A stretch of DNA of 64,000 nucleotides, from NCBI GenBank assembly GCA_021927905.1, contig BLLK01000046.1:682001-746000 (forward strand). Direction: 5' to 3'. Positions within the stretch are counted from its first letter, which is position 1; each line of letters starts with the position of its first letter. Both the position numbers and the translations under genes were made by a program. This DNA is from Chaetoceros tenuissimus. Taxonomy: Eukaryota > Bacillariophyta > Thalassiosirophyceae > Chaetocerotales > Chaetocerotaceae. Below, in pieces: positions 1 to 64,000 of this stretch. The notes under the pieces are model-generated. The model did no database searches. It saw only the letters and a list, made by a program, of their open reading frames with translations, and had not been told where the DNA came from.

Positions 1-2
1 CA

Positions 3-452
3 AAGATTGAAGTAATTGGGGATACCAAACCTTTCCTGTTTACATATTTTGTTTCAAATGATATCAAATTGCACCCTACTGATTCTTCTAAGGCAGATGA
101 CTTTATTAAGAAACATGCAGGAAATTTCCTCACGCCACCTTTGGAGCCTGCAGCTGAACGTTTAGAGCAACTTGGTGAATTTGAATCTTACGACGTTGAA
201 ATTGACGGCGCTGGATGGAAGGAAGCTGCTGCTGATATTTCTCTCCGGGGACTTGGATGGGTGGCAGTGACTGGTGTTGGTGTTGCAAAAGTAAGAATAA
301 GCGTTCCCAAGGGTATTGGATTCGCGGTTCGACCACCTCTAATGCCATTTGATGTATGGGAGGCAACAGCCAAATATACAGGAGGTCGAGCAGTCAGAAA
401 GTCAACAAAAACCAAATCTGGAAAGAGAAATAAAGGCGTAGGTAGAAGATAA
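3..452 (+). CDS. NOA1/YqeH-type circularly permuted GTPase, C-terminal part (5' end outside window)
   Basis: The frame is open from base 3 to the stop at 450-452, so this is the last 149 residues of a gene that begins before the window. The readable part carries the C-terminal domain seen in YqeH/NOA1/RIF1 GTPases: a 'GLGWVAVTGVGVAKVRISVP' block followed by 'RPPLMPFDVWEATAKYTGGR' and a basic Lys/Arg/Gly tail. Family members assist assembly of organellar or bacterial small ribosomal subunits; the GTPase core itself lies upstream and cannot be inspected. The in-frame TTG at 69 is not a plausible eukaryotic start. Localisation (plastid or mitochondrion) cannot be told without the N-terminus. Confidence 0.8.
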   Translation, partial: KIEVIGDTKPFLFTYFVSNDIKLHPTDSSKADDFIKKHAGNFLTPPLEPAAERLEQLGEFESYDVEIDGAGWKEAAADISLRGLGWVAVTGVGVAKVRISVPKGIGFAVRPPLMPFDVWEATAKYTGGRAVRKSTKTKSGKRNKGVGRR

Positions 453-474
453 ATATGGACATACTCGAAAGAAA

Positions 475-885
475 AACGTTACTTTCTTACTTTAGACTAG
501 ACTAATGAAACGTAGTTAGAAATACGAAAGAATCCACTTTCATTTTAAAACGAGTTTGAATAATATCTTTGTAGACAATGTCTCGGACATCTTTCCAACT
601 CTTGTTTTCAATGACAAAGCTCTAGTGAAGGCTCTGTTCATTTCGTCTGATGTCATTGTTTTCTTAGGAATGTTTCCATTGCCAAAGCTTCCTCCAATTC
701 CTCATCGGTCTTATAGTGGCAACAAAAACCATAGCAATGCCCATCCTCCCAGATAAAGTGCTTTTTTAGACTAAAAGAAAAATATCTTAGATTGACTCTA
801 ATGCGTTCCTACCTTACAAGAGTTCTCGGTTGTTCTTGGAACCTATGAATCGAAGACCTTGGTCTTACCCAATTTCGTCACAGGA
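475..885 (-). pseudogene. Decayed, internally deleted copy of the 2OG-Fe(II) oxygenase gene at 11510-12349
   Basis: Read on the minus strand, 547-753 closely matches the last roughly 210 bp of the oxygenase gene at 11510-12349. Homology continues into its 3' untranslated sequence (475-545 against 12350-12410). A second block (about 777-885) matches the region upstream of that gene (about 11280-11390). The sequence between, including most of the coding region and the iron-binding motif, is missing. Single-base deletions, for example near 620 and 688 relative to the intact copy, break the frame. It lies just upstream of trypsin copy 1, while the intact oxygenase lies next to the 3' end of trypsin copy 2. 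Confidence 0.85.
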
Positions 886-1305
886 AGACATTCGTCCTCG
901 TTGTATGCTGATTTCTTACATGGCATGTTCTAAATATTCCATTGGTGACCAGCTATGATTTATCTGCTAAGTAGTCGTGAGCGAAATTGTTGACACTACG
1001 AAGGTCAAAGGTGACAGTGGCGAAATGGTACCTACCAAACTTCATCAAAAACCACAAAGAAACCCTGTTTCAATGAAACATAAGTAGCTAGTCATGTAGC
1101 TATTTCTTGATACCAGTACCCTGGTAGTACGTACGGATTGATCTTGCGAAAGAAGAGCATCCTGCTTTTTTAGTCGTGCCCTCTTTTTTGGCTTCTCACC
1201 TTCGGAACAGCTCAAGAGAAGATGAGAAGTCCATACACTAAGAGTATGCAATGTTCACTTGATTTCCTCAAGAAGTTAATCATAAGTTTTATTTCAGAAT
1301 CAATC
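886..1305. other. Intergenic region upstream of trypsin copy 1
   Basis: No convincing coding sequence. It contains GTACGTAC near 1128 and a stretch around 1170-1225 that resembles the upstream region of trypsin copy 2 ('TTGGCTTCTCA' and 'CGGAACA' blocks). A TTTCAG at 1291-1296, 9 bases before the start codon, could be the acceptor of a 5' UTR intron. Confidence 0.4.
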
Positions 1306-2807
1306 ATGAAGTTGTTTATCCCTACTCTAATCTTTTGCTGCAATGCTTTCTTGGCATCTGCTATACAAGTTAGCGACAACAAGGACGACGAGAAAAATGA
1401 AAGAAAGTTGCAGCAAGGCTTTCCACCAAATGATATGCCGCCTATGAATTTCCTACCACCTACAGACATACCAGTTCCTGGCGATCTTGGATCAACAGGT
1501 GGTTTTCCCATAGGAGGATTTCCTACTACAGGATCTAATACTGTTGGCGGATTCCCTAGTGGCGTTGGCGGTGTTACTGATACCGGAGCTTCAAATGTTC
1601 ATATTGGTGGTCCTGGAGATGATGACCACAATGGTGATCCAAACTCGATCATCAATGGAGTTCTAGCGCAAAAGGGAGATTATCCTTGGTATGCAAGGAT
1701 TATGAAGACTTCTGGGTCGCAATGGTGTGGAGGTAGTCTCATTGCAGAAGATTGGGTACTAACCGCTGCCCATTGTTTCCCACCTGGTGTTTCTGGGCTC
1801 AACGTGTTTGTGGGAGCACTTTGTATGGACTCTTACACGAATTGTGATCAAAAAGTGGAAGCATTTACAATTAGACAAGTTATTCTGCATCCTCAGTATG
1901 ATCCTAACACCTGGGCGAATGACTATGCTTTGATCAGGTTAAATGGCAAATCTTCTGTAGCTCCTGTTTATATCGACAACATGAATCTCTCTTGGGGATT
2001 TGGAAGTCGTAAACCATTACGTGTCGCAGGTAGGTAGTAATATTCTCTTTAAATGCCGTTCCTTGCTTTCAAGTGGTCTAACAGAATCACATCCACTTAG
2101 GCTTCGGTGCAACAACTTCTGACGGAAGCACTTACCCAACAAAGCTTTATCATGCTGATATGGGATACGTACCTCCTAGTGAGTGCAAGCAAATGATGGG
2201 ATCAAATAGAATCCAAGATAATATGTTGTGTGCTATTGGTAACAACCAAGATGCATGCTATGGTGACTCAGGAGGTCCACTTTTTGATCACCAATCACAG
2301 AGACTAATGGGTCTCGTTTCTTGGGGATATGGGTGTAACATTGGTTATCCCACTGTGTTCGCTCGTATCGCTTCACAGTTTGACTGGCTAAGAAATACTG
2401 TCTGTCCAAACACAGAAAAGAAGCCAGAGTTTTGCGGACAAAGAATGAGTTCGAAGCCAACATGCAAAAAGTTGAAGCATCGTGTTCTTGAACTCGAGTT
2501 CGAGACTGATAATTGGGCACCAGAAGACAATACGGTAAAGGTGTGGGTCAGAAACAAATACGGAGAGTTTGTGAGGAGGAGAATGAATGTCAAGTATATC
2601 GAGCAGAGAAATGCTCTATTCACCAAATACAAATGTCTGAACAAGAACAAGTGCTACAAGTTTGTGATGTTTGATAAGAATGGCGATGGAATTTGTTGTA
2701 ATCATGGCGCAGGAAAGTATTCCCTTACTTTCAATGATTTGCCAATTGTCATCAATAGGTCCTTTACCAACCAACATGAAGATGTTATTTATTTTGGAAA
2801 TTGCTAA
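1306..2807 (+). CDS. Secreted trypsin-like serine protease (S1A) with C-terminal Cys-rich domain, copy 1
   Basis: Two exons, 1306-2029 and 2101-2807, joined by a 71-bp GT-AG intron in phase 1, give 476 residues. The start is the ATG giving a signal peptide (MKLFIPTLIFCCNAFLASA), which its paralogue shares. A Gly/Pro-rich propeptide follows, then the protease from about Ile115 ('IINGV'). The catalytic triad is visible as His156 (TAAHC), Asp206 (NDYAL) and Ser298 (GDSGGP). Asp292, six residues before the serine, predicts trypsin-like Lys/Arg specificity. After about residue 330 comes a domain with 'CLNKNKCYKFVMFDKNGDGI' and 'GAGKYSLTF', a type common in diatom secreted proteins. Its function is unknown; it may bind ligand or wall material. 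The paralogue is at 12698-14217. Confidence 0.95.
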
Positions 2808-2978
2808 AGCACTGCATGCCGTGGACATGGCTTCGTGAAATGTGATAAATATAATGTATATTCTACTCTCAACTCTTTTTATAAGATTAGAAGATTTCGA
2901 CCTTACTCTTTGATAAACTCTACATAATCTAAACTCTATTTACGATTATAAGATTTGAAGTTACTCTCTGCACCATAA

Positions 2979-4761
2979 TCAACGGAAGCTTCCAAAAGAT
3001 GCAAATTGATTCTGGCTTGTATTCGCAGTTCCACCCATGACGTTTGAGGACCCCCCACTGGCACTGTTGGAAATTGGAAAGCCTTGGTTATCCATTGAAA
3101 TATTTCCCGCCATGGAATTGAATGACTGGTTTTGACTCATGTTACCCATGGAATGTCCACCCATTGTATTCATGTTGGAAGGAGCGCCTCCCATCGGTTG
3201 CTGCATCATATTATTGTTATTATTCATGTTGCTGTTGTTCATTCCCATACTAGACATCATGTTTTGGTTCTGCTGGTTCATGTTCATCATATTATTCTGT
3301 TGATTATTCATGCCCATCATTCCCATGTTCATGTTTCCAAATGACTGGTTGCTGCTGTTATTATTATTACTCGAGCCCATCATTCCCATATTCATATTTC
3401 CGCCCATACCTCCTTGTTGATTTTGCATCATATTGAAGTTATTCGACATTCCACCCATACCTCCTTGCTGTTGCATCATATTCTGCTGCATCATATTGTT
3501 CATGTTCATCATGTTCTTATTTCCAAATTGGTTATTATTGTTGTTGGAATTCATACCTCCCATCATTCCCATATTTCCTTGCTGCATCATATTATTATTC
3601 ATGTTACTAAAGTTTCCAAATTGTTGTTGCTGAGGTTGAGAAGGGGTATGAAACATGGCAAGGATATCATCCGATGTCATTTTCTTGGACTGAACTTGTG
3701 GAGCTAGATTATTGGAAGAAGTAGTAGGTGCAGTTTGACTTCTAGGCATTGAGTTGCTGCTGCTGCTTTGAGTAGAAAATGCTGCATTATTCTGCACATT
3801 CATATTTTTAAACATGTCCAATGCTGGACTTGGAGCTGCGCTTGGCGGATCAGGCGGTGGACCTGGATCAGCTGTTATAGGTGAACTAAAATCAAGCAAA
3901 TCAACTTCTGGTGCTGCTGGTGGAGGCGGTGGCGGAGCTGAGGTTGGCATAGATCTGACCTTGGTTGATGAACGAGCTTGTCTTGCTTGAGCTCTCATTC
4001 TTGCTGCTTCAGAAGGTGCACGTCTTGATGGTGCTTTCGATACTGTTTCTGCAGGTGCAGCAGCAGGAGTAGGAGCATTCGCATATTGTACTAGAACACT
4101 TGGATCATAGTACTTACGACGTTCATATTTATCACGAATGTAGCGTTCTCTGACTGGTCCACTTGCGCCAGTTGTAGGCTTTGCTGATGGGTTATGAAGT
4201 TTAGCTTCAAAGATTGCATTTACCTTTGCATTGCCACCATTTTCCATTGCTAGTACTTCCTTTTCTTTCCCTATATTAATATGATAAAAGACAAGGTGAA
4301 TGAGTCATGCATCATACATAGGATATTGGAAAAAAGAAAATATGCATGTGATGTGAAGCTTTGAATAAAATTTGGCTTTGTCCTGAGTATAGAAAGCATA
4401 TATATGATGTATATATTATATATATCAACAACAGCAAAATATTATATCGACAGTCATTGGCTTCCTATGCTTTCATAGGCTTCTTCAACAACATATATTT
4501 ATATGCAAGAACTATGAAATACTTACATGAATCAAGAGTGATACTTCTCACAAAACTAATGTGTACTCCTAATCGTCGATGACTTCCAGAACACTCAAGG
4601 CAGCAAAATGCTCCAATTGGAAGAGCACCTGGAGGGCTTCCAGGAGGCGGTACAATCAGCGATGCCCATCTTGGCTGTCTCTCAGGACAATCACTACAGA
4701 CCTGATTCTCAGGCTTGTTCATCAAGACCTTGAGCCTCTTTTTAAATTCTGCTTGGCTCAT
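2979..4761 (-). CDS. ArfGAP-domain protein with long Asn/Met/Gln-rich tail
   Basis: Two exons on the minus strand, 4761-4527 and 4270-2979, give 508 residues. The splice restores the conserved Trp-Lys at 'LDSWKEKEVLAMENGGNAKV'. The N-terminal zinc finger uses Cys22, Cys25, Cys54 and Cys57, and the catalytic Arg lies in 'GSHRRLGVHISFVRS'. Known ArfGAPs stimulate GTP hydrolysis on Arf GTPases during vesicle budding. About 12 extra Pro/Gly-rich residues sit inside the finger, between the two Cys pairs. A middle part is rich in Pro/Ala and has an acidic LLDF motif that could bind clathrin. Residues from about 245 to 480 are almost only Asn, Met, Gln and Gly, resembling prion-like adaptor tails. 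It is closest in layout to SMAP/AGD-type proteins. Confidence 0.92.
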
Positions 4762-4817
4762 GATTTGATGATAATGGTGAATTGAGGTGAGTCAAGATCT
4801 ATGGAATTCAATATGTT

Positions 4818-4931
4818 TTAGGGTTTTACAGCTTTTCCAGGTTTGCTTCGTTGCTTCTCTCGTTGCTGTTTTTCTCGATCATGTCGTTGGAATTTCATTC
4901 GTGCTCCATAAGTAGTACGTAGACTAGCCAT
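4818..4931 (-). CDS. Possible small basic protein of 37 residues
   Basis: A short minus-strand frame runs from ATG at 4931-4929 to TAA at 4820-4818. It encodes a very basic, Arg/Lys/Gln-rich peptide containing 'YGARMKFQRHDREKQQREKQ'. It sits between the ArfGAP start and the cupin gene and is preceded by TTTTAG, which would serve as a splice acceptor, so it may instead be the last exon of a gene whose first exon (an ATG near 5068 on the minus strand) I could not join cleanly. I do not recognise a family. The composition looks coding rather than random, but evidence is thin. Confidence 0.3.
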   Translation of the reverse strand: MASLRTTYGARMKFQRHDREKQQREKQRSKPGKAVKP

Positions 4932-5082
4932 CTAAAAAGCAGAAAAGTTAGAGATCCCTACAGTACCAGTAGTAGTACGTACGTAGTATACCAATCAAAA
5001 AAAGTATTAGATACATTGAATGAAAAAACAAACTGTTCTTCATTGCTTTTGTTAAATCAGACACTGCCATCTTCTAATCAAA

Positions 5083-5562
5083 ATGAAATATAGTTTCTTA
5101 CTTGTGGCTCTTATCTCAGTCATTTCTTTTTCTGCGGATACAAATGGGTTCAGTATAGGACCAACAGCTACTTCAAAAACAGTGACGCAGAGATGGACCA
5201 CAAATCTATTTGCTTCTCCAAAATATTCCATGCCATCACAGCAGGAATCAGAACAACTTGGGATAAGAGAATGGCCACAGCAGACAAAATCATCAACTTG
5301 GGAAGATCAAGCTTCAGAAGGTCAGACTTTGGTGAGCTATATTTTACAGGGGAGTGGTACTTTATATGTTGATGGAAGTAGTTCGAAAAGATTTAATACT
5401 GGTATGCTTGTAGAAGTTGATGGTCCAGTTACTTTGAAATGGGAAAAAGATGATGGAGAAGACGTGATTCTCCTCACTCCTGGCTTTGAGAATACAGGAT
5501 TATTTGCTGGAGCACTTGTTGGATTTGTTGCCATGGTCGGTGCTCTCTTGGCTCTGAGCTAG
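5083..5562 (+). CDS. Cupin-like protein with N-terminal targeting peptide and C-terminal membrane anchor
   Basis: A single exon of 159 residues. It starts with a hydrophobic signal peptide (MKYSFLLVALISVISFSA) followed by 'NGFSIGP', which has the Phe typical of the diatom plastid-import junction. Residues about 60-135 ('SYILQGSGTLYVDG', 'RFNTGMLVEVDGPVTLKWEK') resemble the small one-domain cupin fold of the RmlC/DUF861 type. Few histidines are present, so a metal centre is doubtful. The last 25 residues are one hydrophobic segment (GLFAGALVGFVAMVGALLAL), suggesting a tail anchor, perhaps in a plastid membrane. Substrate unknown; the plastid location is inferred from the presequence only. Confidence 0.75.
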   Translation: MKYSFLLVALISVISFSADTNGFSIGPTATSKTVTQRWTTNLFASPKYSMPSQQESEQLGIREWPQQTKSSTWEDQASEGQTLVSYILQGSGTLYVDGSSSKRFNTGMLVEVDGPVTLKWEKDDGEDVILLTPGFENTGLFAGALVGFVAMVGALLALS

Positions 5563-5741
5563 ATATTCAGAATCAAATTTGCTATGCTACATTTTGTATT
5601 CACGAATTTCGTAAAGATTATACATTAGTCAAATTATGACAAGTACAACCTTTGCACACAAATATTTGCTTTATATGCATCACATCATATTTCTACATCC
5701 ATAGTATATTGGAAACTACCTATAATAGATCTATAACCCAT

Positions 5742-7339
5742 CTATAGATCATCCATTTCCATGAGTTCATCTTCTTCCATAACCACACCGACAAGGTCTT
5801 CATCGCTACTGTAATCTGGCATATCCTTTGCACTCATGTCCATATAATCCCTTCTACGGCCCTTTCTACGTCCACTTGAGTTTGATTTTCCGACTATGAT
5901 TCCTCTCTGGGAACAAGCAACTCTCTCGAGCATACCTTCTACTTCGTCTAATAAAACATTACCCATATGTCCTAGCTTTCGAAGCATTTGTCTTCTCTTT
6001 TTACTTTCAAGTTCTTCCACAGTCAAACTATTCAATGTTTTCTTCACTCCGTCAATCTTTGCTCCTTGAATCTCACCTCTTGTAATCAAGTCAGCAACAA
6101 CGTCTTCAGCTTCATCAACAGATTCAAAGGCAAATGATTCTTGGATAGAGTGCAGAGATACAGAATTGTATGGCTCAAAATACTGTACTAGACACTTGCC
6201 TCTCACTCTTTTCCATAAACTTTCAGCCTGTGGACCTAGGTACAAATCATATTCCCATTTTGGTCGTATTTCATCAACAAGTCTCAAACATTTCGCATAG
6301 TCTGCATGAACGTAGGCCTGTAACGCCTCCTTCAATTCAGGAATACAATTCAACCTTTCACCAAATGCCGCATAGGATAGAGACGCCGAATCCTTTTTCG
6401 AAAGTGATGGACCACTCTTCTCGGTAGCAACAATAATCTCCAAAGTTTTTCTATCCAAGGCCAACAACGCAGTGATACCGCCATACATTGCTACATCTTC
6501 CTGTGAAAGCACCTGATTGAAGGAAAAATTACTGGTGATAGCCAGAAAAGACTCGGCAGCTTCTTGAATCTGCTCTTCTGCCAAATAAGCAACTCCTCTC
6601 ACCGCATTCAATTTTGACAAAAATGTCGTAGTTGCATTTTTCTTATCTTCAAGATTAGGATCGTAAAGTTCCTTGACTCTTGAAAAGGAACGAGTATTGA
6701 GCCCTGTTTCAGCCAAGAGGAGAAACAGTTCTTGCATTTGATATGGAGAGCTACAATACGCTTTTGCCATGAGCAGTTGCTTCATAGCTTCTTTTGAGTT
6801 ACCATTGGAAAGATCATGTTTGGCCAACTGGACAGCCGATGTCAGGATTGCTTCTTTTGCCATTGCGGATCTTGCAGTACGAAGATTTGCATCGAGACTC
6901 TCACGTTCTTGATTCGCTGTACTCTTGCAACTATTGACGAATTGAGAACTAAATTGAAAATTATATTCACTAGGATGTGGCCGACTTTTCTTTGATACTA
7001 TTTTTGAGGTGTGAAGATAAATGAATACGATGTTCGTATTGAAATAGGAATTTTTGAATGCTCATCATTTTTGGACGTACCTTCGTTTGCAATCTTGCTA
7101 CTCATTTCAACGTCCATACTGTTGTCATCTGAAGCTGTGCCGAATATTTCATTATAGCGATACCAGTTGTGATTCTTCTTGAGATGTTCTTCAAGCATTC
7201 GATATGCCGCTTCTACATCGGCTTTGCCCGATTCGATGAGAAACAACAATCTTTCTATCCTAGTTTCAGATTTTGCTTCATATTGAGAAATGTATCCTTG
7301 TAGATTGAATGTAGAGGAGGCCCTAGCTCTTGCGCTCAT
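5742..7339 (-). CDS. CSN1: COP9 signalosome subunit 1 (CSN1, PCI domain)
   Basis: Two exons, 7339-7081 and 6997-5742, with an 83-bp intron in phase 1 give 504 residues. The first exon carries the CSN1-type start 'FNLQGYISQYEAKSETRIER', and the second has a TPR-like helical region ('MKQLLMAKAYCSSPYQMQEL') and the PCI core with 'RPKWEYDLYLGP' and 'LHSIQESFAFESVDEAEDVV'. CSN1 is the scaffold subunit of the COP9 signalosome, which removes NEDD8 from cullins. After the PCI domain comes a basic stretch and a very acidic C-terminus ending in Asp-Asp-Leu. The related proteasome subunit Rpn7 was considered, but the 'KWEYDLYL' block and the N-terminus fit CSN1 better. Confidence 0.9.
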
Positions 7340-7884
7340 TTCGGCTGAATTTTGAAGTCGAAATATCTATGATGATCAAATGGTCTTTTGGTTTTCGACG
7401 ATATAGACTATCTTCTACGATGTTGTAAGTTGTAAGCGTAAAAGATCCATTGTTTGTTTCGTTTGCGGCTTTTTTCGGCAGAGTTCATCTCGTCTCCAGC
7501 TCCCCCCTCAAAAAATGAAGCCATTCTATAATTTATTATATGGAAGAAATACACCCCATTTCAGGTTCAAGGGGCTAAATCTGAAGAAGAGGTCATTCAT
7601 CCAACGGATAAACTATTTCACTATTTCTTTAAAGAGGTTTTGGTTTCATCCGATTTCATGGTTATTTCATGGGACCAGGCTGGCCATCGTGATTCAAACG
7701 GATTTTTAGTGTTTTGGGTAAGCTATTATAATTGAAAACTAAAGAGTCATTCTTTGGAAATGCCTGGAAATGCCATGTCCCATTCCATGAGAAGAAAAAA
7801 ACTGTATTTTATCACTTCAAACTCATCAGAATCCACATAATTAATGGTAACTAAATAGATTGATGCTATATATCTTCATTGAAA
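7340..7884. other. Intergenic region between CSN1 and the repeat-rich secreted protein
   Basis: Divergent promoter space. A 64-codon open frame at 7515-7709 has no recognisable features and is probably chance. Nothing else seen. Confidence 0.4.
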
Positions 7885-9660
7885 ATGATTTCCATCGTAC
7901 AACGAATCACCATCCTACTAGCCATCACTCAAATAGCATCTGCTAGGCTAAGAGCTGTCAAGAAATCTATTCCTACTGAAGTTAAACCAAAGATCCAGGA
8001 GCGCCGAAAGTTGAACACTGCTGCTTTCCACCGCCGAGCCTTGAATGTTCCACAATATACAAGCCAAAGCAATAACATTGTGAACCTCATTAATCAGATT
8101 CAGCCAGAAGCTAGAGTAGATGAGCACGAGGTTCGCACTATTCCTTCCACTGATCAATACCTCAATGATGAGATCCTAGGAAATCTTAATGGATTGCTTT
8201 CTCAGCCATCAGTTATGCTTGGCTATGAACCGAGCTATACCTTGTCAATGCAAACTATTGAACCTAACTACGACAGCACTGTTTTTGATGGAGTTGTTTT
8301 TGCTGATTTGCTACAGGACGACAAGATCTACCATCCTGAAGTGCTTGGATACAGAGAAAATCATATCCCAGAAGGTACTTATCGTGGAGCCTTGGGAATC
8401 TTTGGTTCCATGTCTACTCGTCACTACATTGAAATCACTCCTTCCATTGATAACTCCATCCCAGATGTCCAGACTTACTCTCCTTACAATGATGGGTCCG
8501 CACCCAGCCAATACATGGTCTCAACTTTCGGTTTGGTTGAGCTTAGCTCCCAGACTGAAAAACTCCTTGACGAGAATGTTTACAAGCCAGTTCAAAAGTC
8601 TGATGACATCCCTATTGGTAGACTTGAAGGCCTTATTGGAGAGAGCCGTTTCAACAATGATGAAATTAGTATTTCCATGATTCTCCAAGAACCAAATATG
8701 GATGCAATCTATACATCAAATTACTTTCCCTTGATCAACATGCTTGATGAGCACCAAATGGTCAAAACTTCTTCTGAAGCATACCAAAAGCCTGATCTTG
8801 ATAAATCTGAAGATGTTCTCGGACTCTTTGGAGAAGTTTACTCTAATGAAGCTGTCAATCCTTACAAGGACGATGAGCTTGCTGATAGACTCAACACCTA
8901 TGAGCTCAATGAGGTGTTTGGACTTGTTGATGTAATTCAGCAGCCACCTAGAGTTCGTGATATCAAGGATGCTGTACCTTCTACCGCACTTTTTGGAGTT
9001 GACGAGGTGACTGTTCTAGGAAACCTCAACGGACGTGTCGGAGAGAGCAAGTATGATATTCCAATGACTCTTCAAGAACCTAACATGGACTCTATTTACA
9101 CTTCTACATACATGCCATTCTTCAACATCCTCCATGACGAACAACAAATGCCAAAGGCTCACGAAGATGCTTACAAGCCTGTGGAGAGGAACACAGAGCT
9201 CCTTGGTCGCGTTGGATCTCCAATCAACATCGATCCACTTGATCTTGTGACACTTGTAGATAGAACTCCTACCTATGATGCAGCTGAGGCGTTCGTATTG
9301 ATTGAAGGTATCTCAGAGGCACCTAGAGTTGAGGTAGAGAGATACACTCAGCCACTAGTCATGTCTAGAATGGGAGGCTCTGACGAACCTTCTTACCTTG
9401 GTAATGTCAGTGGTAGAATTGAATCTGATGGCATTTTCACCTATGCTACAGAACTCCTCAAGTACGGAGCTGATACCAATGATAAGCATGTTTCTTCCCT
9501 TTCAAAGGGTTCATCCACTGGAGGAGCTCGTTATTCCACTGGAATTTTGAGTACTGTTGATAAGGTGACTCAGACCAGATTCAATGGAGTAGGATCTATT
9601 TTAGCGATCAAGCAAGACTTGAATGGACTTGATTTTGACCTCAAACAGAGATTCACCTAA
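7885..9660 (+). CDS. Secreted protein with internal degenerate repeats, unknown function
   Basis: A single exon of 591 residues, starting at the ATG at 7885. The N-terminus is a clear signal peptide (MISIVQRITILLAITQIASA) followed by a basic pro-like segment. The mature part is acidic and built from degenerate repeats. The best pair is about residues 245-305 and 375-435, sharing 'GRLEGLIGES'/'GNLNGRVGES', then 'LQEPNMD(A/S)IYTS' and 'AYQKP'/'AYKPV'. Weaker copies of the 'LGN(L/V)(N/S)G' start occur near residues 100 and 510. No Cys-rich, enzyme or membrane segment is visible. It could be a wall-associated or extracellular matrix protein; that is only inferred from secretion and repeats. Confidence 0.8.
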   Translation: MISIVQRITILLAITQIASARLRAVKKSIPTEVKPKIQERRKLNTAAFHRRALNVPQYTSQSNNIVNLINQIQPEARVDEHEVRTIPSTDQYLNDEILGNLNGLLSQPSVMLGYEPSYTLSMQTIEPNYDSTVFDGVVFADLLQDDKIYHPEVLGYRENHIPEGTYRGALGIFGSMSTRHYIEITPSIDNSIPDVQTYSPYNDGSAPSQYMVSTFGLVELSSQTEKLLDENVYKPVQKSDDIPIGRLEGLIGESRFNNDEISISMILQEPNMDAIYTSNYFPLINMLDEHQMVKTSSEAYQKPDLDKSEDVLGLFGEVYSNEAVNPYKDDELADRLNTYELNEVFGLVDVIQQPPRVRDIKDAVPSTALFGVDEVTVLGNLNGRVGESKYDIPMTLQEPNMDSIYTSTYMPFFNILHDEQQMPKAHEDAYKPVERNTELLGRVGSPINIDPLDLVTLVDRTPTYDAAEAFVLIEGISEAPRVEVERYTQPLVMSRMGGSDEPSYLGNVSGRIESDGIFTYATELLKYGADTNDKHVSSLSKGSSTGGARYSTGILSTVDKVTQTRFNGVGSILAIKQDLNGLDFDLKQRFT

Positions 9661-9841
9661 ATTCCTAGTTCTGTAAACTTAGCTATAATCACTTCATAAT
9701 TCATAACTTTGAACATTTACTTTTTATTATCTACTTCAGATGTTTGAGGTCTGGAAACTTGAAAGAAACACTCCCCCCATTGCATAATTTTTACGATAGG
9801 ATGAAATTTTTCTAGATTTTAATTGACGATAAAGAGAACCA

Positions 9842-10936
9842 TTACTTCTCGTTCTCGATATCTTTCTTTAATCTATTCAACCCTTCCTTTGCTATTGCGC
9901 GTTGCCTTGCCTTTTGCTCTTCGACTCTGCATTTCATGTCACCAACATAATCTTCTTCAAAGTCATCAGCAGCTTTTTGAACTACATCCCAAAATAAGGG
10001 AATTCCATCACCAGTAGCTGCACTCACTGAAACTCTATGTAAAGTTTGATAGAATTCATCTAATACTAAGCTTAGGCTTCTTGTCAGACTTGCATAATAT
10101 CCCGAACCATCGGAAGAAACAAAATCATCCATTGCTTCCTGGAATTTCTCATAGTCTGTCATCCATTCTTCACAAATTTCTCCACTTGAAACATCGCATT
10201 TATTAAATACAACGACCAGAGGGAGTCTTGTACGATAAAACATACTGCATGCGTAAAGCATATTGCTCATAAAAGTGTTGAGCGATGCAGTACATCTGGG
10301 TGTATCAACCACAAACGCTAAGACGGTTGGAAACGATGATGCTAGTGCAGAAGTAATGATTGATCCTGATGCTGACCATGTGAAAGCTTCGATCTGACCG
10401 GGAGTATCGACAAGTATGTAATCTAAAGCTTTCTCCTCTTCTTTGTATGATCTATTTTCTAAAATTGAAAGCACCTGATCAAACTTGGTACTGAAAAGAT
10501 TGAGTGACGTCATAATAGCACCATTAGGTCCGAGATGATGCTGTTTCATAACTTCTTTGTAATCAACTGTATCTCTGATATCTATGCTAGCTCCAAAAGG
10601 AAGAAGTCTAGTAGCAGGATCCAAATTGAGACAATATCCAATTGGCTTTGATTCTGAACTTTCTGCTTGTTCATCTTTTTTCATACCCTCCGAGGCATCA
10701 ACTGGAAGCCCTAGGCTACGCTGTAAAGCTGCCATTAGAGTAGTTTTTCCAGATCCTGCCATACCAACAACTAATACACACACGGGAGATACATCCCGAA
10801 GCTTTAGAGATTTAGCGTTTGCATCCGAAGATTTATTGAGAATTGGTATCTTCACCTCGGAAGAAGCCCCAGCCTTTTTCAAATCCTCTTCGGTTATTTG
10901 TATCCTTTCAAATGAGCTTTGTAGTGAGTCTGACAT
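9842..10936 (-). CDS. GPN1: GPN-loop GTPase 1 (GPN1/Npa3/XAB1)
   Basis: A single exon of 364 residues. The P-loop is at about residues 58-66 ('GMAGSGKTT'), followed by 'NLDPATRLLPFGASIDIRD', the diagnostic Gly-Pro-Asn loop at 136-138 ('LGPNGAIMTSLNLF'), the 'VDTPGQIEAFTWSASG' switch and the 'NKCD' guanine motif. GPN1 is needed for assembly and nuclear import of RNA polymerase II. Length and motif order match the family. The C-terminus is charged and Lys/Arg/Glu-rich. It is convergent with the secreted repeat protein. Confidence 0.95.
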   Translation of the reverse strand: MSDSLQSSFERIQITEEDLKKAGASSEVKIPILNKSSDANAKSLKLRDVSPVCVLVVGMAGSGKTTLMAALQRSLGLPVDASEGMKKDEQAESSESKPIGYCLNLDPATRLLPFGASIDIRDTVDYKEVMKQHHLGPNGAIMTSLNLFSTKFDQVLSILENRSYKEEEKALDYILVDTPGQIEAFTWSASGSIITSALASSFPTVLAFVVDTPRCTASLNTFMSNMLYACSMFYRTRLPLVVVFNKCDVSSGEICEEWMTDYEKFQEAMDDFVSSDGSGYYASLTRSLSLVLDEFYQTLHRVSVSAATGDGIPLFWDVVQKAADDFEEDYVGDMKCRVEEQKARQRAIAKEGLNRLKKDIENEK

Positions 10937-11509
10937 CCTGATTTGTCTTTTTTGAGTGTGCGCTTGGTAACTAATAGCGATTATGGCATGTACTTGAGGT
11001 ATTGTAGTAGAATAAGGGAGTGAATTTCAGTTGTTCTCAGAAATGAGTGGTTCGCTCGTCGTCGCCTCATTGAGAAGATACGACTAGCCAGTTGCTCTAA
11101 ACAGCTACGTATTTAATTACTTCATGATGTTATCGTCGTCATTGTTTCCTATCTCATACTCAACTACACTTTCCAAAGAAGTACAATGAGCTAAGTAATG
11201 CATTATCAGATGAACCAGATTATATCAATATACCCTTAAAATGTAAAGTACTGATAAAAATAAAAGGAAAGATTTTCACTGTCAAACATAGGACCAAGGT
11301 CTTTAATGTATAGAATGATGTTCCAAGAACAACCAAGAATAAGATAGGAACGCATTGGAATTCAATCAAAGATATTTTCCTTTTCTCCGAAATTTGTCCC
11401 TTTCTATTTTCATCTTCTCATAAAATTTCAACTTCCAAAATAAAATTGCTACATCTCTTTTTCTAATCTGAAATAGTGAATAATCATACAGCTAGAAGTA
11501 AATACAATA
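10937..11509. other. Intergenic region upstream of the intact oxygenase
   Basis: No coding sequence seen. The part from about 11280 to 11390 is the reverse-complement match of 777-885 in the decayed oxygenase copy, so it is probably ancestral promoter or 5' UTR of this gene. Confidence 0.5.
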
Positions 11510-12349
11510 ATGACCAATACAAATAGAAACCATAGGAACTTCATTGATAGGGACGGCACATATTGTGACGGACTTGTCACATTCCATAATAACTACTTGC
11601 CAAATGACTTGGTACATGATATGTTATCTAAGCTCAGTGCAATTCCATTCAAGGAGTTGACTACTGGAGGCCGCACTCTTGAGCGTCCAGGCATTTTCAT
11701 GGTGAAACGAAATGAGCACGACCATGTTCCATTTGCTCGATGCCCAAGCGCAGAAACCCAGATCATGGAAGATGTAGATGATAATGTTCTTTCTATTGTC
11801 AACTACATCAATTCCAAAGAAGGAACAAATTTCAACCATTTCAAAATCCAGGTATATGACAACAATAGAGTCCCAATAGCTCACCACTCAGACAAACGCG
11901 CTGATTTAGCTTCGGGATCTTCTATAGGGATCATACGTTTCACTAACCACGACGAGTTCCGAGATACTTCCTTGATTAGGAAAAAGGATGGTCATAAAAC
12001 TCATTTCAAAATGGCAAACAACTCCTTGCTTATCTTGAATGAACAGGCCAACATCGAATACACCCATGGTGTCTCCAAGATGAACATGCCAACCGGTGTG
12101 AGTATCTCGATCGTACTTCGTGAAGTTGGTACTTATGTCCGTGAGGATGGACATTGGTATGGTATTGGTTGCCGCTACAAGACCAATGAGGAATTGGAGA
12201 AAGCTTTGGCAAGTGGAAACATTCCTAAGAAAACAATGACATCACACGAAATGAACAGAGCCTTCATTAGAGCTTTTGTCGTTGAAAACAAGAGTTGGAA
12301 AGATGTCCGAGACAATGTCTACAAAGACATTATCTTGAACTCGTTTTAA
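11510..12349 (+). CDS. 2OG-Fe(II) oxygenase, AlkB-like type
   Basis: A single exon of 279 residues with no targeting peptide. The jelly-roll iron site is visible: His126-x-Asp128 ('IAHHSDKR'), distal His186 ('IEYTHGVSK') and Arg204 for 2-oxoglutarate ('VSISIVLREVG'). The order H-x-D, 'NSLLILNEQANIEYTHG', 'SISIVLRE' resembles AlkB-like 2OG-FeII_Oxy_2 proteins, although the glutamate usual after H-x-D is absent and the substrate (nucleic acid, protein or small molecule) cannot be told. The C-terminal 70 residues are helical and charged. A broken copy lies at 475-885 on the other strand. Confidence 0.8.
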   Translation: MTNTNRNHRNFIDRDGTYCDGLVTFHNNYLPNDLVHDMLSKLSAIPFKELTTGGRTLERPGIFMVKRNEHDHVPFARCPSAETQIMEDVDDNVLSIVNYINSKEGTNFNHFKIQVYDNNRVPIAHHSDKRADLASGSSIGIIRFTNHDEFRDTSLIRKKDGHKTHFKMANNSLLILNEQANIEYTHGVSKMNMPTGVSISIVLREVGTYVREDGHWYGIGCRYKTNEELEKALASGNIPKKTMTSHEMNRAFIRAFVVENKSWKDVRDNVYKDIILNSF

Positions 12350-12697
12350 AAAGAAATTGAAGTTTCCCATCTACGTTTCAATTAGTCTAGTCTAAACTAA
12401 GAAAATAAAGTATAATATTTATGTTTCGTGCTTGTCCATGCGTAGACTTTATCTTCTACCTAATAAGTACGCCTTTATTCTCTTTTCGCCAAACGTCATT
12501 CAAATTAGTAGCGAGTTCACACGTTGGAAGTGCTTATCTCAATAGCTTTGGAACGACATGTCTCCCTCCATCATATCTCAAAGTCAAACACAGATACCTG
12601 GAAACTTGAGCCACATGTTGTAAGTACAAATACTTAGATTACTAATTTACGATTTAGGCCAGAGTCTTACATGTATCATTAATCAAATTTCATTTAT
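12350..12697. other. Intergenic region between convergent oxygenase and trypsin copy 2
   Basis: The first 60 bases are 3' UTR shared with the decayed oxygenase copy at 475-545. The rest holds a 62-codon frame (12421-12609) without recognisable features, judged non-coding. Confidence 0.4.
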
Positions 12698-14217
12698 TTA
12701 GCAATTTCCAAAGTAGAGAACATCTTCATGCTGGTTAGTGAAGGATCTGTTGATAACGATTGGTTCGTCGTCAAAGGTGAGTGAATACTTTCCAGCTCCG
12801 TGGCTGCAACAAATACCATCTCCATTTTCATCCTTCATGACAAACATGTAGCACTTGTTCTTGTTCAGACATTTGTATTTGGTGAATAGAGCATTTCTTT
12901 TGTTAATCTTCTTGATGTTCATACGTCTCTTCTTAAATGCTCCTTGCTTTTTTGCAAAGACCTGTACTGTATTGTCTTCTGGAGCCCAATTATCAGTCTC
13001 GAACTCAAGTTCAAGAATTCCATGTTTCTCGTTTTTGCATGTTGGCTTTGCACTCATTCTTTGCCCGCAAAATTCCGGCTTCTTTTCTGTATTTGGACAT
13101 ACGTTATTTCTTAGCCAGTCAAACTGTGAAGCGATACGAGCGAACACAGTTGGTAGACCAATGTTACATCCATATCCCCAAGAAACAAGACCCATTAGTC
13201 TCTGTGATTGATGATCAAAAAGTGGACCTCCTGAGTCCCCATAGCATGCATCTTGGTTGTTACCAATAGCACACAACATATTATCTTGGATTCTATTTGA
13301 TCCCATCATTTGCTTGCACTCATTAGGAGGTACGTATCCCAAATCAGCATGATAAAGCTTTGTTGGGTAAGTGCTTCCGTCAGAAGTTGTTGCACCGAAG
13401 CCTAAGTGGATGTGATTCTGTTAGAAACTGAAAGTAAACAAAGCTGTGGAGAAATAGATAAAAATCACCTACCTGCGACACGTAATGGTTTACGACTTCC
13501 AAATCCCCAAGAAAGATTCATGTTATCTATTTGGACTGGAGCTATGGAAGATTTACCATTCAACCTGATCAAAGCATAGTCATTCGCCCAACCGTTAGGA
13601 TCATACTGAGGATGTAGAATCACTTGTCTAATTGTAAATGCCTCTACCTTCTGATCACAATTTGTGTGTGAGTCCATACATAATGCTCCCACAAACACGT
13701 TGAGCCCAGAAACACCAGGTGGGAAACAATGGGCAGCGGTTAGTACCCAATCTTCTGCAATAAGACTACCTCCACACCATTGTGATCCAGAATTCTTCAT
13801 AATTCTAGAATACCAGGGATACTCTCCATTTTTTGCTAGAACTCCATTGATGATATTACTGGGATCGCCGCTGTCGTTGCCAGAGTCTCCAGGACCACCA
13901 ATATGCAAATTTGAAGCACCGCTATCAACAACGCCTCCAACGCCACTGGCAAATCCCCCAACAGGAAGGCCTTGTGCATTACCACTATCGGTATCAGGAA
14001 ATCCAGCTACTGTGAAGCCGTGTGAGCCAAGATCGCCAGGAACTTTTACATCGCTGGGCGGTAGGAAATTCATAGGCGGCATATCATCAGGTGGAACTGG
14101 AAAGCCTTGCTGCAACTTTCTTCTTTCCTTCTTCTTGTCTGATTCATTCTCGCCAACATGAATAGCAGATGCCAAGAAAGCATTGCAACAGATGAGAGTA
14201 GGGATGAACAACTTCAT
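12698..14217 (-). CDS. Secreted trypsin-like serine protease (S1A) with C-terminal Cys-rich domain, copy 2
   Basis: Two exons on the minus strand, 14217-13473 and 13401-12698, with a 71-bp intron at exactly the same place and phase as copy 1 (1306-2807), give 482 residues. The signal peptide (MKLFIPTLICCNAFLASA), triad motifs 'TAAHC', 'NDYALI' and 'GDSGGP', and the Asp six residues before the serine are all kept. The protease domain is nearly identical to copy 1. The Gly/Pro-rich propeptide and parts of the C-terminal domain ('VQVFAKKQGAFKKRRMN' in place of 'VKVWVRNKYGEFVRRRMN') differ most. Both copies appear intact, so they are recent duplicates with diversification outside the catalytic domain. 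Confidence 0.95.
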
Positions 14218-14322
14218 GATGCTAGAATTGAAAGTTAATGCTTACTATAATTTGAAAACTTCACTCCATTTTGCGTAGTAATCTCGCTTTGGAGTAATCT
14301 GTTCCGGTGGTGAGAAGTCCAT

Positions 14323-14391
14323 CAAGAAAAACTGATGTCGTTCCGCTTTTGAGAAGCCAAGAAAAAGTGATGTCTTCCGCTTTTAAGAAGC
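14323..14391. repeat. Tandem direct repeat, two copies of about 35 bp, upstream of trypsin copy 2
   Basis: Copies at 14323-14357 and 14358-14391 share CAAGAAAAA(C/G)TGATGTC and TTCCGCTTTT(G/A)AGAAGC, with one single-base length difference. They lie about 105-175 bp upstream of the trypsin copy 2 start. A related 'TTGGCTTCTCA' block is present once upstream of trypsin copy 1, so this may be a promoter or 5' UTR element. The remaining bases to 14580 hold nothing recognisable. Confidence 0.7.
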
Positions 14392-14580
14392 TTAAGTGCG
14401 ACTAAAAAGAGTGTATTTAAAATTTGACAGTAGGCCTTTTCCCTCATATTCTTTCCCTACAACAACACTATTTGAATCTACTATTCGTACTTGAATTGAA
14501 GAGGATATCGAATTTGCCAATATGATTATTGGGAAAAGAAATCTATTCATATAAATGTAAAGTGTATATGTACTCTTGTT

Positions 14581-14868
14581 TTATTTCGACAACTTTGCTT
14601 TAAACATGTTGAGATATCGCTGATTTGTTTCATATCTCGACTTAGCTTCTCCATACTCTTCAGTAGCTGCTCTATGGAGATCAATCAATTCGGGCAACTT
14701 CGTGTCGTTTATCATAATCTTTTCTTGATCTTCCTTATCCATTTCACGCAGGGCCTCTTTCGCTGCTTCTAATCTTCTCAAGGAATCATCAAAGGCAGCT
14801 TTTGTCTTCTCCATCCTTTCCTTAGCTTCTCTCGTAGCCACTTCTAATTTTTCAATCTTATCACTCAT
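14581..14868 (-). CDS. Small coiled-coil protein, unknown function
   Basis: A 95-residue frame starting at ATG 14868-14866. The sequence is almost wholly helical and charged, with heptad-like hydrophobic spacing ('EKLEVATREAKERMEKTKAA', 'SLRRLEAAKEALREMDKE') and no signal peptide or membrane segment. It is a free-standing gene between trypsin copy 2 and the methyltransferase-like gene. No family recognised. Coding is supported by amino-acid composition and by lack of interruption. Confidence 0.65.
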   Translation of the reverse strand: MSDKIEKLEVATREAKERMEKTKAAFDDSLRRLEAAKEALREMDKEDQEKIMINDTKLPELIDLHRAATEEYGEAKSRYETNQRYLNMFKAKLSK

Positions 14869-15231
14869 TTTCACCAAAGGAATTTAGCTCTTTTCTTCTG
14901 CTTTAAATGGCTTTCAAGTAAAGACGAGTGCTCCACGCTGATCTTTATCGAGAGAGACAAAACAGCAAATAAAAAGGGAGGCATCATCATCTCGAGCCAA
15001 GTTGGTTTGGGTATATAGCTAGCGAACATGCCTACCATTGGTTTTCGTTCTTCGCTTGGTTCTTCTTCTTCAAAGATTTCATCATTTTTCTTCTTGATAA
15101 TTTGTTGTTTAGTTTGATTTGAATTTCGATTCCCTCTCCGTTCCGTATCTTATTCGTGAGTATTGCTTCAAAGCATTATTTGTCAAAGGACTAGGGCTGT
15201 AGGTTTAGCCACATTCGACAATTTCATCACC
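14869..15231. other. Intergenic region between divergent coiled-coil and BMT5-like genes
   Basis: Divergent promoter region. Pyrimidine-rich around 15040-15140. The open frame upstream of 15232 begins with TTG only. Nothing else recognised. Confidence 0.3.
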
Positions 15232-16443
15232 ATGAAAATGATGAGGTTATTTGTTATAGCAACTCTAGCGATTGGGGCATTGTCTTTCACTCCCTCTTGT
15301 CCGATAGAAAGGTTTAGCAGGAGCACTGCAACTACAATAATATCATCTTCGCTATCATCCACTATCCCATCATCGTCAGTGCCAGCTAAAGAAAATGACG
15401 ATTCAATATGGAAATTTGTGGATTTAAATGAAAAGATAAAAAACATGCTTGTGTGTGGTGATGGTGACCTATCATTCAGCGCATCTATAGCTCAGACAGT
15501 TCATAATGAAGACATATGTCTCACAGCAACTGTACTAGAGGATCAAGAAGCACACGGCAAAATATATCAAAGATCAATATCGAATGCAGAGCAAATATCA
15601 AACTTTGAAAATCACAAAGTTGAGTTTTCCATAGACGCCACAAAATTAGAGGAGACATTTCCAGGTCAGACTTTTGACAGAATACAATTTAATTTTCCTC
15701 ATTGGAAAGGCAAAGCAAATCACCGCTACAATAGACAATTAATTGATGCGTTTTTAAAGAGTGCAAGCAAAATGATTTCAGATGATGGCGAAATACATAT
15801 GGCTCTAGTTCAAGGACAAGGTGGGTACAATGCGAAAACATTGACTGAGTATCGAGATACTTGGACGCCACTAGCATATGCCGCAGATCATGGTCTACTA
15901 CTCGCAAATGTGAAGCAATTTGATGCAATGTATAATTTATCTAGTCATAGAGGAGTTGATAGAGGCTTCAAAATAGGACAAGAACCAAAAATGTTTATTT
16001 TCAGAAAGGAGGGGAAGGCAATACCTACTCGGAACCAACTATGCTGCCGACATGAACTACATATACTTTTACCAGATAATGAGGAATCATTAAACTCACA
16101 AATGGATATCATGGAAGGCGACAAAATTCAAGAAATTATTCAAGAAGTTGTACCGAGAGGCATTCGAGTAGAAGTTCCTGCACGAAGCATTCTACTGAAA
16201 GAAGATACAGGATATGAAACAAACATGGCAATTTTTATGATTGTTTACTGTGGTGAATCTTTGTCTATGAAACGCGATGAAGCTGACAAGTATAGACATT
16301 TGGCCGAAGTAGCTGTGGAAGAACATGTCCCATTGAGAGAGAATAGAAAAGGAAGGTTAGTTTCAAAACCTTTTCCATCCCATTTACTGGAGTCTGTTGT
16401 CGCGGAAAATGGATCATATGGTCTGATGAAAAGTGAAAAGTGA
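15232..16443 (+). CDS. BMT5-like (DUF2431) methyltransferase-domain protein with plastid-type presequence
   Basis: A single exon of 403 residues from the ATG at 15232. The N-terminus (MKMMRLFVIATLAIGALSFTPS) is a signal peptide ending in a Ser-Phe junction followed by a Ser/Thr-rich stretch, the diatom plastid pattern. The core from about residue 70 matches the BMT5-like Rossmann fold: 'MLVCGDGDLSFSASIA' (SAM loop), 'ATVLEDQEA', 'FDRIQFNFPHWKGKANHRYN', 'DGEIHMALVQGQGG'. Yeast BMT5 makes m3U in 25S rRNA. A second region after about residue 265 ('HELHILLPDNEE', 'IQEIIQEVVPRGIRVEVPAR') is not identified; some homologues carry a ferredoxin-fold domain there. Plastid rRNA or tRNA modification is a reasonable inference, not shown. 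Confidence 0.8.
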   Translation: MKMMRLFVIATLAIGALSFTPSCPIERFSRSTATTIISSSLSSTIPSSSVPAKENDDSIWKFVDLNEKIKNMLVCGDGDLSFSASIAQTVHNEDICLTATVLEDQEAHGKIYQRSISNAEQISNFENHKVEFSIDATKLEETFPGQTFDRIQFNFPHWKGKANHRYNRQLIDAFLKSASKMISDDGEIHMALVQGQGGYNAKTLTEYRDTWTPLAYAADHGLLLANVKQFDAMYNLSSHRGVDRGFKIGQEPKMFIFRKEGKAIPTRNQLCCRHELHILLPDNEESLNSQMDIMEGDKIQEIIQEVVPRGIRVEVPARSILLKEDTGYETNMAIFMIVYCGESLSMKRDEADKYRHLAEVAVEEHVPLRENRKGRLVSKPFPSHLLESVVAENGSYGLMKSEK

Positions 16444-16908
16444 TTCAATACACAAGAATTTTCCGACAATTGAGCTGTGTGTTTACAGGAGAAGACGTCT
16501 TTCGTCAGAATTTCCGTGAGAGGAGGGGAGTAGTAAAAACTTTTTCTAGCTGTTGTAGAATCAGTAGTTCACGAAAACCTATGAAAGAGTGACGATTGGA
16601 TTATGAATAATGAGCTTGAAAGAGAAATGCTCGTATCGTATCTTCTCACGCGAGGATATGTCTATAAGAATAATTTAGCAAAACTTGTCTGTTGACACGA
16701 ACTTTCCCCGGGTTATGTCTATCTTGTTGTGTGCGATCTACGAGATCAAATTTGGATATGATGTGTTACCTTATTACCTTGTGTAGGAATTCATTAAATG
16801 GTGTAACCGCACATATATCCAAGACATAAGTTTCGACAACGAGATCAACAATAGAAAACTTACTTGTTCCGCTTGCGCTGCATTGATAGAGAAAAACGAA
16901 CATCAGTC
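16444..16908. other. Intergenic region
   Basis: About 465 bp between genes on the same strand. The open frame upstream of 16909 starts only with TTG. No element recognised. Confidence 0.3.
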
Positions 16909-18444
16909 ATGAAAGCACTCAACCAAGATACATCTCTCCATGGAGTCATTGGAGTGGAGCGCAATCAATCCTGTCATACCTCCGGTCCTCTTTTAGAGCC
17001 AAAGCAACTCTCATGCTCTGATTCTTCATTGCTGAAGATCGAGTGCGCCAAATGCAATGGTAATTTGAAACCACCTAATCAGCTTTCTAAAGAAGAAGGA
17101 ACAGAGAACGATGTTTGCAATGATTGTGCACTCCTTGCCATCGGAATTACAAGCCACTCTCCTAATCCCCAAAGCAAGAAGCATGATGTTTCCGTAAAAA
17201 GAGCTGCTAGTAAAATGATCAAGCTGACGTTATGCAGCAATTGTAACATCAAGAGACAACGTAATGAATTTGGTAAGAAAGGATGGAAAGTGAAAGAATG
17301 CAAAGAATGTTATGTGAAATTCATGTGTCAGAAGTGCAGATCCATGCTCAAGCAAGATATGTTCTGTACATATGCAGATGGAGATAAGATGAAGATTTGT
17401 TTCCCCTGTATTACCATGAGTACAGTGTCTTGTATGGAGTGCAAAGAGGAGCTTCCTGTAGCTGAGTTTGTTACAACAACATCAGCAGTCGACAAAAGAA
17501 TATGCAAGAAATGCTTTCAAGGAGATGAGACGTCAGATGGAGATGTATCACGAAAGCAAATGATAGAGCAGCCTACAATTAGCGGTATGCAAATTTGTAT
17601 GCAATGCAAAGAGGAGCTTCCTGTAGCTGACTTTGATGACACTCAACTATACACACCTGTCGACAAAAGAAGATGCAAGAAATGCTTTCAACGAGATGAG
17701 CCGTCAGATGAAGATGCACCGCAAAAGCCAATGATAGAGCAGCCTACAAATGAGCGCCTACAAGTTTGTGTGGAATGTAAGGAGGAGCTTCCTGTAGATG
17801 ACTTTGATGACACACAACTATATACACCTATCGATAGAAGAATATGCAAGAGGTGCTGTCAAGGAGCTGAGCCGTCAGATGAAGATGCACCGCAAAAGCA
17901 AATGATAGAACAGACGACTGATACTACGAACGAGCAAGATAAGCAAAAGGAATTTATAGCTTCAAACTCTGCATGTTGCCGACTGCTTTCAAGTTCAGAT
18001 CCTAATCAAGAAGTCAATGAAAGAAGACAAAATCTTTCTCCCAAATCTCTGAAGGAACAGAGGGTATCATGGAGTTCTAATGAAGAGAGTCGCAAGAGAC
18101 TTAGAGATTATGACGGTTCAGATTCTGAACATGCAAGAAAAGTGATGAAACAAAATAGATGCATCTACCAAAGTCAGAACAACAACTCCTCTTGTCATCT
18201 GCGTTTTTCTACTCTGATGAAAAAGATTCATGTTCTTGGATTTCAAACTTGTGCCTTGAGAGAGAAAGCGGAGGCATTGGTTGAATCAGAGAATGAATAT
18301 AAGAAGAAAGCTGGTCTGTCTCTCAGGAAAAGGATTGATGACTTTGAACTTTGTATTTTTGCTGTGAATGAGAAACTCAAGAAATTCGACAAAGACAAGA
18401 ATACTGAGTGCACAAGAACAACCATGAAAGGATGTCACAAATAG
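16909..18444 (+). CDS. Protein with six Cys-pair zinc modules (Stc1-like), three of them recent tandem copies
   Basis: A single exon of 511 residues. Six modules of the form C-x2-C ... C-x2-C are visible: 'CAKC...CNDC', 'CSNC...CKEC', 'CQKC...CFPC', 'CMEC...CKKC', 'CMQC...CKKC' and 'CVEC...CKRC'. Spacing of about 25-30 residues with a central 'F' ('EELPVADFDD') resembles the Stc1 domain, which in fission yeast links small-RNA and heterochromatin complexes. The last three modules repeat nearly unchanged with periods of 165 and 171 bp (first copies of AGCTTCCTGTA at 17450 and 17615; the third reads AGCTTCCTGTA at 17786). The C-terminal third is Ser/Lys/Arg-rich with a final coiled-coil. Function unknown. 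Confidence 0.75.
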   Translation: MKALNQDTSLHGVIGVERNQSCHTSGPLLEPKQLSCSDSSLLKIECAKCNGNLKPPNQLSKEEGTENDVCNDCALLAIGITSHSPNPQSKKHDVSVKRAASKMIKLTLCSNCNIKRQRNEFGKKGWKVKECKECYVKFMCQKCRSMLKQDMFCTYADGDKMKICFPCITMSTVSCMECKEELPVAEFVTTTSAVDKRICKKCFQGDETSDGDVSRKQMIEQPTISGMQICMQCKEELPVADFDDTQLYTPVDKRRCKKCFQRDEPSDEDAPQKPMIEQPTNERLQVCVECKEELPVDDFDDTQLYTPIDRRICKRCCQGAEPSDEDAPQKQMIEQTTDTTNEQDKQKEFIASNSACCRLLSSSDPNQEVNERRQNLSPKSLKEQRVSWSSNEESRKRLRDYDGSDSEHARKVMKQNRCIYQSQNNNSSCHLRFSTLMKKIHVLGFQTCALREKAEALVESENEYKKKAGLSLRKRIDDFELCIFAVNEKLKKFDKDKNTECTRTTMKGCHK

Positions 18445-19046
18445 GGGTAGACTGCGAAGGAGCATTGATTGAAAGTATAATATCCCAGAAGAGGCAACAT
18501 TCTGATATTCATATTCATGGATAGGTGGGATGTATTCCAAAGAAATCAAAAATTAGAGAATACTTTCTTCGTATGGCTTTGTAATATAATTTTATAATTC
18601 CTAATACAGCATGTACTCGTATTTCCCACAAAGTGCAATGATATGTTCATTATTAGCATTGGCGTGATAAAATACACTATAATCCAAAAAATTAGAGAAT
18701 GCTGGAGTAGAGCAGTATTCTTGGAATTTCCCAATAATTTTGACTTTCACAACCCCTAGTATGTAAAAGAAATTGCCAATGACAGTTGATGACAGTGTCA
18801 AAATTATGACAGTGTAGAGAATTTGTCTCCGACAAAAGCCGACCATAAAAGGCGGATCTCCTTTGTCCAAGTCTCTTTTTCTCTTTATTTTCATTTTCTT
18901 TCTTCATGATCATTAGACTCTCGTCTAAATACTGATGTAATTTCCTATTTCTATGATACCCATCCCTTTCATTAGACAAGTTTGCTGCGTAGTAAATGGC
19001 TTGTAATTGTTGGTGAAAGTTAGAGCAGAAGTTGATTACAACATAA
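18445..19046. other. Intergenic region
   Basis: About 600 bp, AT-rich. Several overlapping minus-strand frames of 60-120 codons exist but have low-complexity, non-protein-like composition and no recognised motif; judged non-coding. Confidence 0.35.
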
Positions 19047-20780
19047 ATGTCGAATTCTTCCAACAGGCTAGTGGTTCATTCATCTCGAGATGGAAAAGAA
19101 GTGAAACAGAAACGAATCGTATTGACTGAAGAAAAATATGTAGATACTCTCTCATCGATAGTTACTCGAGATTATTATCCTGCTATTCCCTCTCTTCAGC
19201 GTGACTGTGCTGTTTTGCAAAAGCGCTCAGAAGGAGATGTTACCGCAGCAGTTCAAATTAGGCGTGCAGCTAGAAGGTTGGAAGCGGAACAAGAACGAAA
19301 ATTACAAATTGAACAAGCCCAAGAATTGGAAGCGTTAGAGAATGGAGGCACCAGGAAACGTCCTAGAGCGTTGGAAATGGAAACTATTGATGGCTTTCAT
19401 AAACGAGTGACGAGTGAAGATAATGCAGATTTTGAACAGACTATGAAACGAGAAGTGAAGGAAAAGACAAAGGCCATGCAAATTGTTTATGGATCAACAG
19501 GGGTCGATTATAAGAATGTTCCTCAAAAATTATTAGAAAATTCTACTGCAAATGACGATTCTGTGACGAATAATGGCTCCAAACGATTGCAGATATGTGA
19601 AACACCTTTAATGGCATCTGATGCATTCAATGCTCCTGTGGAAAGAGTTCAAGTTGCGGGTACCACTTCCGACGGCAAAATGAAGACTTATTTCAATCCT
19701 TTATTTTTCACTCCTCAACAGAGTGAACAAGAACATGAAGCGTCAAATCAATTGAGTGAAAAGGCAAAGGAAGAATCATTGCTTTCTTTGGAAGACAGCA
19801 AGACTATGCCTCCTCCTGCGAACCTAAATGCTATGGTCCCCAAAATCATCGAAACATCACTTCCGAAAAAGAAAATGAGCGCAAACAAGAACAGTGGTAA
19901 CATGCACCTTGTAGAATACCAAGCAAAAGCGGCTACTATCAACAATGCAAATAGCAAGCAAATTATTCCTGCAAACACTAGATTTCAGTATCAAAATGAG
20001 TCCAGAATTGTGCTAAAGCAGAGTTTGGACATAGACATACAACAGGTATCTAAAGATACAACGAAACTTTCATATGAAACTGACTCATCTGTGACAGACT
20101 TGGATGCTACTCCTTTGTCAATCAATGAAGAAAGGAAACGTCGTATACAAAGACTTGAACTAGAAAGGAATACTCTCGTAGCAATGACTCCGCAAATTAT
20201 TCCGGGAGGTAGAGGTGATGAGGATGATTCACCTATAATAACCTGGGGTGATGTTGCTTCGACACCTCTAGTATCATCACGAGATCACGAAGTTAGTACT
20301 GATGTTTCTTTTGGGCAGACTTTCTCTTTGCCGAAAGAAAGTGATCGAGAAGAGGCGGCAAAAAAAGCAGAAGAAGAGAATAATAGAAAAGCAAAGCGAT
20401 ACAAAGAGGCAAGTTCTGTCGAGAGTCAGTCTATTGATACGAAAAGGAAATCAGGACAAAGATTGAATCAAGGTTCAATGCTTCTTGACCGAACAGCTTC
20501 TTTGACTCCTGCTGCTAGGGCACTGCTCAAGAAATCAACATCAAGAACACAAGGTTCTTCCAAGGTCACAGCTAGATCAGGATCTGCTTTTGGTTCAGCA
20601 TTACGAAGTTCCTATACACCGAAAGTAGAAAAGCAAAGCCTTTCAAAAAGGTCAAAGAATAGCAGCAAAGCGACCCCACTCCTTTCTCGTAAAAAGGAGA
20701 AAGCTAGTGCATCGTCTAGCTTATCTGGAAGTAAAACAAAGAAGATGGACATCACCACGTCAGGTTTACTCAAGTTTTAA
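19047..20780 (+). CDS. ESS2: Splicing factor ESS2 (DGCR14/Es2 family)
   Basis: A single exon of 577 residues. The N-terminal family block is clear ('VLTEEKYVDTLSSIVTRDYY', 'PAIPSLQRDCAVLQ'), followed by 'GFHKRVTSEDNADFEQTM', 'ETPLMASDAF' and the C-terminal 'TPQIIPGGRGDEDDSPIITW' leading into 'GDVASTPL' and 'LTPAARALLKKS'. ESS2 associates with the catalytic (C-complex) spliceosome in animals, worms and yeasts and is nuclear. Long Lys/Ser/Gln-rich disordered linkers are typical. The tail contains many Ser-Lys repeats, probably disordered. Length is similar to animal homologues. Confidence 0.9.
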   Translation: MSNSSNRLVVHSSRDGKEVKQKRIVLTEEKYVDTLSSIVTRDYYPAIPSLQRDCAVLQKRSEGDVTAAVQIRRAARRLEAEQERKLQIEQAQELEALENGGTRKRPRALEMETIDGFHKRVTSEDNADFEQTMKREVKEKTKAMQIVYGSTGVDYKNVPQKLLENSTANDDSVTNNGSKRLQICETPLMASDAFNAPVERVQVAGTTSDGKMKTYFNPLFFTPQQSEQEHEASNQLSEKAKEESLLSLEDSKTMPPPANLNAMVPKIIETSLPKKKMSANKNSGNMHLVEYQAKAATINNANSKQIIPANTRFQYQNESRIVLKQSLDIDIQQVSKDTTKLSYETDSSVTDLDATPLSINEERKRRIQRLELERNTLVAMTPQIIPGGRGDEDDSPIITWGDVASTPLVSSRDHEVSTDVSFGQTFSLPKESDREEAAKKAEEENNRKAKRYKEASSVESQSIDTKRKSGQRLNQGSMLLDRTASLTPAARALLKKSTSRTQGSSKVTARSGSAFGSALRSSYTPKVEKQSLSKRSKNSSKATPLLSRKKEKASASSSLSGSKTKKMDITTSGLLKF

Positions 20781-20914
20781 AAATTGTAATCATATCATTT
20801 TCTAGACTAAATCATCATGTCTACTTATTTTACAGCATCTCAAGTCACAACTATCTTGATGATTTGTCTCATTCCCAATGAAAAACTTTGATTACTGATG
20901 ATACAAATTATACT

Positions 20915-22360
20915 TCATTTCGTCAAGAGCTTCTTTCCTAAAATCTTGATGCACAAAACACCAATAGGAGCAGTCACACAGATTGCAAGAATTGCTGTTG
21001 ACTGTATTAGCTCTGCCCAATGGATGTAATTTGGGTATGACTCATTGTCTGCATCCATTGTATTCTTGACTCGGGATAACGGTAATGAACAAAGGGCTGC
21101 CTGTACCGTTGCTTTGGGCAACCATGCTAAGCTGATGAAAACTCTTTCCTTCAGAGATAAACTACTTCTATACGTCACCGCAAAAGCAATTCCTAGTCGT
21201 GTCGCTGATCCAATTCCTATGACAAGAATACTCTTTCCAATCGAACTTGAGGGGATGTTTTTGAAATTTAAAGCAGTGCCAATAAATGCAAACATTAGAG
21301 GCTCAAAGAATACATTCCACAATCTTGATATCTGCTGTTCGACTCTGTGTTGATGTCTATTCTCTTCATTTAGCGACCAGTAGTAGCTACTTACACATCC
21401 TCCAACCAAGCATCCAATTGCACCACTAGAGGGATACTGCAATTCTTTCATCCCAAACATTATAATTAATGAAGACATTGTCAAAACAAGTGATTTCTTC
21501 CATGACTTGTTTAAAAAAGTAGTGAAGTTCATTAAACTTCCGAGTAAAGTCCCAATGCCTAGTCCTAATAAAATTTCTATTGGACCGTGCAATGCTGATT
21601 GGAAAAGTGATTTATTCTCATCTGCGATTGCAAAGCCTATACATATAGTGAAACCTGTGATTGCAACAATGTCGTCCAAGCTTGCTGAGGCAATGATCAA
21701 AGAAGGGATCCCCTTTTCAACACCATACCCTTCATGTTGTAGTTTCAACATTCCATTTACGACTACAGCAGGACTGACTGCTGCAAGAATAAATCCAAGA
21801 GAGATGCTTAACCAAAAAGGCATTCCGAAAATAAATATTCCACAAAGTGCTGTCACGATTGCTTCGAAACATCCTGGAATCAATGTCAGACGTAAAGTAA
21901 GATAGCTAGTTTTCTTCAACGACGATAGATCCAGCTCAAGTCCCGACCTTAGAAGAATGACTGCTAAGCCAGCCGAGGTGAAGATACCACTTAGGTCTTC
22001 GTTAGGCGGTGTTTGGGAAGACAGATTTCCAACCAAAAGACCAACAGTAAGCATTCCTAGCATGGAAGGTAAATGAACTAGCTTGAAGATGTAACCTCCC
22101 GAATAACTGCATGACCACAAGGTTGCAAAGTATACAATTGTCTCAATTTGCATACTTGATGCATCGAGAGATAATGAGACGAGATAGAGGCATGCTCCGG
22201 TTAGTAAGATAATTATAAATTCAAATAAGTGCTCAATATGTTTGTCATGAGCAGCTGATGATTCATTTGAATTAGGTTCAGTTTCAACCTCGATTTGATT
22301 CAAGGAAGTTTCATTCTTATCCTCTACTTCGATATCTTCAATGGTCCTTTCCATTTTCAT
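20915..22360 (-). CDS. SLC9B/NHA-type sodium/proton antiporter
   Basis: A single exon of 481 residues, with an acidic cytosolic start then about 12 hydrophobic segments. Diagnostic stretches are 'HLPSMLGMLTVGLLVGNLS', 'GLAVILLRSGLELDLSSLKK', 'AAVSPAVVVNGMLKLQHEGY', 'GVEKGIPSLIIASASLDDIV' and 'AITGF'. Asp229-Asp230 form the double aspartate of the CPA2/NHA ion site. This set is closest to animal SLC9B1/2 (NHA) rather than NHE. It should exchange Na+ or Li+ for H+ across plasma or organelle membranes. It is divergent from the small secreted protein at 22541. Confidence 0.92.
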   Translation of the reverse strand: MKMERTIEDIEVEDKNETSLNQIEVETEPNSNESSAAHDKHIEHLFEFIIILLTGACLYLVSLSLDASSMQIETIVYFATLWSCSYSGGYIFKLVHLPSMLGMLTVGLLVGNLSSQTPPNEDLSGIFTSAGLAVILLRSGLELDLSSLKKTSYLTLRLTLIPGCFEAIVTALCGIFIFGMPFWLSISLGFILAAVSPAVVVNGMLKLQHEGYGVEKGIPSLIIASASLDDIVAITGFTICIGFAIADENKSLFQSALHGPIEILLGLGIGTLLGSLMNFTTFLNKSWKKSLVLTMSSLIIMFGMKELQYPSSGAIGCLVGGCVSSYYWSLNEENRHQHRVEQQISRLWNVFFEPLMFAFIGTALNFKNIPSSSIGKSILVIGIGSATRLGIAFAVTYRSSLSLKERVFISLAWLPKATVQAALCSLPLSRVKNTMDADNESYPNYIHWAELIQSTAILAICVTAPIGVLCIKILGKKLLTK

Positions 22361-22540
22361 TATTGAATCATTCTACGTACGTCTAAACGAATGCAGAAGT
22401 GAGATGATTTGAGAGCTTTTATGAATGAAATTTGAAATAAGAAAATGAAATTGAAATTTCTATTTAATCCTTTGTTTCTATTCAAAGCAACTGTAGTACC
22501 TAGTGGTGGTTTTTTGTTGTAAGACAAATGTCCATATACA

Positions 22541-22894
22541 ATGAAAGTAATTATTTACCTTTTATTCATCATCCTTTGCTGTCAGTTCACTCAATCGAGT
22601 TCGGCGCCTACAAACTATAAGAAACCTCAGCCTTCTAATGAACACTGTATCATCACGATCGAAACAATGCAAAGCAACCAATCGATTCGATGCTTGGGCT
22701 GTTCTTTAGCCAAAGAAGAGTGCGATGAAGGATGCCAACCTCTTTTAGAGGCACTCCTAAAACACTGCAAAGGAGTAAATCTTCCAAGATTTTACTTCTA
22801 CGATCCCTTCAATTCACTTGGAGGAAATTTTGATGATGAAGCTACACAGAGAACGCTTTTATCATCAGCTACAAAGTGCGGTTGCGAATGGTAA
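22541..22894 (+). CDS. Small secreted Cys-rich protein, unknown
   Basis: 117 residues with a strong signal peptide (MKVIIYLLFIILCCQFTQS). The mature part has eight cysteines, in the order C, C-x2-C, C-x3-C, C, C-x-C ('IRCLGCSLAKEECDEGCQPL', ending 'KCGCEW'), suggesting a disulphide-bonded extracellular domain. No family is recognised. It is divergently arranged, 180 bp from the antiporter start. Confidence 0.6.
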   Translation: MKVIIYLLFIILCCQFTQSSSAPTNYKKPQPSNEHCIITIETMQSNQSIRCLGCSLAKEECDEGCQPLLEALLKHCKGVNLPRFYFYDPFNSLGGNFDDEATQRTLLSSATKCGCEW

Positions 22895-23340
22895 CAATGT
22901 TATGAGATACTTTGAATCACTTCTTTGATTTGCTATGAAGAGGTCTTTGATAAAACAATTTACAAACATCCCATCAGGATATTTTTAGATGAACCAGGGG
23001 GATGACTTCATGATTACAACCTGAGAACCAAAGTGTGTACGAGATTTGGAGGTGTTAGAAATGAAGGAGCACATGTGAAGAAACATTTGAGGTTAACATG
23101 ACCAAGGATAAGTTCAATGAAATAGAATTGACACCAGCTTCTTTATAAAGAAATTATCTTATGAGTTTATTGAAACACCTATTTTTCATCTCTCATCTTT
23201 GGTTTCTTCTTCCCAGCTTTCCGCTATTTATGGTGTTATTAGGCACTGCTCACGGTAGGCTTCCCAAGCAACTGCGATGAAAAAAAGGGCATCTTCACTA
23301 ACGAATCATGAGTCGTAATCATCACCATCGTTGTTTTTTT
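22895..23340. other. Gene-free stretch
   Basis: No coding frame with protein-like composition, no recognisable element. It begins the decayed zone that runs to about 27.9 kb. Confidence 0.3.
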
Positions 23341-23987
23341 TTAAGGGGAGCAGCCACAGGACGGCATATAAGAGGTATTAGTTCGAATACCCCCTGCAAA
23401 GCCTACACTTCCTGGAGACCCTACCGCTCCACAGGTCTTGCACGTTGCGGATTCCTTGAATCGACAGTACGACTCCCTATGGCCTGCATTCCCACACCAT
23501 TCACAATGTACAATACCCTCTGGTGCAACTCCAATGCAATTCTTACGAAAGGCATCTTTAATATTCTTTCCGTACTCCTTATGCAAGTTTGAGCAATCAC
23601 GACACCATTTTGTCCAGTGTGGTGCATTCCCACGTCCTTTCTCATTATACACCCTAGCTTGCCTCATGGTTTGCTCGAAGCTCTCATTGCAATCAATACA
23701 CTGAATCTGGTCAACATTAAATGACTCTCGTTCCAGCTTGTATTGCTTCCTACATGGCTTGCAACGAAGGCCTCGTCTCTGAAAGTTAGACTGAACTCGT
23801 CCTCACAATCAATGCATTCGATCCATTGAGAAATGTTGCCAACGGGAGGACTCAAGGCCTTCTTCTTCTTTGTTCTGCATGACTTACAACGCTTTGGTAT
23901 CTGAAAACCCTTGCTTCTGTAGAATGCTTGCTCGCTTGGCGAAAAGGGAAACGTCTGGTAGCAACTACTACAGGTTAGCGTCTGCAT
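23341..23987 (-). pseudogene. Frameshifted zinc-ribbon (zf-trcl-like) gene
   Basis: Read on the minus strand from ATG 23987. The first zinc module is intact ('CSSCYQTFPFSPSEQAFYRS' ... 'RCKSCRTKKK'). The second begins as 'IECIDCEDEFSLTFRDE', then the reading frame must switch at about 23780 to continue as 'RGLRCKPCRKQYKLERE' and the third module 'CIDCNESFEQTM...WCRDCSNLHKEYG'. The second module is also about 10 residues shorter than the first, so a deletion of roughly 30 bp that is not a multiple of three is likely. A last Cys-rich knuckle ('CEWCGNAGHRESYC') and a stop at 23343-23341 follow. Either a broken gene or an assembly error. Confidence 0.7.
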
Positions 23988-24660
23988 GGAATCTTGCTTA
24001 GGGGAATCAATCGAAATCAGATACTTGCGTTAGTTTTTTACACAGCACAAATTGTGGGAAGAAGCGAAGAGGTTTATCTTTGTCTTCCTTTGGAATTCCA
24101 GAACTATATGAGAGGATCAGTCAATTTATGTCAACGGATTGATCTCACGCTGAAGAATTAATCTTGGATCAGTCAATTTATATCAACGGATAGATCTCAC
24201 ACTTGGAGGGAACTCAATTCTGAAAATAAATATTGGAATCTCAGCCGGGAATGCGAATATGACCTTATCTAGCTCCATCCGCAAATCAAATCTGTTTCAT
24301 CAGAAATTTTTGAGCTAATTCTTCTATGCCAATTTGTAGTAGGAATACAATTGATTACTGAGTTCTGCCTCTGTTTCTGTGGCATCGTGTGGAGCACTGA
24401 ACTCATTTGGTTTCTTGGGTTAGCACAGGATGCAGGATATTATTTCCTTGAATCAATCTTCCTTACGACGTACTGTGTACTATCTATGGAAATGCTGACC
24501 TATATCTATTTGTGGCGTGGTGGTGACTAACTTTACTTTGGACGACGTGGGAGTACTGGGTATGATACGCATACGGTCTAAGAATTTGTATTCGTTGAAG
24601 CTCTATCTCATAGCTTTGAGTCAGTTTATCACATCCTTGACTCTATCTTGACAGTAGGAA
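23988..24660. other. Gene-free stretch with a short direct repeat
   Basis: No coding sequence recognised. It contains the two 35-bp copies at 24114-24200 listed separately. Confidence 0.35.
24114..24200. repeat. Direct repeat, two 35-bp copies
   Basis: Copies at 24114-24148 and 24166-24200 share GGATCAGTCAATTTAT(G/A)TC and AACGGAT(T/A)GATCTCAC, differing at two positions. The spacer is 17 bp. Neither copy lies near an intact gene; the nature of the element is unknown. Confidence 0.8.
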
Positions 24661-25993
24661 CAATATTGAAATCACTCACCATGTCAGGAGTAATATCATA
24701 CTTTGCAGCATAGTGCTGCTAGTCCTGAAGATTCTTCCAATGATTTCTAGTCATCTGTCCATTAGTAGTCACAACTCCAGTTCCCTTGTTCATGCTGATT
24801 GACAAAAGAGGAAGAGTATATACCTTCTCATAGGTTGCATCAGGAGCCTTAAGAGGCAATCCAAGAAGCTCATTTCCAGTGAAGGTCTCAAGACACTCAA
24901 TCTTTCCAAACTATTTGGTGAAGTATTCATTGTCCTTGTATACTTGACATGAAAGACCACGAGCTGATCTTGCACTCATGATAAATACCTCATCGGTAGC
25001 ATCAACATAGTATGTGCCATATTCACCATCTGGAAGAACGAAACAATTCGTTTGTCCATACATAGTCTCTGGACGAAGAGTCGCTGGTACAAGGTATATT
25101 CCCAACAATGCTTTCATCTTATCATGTCTTGCCTGTCCATGATCTGGTTCCAATACCTTCAATTTAATCAACACATATTCTTGTGGACCAACTTCTTCTC
25201 CCTCACTTCTATCATGATCAGCGCAAACCTGTCCATCTACAATGGAGTAAACATTGTTTCTCTTTCCAAACAAAATCTTTCCATTTTCGCGAAGAACACT
25301 GAATTGCCATCGGATAAATGCATCATAGTAGGGATTGACAAATGTCGTTATGAAAGAACGACGCCAATCGACATCAGATCCAAAATGCTTCACATGCTCT
25401 ACACCAATAGGTGGGAAATAACCAGACCAATGAAGTGCATCAAAAATATGAAGAATTTCTTCCTCTGGGACCATTTTCTTCAAAATTTTCCACTGACGAA
25501 CAATACCAGTTCCAGTCTTACTAAGAAGCTTTGTTTTCCCTCCCTTTGCCTTCTTATCTGGTTGCTGCTTCTTTGCCTTTTCTTCTGCAGCCTTTGCAAG
25601 CTCAGCTTCCATCTTTGCACGGACCTCGGGATTGTCTTCAGGAAATTGAGGAGGTACTCCATAGGTTTCAATTTCAGTCTTGAGCTATTACATCCAATGA
25701 GCACGAAAAGCATACATTATTTTTATATCTATAAGCATCACAAAAACAATATAATGAAATCTCTTCTTTCAGCTTGGCTGTGTGTGTCTCATTTTCTTCT
25801 AATGTGTCTTTTTACATTGAGCTCTGAATATTGATTCAATCAACTGAAAGAATGACCGACATGCAAGTGCCAATGTAACAATAAACTTCTCCTTGTCTTC
25901 ATCTGATGCATCGGATTGGAATACATTATCCTTCTCCCACAAAGGCTGTGCTCTGAATTTATTTGTACGAAGCGCATCACGCTTTGTTATCAT
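24660..25993 (-). pseudogene. Broken leucyl-tRNA synthetase (cytosolic type)
   Basis: The minus strand holds pieces of an archaeal/eukaryotic-type LeuRS in order. The start (25993-25870) reads 'TKRDALRTNKFRAQPLWEKD' and 'EKFIVT', after which the HIGH-motif region is missing. From 25689 the frame resumes as 'LKTEIETYGVPPQFPEDNPE' and continues with 'VDWRRSFITTFVNPYYDAFI', 'GPQEYVLIK', 'LRPETMYGQTNCFV' and editing-domain sequence ('GNELLGLPLKAPDATYEKVY'). In-frame TAG codons occur at 24913-24911 and 24721-24719. The KMSKS half and the anticodon-binding domain are absent. The organism must therefore have an intact copy elsewhere; this is a truncated, decaying duplicate. Confidence 0.88.
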
Positions 25994-27910
25994 TTGAATC
26001 TTTGAGTATAGACTTGATCAAGCTTGCCTCTAGCTGACCCTTACATCAACTGTTACGATCATTTTTTACAGCTCATTAATTGAGGAAAGGAAGTTCGTGT
26101 ATTTAAGAAATTGACAAAGCTTGAAGTAATGAAAGAAGACAAACAATACTTTTGGACTTCACAATGAAAGAAGGATGGATGCATTATAGGCCACTAAATG
26201 TTAAGCTTAACGGGTTGATTCAAGAAAGATTTCAGTCAAAAAGATCTTTATCAAATACGAAGATGAGGATGGTGAAAATACGAGCTAAGTGAGTTGTTCG
26301 AAATGAAAATACCTCTCTAATCCCTCGAAGAGCGAAGGGTAGTTAAGGAAAAGGAAAAACTGTTTCTTCCGTTTCCAAGTAATTCCATTCTTTGTACCAA
26401 AATAACTAATGGATAATTCGATCTCAGATTCAGATGACTAGAAGAAGTTATGAAGAGTGACGCGGTCTCATGCACTGAGTATAGAAAAGATGAAATGATG
26501 TCAACGAGAATGAACTCTCACCAAGCTTATGCAAAGTTGAGAGGAGAAATTGCAAAGGTATCCAATTTTCGGGATGCGAGCAAGAAAAAAGTATTTTTTC
26601 AACGTTAGCTTAGAAGTCAGGGCTATTTCATCTAAATGATGCTTTTGCTCTACTACTCTGACCAATTATCTACTCTCGGTGGATACTCCGCAAATTTTTA
26701 CATCATATAATTATTGTCACGTAGCTTGAGCAGGTTGCAGGGTAAGAGAACTGGACTTACCAAGAACAGATTAAAATAAGCGTGGACCATTGACTCTACG
26801 ATTCACCAACGAGAGATTGGGGCATAAGGAAAGAACACGATGAAGCAGAAAGGAAGTACAAGCAGAGAAATGATTTACACACTCTGAAGATTCTCCTCTC
26901 TAGACGAAGATAAAGAATGAACAGTGTACTTCCACAAGAGGCACAGGCAGGGGAAGTCGGCCCTTCATGTTCCATTTCCACGACTCCACAAGTGAACAAG
27001 GATAAACTTCGTATTTGTATGGAAAGACAACGTGAAGTTAGCAATAGAAGAAAAGCAACTTATTAATACGAAGATACACTCACCAAGTTGCAACCTACAC
27101 AGAAACCAAAATCGATACAAGATTGAAAAGAAAGTATTTGTTCAACGTTAGCTTCAGAAGTCAGGGTCATCACAACCCAAAGATCCAAACAAATGAATCA
27201 ACTTCCTACTGACACTCCAAGCCACGTGAAGGCCTTGAACAAGTTGGAGCGAGAGAAGCCGTGGACAAAGGAACAGTCACACAACCCAATCCATTGGTGA
27301 GATTGAGCGTAGATACAGGACAGATGTATTTCGTTTTTGCCAGAGAAAAAGAAAAGATGAAACGGCAACAATCGCTTACGCATTGCTACTTAGTGAACCC
27401 CAAACACCTCTCAACTACCATTTCTGGCGTATCAACTTGGTCCCAGGTTGGGTAAGTGAAAGTCGAGCTGCTTCAGACAAATGAATAACTACAAGTAATG
27501 GAAGGGGACGAACAGGCCAGGCCTGGGTTGCTAAGGATGAATCAACCCCAATCTCCTTTGGCGTCCAGAGATGGGTCATGTACAACCGTCCAGAGGACGA
27601 TCCTTTGTTAGTACATGGATTCCTTAACTTCCTGTTGCATGGTTTCATCAATGGTTCAATTTTCTCAACGAACAAATATCCTGTATCTAAAGCCTCCCCC
27701 CTCTACACAAAGGTTGAAGAGAGATGTAGTTCGCTATCGCATGCCTATTGTAGAAAGAAAAGAAAGGAGAGTGAGTATTTGTATTGACGGTAAGTGAACG
27801 TTGTATTTGGAGTCAAATCTGCTGTCAAATGAGTCTTGTTCTTCAACAGAAGCTAATGCATCTTTCATCTTCTTCTTTATCAACAACACGACACATGAAC
27901 ATGAACTTAC
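25994..27910. other. Gene-poor stretch with dispersed repeat and unidentified half-readable coding segment
   Basis: Most of the region has no coding sequence. A repeated block (about 26590-26623 and 27131-27168; GTATTT(T/G)TTCAACGTTAGCTT, then AGAAGTCAGGG) suggests old transposon or duplication remnants. Plus-strand sequence from about 27215 to 27787 reads protein-like in one frame if a 55-bp GT-AG intron (about 27456-27510) is removed, including 'GRTGQAWVAKDESTPISFGV' and 'LLVHGFLNFLLHGFINGSIF', but it lacks a good ATG. I cannot name it. Confidence 0.4.
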
Positions 27911-28552
27911 CTAGATAGACTTAGAAGCTTCCTTCAGAGCCTTCTGATGCAAGCGATGAGAGTACCGACGAATACGAAGCCCTTCAATGAAGTAGCCAGA
28001 TCCGAGCGGTTCTCCAGACGAACTGCTTGCCTTGAGAATTCCACGGGAGGGTGGACGCATCTCAGCTGATTTCTTCGGAAGATCACAATCTTTTGGACAT
28101 CCCTTATGAAGATACCAGTACTTATCGGCAAGCCTCCCAAGTGGTCTTTCACGAGTTTCACGATTTGGCGCAAATCTCACAGACCGGGAGGAGGAAGGAA
28201 GGTTGGATGCTCTGGAAGAAGCTCCGCTTGCAGCAGTAGCATTTCCACCAGTGTTGGTACATCCATCGGTTCCTTCCGTGCTTCCCGAAGCCGAGGTGCT
28301 ATCAGCACAGTCGACATCCGAGTCGCAACTCTTTCTGTGTACTAAGAATACAACAGAGAGAAACTTTGCAAACAATCCAAATCCTTCAGCCCGAGGGCTC
28401 TCTGGAGAGCTTGACTTTTCATCCTCACTGCTAGCAGCAAGGGGGGAGCGCGATGCAGGTGAGCCTGCGATGAGCTTACGAATTGGAAACTTCATCCTCG
28501 ATATTGCTTTACTTAAAGCTTGTGAGAAGAAGTGTTTGTTGAGACTGCTCAT
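27911..28552 (-). CDS. Ser-rich protein with SVRF motif, unknown
   Basis: 213 residues from ATG 28552-28550; the upstream extension of the frame has only a TTG. The N-terminal 30 residues are basic and helical ('SSLNKHFFSQALSKAISRMK'), the middle is Ser/Gly/Thr-rich, and the C-terminal third holds a better ordered block: 'SSSRSVRFAPNRETRERPLG', 'KYWYLHKGCPKDCDLPKKS', then 'RIRRYSHRLHQKALKEASKS'. The 'SVRFAP' part could be a docking motif. GC content is higher than in neighbouring genes. No family recognised; moderately confident that it is real. Confidence 0.6.
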   Translation of the reverse strand: MSSLNKHFFSQALSKAISRMKFPIRKLIAGSPASRSPLAASSEDEKSSSPESPRAEGFGLFAKFLSVVFLVHRKSCDSDVDCADSTSASGSTEGTDGCTNTGGNATAASGASSRASNLPSSSRSVRFAPNRETRERPLGRLADKYWYLHKGCPKDCDLPKKSAEMRPPSRGILKASSSSGEPLGSGYFIEGLRIRRYSHRLHQKALKEASKSI

Positions 28553-29313
28553 CAATTCTGTTGTTTTCTGTTTTGTTTGAGATGGCGGCTTGGTTCCAGA
28601 ATTGACACATGTGTGGCTAAAATAACTGAAGTACAAGCTTACGCATGCATTGTAGAAAAGGAGAAAGATGTAAACCAAAATCAAGCGGATAAAAACTCTT
28701 TTGAATTAGTTAATTATGGAATAACAATAAAAAAGCAATTGTAGATAATAATTTATAAACCAAAAAATATAAACTTTTGAACAGTGGCTACATTCTCTTT
28801 TGTCAACGCAATTCTGAAAATATGAGCAAAAAGTATATTTACAAAGAGATTAAATTTGGATTTATCATTGAATTCACTTTACATAAATAAGTACTAAATT
28901 ATTACTTTGATTGGGTAAAGCAAAAGAAAAGGAACAAAAACCTTGTAAATTCAATCTTTTGATATTCTTACAAAGTTAAAATAAAACATTATCTATACAA
29001 ACATACAGTCCAAAAGATCAGCATAGAGAAACGTGTATGGAACATAGTCAAATACACCAAATTTGCGCAAGATAATGTTGCATAGAAGAACCATATTCAT
29101 ATCCTCAGGACTATGATAATTTCAGAAATAATCAATCACCTTCTTTGGGAGTATTTCTAATTTATTACGAAAGCAATATGGCATGCAAATACATTAATTC
29201 TATACTTTGTGATATCGCCATTCCTTCCATTAGACGAACTCACATGCTTTATGAATTGATAGTGAAAAAGCTCAAGTAGCAACGAATTATCATCAATATC
29301 TTATCTTTTAAAG
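28553..29313. other. AT-rich intergenic region
   Basis: About 760 bp, strongly AT-rich, between the Ser-rich gene and the 3' end of the transaldolase gene (both on the minus strand). No coding frame or recognisable element. Confidence 0.35.
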
Positions 29314-30435
29314 TTATGCCTTGTTCTCACGAACTTTAGCAATGATGATTTCCTCAAGCTTATCAGTTTCACCGATAAAAGCGCGAAGACCCTCAGCTAG
29401 CTTATCTGTCCCACATCCATCCATGTTCAATAAATATCTGAATTCTTTCTCATCCATCATGCCACCCCCAACTTCTTCTTCATCGGACGCTTTTGCGGAA
29501 TCTACATCAAGAGCTTGTGCTACTTCTTCTTCGCTTGCTTCCAACTTTTCCAATAGAGGTGCTGGAATCGTCATTCTATCTGAACCCGCTAATGCGATTA
29601 TCTCATCAGTCTCGAAACCCGGTCCACGTGATGGTCTCCAACTAGCTGGCATACAAATGGTATCATGTCCAAACTTCTTGTAGTAATTATAAATCTTTCT
29701 ACATAGTACAACTCCTTCGTCATCTTCCGGCTGAGTTGGTTCTGTTCGACCATCCTTTGCCTTGTACCAATCCAATACTCTTCCAGGGAATGGAGAAATT
29801 AAATGACTTCCACGTTGCGCACAAGCGACCGCTTGAACAAATGAGAAAATCAAAGTAAGGTTACATTGAATCCCCTCCTTTTCCAAAACTTCTGCAGCTA
29901 GAATAGATTCCCAAGTAGCTGGAAGTTTAATCAATACACGCTCCTTTGGAATACCCTTGTCTGCATACATTTTGATAATTCTTCTTCCTCTGCTAATAGA
30001 CGCATCAGTGTCAAATGCAAGCTTTGGGTTAACTTCTGTACTGATATATCCCTTGACAATGGAAGCAATAGAAGCTCCTAGATTCACAGCTAGGGCATCA
30101 ATTGCAAGAGCTACAATAGAATCTTCATCTGTTTCATCGGACGCAAGCGCAAATGCAACAGCATCATCTACTAGCTTTTGATACACTGGATCTCCACTGC
30201 TTCCCGCTTGAGATACAAATAGCGGATTGGTAGTTGCATCTGTAATGAATCCAGTGCTTGCATACTTTTCAATAACCTTTAAATCTCCGGAATCTATAGA
30301 AAGAGTGGTTAATTTTGAAAGTTGTTCCAATTGAGATGCTTTCAGAGCAGAAGAAGTTCTTGCTCCTGCAGGCACTGGGGTGAATGCATTTGCTGTCATA
30401 ATGGCTGCTAGAGCTGCAAAGGAGAAGATTCTCAT
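29314..30435 (-). CDS. Transaldolase, plastid-targeted
   Basis: A single exon of 373 residues. The N-terminus (MRIFSFAALAAIMTANAFTP) is a signal peptide ending in 'ANAF', the diatom plastid-import junction, followed by a short transit-like stretch. The enzyme domain carries 'TGFITDATTNPLFVSQAG' (catalytic Asp66), Schiff-base Lys170 in 'ERVLIKLPATWES' and 'CNLTLIFSFVQAVACAQRGS'. Transaldolase moves a three-carbon unit between sugar phosphates in the pentose phosphate pathway; plastid location would link it to carbon metabolism there. The C-terminal part has an extra acidic stretch before 'LAEGLRAFIGETDKLEE'. Confidence 0.93.
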   Translation of the reverse strand: MRIFSFAALAAIMTANAFTPVPAGARTSSALKASQLEQLSKLTTLSIDSGDLKVIEKYASTGFITDATTNPLFVSQAGSSGDPVYQKLVDDAVAFALASDETDEDSIVALAIDALAVNLGASIASIVKGYISTEVNPKLAFDTDASISRGRRIIKMYADKGIPKERVLIKLPATWESILAAEVLEKEGIQCNLTLIFSFVQAVACAQRGSHLISPFPGRVLDWYKAKDGRTEPTQPEDDEGVVLCRKIYNYYKKFGHDTICMPASWRPSRGPGFETDEIIALAGSDRMTIPAPLLEKLEASEEEVAQALDVDSAKASDEEEVGGGMMDEKEFRYLLNMDGCGTDKLAEGLRAFIGETDKLEEIIIAKVRENKA

Positions 30436-30785
30436 GTCTGCTTACGAGTATGTAGATGTGTTGATTGAAAATTATGTGCGTGAGAAAGATGAAGCGAAGC
30501 GATGAAGATACTATGATGATAGGTACAGTACGTCGCAGATACAAACGTCATCGGTCATCGATCAAAAGCTAACTAGTGTCATTTAGCTAAACTAGTAGAT
30601 CTTATGCCGATCTCATCTCTAGCTAGCTAACAAATCCCTACCTGTAATGGAAATGAAGCTAGCCGTTTTTTGATAGTCTATTGACACTGTGGTATGTACG
30701 TTTTTCTTCTTTAAGATGAAGTGACCACCACTCCTTGAACACAAATTTTTCCTAGAGACTCTTTTTGAATACCTTTTTTTCTACA
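30436..30785. other. Divergent promoter region of transaldolase and VDAC
   Basis: 350 bp between two genes read in opposite directions. It includes TAGCTAGC-like palindromic tracts near 30615 and GTATGTACGTT near 30690. No coding sequence. Confidence 0.35.
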
Positions 30786-31819
30786 ATGGTTTGCAAGTTC
30801 TCCGATATCGCTAAGGCTCCAACTGGTAAGCATCTTCATGAGTAGAGCATTCAAGAAAGATGGGGAGTGTGTAAAAGGTGTGAAGTTCTGAATGAAGACC
30901 TAGTTTGAAAAACTAGTTTTCCTCATCATTGGACCAACCTAGGTATCTTGGCTATGAAAATAAATGACTAAAAATTCTGACACCAAGAATATCGTCATGA
31001 AATCATTGACTGTGGATTCATACATCATTCATATGCTAAACATATTTTCAATTTAAAACTATAGACCTTCTTAATGACGACTACACCTCCAAGGTGAGCC
31101 TCAAGGCAAAGAAAAACGCTGGACCAGTTGCTGTTACCATCGACACCACTCGTGGAGCAGGAGGAGCTCTTACCTCTAAGGTAGGAACCAAATTCTCCTA
31201 TGCTGGACTTTCCTTCGATAAGGCACAGCTCGAGGCGAATGGATCCCAGACTCTTGAGACCTCCATGTCTCCAGCTCCTGGACTCAAGCTTTCCTTCAAG
31301 GGAAGCAAGGGAGCTGATCTTGGAGCTACCTACAAGGCAGGAAACTTCTGCGGAACTGCAAAGCTTGATGTTAAGGATTTGGCAAAGGTTTCTTCCTCTG
31401 CATGTGTAGGAGTTGCTGGAGGAGTAACCCTTGGAGGAGATGCTACTTATTCTCTTAAGGACAGCTCCCTCTCTGCTTTCAACCTTGGAGCATCTTACAG
31501 CCAGGGACCACTTTTCGCTGCTGTAACCACTTCTGCAAAGCTTTCTTCTGTAAACGTTGCTATGCTTTACAAGGTTAACTCTGATATCTCTATTGCTTCC
31601 AGCACCACTCACTCTGCATCCAAGTCTTGCGATGTTGTAGCTGTTGGAGGACTTTACAAGTCCGCTTTCGGAGACTTCAAGGCTAAGGTTGGATCTAACG
31701 GAATTGTTTCTGCTTCCCTTGTTAAGGAGGTTGCTCCTAAGGTTAAGGTTACTGCTTCCGGATCCATGGCTGGAGCTGATGTAAGCACCTTCAAGTACGG
31801 ACTTGGAGTTTCTATGTAA
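30786..31819 (+). CDS. VDAC: Voltage-dependent anion channel (VDAC, mitochondrial porin)
   Basis: Two exons, 30786-30825 and 31065-31819, with a 239-bp phase-1 intron give 264 residues. The tiny first exon encodes 'MVCKFSDIAKAPT' and joins to 'DLLNDDYTSKVSLKAKKN', matching the N-terminal helix and 'DLL.DY' start of eukaryotic porins. The rest is alternating beta-strand sequence with many Lys and small residues, ending 'STFKYGLGVSM'. VDAC forms the metabolite channel of the outer mitochondrial membrane. Codon use is strongly biased towards a few codons, as in highly expressed genes. The intron is longer than others here and may carry regulatory sequence. Confidence 0.9.
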
Positions 31820-32258
31820 GATGCTTGAGAAGAAAAAAATACGAAGTATAAAGTTATAGCACATTTGCGTCCGTAATCAAAGCTTCAGATGTTCAATGAA
31901 TGTAAAGATAACATTATAAAGGATAACCGCTAGGGAATTTTATATAGTAGTATGATGCTTGGATTTGCGTTTTTCAAGGAAAAATGAAAAGAAGAAAATG
32001 AAGATGTCGAAGTGGTGATGATGAATGATGAGATGATGATGACAGTTGTGTACTACGTAGCTAGGACTCTAGCTTTCTTGGGATCAAAGATGAGGCGACA
32101 GAAACATGATACATGATGGAGTAGAGGTAGTAGGTAGTAGATAATAGATTGCATTGAATTAGAGATTAGAGATACTACCTTCCACCTTCCTTACTGCTTC
32201 ACCTTATTAAAAGCATCACTGTGCTTTGGATCCATATCAACATCATATCATCGAAGCA
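31820..32258. other. Intergenic region
   Basis: About 440 bp with ATGATG-rich tracts near 32020-32045 and short AG/TAG-rich runs near 32120. No coding sequence recognised. Confidence 0.3.
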
Positions 32259-33598
32259 ATGTCATCTGAATCTGATGCAAAAATGGCAGAGCCTGCATCT
32301 TCTACAAAGGCGTCTCAGCCGCCATCATCACCCTCTAAAGCGAAGCAAACCCCACAGCATCAAGAGGATATACTGCGACGAAAGATATTCAATTTTAGAA
32401 GCAAAATAGGAAAACGAGAACCTTTACATCCATCTTATCAATTTCTATTATCGCACAATCCGAACGTAAGAAAACCACACTATGTCAAGGATAAAATGTA
32501 CAAAGAATTCGGGGCAGATCTGCGGGAACGCGTGGAGAGTTACATGGGCAAATTTGGTGTTGAAAATCCAGCTCTTGACGGTCGAAAAGAAAAGATTGGA
32601 GCAAATAGGAAAAACTTGGATATTAAGGAGATGAAGAATGCTTTTCGTATGAATGAATGTAATGAATTTGAACAAGAAAAATTTATCAAAGCAGAACTGG
32701 AATCTATCAAAGCTAGAAGATTGAGAGGTGGTTTGATTGAAGAAGGAACAAGGAAAAGGACAGTAGAAGCTATGGCACTTGGTCTTCAAGAGAAGGAGAG
32801 GAAGAAGAAACGACGAGATGGAAATGTTCTTGCAGCTATAAAACATAAGATGTTAGAAACTGAGAGGGATGCATTGGCGAAGAAGAAAGCTATGCTCACC
32901 GATGAGAAGGAGGTTGCGGAAATAGAGATGAAATTGAGACAAAAACAAAAGGAAGCCAAGGAAGCGAAAGAACGTCAGGAAGCAGAAGAAAAGAGGCGAG
33001 TGGAAATGGAAGGAGCTAAGCTTAGAGAACGTCAACGTGAATTAGAGAGAATGAAGCAGGAAGAAGAGGAGAGATTACGAGCAGAGGAAGAAAGAAATGA
33101 AAGAATGAGAAGATCTCGTTTGATGGACACACCAAATCAAGCACTGCAGAGATTTTATCAACCAATGTTCCAAGAGCTATGGGAACAGGAATTCTTTGAC
33201 GGTACAAACCCATTCAGAATTGTTATTACTGCTGAGAATTGCGAGTTTATGGGAGCTCCCAACTATGGTAAAATTATCAAAAAGCCAATGGTAAGTCACA
33301 CATGAATATACGATTGGGTAATTTCTTGGTTATAAATCGTGCAAGAGACCATATGATAGCATATCTCTCACATTTCCCTTCTTCGCAGAATCTTACCTGG
33401 GTCAAGGAAAAAGTCGACGAGTATAAGTACAATACATTACAAGAATTTTTCCAGGATATTGAATTGATTATCTCCAACGCACTCACCTATAATTCAGATC
33501 CAGGAAACCCATATCATGTAGCAGCAAAGGAATTGAAGAACAAGTACATCAAACTTCATAAGAAAGTTTTGATGCAAATATCTCAAAATCAAAGTTAA
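32259..33598 (+). CDS. Single-bromodomain protein with long coiled-coil
   Basis: Two exons, 32259-33290 and 33389-33598, with a 98-bp phase-0 intron inside the bromodomain give 413 residues. The N-terminal 270 residues are charged, with a long Glu/Lys/Arg coiled-coil ('EMKLRQKQKEAKEAKERQEA'). The C-terminal domain reads 'NPFRIVITAENCEFMGAPNY', 'GKIIKKPM', 'NLTWVKEKVDEYKYNTLQEF', 'FQDIELIISNALTYNSDPGN', matching the ZA loop, helix B and the acetyl-lysine-binding Asn of bromodomains. It probably reads acetylated histones. The first in-frame ATG was used; the longer frame starts with TTG. Confidence 0.88.
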
Positions 33599-33965
33599 GA
33601 GCATGAATATGGGATTCTAGCTAAAAAGAGCAATAAATTATTTTCAATAATCTGATTTATTTATTCTTATTCGATTATTTATTTGGAAAAAGTAAGTGGA
33701 TCAAGGTTAAGGTTAGAGTTGTAATTTTTTTACAGTATGCATCAAATTCAACGTCCGACTTCAAAAGGTCGTCCTTCCATCTCTGGCGGACCGAAAGGAG
33801 TTGCCTCTCCTCCTTTGCCTCCTCTCCTCTCCCATTATTCGCGTACTCTCTTTTCTCTATGTTCAATGTATTCTACTTACTTGGAGCTATTTACTTGTTG
33901 TAATTTGAGCTGCATCGACCAAATTCCAAACTAGAACTTTCATCTGCATTCAAACTAAAGGGAAG
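33599..33965. other. Intergenic region
   Basis: About 370 bp between bromodomain and MAD1 genes. Short frames present are unconvincing; pyrimidine-rich tract at 33800-33850. Confidence 0.3.
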
Positions 33966-36133
33966 ATGGATCCTACGAGAAAGAGAGCTCGCACCGCAAC
34001 TCCAGTATTAACTGAATCAGAAGTCAGGAATGTATCCACCGATACAATATCTTCGAGCTCCATGCTATCCAATACGAATCAACACCTCATAAATGAAATT
34101 GAGAAATTGAAAACAGAAATAGCCAAAGTCCAGTCTCAAAGAAAATTAGACAAGCTAAAGGCTGAGAATGACAACAAGCGCCTCAAGAGACACATTGCTA
34201 CCCTTCAGCAAGACGCGGATGATGCAAATGCCATAATGGAACAGATCAGACAGCAAAGTGAAGCGGATTTAGATGAGATGGCTAGGAAAAAAACTCGCGC
34301 TTCAAAACTTGCAGAACAGTGGGAACAAAAATATCTACAGCTATGTGAAGACACTGGTATTGAGGACGATGACGAGGTTGGAGATTCTATAGGTGCTGCC
34401 AATATGGAAGTGTTGAGAAATGAATTAGCTGTAGCTCGACAGAGAAACGTAGTTTTGGAAGAAAAGGTCACATTTATGGAGGATGAAATTTCTGAATTAA
34501 ACGAAGCGCTTGTAAAGTCTAATGAGAGACTATCGGAAGCAGCTGCTGTTGCTGATCCTGTTACAGAGTCTCCAGAGAAAGACGAAGAGCTTGCCAATCT
34601 GTTGTCGAAGGCACCTCCTGCTGTACTCACAGAGCTAAATAGGACTCGTATTGAGCGTGATGAGGCAAAATGTGCAAATAGACAATTGACAAGAAAAATT
34701 GAGTCTTTACGTGAGCAGGCTGATCAAATGGTGAAATACAGAGAACTTTCTCAAAGCGCATCTAATAAGATTGACAGACTAGAACTAGAACTCAAGAAAG
34801 TGAGAAAAGAAAGGGAAAATCTCAGAGTCGTCTCTGCAAGATGGGTAGAATTTCGAAGAGATCTAGTCAAGCATAATCTTGGAAGTGAAGTTTTAGTTGG
34901 AAAAGGGGACGAGGATGAAAACTTTCCTCCTGAGATATCTAGTTTGAATCGGCAGTACAAAAACTTGGAGAATAGAATCAAGGAATTGGAATCTCAGCTG
35001 TCAACTGTAACCGTAAAGAACGACATGGCTCAGCGTCAGAAAACATCATTACAACAGGAGAAGAAGGAGCTCGAAGATGAAATATCGAAACTCACTTTGG
35101 CGAACAAAGACTTACAGAACAAGAATATCAAAGTAGAAGACGAATTCAAGCGTATGAAATCCCTCGAAGAGAACTGGAAGCGTCAAGTCAAGAATGCAAA
35201 TGATTTACTTGAAACCTATAAGATGGAAGAACAATTGATGAACAAGAATGAAGGAAGCTCTACACTTAGCTCAGCTGCAGTTGAGAGTTTGGAAAGAAGT
35301 TTATCTGCAACAAAGGAGGAGGTTCTTCTACTCAAAAACCAGTTGGAAAGCATTAAGTCTGAAAAGGACCAAAGCGACCAAGAACTGGATAAGCTCAAGG
35401 AAGAGCATGAAAAAGTACGAGCCAAGTTCATAAAACTGAGAGATGCCTTGTTTGAAGAAAAAGCAAAGGTGGAGAAGGCAGAAGAACGAGCACTGAAAGC
35501 TGAGACTCTTGCAGGAAAGGGAAGTTATAACGAAGAGACAACCCGTGTCCTCCATTTTCAAGATAATCCAACATCTCGAGCAATCAAGGAAAAGTACGAA
35601 AGGCAACTTGAGGAACTGAAGGCAGAGTTGGCAGATTTGTCAGCAGTAACAAAGGGAGTGACAACACCATCTAATGTTGTTTCCGACCCAGCACTAGATG
35701 CTGAAAAATTTAGCAAGCGCCTCAAAGATCAATTCCGAAATCAAATTGCATTATTTCGAGAAGGTGTATACATTATCACAGGTGAGACTTTTCATATGAC
35801 TTGTCCATTTCACTTTTAATTCTTCGCAGTACTCATTCCACGGCAACTTTTGAAGGCTATAAAATTGACATGAGTATTGATGCAGATCCTAATTCTCCGA
35901 GATTCATTGTTAGATCCATGTATGCAGAACATGAAGACGACCAATTGAATCTTTTATGGCGCAAAGACAAGCATGGGAAGTGGAGACCAAGTATGGATAT
36001 ACTTGACACTGAATTAGCTCGTCGGTTGTCACAAGATCCAGCTGTATTTAGTTACATGAAGAAATTTAACTCTCTCCCTGCATTCACGGCATCAGCTTGT
36101 CTTAAGTTCTTTGAAAACCAGACACAAATGTAA
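33966..36133 (+). CDS. MAD1: Spindle checkpoint protein MAD1
   Basis: Two exons, 33966-35781 and 35856-36133, with a 74-bp phase-1 intron give 697 residues. Most of the protein is coiled-coil. The diagnostic end is 'TRVLHFQDNPTSRAIKEKYE', then 'KRLKDQFRNQIALFREGVYI' joined by the splice to 'ITGYKIDM', followed by 'RSMYAEHEDDQLNLLW' and 'NSLPAFTASACLKFFENQT', all matching the C-terminal RWD-like domain of MAD1. MAD1 anchors MAD2 at unattached kinetochores and the nuclear pore. An alternative upstream acceptor (TTCGCAG at 35823-35829) would ruin the frame. Confidence 0.92.
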
Positions 36134-36299
36134 ACTCGAATAAGCGGGCAACTAGCAATTGTTATGTGGTGTCATTTCAAATTAATATATATTTTATTAT
36201 AGTTATGTTCATGAATTTAAAGCGCTAGATGTAATTTGTCACTTATTTTATCACAGCTCATGAGGTAAACAGCTCAATAGTATCTGTGTTGACAGAATT

Positions 36300-36641
36300 C
36301 TATTTGTTTCCTCTCAAAATGTCTAGGTTCGTTTGGTTACTATGTCGAACAACTTTGTCAACTTTCTTTTCATTCAATACCTTATCCCATGACATAGATA
36401 CCCTTTGTTCACTTCTTTGTTCTTCATCCCTATCGAGCTTGAAGTCTTCTATATCTTCCCTATTATAGAAGAGAAGTTCATTGTCTTGTTCAGAACGTCG
36501 AGGTATAACTATAGTCCTGGTTTCCGCAGCGAAATTCACTGCACTCTTTCCACTACAGATGGAATGATACGATGAATTACTTTCAATAGATTTCATCGAT
36601 GTTGACATATTAGTTCTGTTCTCTCTTTTAACTATGTTCAT
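36300..36641 (-). CDS. Small protein with diatom-type 'IPRR...YNREDI' block, unknown
   Basis: 113 residues from ATG 36641-36639, convergent with MAD1. The central part 'AVNFAAETRTIVIPRR', 'ELLFYNREDIEDFKLDRDEE' resembles a short block I associate with many unannotated diatom proteins (basic/hydrophobic strand, Ile-Pro, then aromatic-Tyr-x-Arg-Glu-Asp-Ile). No enzymatic motif is seen. The call rests on composition and on that resemblance from memory. Confidence 0.5.
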   Translation of the reverse strand: MNIVKRENRTNMSTSMKSIESNSSYHSICSGKSAVNFAAETRTIVIPRRSEQDNELLFYNREDIEDFKLDRDEEQRSEQRVSMSWDKVLNEKKVDKVVRHSNQTNLDILRGNK

Positions 36642-37425
36642 GATTCCGTTGATTCTTTTTGCTGTTCGGTATTCCTCGGCAGTTTATGGTACCCTACGTA
36701 TCTCTTTGAAATGTTCTCTATGTTCTATGTCGTTTCTGATGTGAGTGTTTGTCGCTTTGATTATTTGGTGTCAAAGAAGGGTTTTGAATGTATTCATAAA
36801 GCTTGTTCGTTGATCACTGTTTCCGTTTTGGCACCTTCCAACTCCTTCCGTCTTTGGATGCGAAGCTACAATGATGATGGGTCATAAATCTCGGTATGAC
36901 ATCAAATGGCCTGTTGTACGATTGATTTTTAAATAAAAAATGGTACAAATTCTAAATGACCAGTGTGGAAAATGACAGCCTTCTCATCTGTAATTTCAAT
37001 TGTGTACGATGAAGAGTGATTGCAGTGATTGCCTTCCCACCTTCAAATGTTATGAATCTCTGGAAGAATCTTCTACTTTGTGGGAAGGCGGCATCTTCAA
37101 CATACGAATACACTTGATATTCTAATTCATGGATAAGCTTCTCTCATCTGTAATTTGAATTGTATGCGGTGAAGCGTGATTGCCTTCCCACTTTCAAATG
37201 TTATGAATTCCTGGAAGAATCTTCTATTTCATGGGAAGGCAGCTTCTTTAACATACGATTAACGATGAGTAGTCGATGACTATACACTTGATATTCACGG
37301 TAGCTTATGCAAACAACAAAGTTGAAAGTATTGTAATTTAAATTAATCAATATATCGAAGCAGAAAATGAAAATAGAGTAACACGAAAATAATTGCCTTT
37401 ATAAATATCAATGCTTATTATGTAT
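36642..37425. other. Intergenic region with duplicated hairpin element
   Basis: No coding sequence. Its right half consists mostly of the duplicated unit at 36981-37296 described separately. Confidence 0.5.
36981..37296. repeat. Tandemly duplicated unit of about 145 bp, each containing an inverted repeat
   Basis: Copy 1 (36981-37122) and copy 2 (37141-37296) both run from TCTCATCTGTAATTT to CACTTGATATTC. Copy 2 has about 20 extra bases near its end. In copy 1 GCCTTCCCAC (37031-37040) is the exact reverse complement of GTGGGAAGGC (37080-37089). In copy 2 the arms are 9 bp (37182-37190, 37232-37240). Both copies keep the arms although the loop has changed, which fits a structured RNA or a small mobile element. 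Confidence 0.85.
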
Positions 37426-40002
37426 TTACACTGAAGCATTCTTGGTCAAAGTTTGCCACATGAAATCATATGCTAGTGCTGTCATGAAAGCACTCTGCTT
37501 TGCATCGGCTGCTCCACCATGACCTCCTTCAATGTTCTCGTAATAATAAACAGGCCAGTCTTTATCTTTTCCAAGGTCCCAAAGCTTTTTTACCATCTTC
37601 CTCGCATGTCCTGGATGAACTCTATCATCTCGGGTGGATGTGGTTACAAGCATTGGTGGGTATTTCGGAGTCTCTTCATCAATTAAATGATAAGGAGAAT
37701 ATTTATGGAGGAAATTGTCCCAATCGTCAGTGTCAGGATCACCATACTCAGCCATCCAGCTAGCCCCAGCAAGAAGTGTATGATAGCGCTTCATATCTAG
37801 TAGAGGCACTGCACAGTGGATTGCTCCAAAAAGGTCAGGTCGTGAACAGTACATCATCCCCATGAGCAAACCTCCATTACTTCCTCCTCTTGCTGCTAGT
37901 GTATCGGAGGTACAAATACCTGTTTCAATCAAGTGCTCACCTACAGCGCTGAAATCTTCGTAACACTTGTGTCTTTTGGCTTTCAGTCCAGCCTGATGCC
38001 ATTTAGGTCCATATTCACCTGAATGCCATCATATGTGTTCATTAGAAGTTAGGTTGATCATACATTTTTGTGTTCAGTTTCAAAGAAGTGACTTACCTCC
38101 TCCACGAATATTTGCCTCTACATATACTCCACCTCGTTCAAGCCAAGAAACGCCAACAGTGGACACATACTTTGGACCTAGGCTAATTTCAAAACCTCCA
38201 TATCCATACAGAAGCGTAGGATTCTTACCATCAAGTTTGATGTCCTTTTTATGAATAATAAAGTACGGAATTTTGGTTCCATCTTCACTTGTCGCAAATT
38301 TCTGATGTACTTCCAAATCAGAGCTATTATACATGGACGGAAGGGACTTTAACTTTTCAACGAAATAGCTATCTGATGATTCATTTTCCTTGTCAGGATC
38401 CTTGCTTGACTCTTTTTTCTCAATCAGTGAAGCATCTCCAATAGACAAAGAACTAGGTTGAGTGTAACCACTGGTGTAAAGCCAAATATCATCACTTTCA
38501 GTCGAGTCAATGGCTCCAGTACCGCAAGCACGGATCTTTGCTTCCTTGTCTCCTCCGACAAAATGAAATCCTTCATCGTCTAATTTAAAGAATTCAAGTT
38601 TAGACTTGACATTGTCAATAATGGAAAGAATGAAGTAATTCTTCGTAAAACTATAACCATCGTAAGCTGTGGTATCAGATGGTTCAAATATTGCCTTGAA
38701 TTCGCAATTTTCTCTTCCTTTGGTAATGAAGGAGTCTGCATCAGTATAAAGTAATGAGCCGGAAGTGTAAGTTTTGTCATCAGGAACAGGTTGCCAATCC
38801 TATGAAAGTATCAAGTATGAGTATAAAAAGTACAAGGACTACGCATATAGATAATATTCACAGTCTTGACCTACCGATCTGAGAGAAATCATAATCCACT
38901 TTCCAACAAAAGATACACCGGCATCTGGCTGCACGTCAACTTGAACAAAGTCTTCTGGATCATCAATACCATTTCTTGCTGGATCATCAGCTGCAAGAAG
39001 ATGTTCATACTCTACACGTCGAACATACTTCTTTGTAGTGTAGAAAGTAAGAGATCTAGATCTAATTTCGTAAATCGGCCCGCCACGAGTACGCTGATCA
39101 TTCATGTACGCAGAAACTGAAACATCAGTCTTTTCTCCTTCAAATACAGTAGGCGCGTCCTCAATCTTTGTCCCTCTAGTCCATTCCTTGATGACACGAG
39201 GATAGCCACTATCAGTGAGAGAACCTTCTCCAAAGTCACTTCCTACATAAAGAACATCCCGACTTTTATAACTTGCTCGAGTTTTTGCTTCTGGTAAAGT
39301 AAATCCTCCATCTTCTTCTGAAACAAATGACTCTGTCAACAGATCCATCTCTTTGAGATACGTGGCGTCGGCGCCACCTCTAGAGAGTGAAATAAGAGTT
39401 CTCGTCACTCGTTCACCATTAGATAAAGCGTCAATCTTACGAGACAAAGGAGTCGACCCTTTCCAAACCCATGAAATACCATCCTTCTCCGCAAGTTCAT
39501 CAATATCCAATACAGTTTCCCATTCTGGCTCTTCCGTTTTGTAGCTAGTCAAAGAAGTCTTTCTCCAAAGTCCTTTTGGATTCTTGGAATCTTTCCATAG
39601 ATTGAACATGATTGGCTCTCCGTTTTCATCGTTTCCATATTTTCTCGCGTATGCAATACGATCATTGGACTCGAGTACACTGAGTACCTTATCATATGTC
39701 CCGATTCCACTAGTCTTTGGATCCCCGAGCTCCTCTAGACACCTTGCGTTTGCATCTTTTGCAAATTTCAGTGATTCTTCTGACTCGACTTCTTCAAGCC
39801 ATAAATATGGATCTTCTTCTACTGCTTTGGTTGACATTTGTTGAAAGAATTTTCTTTGAGTGTCGATACTCTGTTTATATGGAAATGCTGTGGTGGAAGT
39901 GAATGCAAGAGCTGCTCTAGTAGCTCCAGTTGTGAACGCTGATGAACAACAGTAATTGAATGTTGTGACGAGTAAAGTGAGAGCAGTAGAGTTGACTCTC
40001 AT
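37426..40002 (-). CDS. Prolyl oligopeptidase family serine protease (S9A)
   Basis: Three exons, 40002-38875, 38799-38097 and 38018-37426, give 807 residues. Splices restore 'ISLRSDWQPVPDDKTY' and 'NIRGGGEYGPKWHQAG', both family landmarks. The catalytic triad is Ser657 ('GGSNGGLLMG'), an Asp at 741/742 ('TRDDRVHPGH') and His777 ('EGGHGG'). The N-terminal two-thirds is the beta-propeller-like part ('EDPYLWLEEVESEESLKFAK'). A signal peptide with 'CSSAFTTG' followed by a basic, Thr-rich stretch suggests plastid import, with the enzyme domain starting near 'MSTKAVEEDP'. It should cleave short peptides after proline. Introns are 75 and 78 bp. Confidence 0.93.
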
Positions 40003-40349
40003 TGTTCTCTTTATAGAAACTACAACAGTCAGTGTTTTATGGAATGAATAATAGGCAAGTTGATGAGTTATGAAAAGCTTCGAAGCTTCTTGCTTTCTTC
40101 ATTCCTTGTGTGCTGGTCTACGTACTATGTACGTACGTATAGCGTTTTTATCGTCGTCATTCCTCACGTCGTCATTGTATTGCGGTCCTTATCGTCTGTC
40201 CTCCATGCGATAATTTTTACTTTTTACTATTTTATGTAGTAGTTTCATCATGAAAAGAAGAAATAAAGAGCCCATCTAATGTAATATACATATTTTGGAA
40301 CCCCAATAGGAGGTTATAAATACATATTTTTGAGCCTCCAGTGTCTAGG
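40003..40349. other. Divergent promoter region
   Basis: 347 bp between the peptidase and ankyrin genes. It includes ACGTACTATGTACGTACGTA at 40119-40138, a palindrome-rich tract with repeated ACGT cores. No coding sequence. Confidence 0.4.
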
Positions 40350-42260
40350 ATGAAAGAAATTAATGAAAATCGTTTGGAAGAAGAAAGATTATGCATGCAA
40401 TCACGACTAGAATCAACCCTATTTAGAATCTGCGGAGGAGGAATCCATAGAAACAATAAGAATCTAGAAGAAAATGACGCTTTCACAACATGCAATTGTA
40501 GGCATATCAAGTCAGATCAAGCTTGGAGCGAACAGCTGAAGCAGCTTGCCAAGGAGAGTGTGTTGATGGTACAAAATGGTAAACGCAACAAAAGGAAAAA
40601 GAGAAAGCTTGAGCAACAGCAAATAGAACAAGATACTGATGATATTGGGAAACCACACGATATAGAGATCAAAATTGCACCTACATTCTTTCATCGCTTT
40701 CGACACAAGTGTATCAAAAGGACGAAAAAGACAGATAATGGAAATGACACAATGGACTCTAAATCTGACTCTACTACTCCTTCTTTTCCTTCCTTGGAAA
40801 TCACATCAGATTTAGGATTGAGAAGGGCTATTGAACATCCAGAAGAATTAGCAAAATTAATTGTACAAGATCTAGAAGATGATTTATGGCAGGATAGGGT
40901 CCAAGATAGTCAACAAGATCAAGACAATCTTGCATGTATTCAACATCCATATGAAATCAGATACGACAAGTCTGGAATTATCTGTATAGTTTCACCAAGA
41001 CGAAATAAATTTCTGAGAAGTCCAACTATAAATAGATTACCTTGTCCTCACCGAACATGTACAAAGTGGGTAAAGGGAGACAAAGGGTTATGGTGGCATC
41101 AAATTCGTGAACATGGAAAATTATATGCTGACGCTACAGACGTTGCAAAGGACGGAAATAAAGGTTGCGTAGAAGGAGACAATGGTAATTCGACTGCTTT
41201 AGTTTTATATAATAGTAACTCTGGGAATGTTGAGACTGCATCAGAAGCATCATTACCTTCTACGGAAAGAAGAGAAGATGATGCATCTGACATATACTTT
41301 AAATATATTCGAAAGAATGAAGTAGAAATGTTCAAAAAGAACCTAGAGTCACTTACAACAAGCAAAGACGATCAGAGAGAATATGTCACTTCACATCTAG
41401 ACAGAAATGGAGCTAGCGCTTTACATTGGTGTAGTGGGCAAGGGTGTGCTGAATTGGTTTCATATATGATAAAGGATCTAGGTGTGAATCCAAATCAACC
41501 ACAGAAAGGGAAGCGATCTTTCCGCGGCAGGACTCCTCTTCACTGGGCTTCTAGGAATGGACACTTACATATCGTTGAGTTTCTAGTAAGCAACGGTGCT
41601 GATGTTGATGCTACTACAGGAGATGGTACTACAGCATTTTGCTTAGCAGCATGGCAAAATAATGTAGATATAATGAAGTTCCTTTATTCTAGAGGAGCTC
41701 ATGTAACGAAAATGAACATATTTGGATGTAACGCAGTACTCTGGTCTGCACAGTCAGCTACCGGAGGGTTGGAGACATTGCAATGGCTCAAAGAAATTGG
41801 ATTGAATATGAGTTTAGTCAATTCAAATGGTCATGCCTTACTTCATAAAAGTGCTCAGCGAGGGAAGTTTCAGGTATGTCGTTGGATATTTGAGCAAAAT
41901 TCATCACATGATGATGAAAACATATTGATGAACATGGTGGAGCAAATAGCACCAGATGCCGAGAATTGCTGTCCTTCTGATCTTGCAGGAATGGAAGGAT
42001 TCGAAGATCTTGCATGTTGGTTAGTATCTCAAGAGCAAAAGATTGCTCTTAATCACTATATTTCTCACCAAGATAACTCAAAGAAATCTGTAGTAGATTG
42101 GCTAGAGAATGGAATGAAAAATGCTGTACATGCAACTAATCGCTTCGGTCTACATGGCATATACGAAGCTGGAATAGGTGTAAAGAAAATGTGTGCATTT
42201 ATTGCTGATGATTTGAATCGCAAGTCGGTCGCAAGATGTAAAAACAAAGAAAGTAAATGA
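40350..42260 (+). CDS. Ankyrin-repeat protein
   Basis: A single exon of 636 residues from ATG 40350. Ankyrin repeats start at about residue 350: 'GASALHWCSGQGCAELVSYM', 'GRTPLHWASRNGHLHIVEFL', 'GTTAFCLAAWQNNVDIMKFL', 'FGCNAVLWSAQSATGGLETL' and 'GHALLHKSAQRGKFQVCRWI'. A possible zinc-binding segment lies just before ('CPHRTCTKWVKGDKGLWWHQ' then 'REHGKLY'), like a degenerate C2H2 finger. The N-terminal 150 residues are charged and rich in Lys/Arg. Partner and role unknown; the layout looks like a lineage-specific family. Confidence 0.8.
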   Translation: MKEINENRLEEERLCMQSRLESTLFRICGGGIHRNNKNLEENDAFTTCNCRHIKSDQAWSEQLKQLAKESVLMVQNGKRNKRKKRKLEQQQIEQDTDDIGKPHDIEIKIAPTFFHRFRHKCIKRTKKTDNGNDTMDSKSDSTTPSFPSLEITSDLGLRRAIEHPEELAKLIVQDLEDDLWQDRVQDSQQDQDNLACIQHPYEIRYDKSGIICIVSPRRNKFLRSPTINRLPCPHRTCTKWVKGDKGLWWHQIREHGKLYADATDVAKDGNKGCVEGDNGNSTALVLYNSNSGNVETASEASLPSTERREDDASDIYFKYIRKNEVEMFKKNLESLTTSKDDQREYVTSHLDRNGASALHWCSGQGCAELVSYMIKDLGVNPNQPQKGKRSFRGRTPLHWASRNGHLHIVEFLVSNGADVDATTGDGTTAFCLAAWQNNVDIMKFLYSRGAHVTKMNIFGCNAVLWSAQSATGGLETLQWLKEIGLNMSLVNSNGHALLHKSAQRGKFQVCRWIFEQNSSHDDENILMNMVEQIAPDAENCCPSDLAGMEGFEDLACWLVSQEQKIALNHYISHQDNSKKSVVDWLENGMKNAVHATNRFGLHGIYEAGIGVKKMCAFIADDLNRKSVARCKNKESK

Positions 42261-42604
42261 AATTAAAGACTAATCATTGTAAAGATAATGTCAATTAGAC
42301 CCCGACCGTCGAGATCCTACTCATCCGACTAAAGATGAAGCGGCTCTTCCTTGAGACAGAGGTGTCTCATGTTTTGAAATTTGAAAGCAGCATAAAGATG
42401 AAGATAGATAGGTAATAACCACAGCTTTTTGTTTTTAAGCTTGACAACTTAATTCATAAATCAGTATTCAATTCCTGTCTAGATTATAGCAGGAGCTTCA
42501 AAACTGAGTAGTTTTAGTTTTTCGGATCGATAAAGGCATTATTGATTCCATAGCTTTTCAGTCCAAGATCCAAGCATCATTTGCACTACTGGAGTTCCCA
42601 AATC
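42261..42604. other. Intergenic region with a perfect short hairpin
   Basis: Holds a 7-bp perfect stem with a 4-base loop at 42352-42369 (TGAGACA-GAGG-TGTCTCA) downstream of the ankyrin gene. Otherwise nothing recognised. Confidence 0.4.
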
Positions 42605-44603
42605 ATGATTCTGCTTGGCAAATTGAACCTAATTTATACAGTTCTAGTCTTTCTGACAATCCCTAATTTCCAAGCATTCCGCGATGGATCTTCTGTTGCA
42701 TTTGCAGCAGAAGATGAGGACTCCTTGGAAAAGAAGAATGCAACTAGAGTTTCTTTATTTGCACAACGAGAGTATGCTTGCTATGATAGAAGTCCACATT
42801 GCAATCAATGGGCAGCAATTGGCGAATGTAGAAAAAGGAATGGAAGACAATACATGATTGATAATTGCTTATTTAGCTGCAACATGTGCAATCCTGACAT
42901 GGAGAAATGGGTACCACAGCCAACAAATACTTTTACAAAGATGACATTTGAGAGTCAAAATGAACTGGAGTATACCATTACAACTGGGATCCGACAAACT
43001 GTAGAGTTTGAAGATACACCACTAATTGCACGTACTGACAAGAATATGCGAAATAATGCAATTAGTGTAACGAAAAGGAGATTAGCTGATGTATTGGTTG
43101 CTCAAAATCATTATCTTGACAAAGTATATGAAGATCATTCATACTTTTCTTCTGCGAAACAGGACTATGTTTATCACTCAAGCATCGATATCGACCTCTT
43201 AAGTGAGCAAAAAGCAACTTTGTTTCCACTGCCTGAAAAGTGTGCTAATCGTAATGCTCTTTGTGCAGTTTGGGCAACGGAAGGGTTTTGCGACACCAAA
43301 CCCATGAAAATGGCAAAGATTTGTGCTCCAATGTGTCATAGTAAGTGCGCTATTACCTCGCATATGAATTATATCATATGACTTTGATAAAATGCTAATG
43401 TTATGTCTTTGAATAGTGTGTCGAAGAAATCGTGTTGCAAGTGATAAAGTTTTTATTGAAGACATATCAATTCATTCATCACCATTCCTTCGAAATGATT
43501 TATATGGAGTTTTGGAGGCAATCAAAGACGATAGGATCATCATCGATTGGGCATTTAAGTATGCGGAAAAGGACAAGTCGCTTCTAAAATATGTAACAAC
43601 TGAACGACGCTTCGTCAATGGAGATTATATGAACGCATTGCATGTGAAGAATGTAAATCGCTGGACGTATATGTGGGACAGACCGCAGCATGATCAAGCA
43701 TACGTACAGGAGCTATTGGGATCAAATGAAACAGGTGCATTTACACAAAGATACATTGCAATGTATAACTTTACATCAGATGGCTTATGTGGGGCAATCC
43801 TCAATGCAGTGAAGTTCGGGGTTGGGACTCAAAATAGAGACGATCCAAACGGTAAATTGAGCGATGATGGATTTCCACAAGCTGTTCGCAAAGTCTATTA
43901 TACAGAGGGAGAAAATGGGTGGCAAATGAAACAAAAAGTGAGACATTCATCGCGATTGTATATGTATCCTGCCATGAATACGGAAGATGGGAAGAGATTT
44001 GCTCCAGCTATTGAAAGATTACTAGAGAAGATGCAATTATTAGTCGGGGCACCTAGGGACCATATTGAGATGCCTCTAATTTTTGAAAAGTTCTCGGTGG
44101 GAGAATATAGAAATGCTACTTCTTTCTTCAAGGAATCAATATTAACATCAGAAGGGCAAATGTATTACAAATCGACAGTGGAAGACACGGATGAATATAA
44201 ACTCCCAAACACACTTAGAGAAAGGAGACCTAATACTATGATCAACCCTCGAGTTTTTGGAGTAACTTTATTTCTGAATGATGTTGAAGAAGGTGGAGAA
44301 GTTTCTTTTCCATTCCTACAGACTAACAATGCACCACACGTTCAGGATGTATCAGTTGGAAAAGCAATTATATTTCCAACAGTCCTGAGTATGAACGGTC
44401 AATGGAACATCTCCAAAGATGAATCGCTAGATAAGAATTACAACGACAATCTTGGTTCTTCCGAACTCTTTGAGGATTTGTCATTTGTCGCACAACACAA
44501 TCCAGTTCGAAAAGGGGTTAAGTACACACTCACAGTTTACTTCCGTCGCTATGCTAGTGAAGCCGACGACTTCGACGAAGTAGACGAGTGGTATAAGGGA
44601 TGA
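42605..44603 (+). CDS. Secreted ShKT plus prolyl-4-hydroxylase-like protein, iron ligands altered
   Basis: Two exons, 42605-43340 and 43417-44603, with a 76-bp phase-1 intron give 640 residues. A signal peptide (ILLGKLNLIYTVLVFLTIP) is followed by one ShKT domain ('CYDRSPHCNQWAAIGECRKR', ending 'NCLFSCNMC'). A second ShKT ('CANRNALCAVWATEGFCDTK') is completed by the splice as 'CAPMCHMC'. The C-terminal half follows the P4H jelly-roll ('GVTLFLNDVEEGGEVSFPF', 'HNPVRKGVKYTLTVYFRRYA'). The position of the usual H-x-D reads Ala479-Thr-Ser481 ('GEYRNATSFF'), so two of three iron ligands are missing while the distal His and the Lys are kept. Likely a secretory-pathway protein without hydroxylase activity. 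Confidence 0.85.
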
Positions 44604-44646
44604 ATTCACTGTAGATAATAGTTTCATTAAACACTAATTCATTAAT

Positions 44647-45623
44647 CTACCCAAGGTTCAATCCACTCTTTGGAGTTGGTGGTGGATCATTCATAAAGTA
44701 GGGATGATTTAAACTTTGTGCTGCCGTAAATCTTTCATTTGGATCTAGTATAATGATTGAACGAAGTAACGATATTGCATCTTTAGGGGCAGCTGGAAAG
44801 ACATCATCAAATGGAGTTGGAGGGATAGGATCCCAAGTTAGGCCACGTGAGACTAGAGGCAACGTAGAAAAACCGGGCCAATTGTTTTCTGTCGGTGTAC
44901 CAGTCATTGTGAAGATTTCATCAAGTTGAGATAAGTCAGTTTCATGACCCTTTAGAAAAGGTCTCCGTAATAACAACTCTGCAAATATACATCCTACACT
45001 CCACATATCAGCTGCTGCACTATATTCCGTTGCACCTAATAACATTTCGCAAGGCTTATACCAAAGAGTAATCTTTCAAAAAATCATTAGATGTGTTGGA
45101 ACATCAGATATCAAATCTGATTATGGAAACTCACCGCCTCAGGGGACAACCTTGTTTTCGGGGTACCATACATTCTCGCTAAACCGAAATCCGCCAATTT
45201 CATTGTTCCATCCTTTAGAAACAAGCAGTTATCAGGCTTTAGATCGCGATGAAGTATAAATCTATTGTGACAAGCTTCCACTGCCCGCAATAATGACCAC
45301 ATGTGCTGTTTAATATCTGCCATTGAAAGTTTTATCTCCCTATTATTGATGATCTTTTCGAGATCTGTGTGAGCACATTCATAAACGAGGTTGACAGCAA
45401 GATCACTAGTAGTAAAACATTCCACCAATTCAATTATATTCTCATGTTTGAATTCTCGCAAAAGCTTTATTTCACGAACTGCTGTAAAGTTAATTCCTTC
45501 TTCTGGGCGCGTAGATTTGATTTTCTTAATAGCTACAATTCGTCCTGTACTTTTTTGCTCAGCCATATGTACAACTCCCCAGGTACCTTGTCCAAGTGCT
45601 TTGATGACCTTATAGTTCTCCAT
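44647..45623 (-). CDS. CDK7: Cyclin-dependent kinase 7 homologue (CAK kinase)
   Basis: Two exons, 45623-45135 and 45072-44647, with a 62-bp phase-0 intron give 304 residues. Kinase motifs: 'LGQGTWGVV', Lys33 in 'AIKKIK', 'HRDLKPDN' and 'DFGLAR'. CDK7-specific features are 'NFTAVREIKLLREFKHENII', 'GCIFAELLLRRPFLKGHETD' and the end 'HPYFMNDPPPTPKSG'. The helix corresponding to PSTAIRE is 'NFTAVRE', as in CDK7. The T-loop residue is Ser160 in place of Thr, and the usual APE reads PCE. It should phosphorylate other CDKs and the RNA polymerase II tail as part of TFIIH. Length is a little below animal CDK7. Confidence 0.85.
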
Positions 45624-46219
45624 CTTTCTTCTCTCTAAGTGTATGGACTTGATACTGGTGTGTAATTAGCTCAATAATGAGACGATATTGACGAGCTAAT
45701 AGGAGCAACCTAAGTTGAAGTTCGGTGGCGAAAATTTTCCCTACTAGCAAGACAACACTTGAACGTTCCTGATAGTATTCAATTGAATTTGGTCGTCGTT
45801 CGTTTTGTGTTTATTACAATACATAAAAAAATATAACATGTCACTAAAACAAAAAACGAAGAACTATGAGGGGGGTGAGAAAAGAATCTTCACGTTCTTT
45901 CCTTCTCCTTCTCTTTTCTTTTACCAAATTAAAATCTATTGAGCTCACAATTCTATTTACATTGAATTTTTAATCTCTTTTGAGGTAGATGATAACAAAG
46001 ACGACTCGATTCTGTTCGTTTATAATTTGAACATGGTAGTTACAATTAGTAAAAGAAAATATTCTCTTATTCTCATTCTTATGTGGGTTGGCCAATACTA
46101 CAAACTATCACCGTGTAACCGTTGTAGTAACAATATAAGTACCTCAAAGAAGCAAAGATTTTGGTCTAATCTATTTCACCACCACCAACTGAGTACGGCC
46201 ATGAAAACTTTTAGGAATT
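45624..46219. other. Intergenic region
   Basis: About 600 bp between CDK7 and the S74-domain gene (both minus strand). A 70-codon plus frame at 46027-46239 has no protein-like features. Nothing else recognised. Confidence 0.3.
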
Positions 46220-47830
46220 TCAATCTATCTGAGCCCTGATATTTGCCCATTCGTTTTCTTTTCCTGAAATGAACATTTGCTCCCTGTACACTTTATAATC
46301 TGTCCAAACTTTTCCCTCCTCGTCGACAAATCTTTCCTCGTCAAAGAAGCTTCGACTTTTCTTTGGCACGAATTTATTAGAAATTGGTTTTTCATTCTCA
46401 CCTCGATCATTTCTAACAAACTTGTTGTCCCAAGGATCCTCTCCAGTGTCAACTGATGGTTCCCTCAAATCATTCCAAAAAGTGTTTCTTTCGTGTGGAA
46501 CTTGGTTCCTTTGTTCGCTTTTGTAGGTGTTGTCCTCTTCCAAAATTTCCAAGCGAGAGTACAAATCCTTGATAGACTCTACTAGAAGAGGAACAAATCT
46601 TGCATATTGCACTCCGAGAAATTGATCAGTTCGTTTTGTCACAAGTTCTGGAAATAAATCGGCAACATCTTGAGCAATGAAACCAATTTCCTCAATCGAA
46701 TCATCTGGTTCATTAATCAATCGATATTTCACAGCATTTAATTGCCTCAAGAGTTCAATATCTTTCTCCTTCTCAATCGAACGGATATTCTTCTTGAGTC
46801 TTCTATCAGATACGTCAACATAAGGACCACTTCCGAGTACTGATCCACCCACCATGAGGCTTCCATCAATCATTACATCTTCATGCACACTCATAGCTCC
46901 ATGAAACGTTGATTCTCCTTTTACATCTAGGCTTTCGATGTCACGAAGTAGTCCGCCTTCAATATTTGGTTTAAGAAAAGTTGCTTGCTTGCCACTTGAC
47001 GAATCTCTACAGGATACTCGTCCTTCTAAATCAACACCACTCAACCAACCATTCTTTAGAGTCAACCTTGAAGGGTTCAATTCACCATTGGTATCAATCA
47101 TAAGTACCTTATCGTCATGGTGAAGTTTAGATGTCATGAATGGGAGAAGCTTAACACTATCAGCCTCAATTGTCTTCGCCATAATGTCAATGTCATCGCC
47201 AGATATTTTACCACTCTGAACATGAATATTCGATACTCGATTACCACCAAAGTCTATGTCTCCTTCAAAAGTTATTTTATTTCTGATTCGAATTCCATCG
47301 AATTCTGATTCTTCGATACCTTTACTTCCAACTAAAGTTCCTTCGTCATCCGAAACCACAAAGCGACGAGTACCAACACCCTTCTCATTATTCTCGAGGC
47401 TGGTCAAGGTAACATCATCTACAGTGATTGTGTCCACAGACAAGGTTGGATTGATAAACTGTACATTCCTCAACTTTACATTTTCAATCGAACCGCCATC
47501 AATGGCAATGTCTTGCAACACTGTACCCTTTGCAATTTGAAAGTTGCGAAGTTGGTTCGAGAGTAGGTCGACATTACCATCAATCAGCCAACGCTCCTGA
47601 GTATCATCGAATCGAATTTTGGATGTAGTCGAAAGACTTCCTCTATGATTAATGGTTGCTAACCTTTCACCAATAGATCTATCACCACTTTCGGACTTGA
47701 TTTGAATCGAATTTGTAATCAAATGATCTATTCCAGCTTGAGTAGCATTCTTCAGAGATGCAGATGCAGGTGACAAAAGAAGGAAAGTGTGTATAATAAC
47801 GGTTAGCAGTGTATTCGAAGTAGGCGTCAT
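46220..47830 (-). CDS. Secreted protein with S74 intramolecular chaperone domain
   Basis: A single exon of 536 residues with a signal peptide (LLTVIIHTFLLLSPASAS). Residues about 80-340 are rich in repeated short strands ('DIAIDGGSIENVKLRNVQFI', 'GKISGDDIDIMAKTIEADSV'), like a beta-helix. From Ser341 comes the Peptidase_S74 domain: 'SDRRLKKNIRSIEKEKDIEL', 'LNAVKYRLI', 'EIGFIAQDVADLFPELV', 'YARFVPLLVESIKDLYSRLE'. In phage tail spikes this domain helps trimerise the spike and then cuts itself off at the Ser, using a Ser-Lys pair; Ser341 and Lys346 are in place here. Expect a secreted trimeric fibre. The last 120 residues are charged and not recognised. Confidence 0.85.
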   Translation of the reverse strand: MTPTSNTLLTVIIHTFLLLSPASASLKNATQAGIDHLITNSIQIKSESGDRSIGERLATINHRGSLSTTSKIRFDDTQERWLIDGNVDLLSNQLRNFQIAKGTVLQDIAIDGGSIENVKLRNVQFINPTLSVDTITVDDVTLTSLENNEKGVGTRRFVVSDDEGTLVGSKGIEESEFDGIRIRNKITFEGDIDFGGNRVSNIHVQSGKISGDDIDIMAKTIEADSVKLLPFMTSKLHHDDKVLMIDTNGELNPSRLTLKNGWLSGVDLEGRVSCRDSSSGKQATFLKPNIEGGLLRDIESLDVKGESTFHGAMSVHEDVMIDGSLMVGGSVLGSGPYVDVSDRRLKKNIRSIEKEKDIELLRQLNAVKYRLINEPDDSIEEIGFIAQDVADLFPELVTKRTDQFLGVQYARFVPLLVESIKDLYSRLEILEEDNTYKSEQRNQVPHERNTFWNDLREPSVDTGEDPWDNKFVRNDRGENEKPISNKFVPKKSRSFFDEERFVDEEGKVWTDYKVYREQMFISGKENEWANIRAQID

Positions 47831-50122
47831 GTTCTTTCAGTGTTACAGTAAAGATGATTCTGTTTTCTCTGTAGTATCAAGAGCGAAGCTGGAAGTTTGG
47901 GATATTTTTTTGAAATGTTTTTCATTTTCAAATTTACAAAATGTCTTTGACTACACAAAGTGTCTCACTCACAAATTTCATGATACAATCACCGTATCAT
48001 GTCAAGAAAAGAAGAAAACCAATATTACTTGTAATAGCTAGCTATAGCTAGAGAACTAGTAGCTAGCACACAGCCGGCAGGATTAGTAGCCCTCGCAACA
48101 ACACTTCATCACTAGTCATCCATGTTGTTGCAAAAAAGTGAAAAGATATGATGCGATGATTTTCTCGAGTTGCAGATCGAGGACTACTACGTACTACTGC
48201 TAGTACAGTAGCTAGTACAGTAGCTAGTATTACTAGTACTAGTAGCTTGTAGCTTGTACTATCTAACAAGAAATCTAACTCTGATTCTTACGTCACCAGA
48301 CAGTAGCCAGGCAGGCGGCATAGTGGTCGTACGACTACTACTAGCAGCTAGCAATGTTGTTACTTCATTAATAGCTCCTTGCTAGTAGGAGGAGGAGCAC
48401 TGCTGCTCCTTCTCCTTCTCCTTGCTCCTCGTCAGGACACTATTACCAGCAAGAAGGTAGTACTACTTCTTCCTCAATGTTCTCGTATGGTTCAATCATC
48501 ATGTTACTTTTCCTCCTGTGTGTTGGCTGCCCTTTCTCTGATTTACTACTATTACTTGATGATTAATGTTCTGGTGCCTCGTTGCCTCATTCGTTGTGTA
48601 CGTTATCTTGTTCTGATTTTTCTTCAGAAAGCAAGAAGGAGTATCTGTACCACGTGCTCTATTGTTTTTTATTGATAATTTCACCTCTCCCACAATTACA
48701 ACTTCTTTCATGTACATGCTTATCAAATGAGAAATGAAGATTTGATATTACCATAAACATTCAGAGAAAGACTGGAACATATTCATGTTTTTTGCATTGA
48801 AATAATGTAGTAGGTATCATCTTTCTTCGTCCAGCAGTGTATGAAATCATGAATCATTACAATATGGACATAATTTGTCTATTTACAATGACAAAAATTA
48901 TTTACGTATATACATCGACAGTAAGAAGCTGTTCAAACTCGAACACGAAAAGAATCATTCATCCAGAATACAAACAATCTTTCCAGTAATAGCTAGTTTG
49001 GTATTTCACTAGTTTTTTCTGCTTGTATTACTCGTTGTTCTATCGCATTTAAAATCTTCTTTCACCAAATCAGAAATCAAAAGCATAACACATCACTACT
49101 AGTACTGCAGCCAGCCACTAAGCGACAGCATCATCATCAGCACACACGAGCGAGCAGCAAGCGACGATCATAACACGAACCACTCGCCACTCCCGGTCCG
49201 CACACATCATTTCACTCCTAGAACTAAACATTGGTGTAGTACTTTGATACTTTACTACAAAAAGAAGTAAGTAACTCTATTTATACATTATTCGTCGGAG
49301 GATTAGGGACACAACTACGACAAATAATTTCGTAATTCATCATGATGGCTGCTTCAAGAACAAGAAGAGGCGCGCAGCTCTTGTTGACATCATAATACTA
49401 AGGATGAGAGAAAGATGGTGGTGCACCATAACAAGCAAGTGAGGAGACTTATGCATTGACTACTTGTGCTATGAAGAGCACACCACCAAGTAAATGTTAA
49501 AGGCAGGAAGAAACATCCGCTCGGCCGGTCTGGCGAACGACAAGTACTAAGAACACAAGAACAAGAATACGCGTGTGTCGGGAGCACCAGCCGAAGAAAC
49601 AAACAACATTTCAAAGAATACCACCATCTTTCAGCTAGAATCTTTCGGAAGTAAACCAAATTATTTCTTTTAGCACTAACAACAAACATTTCTTACACTT
49701 TGTACTATGTAGCCATACGGTGACAGGGACGAGAACGAAAGACAAAGGTCAGGACAAATTATTAGACAACCAGGTACGTTGAACGTACACAAACTTGCTT
49801 TGATAAAAAATGAAATATTTTTCTACACGGAGAAGTGCTATGTCTGAATGAAGATGGGGTTCTTCGTGGTAATTTTATTTTTGAATTCATTGGAAATGTA
49901 GGCAGGCATTGCTCTCATTCCAGCCATCCAATAGCTCTGACACAATTGTTGGTTTCTATTACGGGCTGTTCAAACTTTGTCATCATCCTGTTATCTGTCT
50001 ACGTACCTTATCATACCCCAAAGAGAACTTCGTTTTCTTTTCATCCAAACAAAGATATGCAATGCTCACTTTATTTCATTAACTAACTTTTGACTTCCAC
50101 ACATAGTACACAAAAAGAAGAC
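47831..50122. other. Long gene-free region (2.3 kb)
   Basis: No convincing gene on either strand. It contains CTAG/TAGC-rich low-complexity sequence (48030-48260), a CTCCTT-rich tract (48380-48430) and CAGCAGC/ACACGAGC-like runs near 49100-49200. A 98-codon frame at 48379-48675 is low-complexity (Leu and Tyr runs). It could hold long UTRs, regulatory DNA or non-coding RNA. Confidence 0.4.
48184..48260. repeat. TAG/CTAG-rich low-complexity repeat
   Basis: A run built from short units such as TAGCTAGTACAG, GTACTA and GTAGCTT, with many internal palindromes; two exact TAGTACAGTAGC copies are adjacent. It could be a replication-slippage tract. Confidence 0.7.
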
Positions 50123-51748
50123 ATGGATGTTTCAATCAAATCCAAGCCAAGAGATGCTTCTTCTGCATCAGAGCCTTTGAAACAAGAAGAGACTCATAAT
50201 GGATCAAGTGCTAGTAGTACCAGGAAGCGTCCTCATATAACTACAGCAGGCAAGTCTTCAATAGGAGCAAGTGACGAAGCCTCACAATCTAGAAAACGCC
50301 CGAAGAGAAGAGCTGCTAACTCAGTTCGATTTGGTTCTTACAAAGATATTGAAAATGTGGATCTATCTCTGTTAGAATCTTTTCAATTTGAGCAATCACT
50401 TTATACTTCCTCCTCGTCACGTAAACCAAAAAAGACCACAAAACCTGATTCTTCTCGTATGAAGAAATCGTCCCTTCTGAAACCTGTTTCAAGTAAAAAA
50501 TCAAGGGCTGCCTCCAGAAGTATAGAGAGATCAGAAAAAAATGTAGGAGATCAAGTAATTATGTCTTCACAGAGAGAGGAAGCTAGACATCTAAAAGGTG
50601 CTCTAGTGAACAAGATATTACCCCCAATCATTCTAGAAAGATTAAACGATAGGGGACAAAAAGTCACCAATTTACCTTGTTTGCTACGAAAGAATCCTTC
50701 AGATGGTGTCGAAATTTTCAATCGGAAAACAGGGAAGATAATGAAGGGGGAGGAAGCAATCCCGCTAGAGAATCTTGCTGAGGCTCTTCAAGAGCACTCT
50801 GAGTATGAGCCTATATCGCGAGCAAGTACTGAGGATGCAATAGGATCTTATCAAAAAGCTAGATCATCAGAAACTGCTTTTATTAGTAGCAACATCAAAC
50901 CTCAAAGCAATATACGTGAATCCAAGGCAAAAGGCAGGGCTGCGTTGATAATTAGTGGTCCGAATAGAGGCTTAATTGGTACGTAGATGTGTGTAGAACA
51001 AAATCTTATTTCCATCATCCCATGAGCTGTTGATGAATGTGCATTTAGAATATTTGAAATTTCTAACATTGTCGCTTTTCAAAATGATACCAGGTACAAT
51101 CTCTTGCCGTATTTCGGGAAACTGGTATGTTCTTGAAAACGTCTTTAAGAATGACTCATCTGATATTGATTTAGTCGTACATGCAGACGATTTGAAGATT
51201 ATCAAAACTTCTTCATTGAAAAAAAAGAAAAGTGTCAATGCCGATCAAGAGGAGATCATTGCAGTGAAAGATACAAGTTTGGAAGAAAGACCGGATGCGA
51301 CAAAAGTATCAGGTGGGAAATCTCTTGCCCAAGAACCAATAATGTAAGTTCGTCCATTGTCACTCATAAAACTAGTATGCTCTCTACTGGCTACCTAAGC
51401 AAGATCGTTTCTGAGCGAAGGACCATTATTTCACTTGACTTCTTGTTATCCTTATTGCTCATAATAATCTCTTTCTCGCTCCCTGCTTGGAAATCAATCA
51501 GGAAAACAATTGACACACTACAGTTGCGCATTCAAGCTCTCACTGACAAAAAGTTGAAACTAAAGAATCTTTTACAAGCGGCTGTACCACATGCTGGAAC
51601 AAGATACCCAACAAATAATGACACAAGGAGTAAGATTGAATCCCAGTTGAAGAGTCTCGACGAAGTGATCAGTGATGCTTCGAAACAGATGGAAAAGTAC
51701 CTGATCATGAAAGATATGGTCATTTCCTCATCATCGAAAAGCAAATAA
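50123..51748 (+). CDS. Basic, probably nuclear protein with KOW-like motif
   Basis: Three exons, 50123-50978, 51094-51343 and 51502-51748, with phases 1 and 2 give 450 residues. The N-terminal 150 residues are disordered and basic with nuclear-localisation-like runs ('SRKRPKRRAANSVRFG'). The splice joins 'RAALIISGPNRGLIG' to 'TISCRISGNWYVLENVF', forming a KOW-like beta motif near residue 280. A folded-looking stretch precedes it ('LVNKILPPIILERLNDRGQK'). The last exon is a coiled-coil ('IDTLQLRIQALTDKKLKLKN'). KOW motifs bind RNA or proteins in ribosome and transcription factors. No named family was recognised. Confidence 0.75.
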
Positions 51749-52223
51749 TCATAGTACTGCTACAAGTGGCAATCATAGCAACTATCAGTAGTAGGAGCAA
51801 GTAGGAGGGGGGGACGAGCGAAGTGATACTTTAGTACAATCATACTAATATGTGCTAAGGTAATCCTAAGACCCTTTCTACAAGACTTTTACATAATTTC
51901 AACTAACTAAAAGTTTGCAGATGAGTAATAATATTCTTCTATCGAAGTATCAAGAGAATATTTATAAAACTACGAGTATTTTAGTAAATTCCCAAGAGAA
52001 AAACATTGTTTGAGATTTCATCTTAGGTACTCCCCTTTTGAGCAGGGGGCGGCCGCCAATTGTCGGCATCAAGTCTTCTTTACAAGACTGAATGAGATGT
52101 TGGAACGGGCAACCATACCGTAGCAACATTCTACTCCTCTTCCTTCTCTACTCTTATTGAATCCTAATCCAAGCGATAGCGCCTAATCATAAAAAAACAA
52201 AAGCCGAAAGTATCTTAGAAACT
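51749..52223. other. Intergenic region upstream of FEN1
   Basis: About 475 bp. It contains a locally GC-rich GGGCGGCCGCC at 52046-52056, unusual for this sequence, and an imperfect hairpin AGTCTT-CTTTAC-AAGACT near 52070-52090. No coding sequence. Confidence 0.4.
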
Positions 52224-53719
52224 ATGGGAATTAAACAGCTTGCAAAATTACTCGCCGATGAAGCTCCTGAGGTAAGTGCGTTACAAGGTTTCATAGAAAG
52301 GAGGAGATGGAGGATATTACAAAGAAAATGAATTTACGGATTTTATACTAGGAGAAGATACTGGAATTAACCTCTTTTGACATCTGCCGTGATAGTGTAT
52401 CAAAGAAGTGCCTTTGAAGTCTCTTCAAGGAAGAAAAATAGCAATTGATGCATCCATGTCTATCTATCAATTTATGATTGCAGTTCGACAGGGTGGTTCC
52501 AATAACCCTGCAGCGATGCTCACAAATGCAGACGGAGAACCTACATCTCATGTACAAGGTTTCTTCACCCGTACTATTCGTTACATGTCCGAAGGAATCA
52601 AGCCTGTGTATGTATTTGATGGTAAGCCTCCTAATATCAAGAGTGGAGAGCTTGTAAAGAGACGTGAAAAGCGAGAAAAGGCTGAGAAAGAATTAGCTGC
52701 TGCAAAAGAGGCTGGAAACATTGAAGAACAAGATAAGCAAGCAAAGAGGCTTGTAAGAGCTGGAACTAAAGAGAACAATGATTGCAAGAAGCTGCTGGAA
52801 TTGATGGGTATTCCAGTGGTAAATGCACCTTGTGAGGCAGAAGCGGAAGCATCGGCATTGTGCAAGAACGGAGAAGTGTGGGCTGTAGGGACAGAAGATA
52901 TGGTATGTTATTTTTGTTTTTCATACATCACTGGATCATGTAATGACCATCTCTAATCATCACAATCATTGATCTTAGGATGCATTGACTTTTGGTTGCC
53001 CTGTTCTTTTACGTAAAATGACTTTTGCAAAATCTGGAAAAGAGAATATCCAGCAGATGAACTACAAGAAGGCTATCGAAGGATTGAATTTGACTCATGA
53101 TCAATTTGTAGACTTGTGTATTCTTCTTGGGTGTGATTACTGTGATTCCATCAAAGGTATTGGTCCTAAGAAAGCATTGGCATTCATTAGAGAATATGGC
53201 TGCATTGAAAAGATTCTCGAAAATCTAGATCGTAAGAAATTTACCGTTCCTGACGACTGGGTACCAAATGAAAAGAAAGCCAAGGAAGCAGAAGAGAAAG
53301 AGGAAGCAGAATATGACACAGACGAAGAGAAAGAAAAAACCGGCAAGCCAAAGAGTGACGCGGATGAAGAAGATACAGAGGAGGAAGTAGTACCAATATA
53401 TGTGAAAGCTCGTAAGCTTTTCAATGAGCATGAAGTAATCACTAACTTGGATCTCAAATGGAAGGAATGTCAAGTAGAAGCTCTGACCAAATATTTAGTG
53501 GATGAAATGGGTTTCAACCCAGATAGAGTAAAGTCAAATATTGAAAAGCTCCAGAAAGCTCAAAAGGCAAATACAAAGCCACAGTCAAGAATGGATTCTT
53601 TCTTTAAGCCTCTGCCATCAAAGGCTGGAGCAAAGAAACCAGCAAAGGCCACAGTCGGAAGCAAGCGTAAAGCCAATGATACCAAGGGAAAGAAGGGGGC
53701 TTTTTTCAAAAAGCGATAA
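52224..53719 (+). CDS. FEN1: Flap endonuclease 1 (FEN1)
   Basis: Three exons, 52224-52271, 52396-52902 and 52979-53719, all phase 0, give 431 residues. The 16-residue first exon encodes '[16 protein letters not shown]'. The N domain has '[20 protein letters not shown]' and '[18 protein letters not shown]', the I domain '[20 protein letters not shown]' and '[18 protein letters not shown]', including the metal-binding Asp and Glu residues. A PCNA-binding box is present ('[12 protein letters not shown]') and a basic tail follows. About 45 extra acidic residues ('[20 protein letters not shown]') sit between the helix-hairpin-helix and the '[11 protein letters not shown]' block. The enzyme removes 5' flaps in replication and base-excision repair. 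Confidence 0.95.
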
Positions 53720-54169
53720 ACCAAACCAGATTATCTGAGATTTAGTCCGTGATACTACTCGTAAATATGAAATGATTTCGAATGTATAGAGATTGTGAAA
53801 AGTATTGAAATTTTTGTACCTAGCACAATGTCTGCAGCATACTTCAGTAATGATGGTACATAGATCCACATCATACACTTTTGTATCATACAGTGTACAC
53901 TTCTTTCTTTCAAAATGCAACTGAGATGAAACCGATGAATAATCAAATGAAATCATAAATAAAATGTATACAATCACTAGCCTTTTACTGGTATGTAGCT
54001 AGAGAAGATCTACAAAGGACGACGACAACGACGCGATCAAGGTAGATAAATAGAGACATAGAGACCTTGGACGCGATGCAAGAGCGATGATGAGATGGAT
54101 GATCTGTTCCAATATCACATTACATTCCATTCTCTAGTTGAGAGAATAAATACCTCCATACTTTTTACA
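53720..54169. other. Intergenic region
   Basis: 450 bp between FEN1 and the selenoprotein gene. Overlapping minus-strand frames (53618-53977) are low-quality. Nothing recognised. Confidence 0.3.
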
Positions 54170-54760
54170 ATGGTCAGGATAGCTTTGCTATTCACAATTC
54201 TCTCGGCTGCTCACGCATTTGTGAGTCAATCTTCCCTCTTCTTTCCACGCACTGCAACTTCGTTGAACATGATTGATGAGGAATGTCCGGAAATACCTAT
54301 CGAAGCACAACTTGATCCAAAATATGATACAGCAATCATAGCACTAGGGTGATTCTGGCACCCCGACCAGGCATATCAGCTTATGGAAGGGGTAGAAAGA
54401 GTAGTTGTAGGATACACTGGTGGTGTAGAAAAAAATCCCACCTATCAAAAAATCATGGATGCTACAGAGGCCATCCTTATTGAATTCGATCCATCTCGAA
54501 TTTCATATGAAAGCATTTTGAATGAGTGGTCTAAGCAGCATTATCCATTCATGAAACAAAAGTGCCAATATCGCTCTGCAATCTTTGTCAAGAATGCAGA
54601 GGAGAGAGAGATTGCAGAAAAGATTGTGAAGGAGTTGGAAGCAAGTAGCGGAAAAACTGTTTACACAGACATTGAAGATGCAGGTGCATTCTATAGAGCT
54701 GAAGAGTATCACCAAGACTTCTTGAATAAACAGTCTAAAAGCAGAGCTTTCATGTGGTAA
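54170..54760 (+). CDS. msrA: Selenocysteine-containing peptide methionine sulfoxide reductase A (MsrA), plastid-type presequence
   Basis: A reading frame of 197 codons including the final stop, interrupted only by TGA at 54350-54352 (codon 61). The TGA sits exactly where MsrA enzymes have the catalytic cysteine, giving 'AIIALGUFWHPDQAYQ' with U for selenocysteine. Everything after it is a good MsrA: 'VVVGYTGGVEKNPTYQKIMD', 'FDPSRISYESILNEW', 'YRSAIFVKNAEE', 'YHQDFL'. The N-terminus (MVRIALLFTILSAAHAFVSQ) is a signal peptide with an A-H-A-F junction, suggesting plastid import. MsrA reduces oxidised methionine; a Sec form is known in green algae. The usual Glu after the motif is Asp here. A SECIS element must lie downstream of 54760; I could not prove one by eye. 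An intron over the TGA would be only about 22 bp, so it is not likely. Confidence 0.88.
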
Positions 54761-55390
54761 CTATGGCAAAGGAATCCCAAAATTATCAAAAAGTGTAGAG
54801 ACAGTGTGAATGACGGACATATTTCATGATAACAAATATGAAAACTATATCAAGGGAATATGACTCGAACAACAAAGTCAGCATTCTAGATAATTTGAAT
54901 TCAATTTAGGTAAAGTATGCAAGAATTATAACATGATGATAAATTATAAGTTTAATGTTTTGATTAGTTTTGTTTTCTTTTTTACTGCTTGCTAGACTAA
55001 ATCTTTTCCCTAGCTCGCTATACTAAAAAGTAATCCTGTGATGTAACTTTATTCCTTTACAAAAATGTCTGCAGTCCATCTAAGTAGAAAAGTTTCCTGT
55101 GGTATTCTAGAAGGAATAATTTGAAGATGAAATGAAAATAATATTATGTAAAAATGAAAGGGAGTTTGGATTATCTAGCTAGGGAAAGAGCTGGTGATTT
55201 CAAAAAAGACGGCGAAACCCCCTCTGCATAACAACGGTCACTTCTTGTTTACATACTCATTTCAACATTACAACATCAAGTAATACTGCACTATCTACAT
55301 GATAATATCCCTTCATAGAATAAAGCATAGCAATACTTTCCATCAGACCCATCTCCATCCAAGAAGCCTCAGCCCTCCCTCGAAATTGCA
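54761..55390. other. 3' region of the selenoprotein gene and upstream region of the SLC35B gene
   Basis: No coding sequence. It should hold the SECIS element of the MsrA gene. Candidate structured spots are around 54809-54846 (CATATTT and AAATATG can pair) and around 54935-54970 (ATGATGAT...GATTAG), but neither shows a full SECIS core that I can confirm. Confidence 0.4.
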
Positions 55391-57180
55391 ATGGATTTTA
55401 TATCACTTGCACAGTCGACATCGGCAAAGGCCGTACAAAGATTCCTAGAGGAAGATGATGATTTTTCCCACTTGGATGCACAACCTTCGTCTCAGCATGG
55501 TGCAACTGCAAGTATGCACAGCGACTCCATCATAGATATGACGAAGGAAGCTGCTGCATTTTCACCAATAGACGATAATATTGAGAATGCACCTTTCCTT
55601 TCATCATCAGCAGAAGCAGAATTGTTTCTCCTAGCTACAAACTTTTTGCTATGTAAGTAATTATGCTTTGTGATTCTTTGGTAATCGACATGAATGTTGT
55701 ATGAAGATATTTGCTAATATATATTATAAAGATGTTGCAATGATTATAATTATTACAATGATATGCAAGGTATATTTCCCCGAGGCACTTGAACGCTCTA
55801 TATCTGAAGAAAATGGTATGCCAGCGACTCGTACATCGGTATTTAGACGCATCAGCGATGATGAAGAAACAGCAAAAGAGCATCATTACTACAGCTCTGA
55901 TGAAGAAGGAGAAGACGCGAATAAGCAAGAGAAGGGATCATTAATGAAAGAATATAGAGATGATCCTAACGATGCATCGCCTAGAAAAGGAGATTCAGCA
56001 CTCAATGATGTCATGGCATTTGAACAACAAAATACTTCAAAGGGAGAGGTACTCCGTCGTCTTGCGTTTTGTGTCATTATGTTGAATGTAGCATTTGTAA
56101 CTTGGGGGGTACTCCAGGAACGTATGCTTACCAGACGTTACCCTAGATTTACTGGAGAATTTTTCACTTATTCTTATGCATTGGTGTTTACTACTCGATT
56201 TTGGACCATGATTATGAGTGGGTTTCTCATGGTGTACTTGAAGCCCAGAAGGAGTTCATCCACCGTCATTTATGAATATTCTTTTCCAAGTATTTCCAAT
56301 ATGTTGAGTAGTTGGTGTCAGTATGAAGCTCTGAGATATGTATCTTTCCCTGCAGTGACTCTATTCAAGTCATTCAAGCTCGCTCCTGTAATGGCAATGG
56401 GAAAATTCTTAGGAAATAAGCAATGTAAGTACCTTCCACATTTTAGTTTTATTCTTTTGATTTTGCAAGGATATCCACTGACTCTGGCACTACCGCAAAC
56501 ATCGCCGACCAAAATCAAAACCAGATCCTCAGTATGACTACTATGTAGCACTCTGCATCGGAATTGGAATCACAATGTTCATGACATCAACCGACGACCT
56601 TCAAGTTGGATTCGGGTACAACATTTATGATCAAAAAGCATCTGCTACATGGACAGGAATCATGCTTCTTGGACTGTTTCTTTTCTTTGACAGTTTCACC
56701 TCACAATGGCAAAGTAGAATGTTCCAGCGCCACCGTGATTTGTCCATGATTGAGCTCATGTTTGCAACATCAGCATTCAGTTCTCTTTTATCTCTAATCA
56801 CTTTGATCCATTCTGACGAGCTGACACCAGCATTAAATTTTGTATACCGTCACTCTGAGATCCATCTTCACTTCTTTTTGTTTTCCATTTGCGCAACCAT
56901 TGGGCAGCTATTGATTTTCTACACCATCAAAAACTTTGGTGCGGTTGTGTTTACCATCATTATGACTACAAGAGTCCTTGTAAGTATTGCTCTCAGTGTA
57001 TACATGTATGGACATAATGTGAGCGAGGTTGGATTCTTCGGATTGGTTCTTGTCATGTCTGCAGTATGTTATCGTGTCAAGAGAAAAGCACAGGGATCGC
57101 AATTGATTAAGTGGAGAGGAATGGACGATACTAAGGCAGCAGATCTCGTCCAAGAATGGCATGAACATGCAGATATGTAA
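55391..57180 (+). CDS. SLC35B-type nucleotide-sulfate (PAPS) transporter
   Basis: Three exons, 55391-55652, 55732-56424 and 56525-57180, all joined in phase 1, give 536 residues. The splices restore 'LLATNFLLYVAMIIIITMIC' and 'GNKQYPQYDYYVALCIGIGI'. About ten membrane helices follow an acidic, Ser-rich start. Family landmarks are 'TWGVLQERMLTRRYPRFTGE', 'EALRYVSFPAVTLFKSFKLA', 'DSFTSQWQSRMFQRHRDLSM' and 'FGAVVFTIIMTTRVLVSI'. This set is closest to SLC35B2/B3, which import PAPS into the Golgi for sulfation; UDP-sugar transport is an alternative. It lies about 2 kb from a sulfatase, which may be coincidence. Confidence 0.88.
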
Positions 57181-57323
57181 GAATAAATTTTAAATTGGTT
57201 TTGATAACTCTCGGTCTTTAATTTAATTATCGATGTAGAGCTATGTTTTTACATTTTTTGAGTTATGTTACAAATACCTCTTCCCCCAAAGCTGCTCTGG
57301 ATTAAAATAAGAGCAAGATAGGT

Positions 57324-58019
57324 CTATCTTCGACTTAGACTACTGGTTGGCCGGTCGGCAGCACCAAGCTCCACGATTCTTGGAAACTGTTCAAACTTTT
57401 TCTCGTATGACCGTTCGAGCAATCTCTTCTTGACTTTCAAGTCAGATATGGTTGTATTACTGCTATAAGACACACCAGTGGCATTTGAAGATGAGGTTGG
57501 AGAATCTACTATACTAATAGCCGTGTCCGCATGCATGGCGTGTAGTGGACTATTCGGAGGTAAACTATCTAGATCAGTCCCCACCGTTGTGTTCGTCTGA
57601 AATGAAATGTCTTTCAAATGTGTATCTCTCGTTGGAGTATTTCTTTGAGCTGATAAAATCCCCGACTTTGATGATTGTATGCTTATTGGTGAAAGAGATG
57701 GTAATCCTGCAAACTTCTCTTTCTTATTTTTCGTTGGAGTCACAATCTTCTTTTTGTTCATAGGACTAGTTTTCCTTGGAGACGAATCGAATCTATATGC
57801 ATCCCCATCTAAGTCAATGGTGTCATCGTCTACAATATCATACTCATATGTATGGATTTGCCCATGATAATTGTCACTTGTGAATTTATAAAATTCGTAT
57901 AGCTCTTTTCTCAATCGATCTACATTGAAGTAGGCTGCTATATCATCATCTCTTTCATTCAACCAGTTTGTCTTTCTATTTCGTTTCGGCTTTCGCCTGT
58001 GATGCCTTCTACTATTCAT
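57324..58019 (-). CDS. Basic protein of unknown function
   Basis: A single exon of 231 residues, convergent with the transporter. It starts with a very basic stretch ('NSRRHHRRKPKRNRKTNWLN') followed by a more ordered block ('IAAYFNVDRLRKELYEFYKF') and a long Ser/Thr/Pro-rich, probably disordered region. Many Ser-Pro and Thr-Pro sites suggest phosphorylation. A last helix ('SDLKVKKRLLERSYEKKFEQ') ends the protein. A nuclear location is plausible from the basic start. No family recognised. Confidence 0.65.
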   Translation of the reverse strand: MNSRRHHRRKPKRNRKTNWLNERDDDIAAYFNVDRLRKELYEFYKFTSDNYHGQIHTYEYDIVDDDTIDLDGDAYRFDSSPRKTSPMNKKKIVTPTKNKKEKFAGLPSLSPISIQSSKSGILSAQRNTPTRDTHLKDISFQTNTTVGTDLDSLPPNSPLHAMHADTAISIVDSPTSSSNATGVSYSSNTTISDLKVKKRLLERSYEKKFEQFPRIVELGAADRPTSSLSRR

Positions 58020-58480
58020 AGTTCGGAGACCTAACTAAATCCTGTCGAATAAATATTTGTGAAGGGATGGAAGAATCGTGATTTATCAAAGGTGTCCATT
58101 AACGTGGAGATGGCCTTCGTACTGATGCTTTTGGTAATCACGATGTAATTACACACTTCTGAACTAAACCTGGAAAAAAGGAAGAAGAAGCTGAGAGGAT
58201 CGGGGAATCGGAAAACAGTCATTCCCGAAAGAGCTTTTTTGGTATGGGCTATTGTAAAAGAGTGTCAATTTTTGAGATTTGTACAAAATAGCCACGACCG
58301 CGCACCTTTCAATTTGGGAAAAATTCCAAACAGAATTGGATTTGCGAGTCTTCTTCTACGCTGTATGGAAGATTACACAAGTAGTAGTGGTAAAAAGTTC
58401 AAATGGAATAAATACGTATATTGATATTCTTTCTTGATGGATCGAGTAAATTGGAATTTAGATTTTCCCCCATTCCTCAA
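58020..58480. other. Intergenic region
   Basis: About 460 bp. Short frames on both strands lack protein-like features; nothing recognised. Confidence 0.3.
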
Positions 58481-59110
58481 CTAAGGCGCGTTTCCATCTA
58501 TCCATTTGACATTGATCTCGCACCCACTCATTGTTATCATATTGGCTACTGGACACCTTCTCTCAGTATGAATTTCAAGCAAACTTAATTCGTTCTTGGT
58601 TAGACATATTTGGTCTCCCTTTCTATTTTTTGCATAGACCGTAATTTGACCATTGATCGCGGACAGTCTAGCTGGAGCAGAAGGAAATTCGCTATGCTCG
58701 TCTATAGGTAGACAACCTATAGCTCCATCTTGATCCCTATCCCCATGAATATCATATTCTATGCGATCTATAAGCAACCTAGGTACCATATTCCGACCGA
58801 CAAACAAAGCTGTTGCTTGAGTACAACCGATATATGATGCCAGGAGGTATTCAACTGGTTGAGCTGCTAAGTTGGAGCCCCCCATTGACTTTGGTACATC
58901 TGTGACTATTTCATGTTTTGTAGATGTTTTAATTTTTGTGTTTGATGCAGTTCCTGTTCCCACGAGATGATAATTCTTCTTTGATGAAAAAGCTGCTGTC
59001 TTGATGAATGCTCTTCTCGAACCATGACTCACAAAACCTGCTGCACATAAAAGATTTGTTATTCTCCCCATAGAAGTCATAATGAAAAACAAGATAATAT
59101 ATACATTCAT
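58481..59110 (-). CDS. OsmC/Ohr-like protein
   Basis: A single exon of 209 residues; the start may be the ATG at 59110 or one of two ATGs 30 and 39 bases further in. The core has the OsmC signature: 'GGSNLAAQPVEYLLASYIGC' with the first redox Cys, and 'HTERRCPVANMITMSGCEIN' with the second. OsmC/Ohr proteins reduce organic hydroperoxides using this Cys pair, although some relatives have other roles. The N-terminus is hydrophobic then basic ('SRRAFIKTAAFSSKKNYHLV'), as expected for a mitochondrial or plastid import signal. It is convergent with nothing close; the sulfatase follows upstream on the same strand. Confidence 0.82.
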   Translation of the reverse strand: MNVYIILFFIMTSMGRITNLLCAAGFVSHGSRRAFIKTAAFSSKKNYHLVGTGTASNTKIKTSTKHEIVTDVPKSMGGSNLAAQPVEYLLASYIGCTQATALFVGRNMVPRLLIDRIEYDIHGDRDQDGAIGCLPIDEHSEFPSAPARLSAINGQITVYAKNRKGDQICLTKNELSLLEIHTERRCPVANMITMSGCEINVKWIDGNAP

Positions 59111-59256
59111 CAGCTCAGTAAATAATTAACGATTGTTATAAGTAGTATATTGTAATTATGTTGGAAAGATTTGAGTGGATTGATAGAAAGACTATAACAG
59201 TATAGATAACCGTCTAGAAAATGGTCATAAATTCAAATGGTACATAATTTACGACA

Positions 59257-61340
59257 TTACTCTACAATGCTTTGATCTTGACACATTCCGCAGGATTTCG
59301 GACAAAAATCCTGGACTTTCTTTTGGTTACACATGCCTTTCTTCACGAGAGATGCACATGACAATAACTCTGATCTTTTCATCATAAACCCTTCTGAATC
59401 TTCACAACATAGATTACAGGTGAGTGGACAAGCTTCTTTTACAAATTTCCAATCGCATCTTCTGTTCGAATACTTTCTACTAACTCCATCGGTACTAATC
59501 TGGGAGCAAAATCCCCATTTGTATTTTTGTATAGCATCTGGAGAGTCTCTACATTTTGGAGTGTCCCATAGCACTAACTTGGAATCGTCGAAAAAAGAAT
59601 TTGGAATGTTTTTGTCATTGACTTCTACCAAGAGTGCGCTCTTCAATAACGATGTTACATTTTGGTATTCAGGATCATTGTAGAAATTTATAACTTCATC
59701 AGGATCGCGTTTCAAATCAAACAGCCATGGCACTTCCTGCTTTGATAATACTAATTTCAAATCCTGCATTATAGCACTTGCCCATCGTCCTTTTCCTTGT
59801 TTCGCAACATCGAATGCAAATCTAATATGATTGTCACCCAACAATGACCTATCTGTTTCATTATTCAATAGAAACGATGATGCGTCGATTCCATCAAAGT
59901 TTTGTTCAGCGTCATTCACCTCAACGCCCATCATACCTAAAATTGTCGGTGTGAAATCTATGGAAGTGAAGGGCTCTTCAATTACTTTCCCAGCTGGGAT
60001 CTTATTTGGATATCTAATAATATGAGGAATCTTTAGACTACCTTCATATGCTGTTCCTTTATTCATTTTTCCGTGCTCCCACAGCTGGTCGCCATGGTCA
60101 GAAGTGAAGACTATGATAGTGTTGTTGGTAAGATTTTGTTGATCTAAGAATCCTAGCAGCTTCCCAACATTGTCATCAAGTAACTTGACCATTCCAAAAT
60201 ACTCCATCATGTACCGTTGATAGAAATCATCAGTTTCTTTTTCTTTTAAAACCTCATCTGCATCACCTTCTTTAATTGCATTTCCCACCATGGTCCAAAA
60301 TGGAATGGATGGTTCTCCTTTTGCAGCCATGACTGCTGTTTCTGGTAATTGAAAATTCATGTCTTTGTACATGGTATCATAAGGTGGTCTAACATCATTC
60401 GGAGCTGTGCGTAGATAATGCGTGTTAGGACATGCACTATACAAAAGTCATGGGCATTAGAAAAGAGTTCTCACCATGAGGATCAGAAATAGACAGTACC
60501 ATTGCAAAATGATTTTCCCTTCTTATTTGGCGTTTGATAAAGTCTATTCCTCTATCAAATAAAAAGTCGGTGCTGTAATTTTCTTCCATTCGGCCTTCAA
60601 ACATCCCTTCGCTCTTTTTATTATATTCAAACACTTCTACATTCCAATCTACAATGTCGAAAAATTTCCAATGTCCACGATTTACTCTATATTTATTCTC
60701 CACAAAACCAAACTTCCTAGCATTTGATTCTACACCTATTCCAGGCTGAAAGCAGAAGGACAAAAGACATATTAGATATGATTAGCAGTAGAAATGCAGA
60801 AACAGCAACCGAGCCTACCTTTGGTTTTCCATCCAAATGCCATTTGCCTTTTTTGGAAACGGATCAGTGAGATTCAAAAATTGAACATAAAAGTTTCATA
60901 TATTCTTGAAATAAATGCTTACCAAAATACCCAGTATAGTAATCCTTTTTATTTCTGAGGTATTCAGCAAATGTGACGATCGATTCATCCATAGCACCAT
61001 GATTTTGATAGGATTCTCCTGTTTTTGTCGGATATTTCCCAGACATGAAGCTCGCTCTACTAGGAGTACAAAGAGGAGTTACAGTGTAGTAATTTTTAAA
61101 GATTGCGCCTTCGTTTGCCAATCGATCGATGTTTGGAGTGTCAACTTTCGCTCCTTTACCCCACGGAAACGCATGTTTTTCCTCCATTAAGTCTCGGTAG
61201 CAACCAAGTGTTTTGAAGTGATGCTCATCCGTCATAATCATGATGAGATTGGGTTTATCTTCACCAGAAGCATCTTCTGCAAAAGACGTATTGATGCAAA
61301 GAGAAAGAATGCATAGCAGCAGGCTACTCCTCAAAATCAT
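59257..61340 (-). CDS. Secreted sulfatase with C-terminal ShKT repeats
   Basis: Four exons on the minus strand, 61340-60923, 60847-60819, 60745-60475 and 60404-59257, give 621 residues. Exon 2 is only 29 bp and supplies 'GKWHLDGKPK'. The last splice gives 'SISDPHAPNDVRPPYDTMY'. The signal peptide is followed by the catalytic 'LCTPSRASFMSG', where Cys91 would become formylglycine, then 'GKWHLDG' (catalytic Lys and His) and 'FTSDHGDQLWEHGKMNKGTA'. The tail carries two Cys-rich ShKT-type domains ('CDWKFVKEACPLTCNLC' and 'CASLVKKGMCNQKKVQDFCP' then 'KSCGMC'). It should cleave sulfate esters outside the cell or in the secretory pathway; the substrate, perhaps algal sulfated polysaccharide, is unknown. 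Confidence 0.9.
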
Positions 61341-61724
61341 TTTCTCTCCTTATTTCAAAGTCAAGTAGAACTCTTCTTATGAATAATAAGTAAAGAAGAA
61401 AGTCCAAAACAAGGAAAAGGAAAAGTGAGCAAAACATAACGGTTTTTTTACAAAAACAATCAAAACTGGAGTCCCGTTTGCTTGGTTGACATCTGTCAGT
61501 TCGGACGCTTTTTCGCTCACTTTTCCAAACTTAACACGGATCTGCATCTCCGAATTTGACAAGGACAAGGTAAACAACAAAGAAAGAACTAATGTCGTCA
61601 GTGGTTTCTCTTGGCCTACGTAGGTCCAAGTTTGGAATAGAACTTACGTATAGCATACCATACAAATAGTCAATAATCACCAAAAAATACAACAGATCAA
61701 AAGCTGCAAAACTATCAGGGAACC
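61341..61724. other. Divergent promoter region
   Basis: About 380 bp between the sulfatase and the P4H-like gene, including ACTTACGTATAG near 61645. No coding sequence. Confidence 0.3.
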
Positions 61725-62813
61725 ATGCGAGTCATTCATTTGTTCTTCCTCACTTCGTTCGTAACTTTATCATGCAGACTCTCTCCTATCATAACTGCAG
61801 TTGAAGCATTTTCCACAATTAGACGGCACAACTCTGGAAAGAAGGCCCAACATGGTTTGCATTACCTTCCTCCTGCAACCAATCTAGGTTACATTGATAT
61901 TTTGGAGAAAACTGAGGTAGAAGACAGCTTTGGTCCACCGACATATCTTCAGGGCCAAGAAAGCATTTATTCTACTTATCAAAGAATCAGTGTTTCTGAA
62001 AAGAATGTGATAGATTTTAGTCTATCCAAGCTAAGCTCGGCACCTCACATCTACCATTTCAAGGGTTTTTTATCTAATGGGGAGTGCATAGATTTAATGA
62101 ATGCTGCAGAAAATGTAGAACAGACTCAACAAGAAGCTGCAGCAATCATGGACGGTGAATCTCAAGACAATTGTTTGAAAACTGCTTCAGTGCGAAGCAA
62201 ATGTATCGTTTCTTGGTTGAATAATGTTTCCAATGGAAATAGTGATGTGCTGACTATTCCCAGAGAACTTGGTCTTGTAACTGGTAATATCCTCTTGACT
62301 GATGAAGCAAAGAAAAATGGCTGGTGTGAACCTTTACAGCTTGTACATTACATGGGAAATGGAGGTAAATTTGATCTTCACCATGATGGTTTACGTAGAG
62401 GAATCACGGTTCTTTACTATTTGAATGGAGTTGGCAATACTTGGTTTCCTTTTGCAAATGAAAATGATATATTAAGTACAAATGATATTAAAAACAGAAA
62501 TGATGCTCTACAGTTGGTTGAAAAATACGATATGCAACCTGGAACACATGGAGTTCTTGTTGCTGGCAAGAACTCCCAAATATTGAAATCCCATCTTGCG
62601 AATGGAGGCATTGACAAGGAGCACATCATTGAAGTTAACCAAGGGGATGCTGTTGCATTTTATAACTACAAGACTGTGAATGGAGAGGTTGTTCGTGACT
62701 GGAATTCCATTCATGCAGGCTTACCTACTACAGAAGAAGAAGGCGAAAAGTTTATTGCAAATCACTGGATGCATTGCGATGCATTTGACGAAAACTGGAC
62801 CAGACGCTCATAG
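61725..62813 (+). CDS. Prolyl-4-hydroxylase-like 2OG-Fe(II) oxygenase
   Basis: A single exon of 362 residues. The signal-like N-terminus ends 'ITAVEAFSTIRRHNSGKK', with an A-F junction that could direct the protein to the plastid or simply be a signal peptide. The C-terminal half has the P4H fold with intact ligands: His219-x-Asp221 in 'GGKFDLHHDGLRRG', strand 'ITVLYYLNGVG', and a distal 'NSIHAGLPT' followed by 'GEKFIANHWMH'. It may hydroxylate prolines in secreted proteins or act on other substrates. In contrast to the related gene at 42605-44603, the iron site looks complete, so activity is expected. Confidence 0.82.
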   Translation: MRVIHLFFLTSFVTLSCRLSPIITAVEAFSTIRRHNSGKKAQHGLHYLPPATNLGYIDILEKTEVEDSFGPPTYLQGQESIYSTYQRISVSEKNVIDFSLSKLSSAPHIYHFKGFLSNGECIDLMNAAENVEQTQQEAAAIMDGESQDNCLKTASVRSKCIVSWLNNVSNGNSDVLTIPRELGLVTGNILLTDEAKKNGWCEPLQLVHYMGNGGKFDLHHDGLRRGITVLYYLNGVGNTWFPFANENDILSTNDIKNRNDALQLVEKYDMQPGTHGVLVAGKNSQILKSHLANGGIDKEHIIEVNQGDAVAFYNYKTVNGEVVRDWNSIHAGLPTTEEEGEKFIANHWMHCDAFDENWTRRS

Positions 62814-63056
62814 AAAAGAATAATGTATAAATAGAGATTTAGAACCAATGCTTCAGACATGTTTTAAAAATATAATCCAGATTGATCTAGAAATGTACTG
62901 AAGATTGTTTTTCAGTTTCTTAAACAACTTATGACTGTAATCAATGGTTCGAATCATTAAATTAGTTCCTTTCAATAGTCACAAAAGAAAGAACGATCTA
63001 CGGAGGAGAAAATAGATATTACTAGCAAAACAGTTTATTTCATTTAGATTAGGTGT

Positions 63057-63488
63057 TTAAGAACGTGGCTTCTCCTTCTTCTCCTTGTAAAGAGCAAGGA
63101 TGGAAACTCCCGCTACCTTTGCTACCTTAAATCTAACTCCAGGAATATCTCCTACAGCGTGTCCGGAACGTCCGAAACCAGAGATGAGTACTTCATCGTT
63201 CTCATCAACGTAGTTCAAACAACCATCTCTTGGTACGAAAGCTGCAATTTTCTTTCCGTTCTTGATAAGCTGTACACGTACGCACTTACGGATAGCACTG
63301 TTTGGCTGCTTAGCCTCAATTCCGATCTTCTCAAGAACAATTCCCTTAGCCATGGTAGCTCCTCCCATAGGGTTAGCCTTCATAGCAGTGATAGAGTTCT
63401 TCTTACAGTACTGCTTATCATTCCACTTTTGCTCACGGCGGTGGCTTCTGAGCTTACGTCCGGTACGAATTCCACTTGGCTTTCCCAT
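63057..63488 (-). CDS. RPS23: Small ribosomal subunit protein uS12 (RPS23)
   Basis: 143 residues, matching cytosolic uS12 end to end: '[20 protein letters not shown]', '[20 protein letters not shown]', '[20 protein letters not shown]', '[20 protein letters not shown]', '[20 protein letters not shown]'. The conserved '[10 protein letters not shown]' loop contains the proline that is hydroxylated in other eukaryotes. uS12 sits at the decoding centre of the 40S subunit. A good 3' splice signal lies just upstream in the 5' UTR (see the next entry). Confidence 0.96.
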
Positions 63489-64000
63489 TTTAAATTGCTT
63501 TTATTATCTATGAGGAGGAAAAAGAAAGGTTAGTACAATGAATTCACACAAATGAAGGAACCAGATTTTCTTCAAGATTCCCATGCGATGTGTATGACGG
63601 ATTATTTGCATAGATTCATATGCCTCTTTTAATTTTTCGTACAACGAACATTTTCCATCCTTTAGACCATCATAGGTATCACTATCGTGACGTGAGGCAA
63701 GTGCACATACAACGTATTGTGCACAGTCGTTTTTACTTTCAATCTAGTTCTTGACCCAACTCAAAATCGAAGTCCGCGCCAAGAGTGCATCCATGCAATC
63801 ATAATTCTTGGTCATATATTCACATCGCTGAGCTAATTTGCATAGGCATAGAAGAGGAACATACCTAACTTGACACAAAAGTAAGCCTGCTAGTTAAAAC
63901 AGAAGAGACGAGCGATGAAACCAAAATGGCCTAGTAATGTGTGCTCCTCAAGTAAGTGGTAGAAATTGCTTGTTTGTAACGGTTTTTTAACTACTAAGGG
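63489..64000 (-). promoter_or_regulatory. Putative 5' UTR intron and upstream region of RPS23
   Basis: On the minus strand a TACTAAC branch-point-like sequence (63536-63530) is followed by a pyrimidine run and CATAG ending near 63508, 20 bases before the start codon. A GTATGT donor candidate lies at 63864-63859. Together they could form a 5' UTR intron of about 355 bp, common in ribosomal protein genes. The remaining sequence to 64000 shows no gene. Confidence 0.45.

Follow-up and report, generated by a model that had tools for sequence, protein, structure and literature searches.

A Candidate Selenocysteine MsrA of the Diatom Chaetoceros tenuissimus and the SECIS-Like Element That It Shares with Nine Other TGA-Bearing Genes

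Introduction

Methionine sulfoxide reductases of type A (MsrA) that carry selenocysteine (Sec) at the active site are described from bacteria and from algae. Since Clostridium oremlandii is bacterial, its MsrA belongs to a system in which Sec insertion uses a hairpin adjoining the UGA. In one survey the diatoms carry between 20 and 44 selenoprotein genes, and MSRA is one of the algal selenoprotein families (PMC7539508). Thalassiosira pseudonana is listed with 16 selenoproteins, one of them a Sec-MsrA (PMC2375036). Neither "plastid" nor "chloroplast" is mentioned in the main text of the first of these studies (PMC7539508).

The gene described here was found in a window of 64,000 nucleotides of Chaetoceros tenuissimus (contig BLLK01000046.1), the whole stretch of DNA that was analysed, and positions below are those of the window. 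Like T. pseudonana, C. tenuissimus is a diatom with a putative Sec-MsrA and with tRNA-Sec in its genome; unlike it, C. tenuissimus appears to have two Sec-MsrA where one is listed there, the two diatoms being likened by description and not by sequence (PMC2375036). A preliminary description of the locus had noted that MsrA selenoproteins occur in some algae, which the T. pseudonana gene bears out (PMC2375036). Sec-MsrA is thus already known in algae, and the window gene is a well-supported candidate for one more.

Results

The MsrA Frame and Its In-Frame TGA

54170..54760, + strand: candidate MsrA selenoprotein coding sequence, 196 residues, Sec at codon 61, single unbroken frame, TAA stop
54350..54352, + strand: TGA within the coding frame, at the catalytic position, interpreted as Sec from the frame, the alignment, PDB and a matching TGA in paralogue L008

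The ATG at 54170 and the TAA at 54758-54760 share a frame with the TGA at 54350-54352, whose context is ALG-U-FWHPD. Translated with read-through of the TGA, this frame gives a single PMSR domain (PF01625) over residues 54-190 of 196 (Pfam, E = 4.6e-37; 128 bits versus a curated cut-off of 23.7). The 405 nt (135 codons) 3' of the TGA contain no stop in the coding frame, and 8, 10, 1, 7, and 9 stops in the remaining five frames. The gene is flanked by a FEN1-like gene (XPG domains) and by a UAA-type transporter gene. Sequence comparison therefore confirms two earlier claims, that one MsrA protein spans the TGA and that the TGA sits at the catalytic Cys position: the frame 54170-54760 is intact, and its TGA aligns with the Cys of relatives and with U16 of C. 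oremlandii MsrA. A gene finder taking the TGA as a stop would end the protein at residue 60 or begin it past the active site, so that the Sec call corrects a gene model.

Active Site and Structure

The prokaryotic set comprises 440 relatives, of which 80 were kept as loci and 20 translated; 18 of these enter the alignment (L036 and L040 left out) and 16 the tree (L036, L038, L040, and L047 left out), the ranges of L031 and L045 being cut at stop codons that fall beyond the domain. No relative was found in viral contigs. Codon 61 aligns with Cys in 18/18 aligned prokaryotic relatives, but one of the two search patterns required GCFW, so that this count is not independent and the prokaryotic search cannot tell whether Sec-bearing prokaryotic relatives exist. 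Four diatom paralogues that were found by Pfam (L004, L005, L007, and L011) also have Cys at this position. The G-C/U-F-W motif and conserved Glu and Tyr residues have active-site roles in MsrA, and G60, U61 (entered as C in the alignment), F62, W63, Y82, E100, and Y134 are invariant in all 20 rows.

Two residues had been singled out as odd in the preliminary description. The Asp found after the motif in place of Glu turns out to be usual in this branch of MsrA, as the 18 prokaryotic rows have Asp in 13 cases, Glu in 4, and Ser in 1. The Cys of KCQYRS (Cys132) is indeed unusual, as it is absent from every other of the 20 rows, whereas Cys39, in a CPEIP motif, is common to the window protein and L008. 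Either of these cysteines, or glutathione together with glutaredoxin, could resolve the selenenic acid. Resolution by glutathione with glutaredoxin is reported for Clostridium Sec-MsrA (PMC6316033).

Seven PDB sequences match at E up to 1e-22. Six are titled C. oremlandii MsrA (4lwj, 4lwk, 4lwl, 4lwm, 4u66, and 4w8c), and the seventh, 7c13, has a title naming a glutaredoxin and a matched chain labelled MsrA. The alignment to five PDB chains is gapless from query 50/chain 5 to past query 120, and hence residue 61 corresponds to chain residue 16 and Glu100 to chain residue 55. According to the PDB titles, the native residue 16 is U (U16C and U16S variants) and E55 mutants exist; E55, the equivalent of the retained catalytic Glu E100, is mutated in 4lwl and 4lwm. 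The predicted structure of the window protein (pLDDT 81.5) has 4lwk as its best structural match (Foldseek rank 1, E = 8.1e-14, rmsd 1.0 over 133 columns). The two proteins thus share the fold, the equivalent position of a (here putative) Sec, a short loop before the catalytic Glu, and the Glu itself. They differ in the residues following the motif, GPD in C. oremlandii and HPD in the window protein, and, judged by lengths, the C-terminal helical domain named in the title of 4w8c seems absent from the window protein.

Paralogues, Phylogeny, and Location

The genome yields 11 PMSR matches, a count of matches and not of genes. Three of them have a TGA: the window gene, L008, and L007. L008 has its TGA at the same catalytic codon as the window MsrA, with which it shares 44% identity over 160 columns. 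The comparison of homologues at codon 61 that had been proposed as a check therefore gives Cys in relatives and TGA in this paralogue. L007 was rejected as a Sec candidate, as its TGA lies by eye past an exon border and the enzyme has Cys. In the phylogenetic tree the window gene and L008 are sisters (96/90), and the pair is placed beside short-loop prokaryotic MsrA with moderate support (88/78). The remaining diatom MsrA are on long branches, so that a deeper origin of the Sec-MsrA is not claimed. A Cys-type MsrA, L005 (G000:C33:678290-678739), lies on the same contig about 57 kb from the Sec-MsrA, just outside the window.

The two sister genes differ at the N-terminus, where the window protein has the following feature:

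54170..54271 (end approximate), + strand: N-terminal presequence MVRIALLFTILSAAHA-F..., a plastid-type bipartite signal by eye, from the sequence and low pLDDT

Diatom plastid proteins have a signal peptide, cleavage at A-F (ASAFAP-like), and then a transit peptide. Read by eye, the N-terminus of the window protein, MVRIALLFTILSAAHA-FVSQ, is signal-peptide-like and has AHA-F, and pLDDT is low across most of residues 1-29. The N-terminus suggests that this MsrA may be imported into the plastid. The paralogue L008 has no presequence, begins MGNKMSMKCPEIP, and is apparently cytosolic.

A SECIS-Like Element Downstream of the Window Gene

54800..54807, + strand: candidate for the 5' side of SECIS helix I, weak and by eye, its GAC and TGT pairing with GTC and ACA at 54872-54879
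54809..54869, + strand: SECIS-like element; AATGAC is the 5' side of the quartet (54809-54814) and CGAA the 3' side (54866-54869)
54818-54825 with 54855-54862, + strand: helix II of the element, CATATTTC with GGAATATG, from folding

This element begins 49 nt past the UAA stop and would lie in the 3'UTR of the mRNA. Its core has the NUGA with GA opposite on the stem (ATGAC from 54810, CGAA 54866), and the flank duplex energy around the candidate helix I is -5.7. When a motif model is built from the other nine genes described below, this site scores 15.3 bits and heads the ranking within its flank, where the runner-up has 7.1; over the 64 kb and both strands it again comes first, the next being at 15.0 (29574, - strand). 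Its hairpin has p = 0.0025 when the 70 nt after ATGAC are shuffled, which is the floor of 400 shuffles.

There is no AA or CC 10-13 nt after the ATGA, the nearest AA being at 17. Close to the quartet, helix II contains a mismatch, and a short competing hairpin is possible by eye (CATATTT with AAATATG). Searched up to E = 10, the Rfam SECIS model RF00031 detects nothing in the flank of the window gene. A strict SECIS scan requiring AA or CC found none in the flanks of the window gene and L008, after which this criterion was relaxed. The earlier expectation of a SECIS downstream of the gene is thus supported by a SECIS-like element at a suitable place, with the caveats that Rfam does not detect it and that it lacks the apical AA/CC.

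Ten TGA-Bearing Genes with a Common 3' Element

Ten genes of the genome have a TGA at a redox position: the two MsrA, three GPx (L013, L014, and L015), one SelT-like (L018), one SelM-like (L021), and three SelU-like (L022, L023, and L024). In the eight non-MsrA genes we take this position to be the redox one from family motifs, and for the GPx it is also backed by a Cys paralogue (L012). In the SelU-like genes (AhpC-TSA_2) L022, L023, and L024 the in-frame TGA is just 5' of the family match, its contexts being PG-U-VLC, FG-U-FLC, and LG-U-PFC, respectively. In L022 and L023 the frame ends a short way upstream of it, which makes an exon border there likely.

The hexamer AATGAC occurs 39-87 nt past the stop in 10/10 of these genes, the window gene included, followed by a possible hairpin and NGA. 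It occurs within 140 nt of the stop in none of 11 control flanks of 300 nt each, taken after the stops of eight genes of the MsrA, GPx, and AhpC-TSA_2 families, of SelD, of SecS, and of the FEN1-like gene, for some of which the true last exon is uncertain (L005 is not among them). The control flank of SecS has an AATGAC at 276. The background is 139 AATGAC in 316,016 bases on both strands, real sites included, or about 0.02 expected per 49-nt stretch. Requiring a hairpin at -7 kcal/mol or better leaves 14 of the 139, about ten of which are the real sites together with that of L009, a copy of the window gene that is counted in this background and not among the ten genes. In the converse motif test, 8/9 of the other genes rank their own site first, the exception being L015. 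Shuffling p-values of the hairpins of these nine genes range from 0.0025 to 0.075 (Fisher over ten, p = 2.7e-11). Helix II pairs at 6.6/8 positions within genes versus 3.6/8 between genes (permutation p = 5e-5), a figure that is biased upward because the choice of arms was made visually on the folds. The 3' hairpin partners were chosen by energy in the shuffling test and by eye (nearest TGA) in the pairing test, and the two choices do not agree in every gene, L013 and L015 being examples of disagreement.

The SECISearch rule asks for NTGA, AA or CC 10-13 nt on, and GA 15-39 nt further (PMC2375036). Three of the ten genes conform to it, L013 and L015 with AA and L021 with CC, and the AA/CC is absent at 10-13 nt in the other seven (L008, L014, L018, L022, L023, L024, and the window gene). 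The apical rule may be loose in this diatom; alternatively, the functional pairings may differ from some of those assigned here. The nine other loci likewise give no RF00031 match up to E = 10, and none was found across the genome among the 133 of 891 candidates that were scored; as the model misses all ten candidates, its silence says little here.

The stops of the ten genes are TAA in four, TAG in six, and TGA in none, whereas TGA accounts for 2/8 control stops. If a SECIS could recode a terminal TGA, one would expect no terminal TGA in such genes, and the contrast with the controls hints weakly in this direction.

Sec Machinery in the Genome

The genome searched (41.0 Mb, 68 contigs) looks able to decode Sec, as much of the Sec machinery can be found in it. 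There are ten Rfam matches to tRNA-Sec, five of them above the cut-off (L001, L002, L003, C34:1126986-1127071, and C54:1808110-1808207). The same Rfam model also matches 14/14 control genomes, above the cut-off in five, and the independent ARAGORN call therefore matters: it gives a TCA anticodon (tRNA UCA) in each of the three loci fetched. tRNA-Sec is generally assumed to be single-copy; the three loci read here (L001, L002, and L003) differ in sequence. Several tRNA-Sec genes are also reported in the diatom Fragilariopsis cylindrus (PMC5330540).

EFSec domain 4 is found with E = 3.9e-15 and matches none of the control genomes. SecS (E = 5.6e-113) and SelD (E = 1.5e-75) are present, and a PSTK-like gene (E = 2.9e-12) is far under its cut-off (50 versus 382 bits). 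The tRNA-Sec(UCA) and the EFSec domain are among the components whose presence the preliminary description had left to be checked, and both are found.

The sole SelD match, L020 (C19:93680-94678), carries Cys instead of Sec in the active-site motif, as judged by eye. Its open frame extends upstream by 130 residues or more and there seems to encode a fused domain of NADH dehydrogenase type. For T. pseudonana, the listed selenoproteins include an SPS2 with Sec (PMC2375036). The genome also has 11 silicon-transporter matches (best E = 2.3e-211), in keeping with a diatom. Three of them are adjacent at G000:C17:442278-446357, each with a 1459-residue open frame, which suggests a fused triple transporter; one silicon-transporter match at this place contains a TGA and a TAG.

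Discussion

The gene is almost certainly a methionine-S-sulfoxide reductase with a Sec nucleophile, its UGA61 being decoded via a 3' SECIS. Ribosomes on the mRNA would meet UGA at codon 61; the hairpin 49 nt past the UAA would recruit the SECIS-binding and EFSec apparatus; and this would bring Sec-tRNA(UCA) to UGA61 in place of termination. To judge by its N-terminus, the product may then enter the plastid, and the presumed Sec paralogue L008, having no presequence, would remain cytosolic. The earlier proposal that this TGA is decoded as Sec is supported, most of the checks proposed with it having turned out in its favor: the SECIS-like element, tRNA-Sec, and the EFSec domain are found, as are SecS and SelD. 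The sequence shows the frame, the place of the TGA, the 3' element common to the ten genes, and a large part of the Sec machinery; read-through at UGA61, enzyme activity, and import into the plastid are inferred.

The gene could instead be a pseudogene, or the TGA a point mutation or an assembly error, since a single substitution turns TGC or TGT into TGA and the sequence is that of an assembly. One would then not expect 135 intact codons after the TGA, nor a paralogue with TGA at the same codon, nor eight further genes with TGA at the redox position and the same 3' element, which makes such an accident very improbable. We give equally little credence to a TGA that specifies Cys or another amino acid, by a reassigned code or by general read-through. 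Some protists do use TGA as a sense codon, yet nothing specific favors it in this genome, where other genes appear to end in TGA (two of the eight control stops), where tRNA-Sec, the EFSec domain, SecS, and SelD are all found, and where AATGAC follows the ten TGA genes and none of the 11 controls within 140 nt. The least probable alternative is a TGA that is spliced out or is a true stop, so that the locus makes either one short protein or a pair of proteins. Although the ATG at 54383 opens a 125-aa ORF, this ORF by itself is without the active-site loop, removing the TGA codon also removes the catalytic residue, and the shortest GT..AG over it by eye (about 22 nt) deletes most of FWHPD.

With decoding of UGA61 as Sec as the preferred reading, the less ordinary part of these results concerns the SECIS candidates, whose apical region is relaxed. 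A variant class of SECIS, defined by AAUGAC as its strict core and by a stem 39-87 nt past the stop, and able to dispense with the apical AA/CC, might operate here, the window gene being a plastid-imported selenoenzyme decoded by it; this is a tentative proposal, and we rate its chances below even. The ten 3' elements suggest that the Rfam SECIS model and apical-AA rules would miss selenoproteins in such genomes. For the biology of the diatom, two Sec-MsrA, apparently one in the plastid and one in the cytosol, suggest that selenium-based methionine repair may take place in two compartments of the cell.
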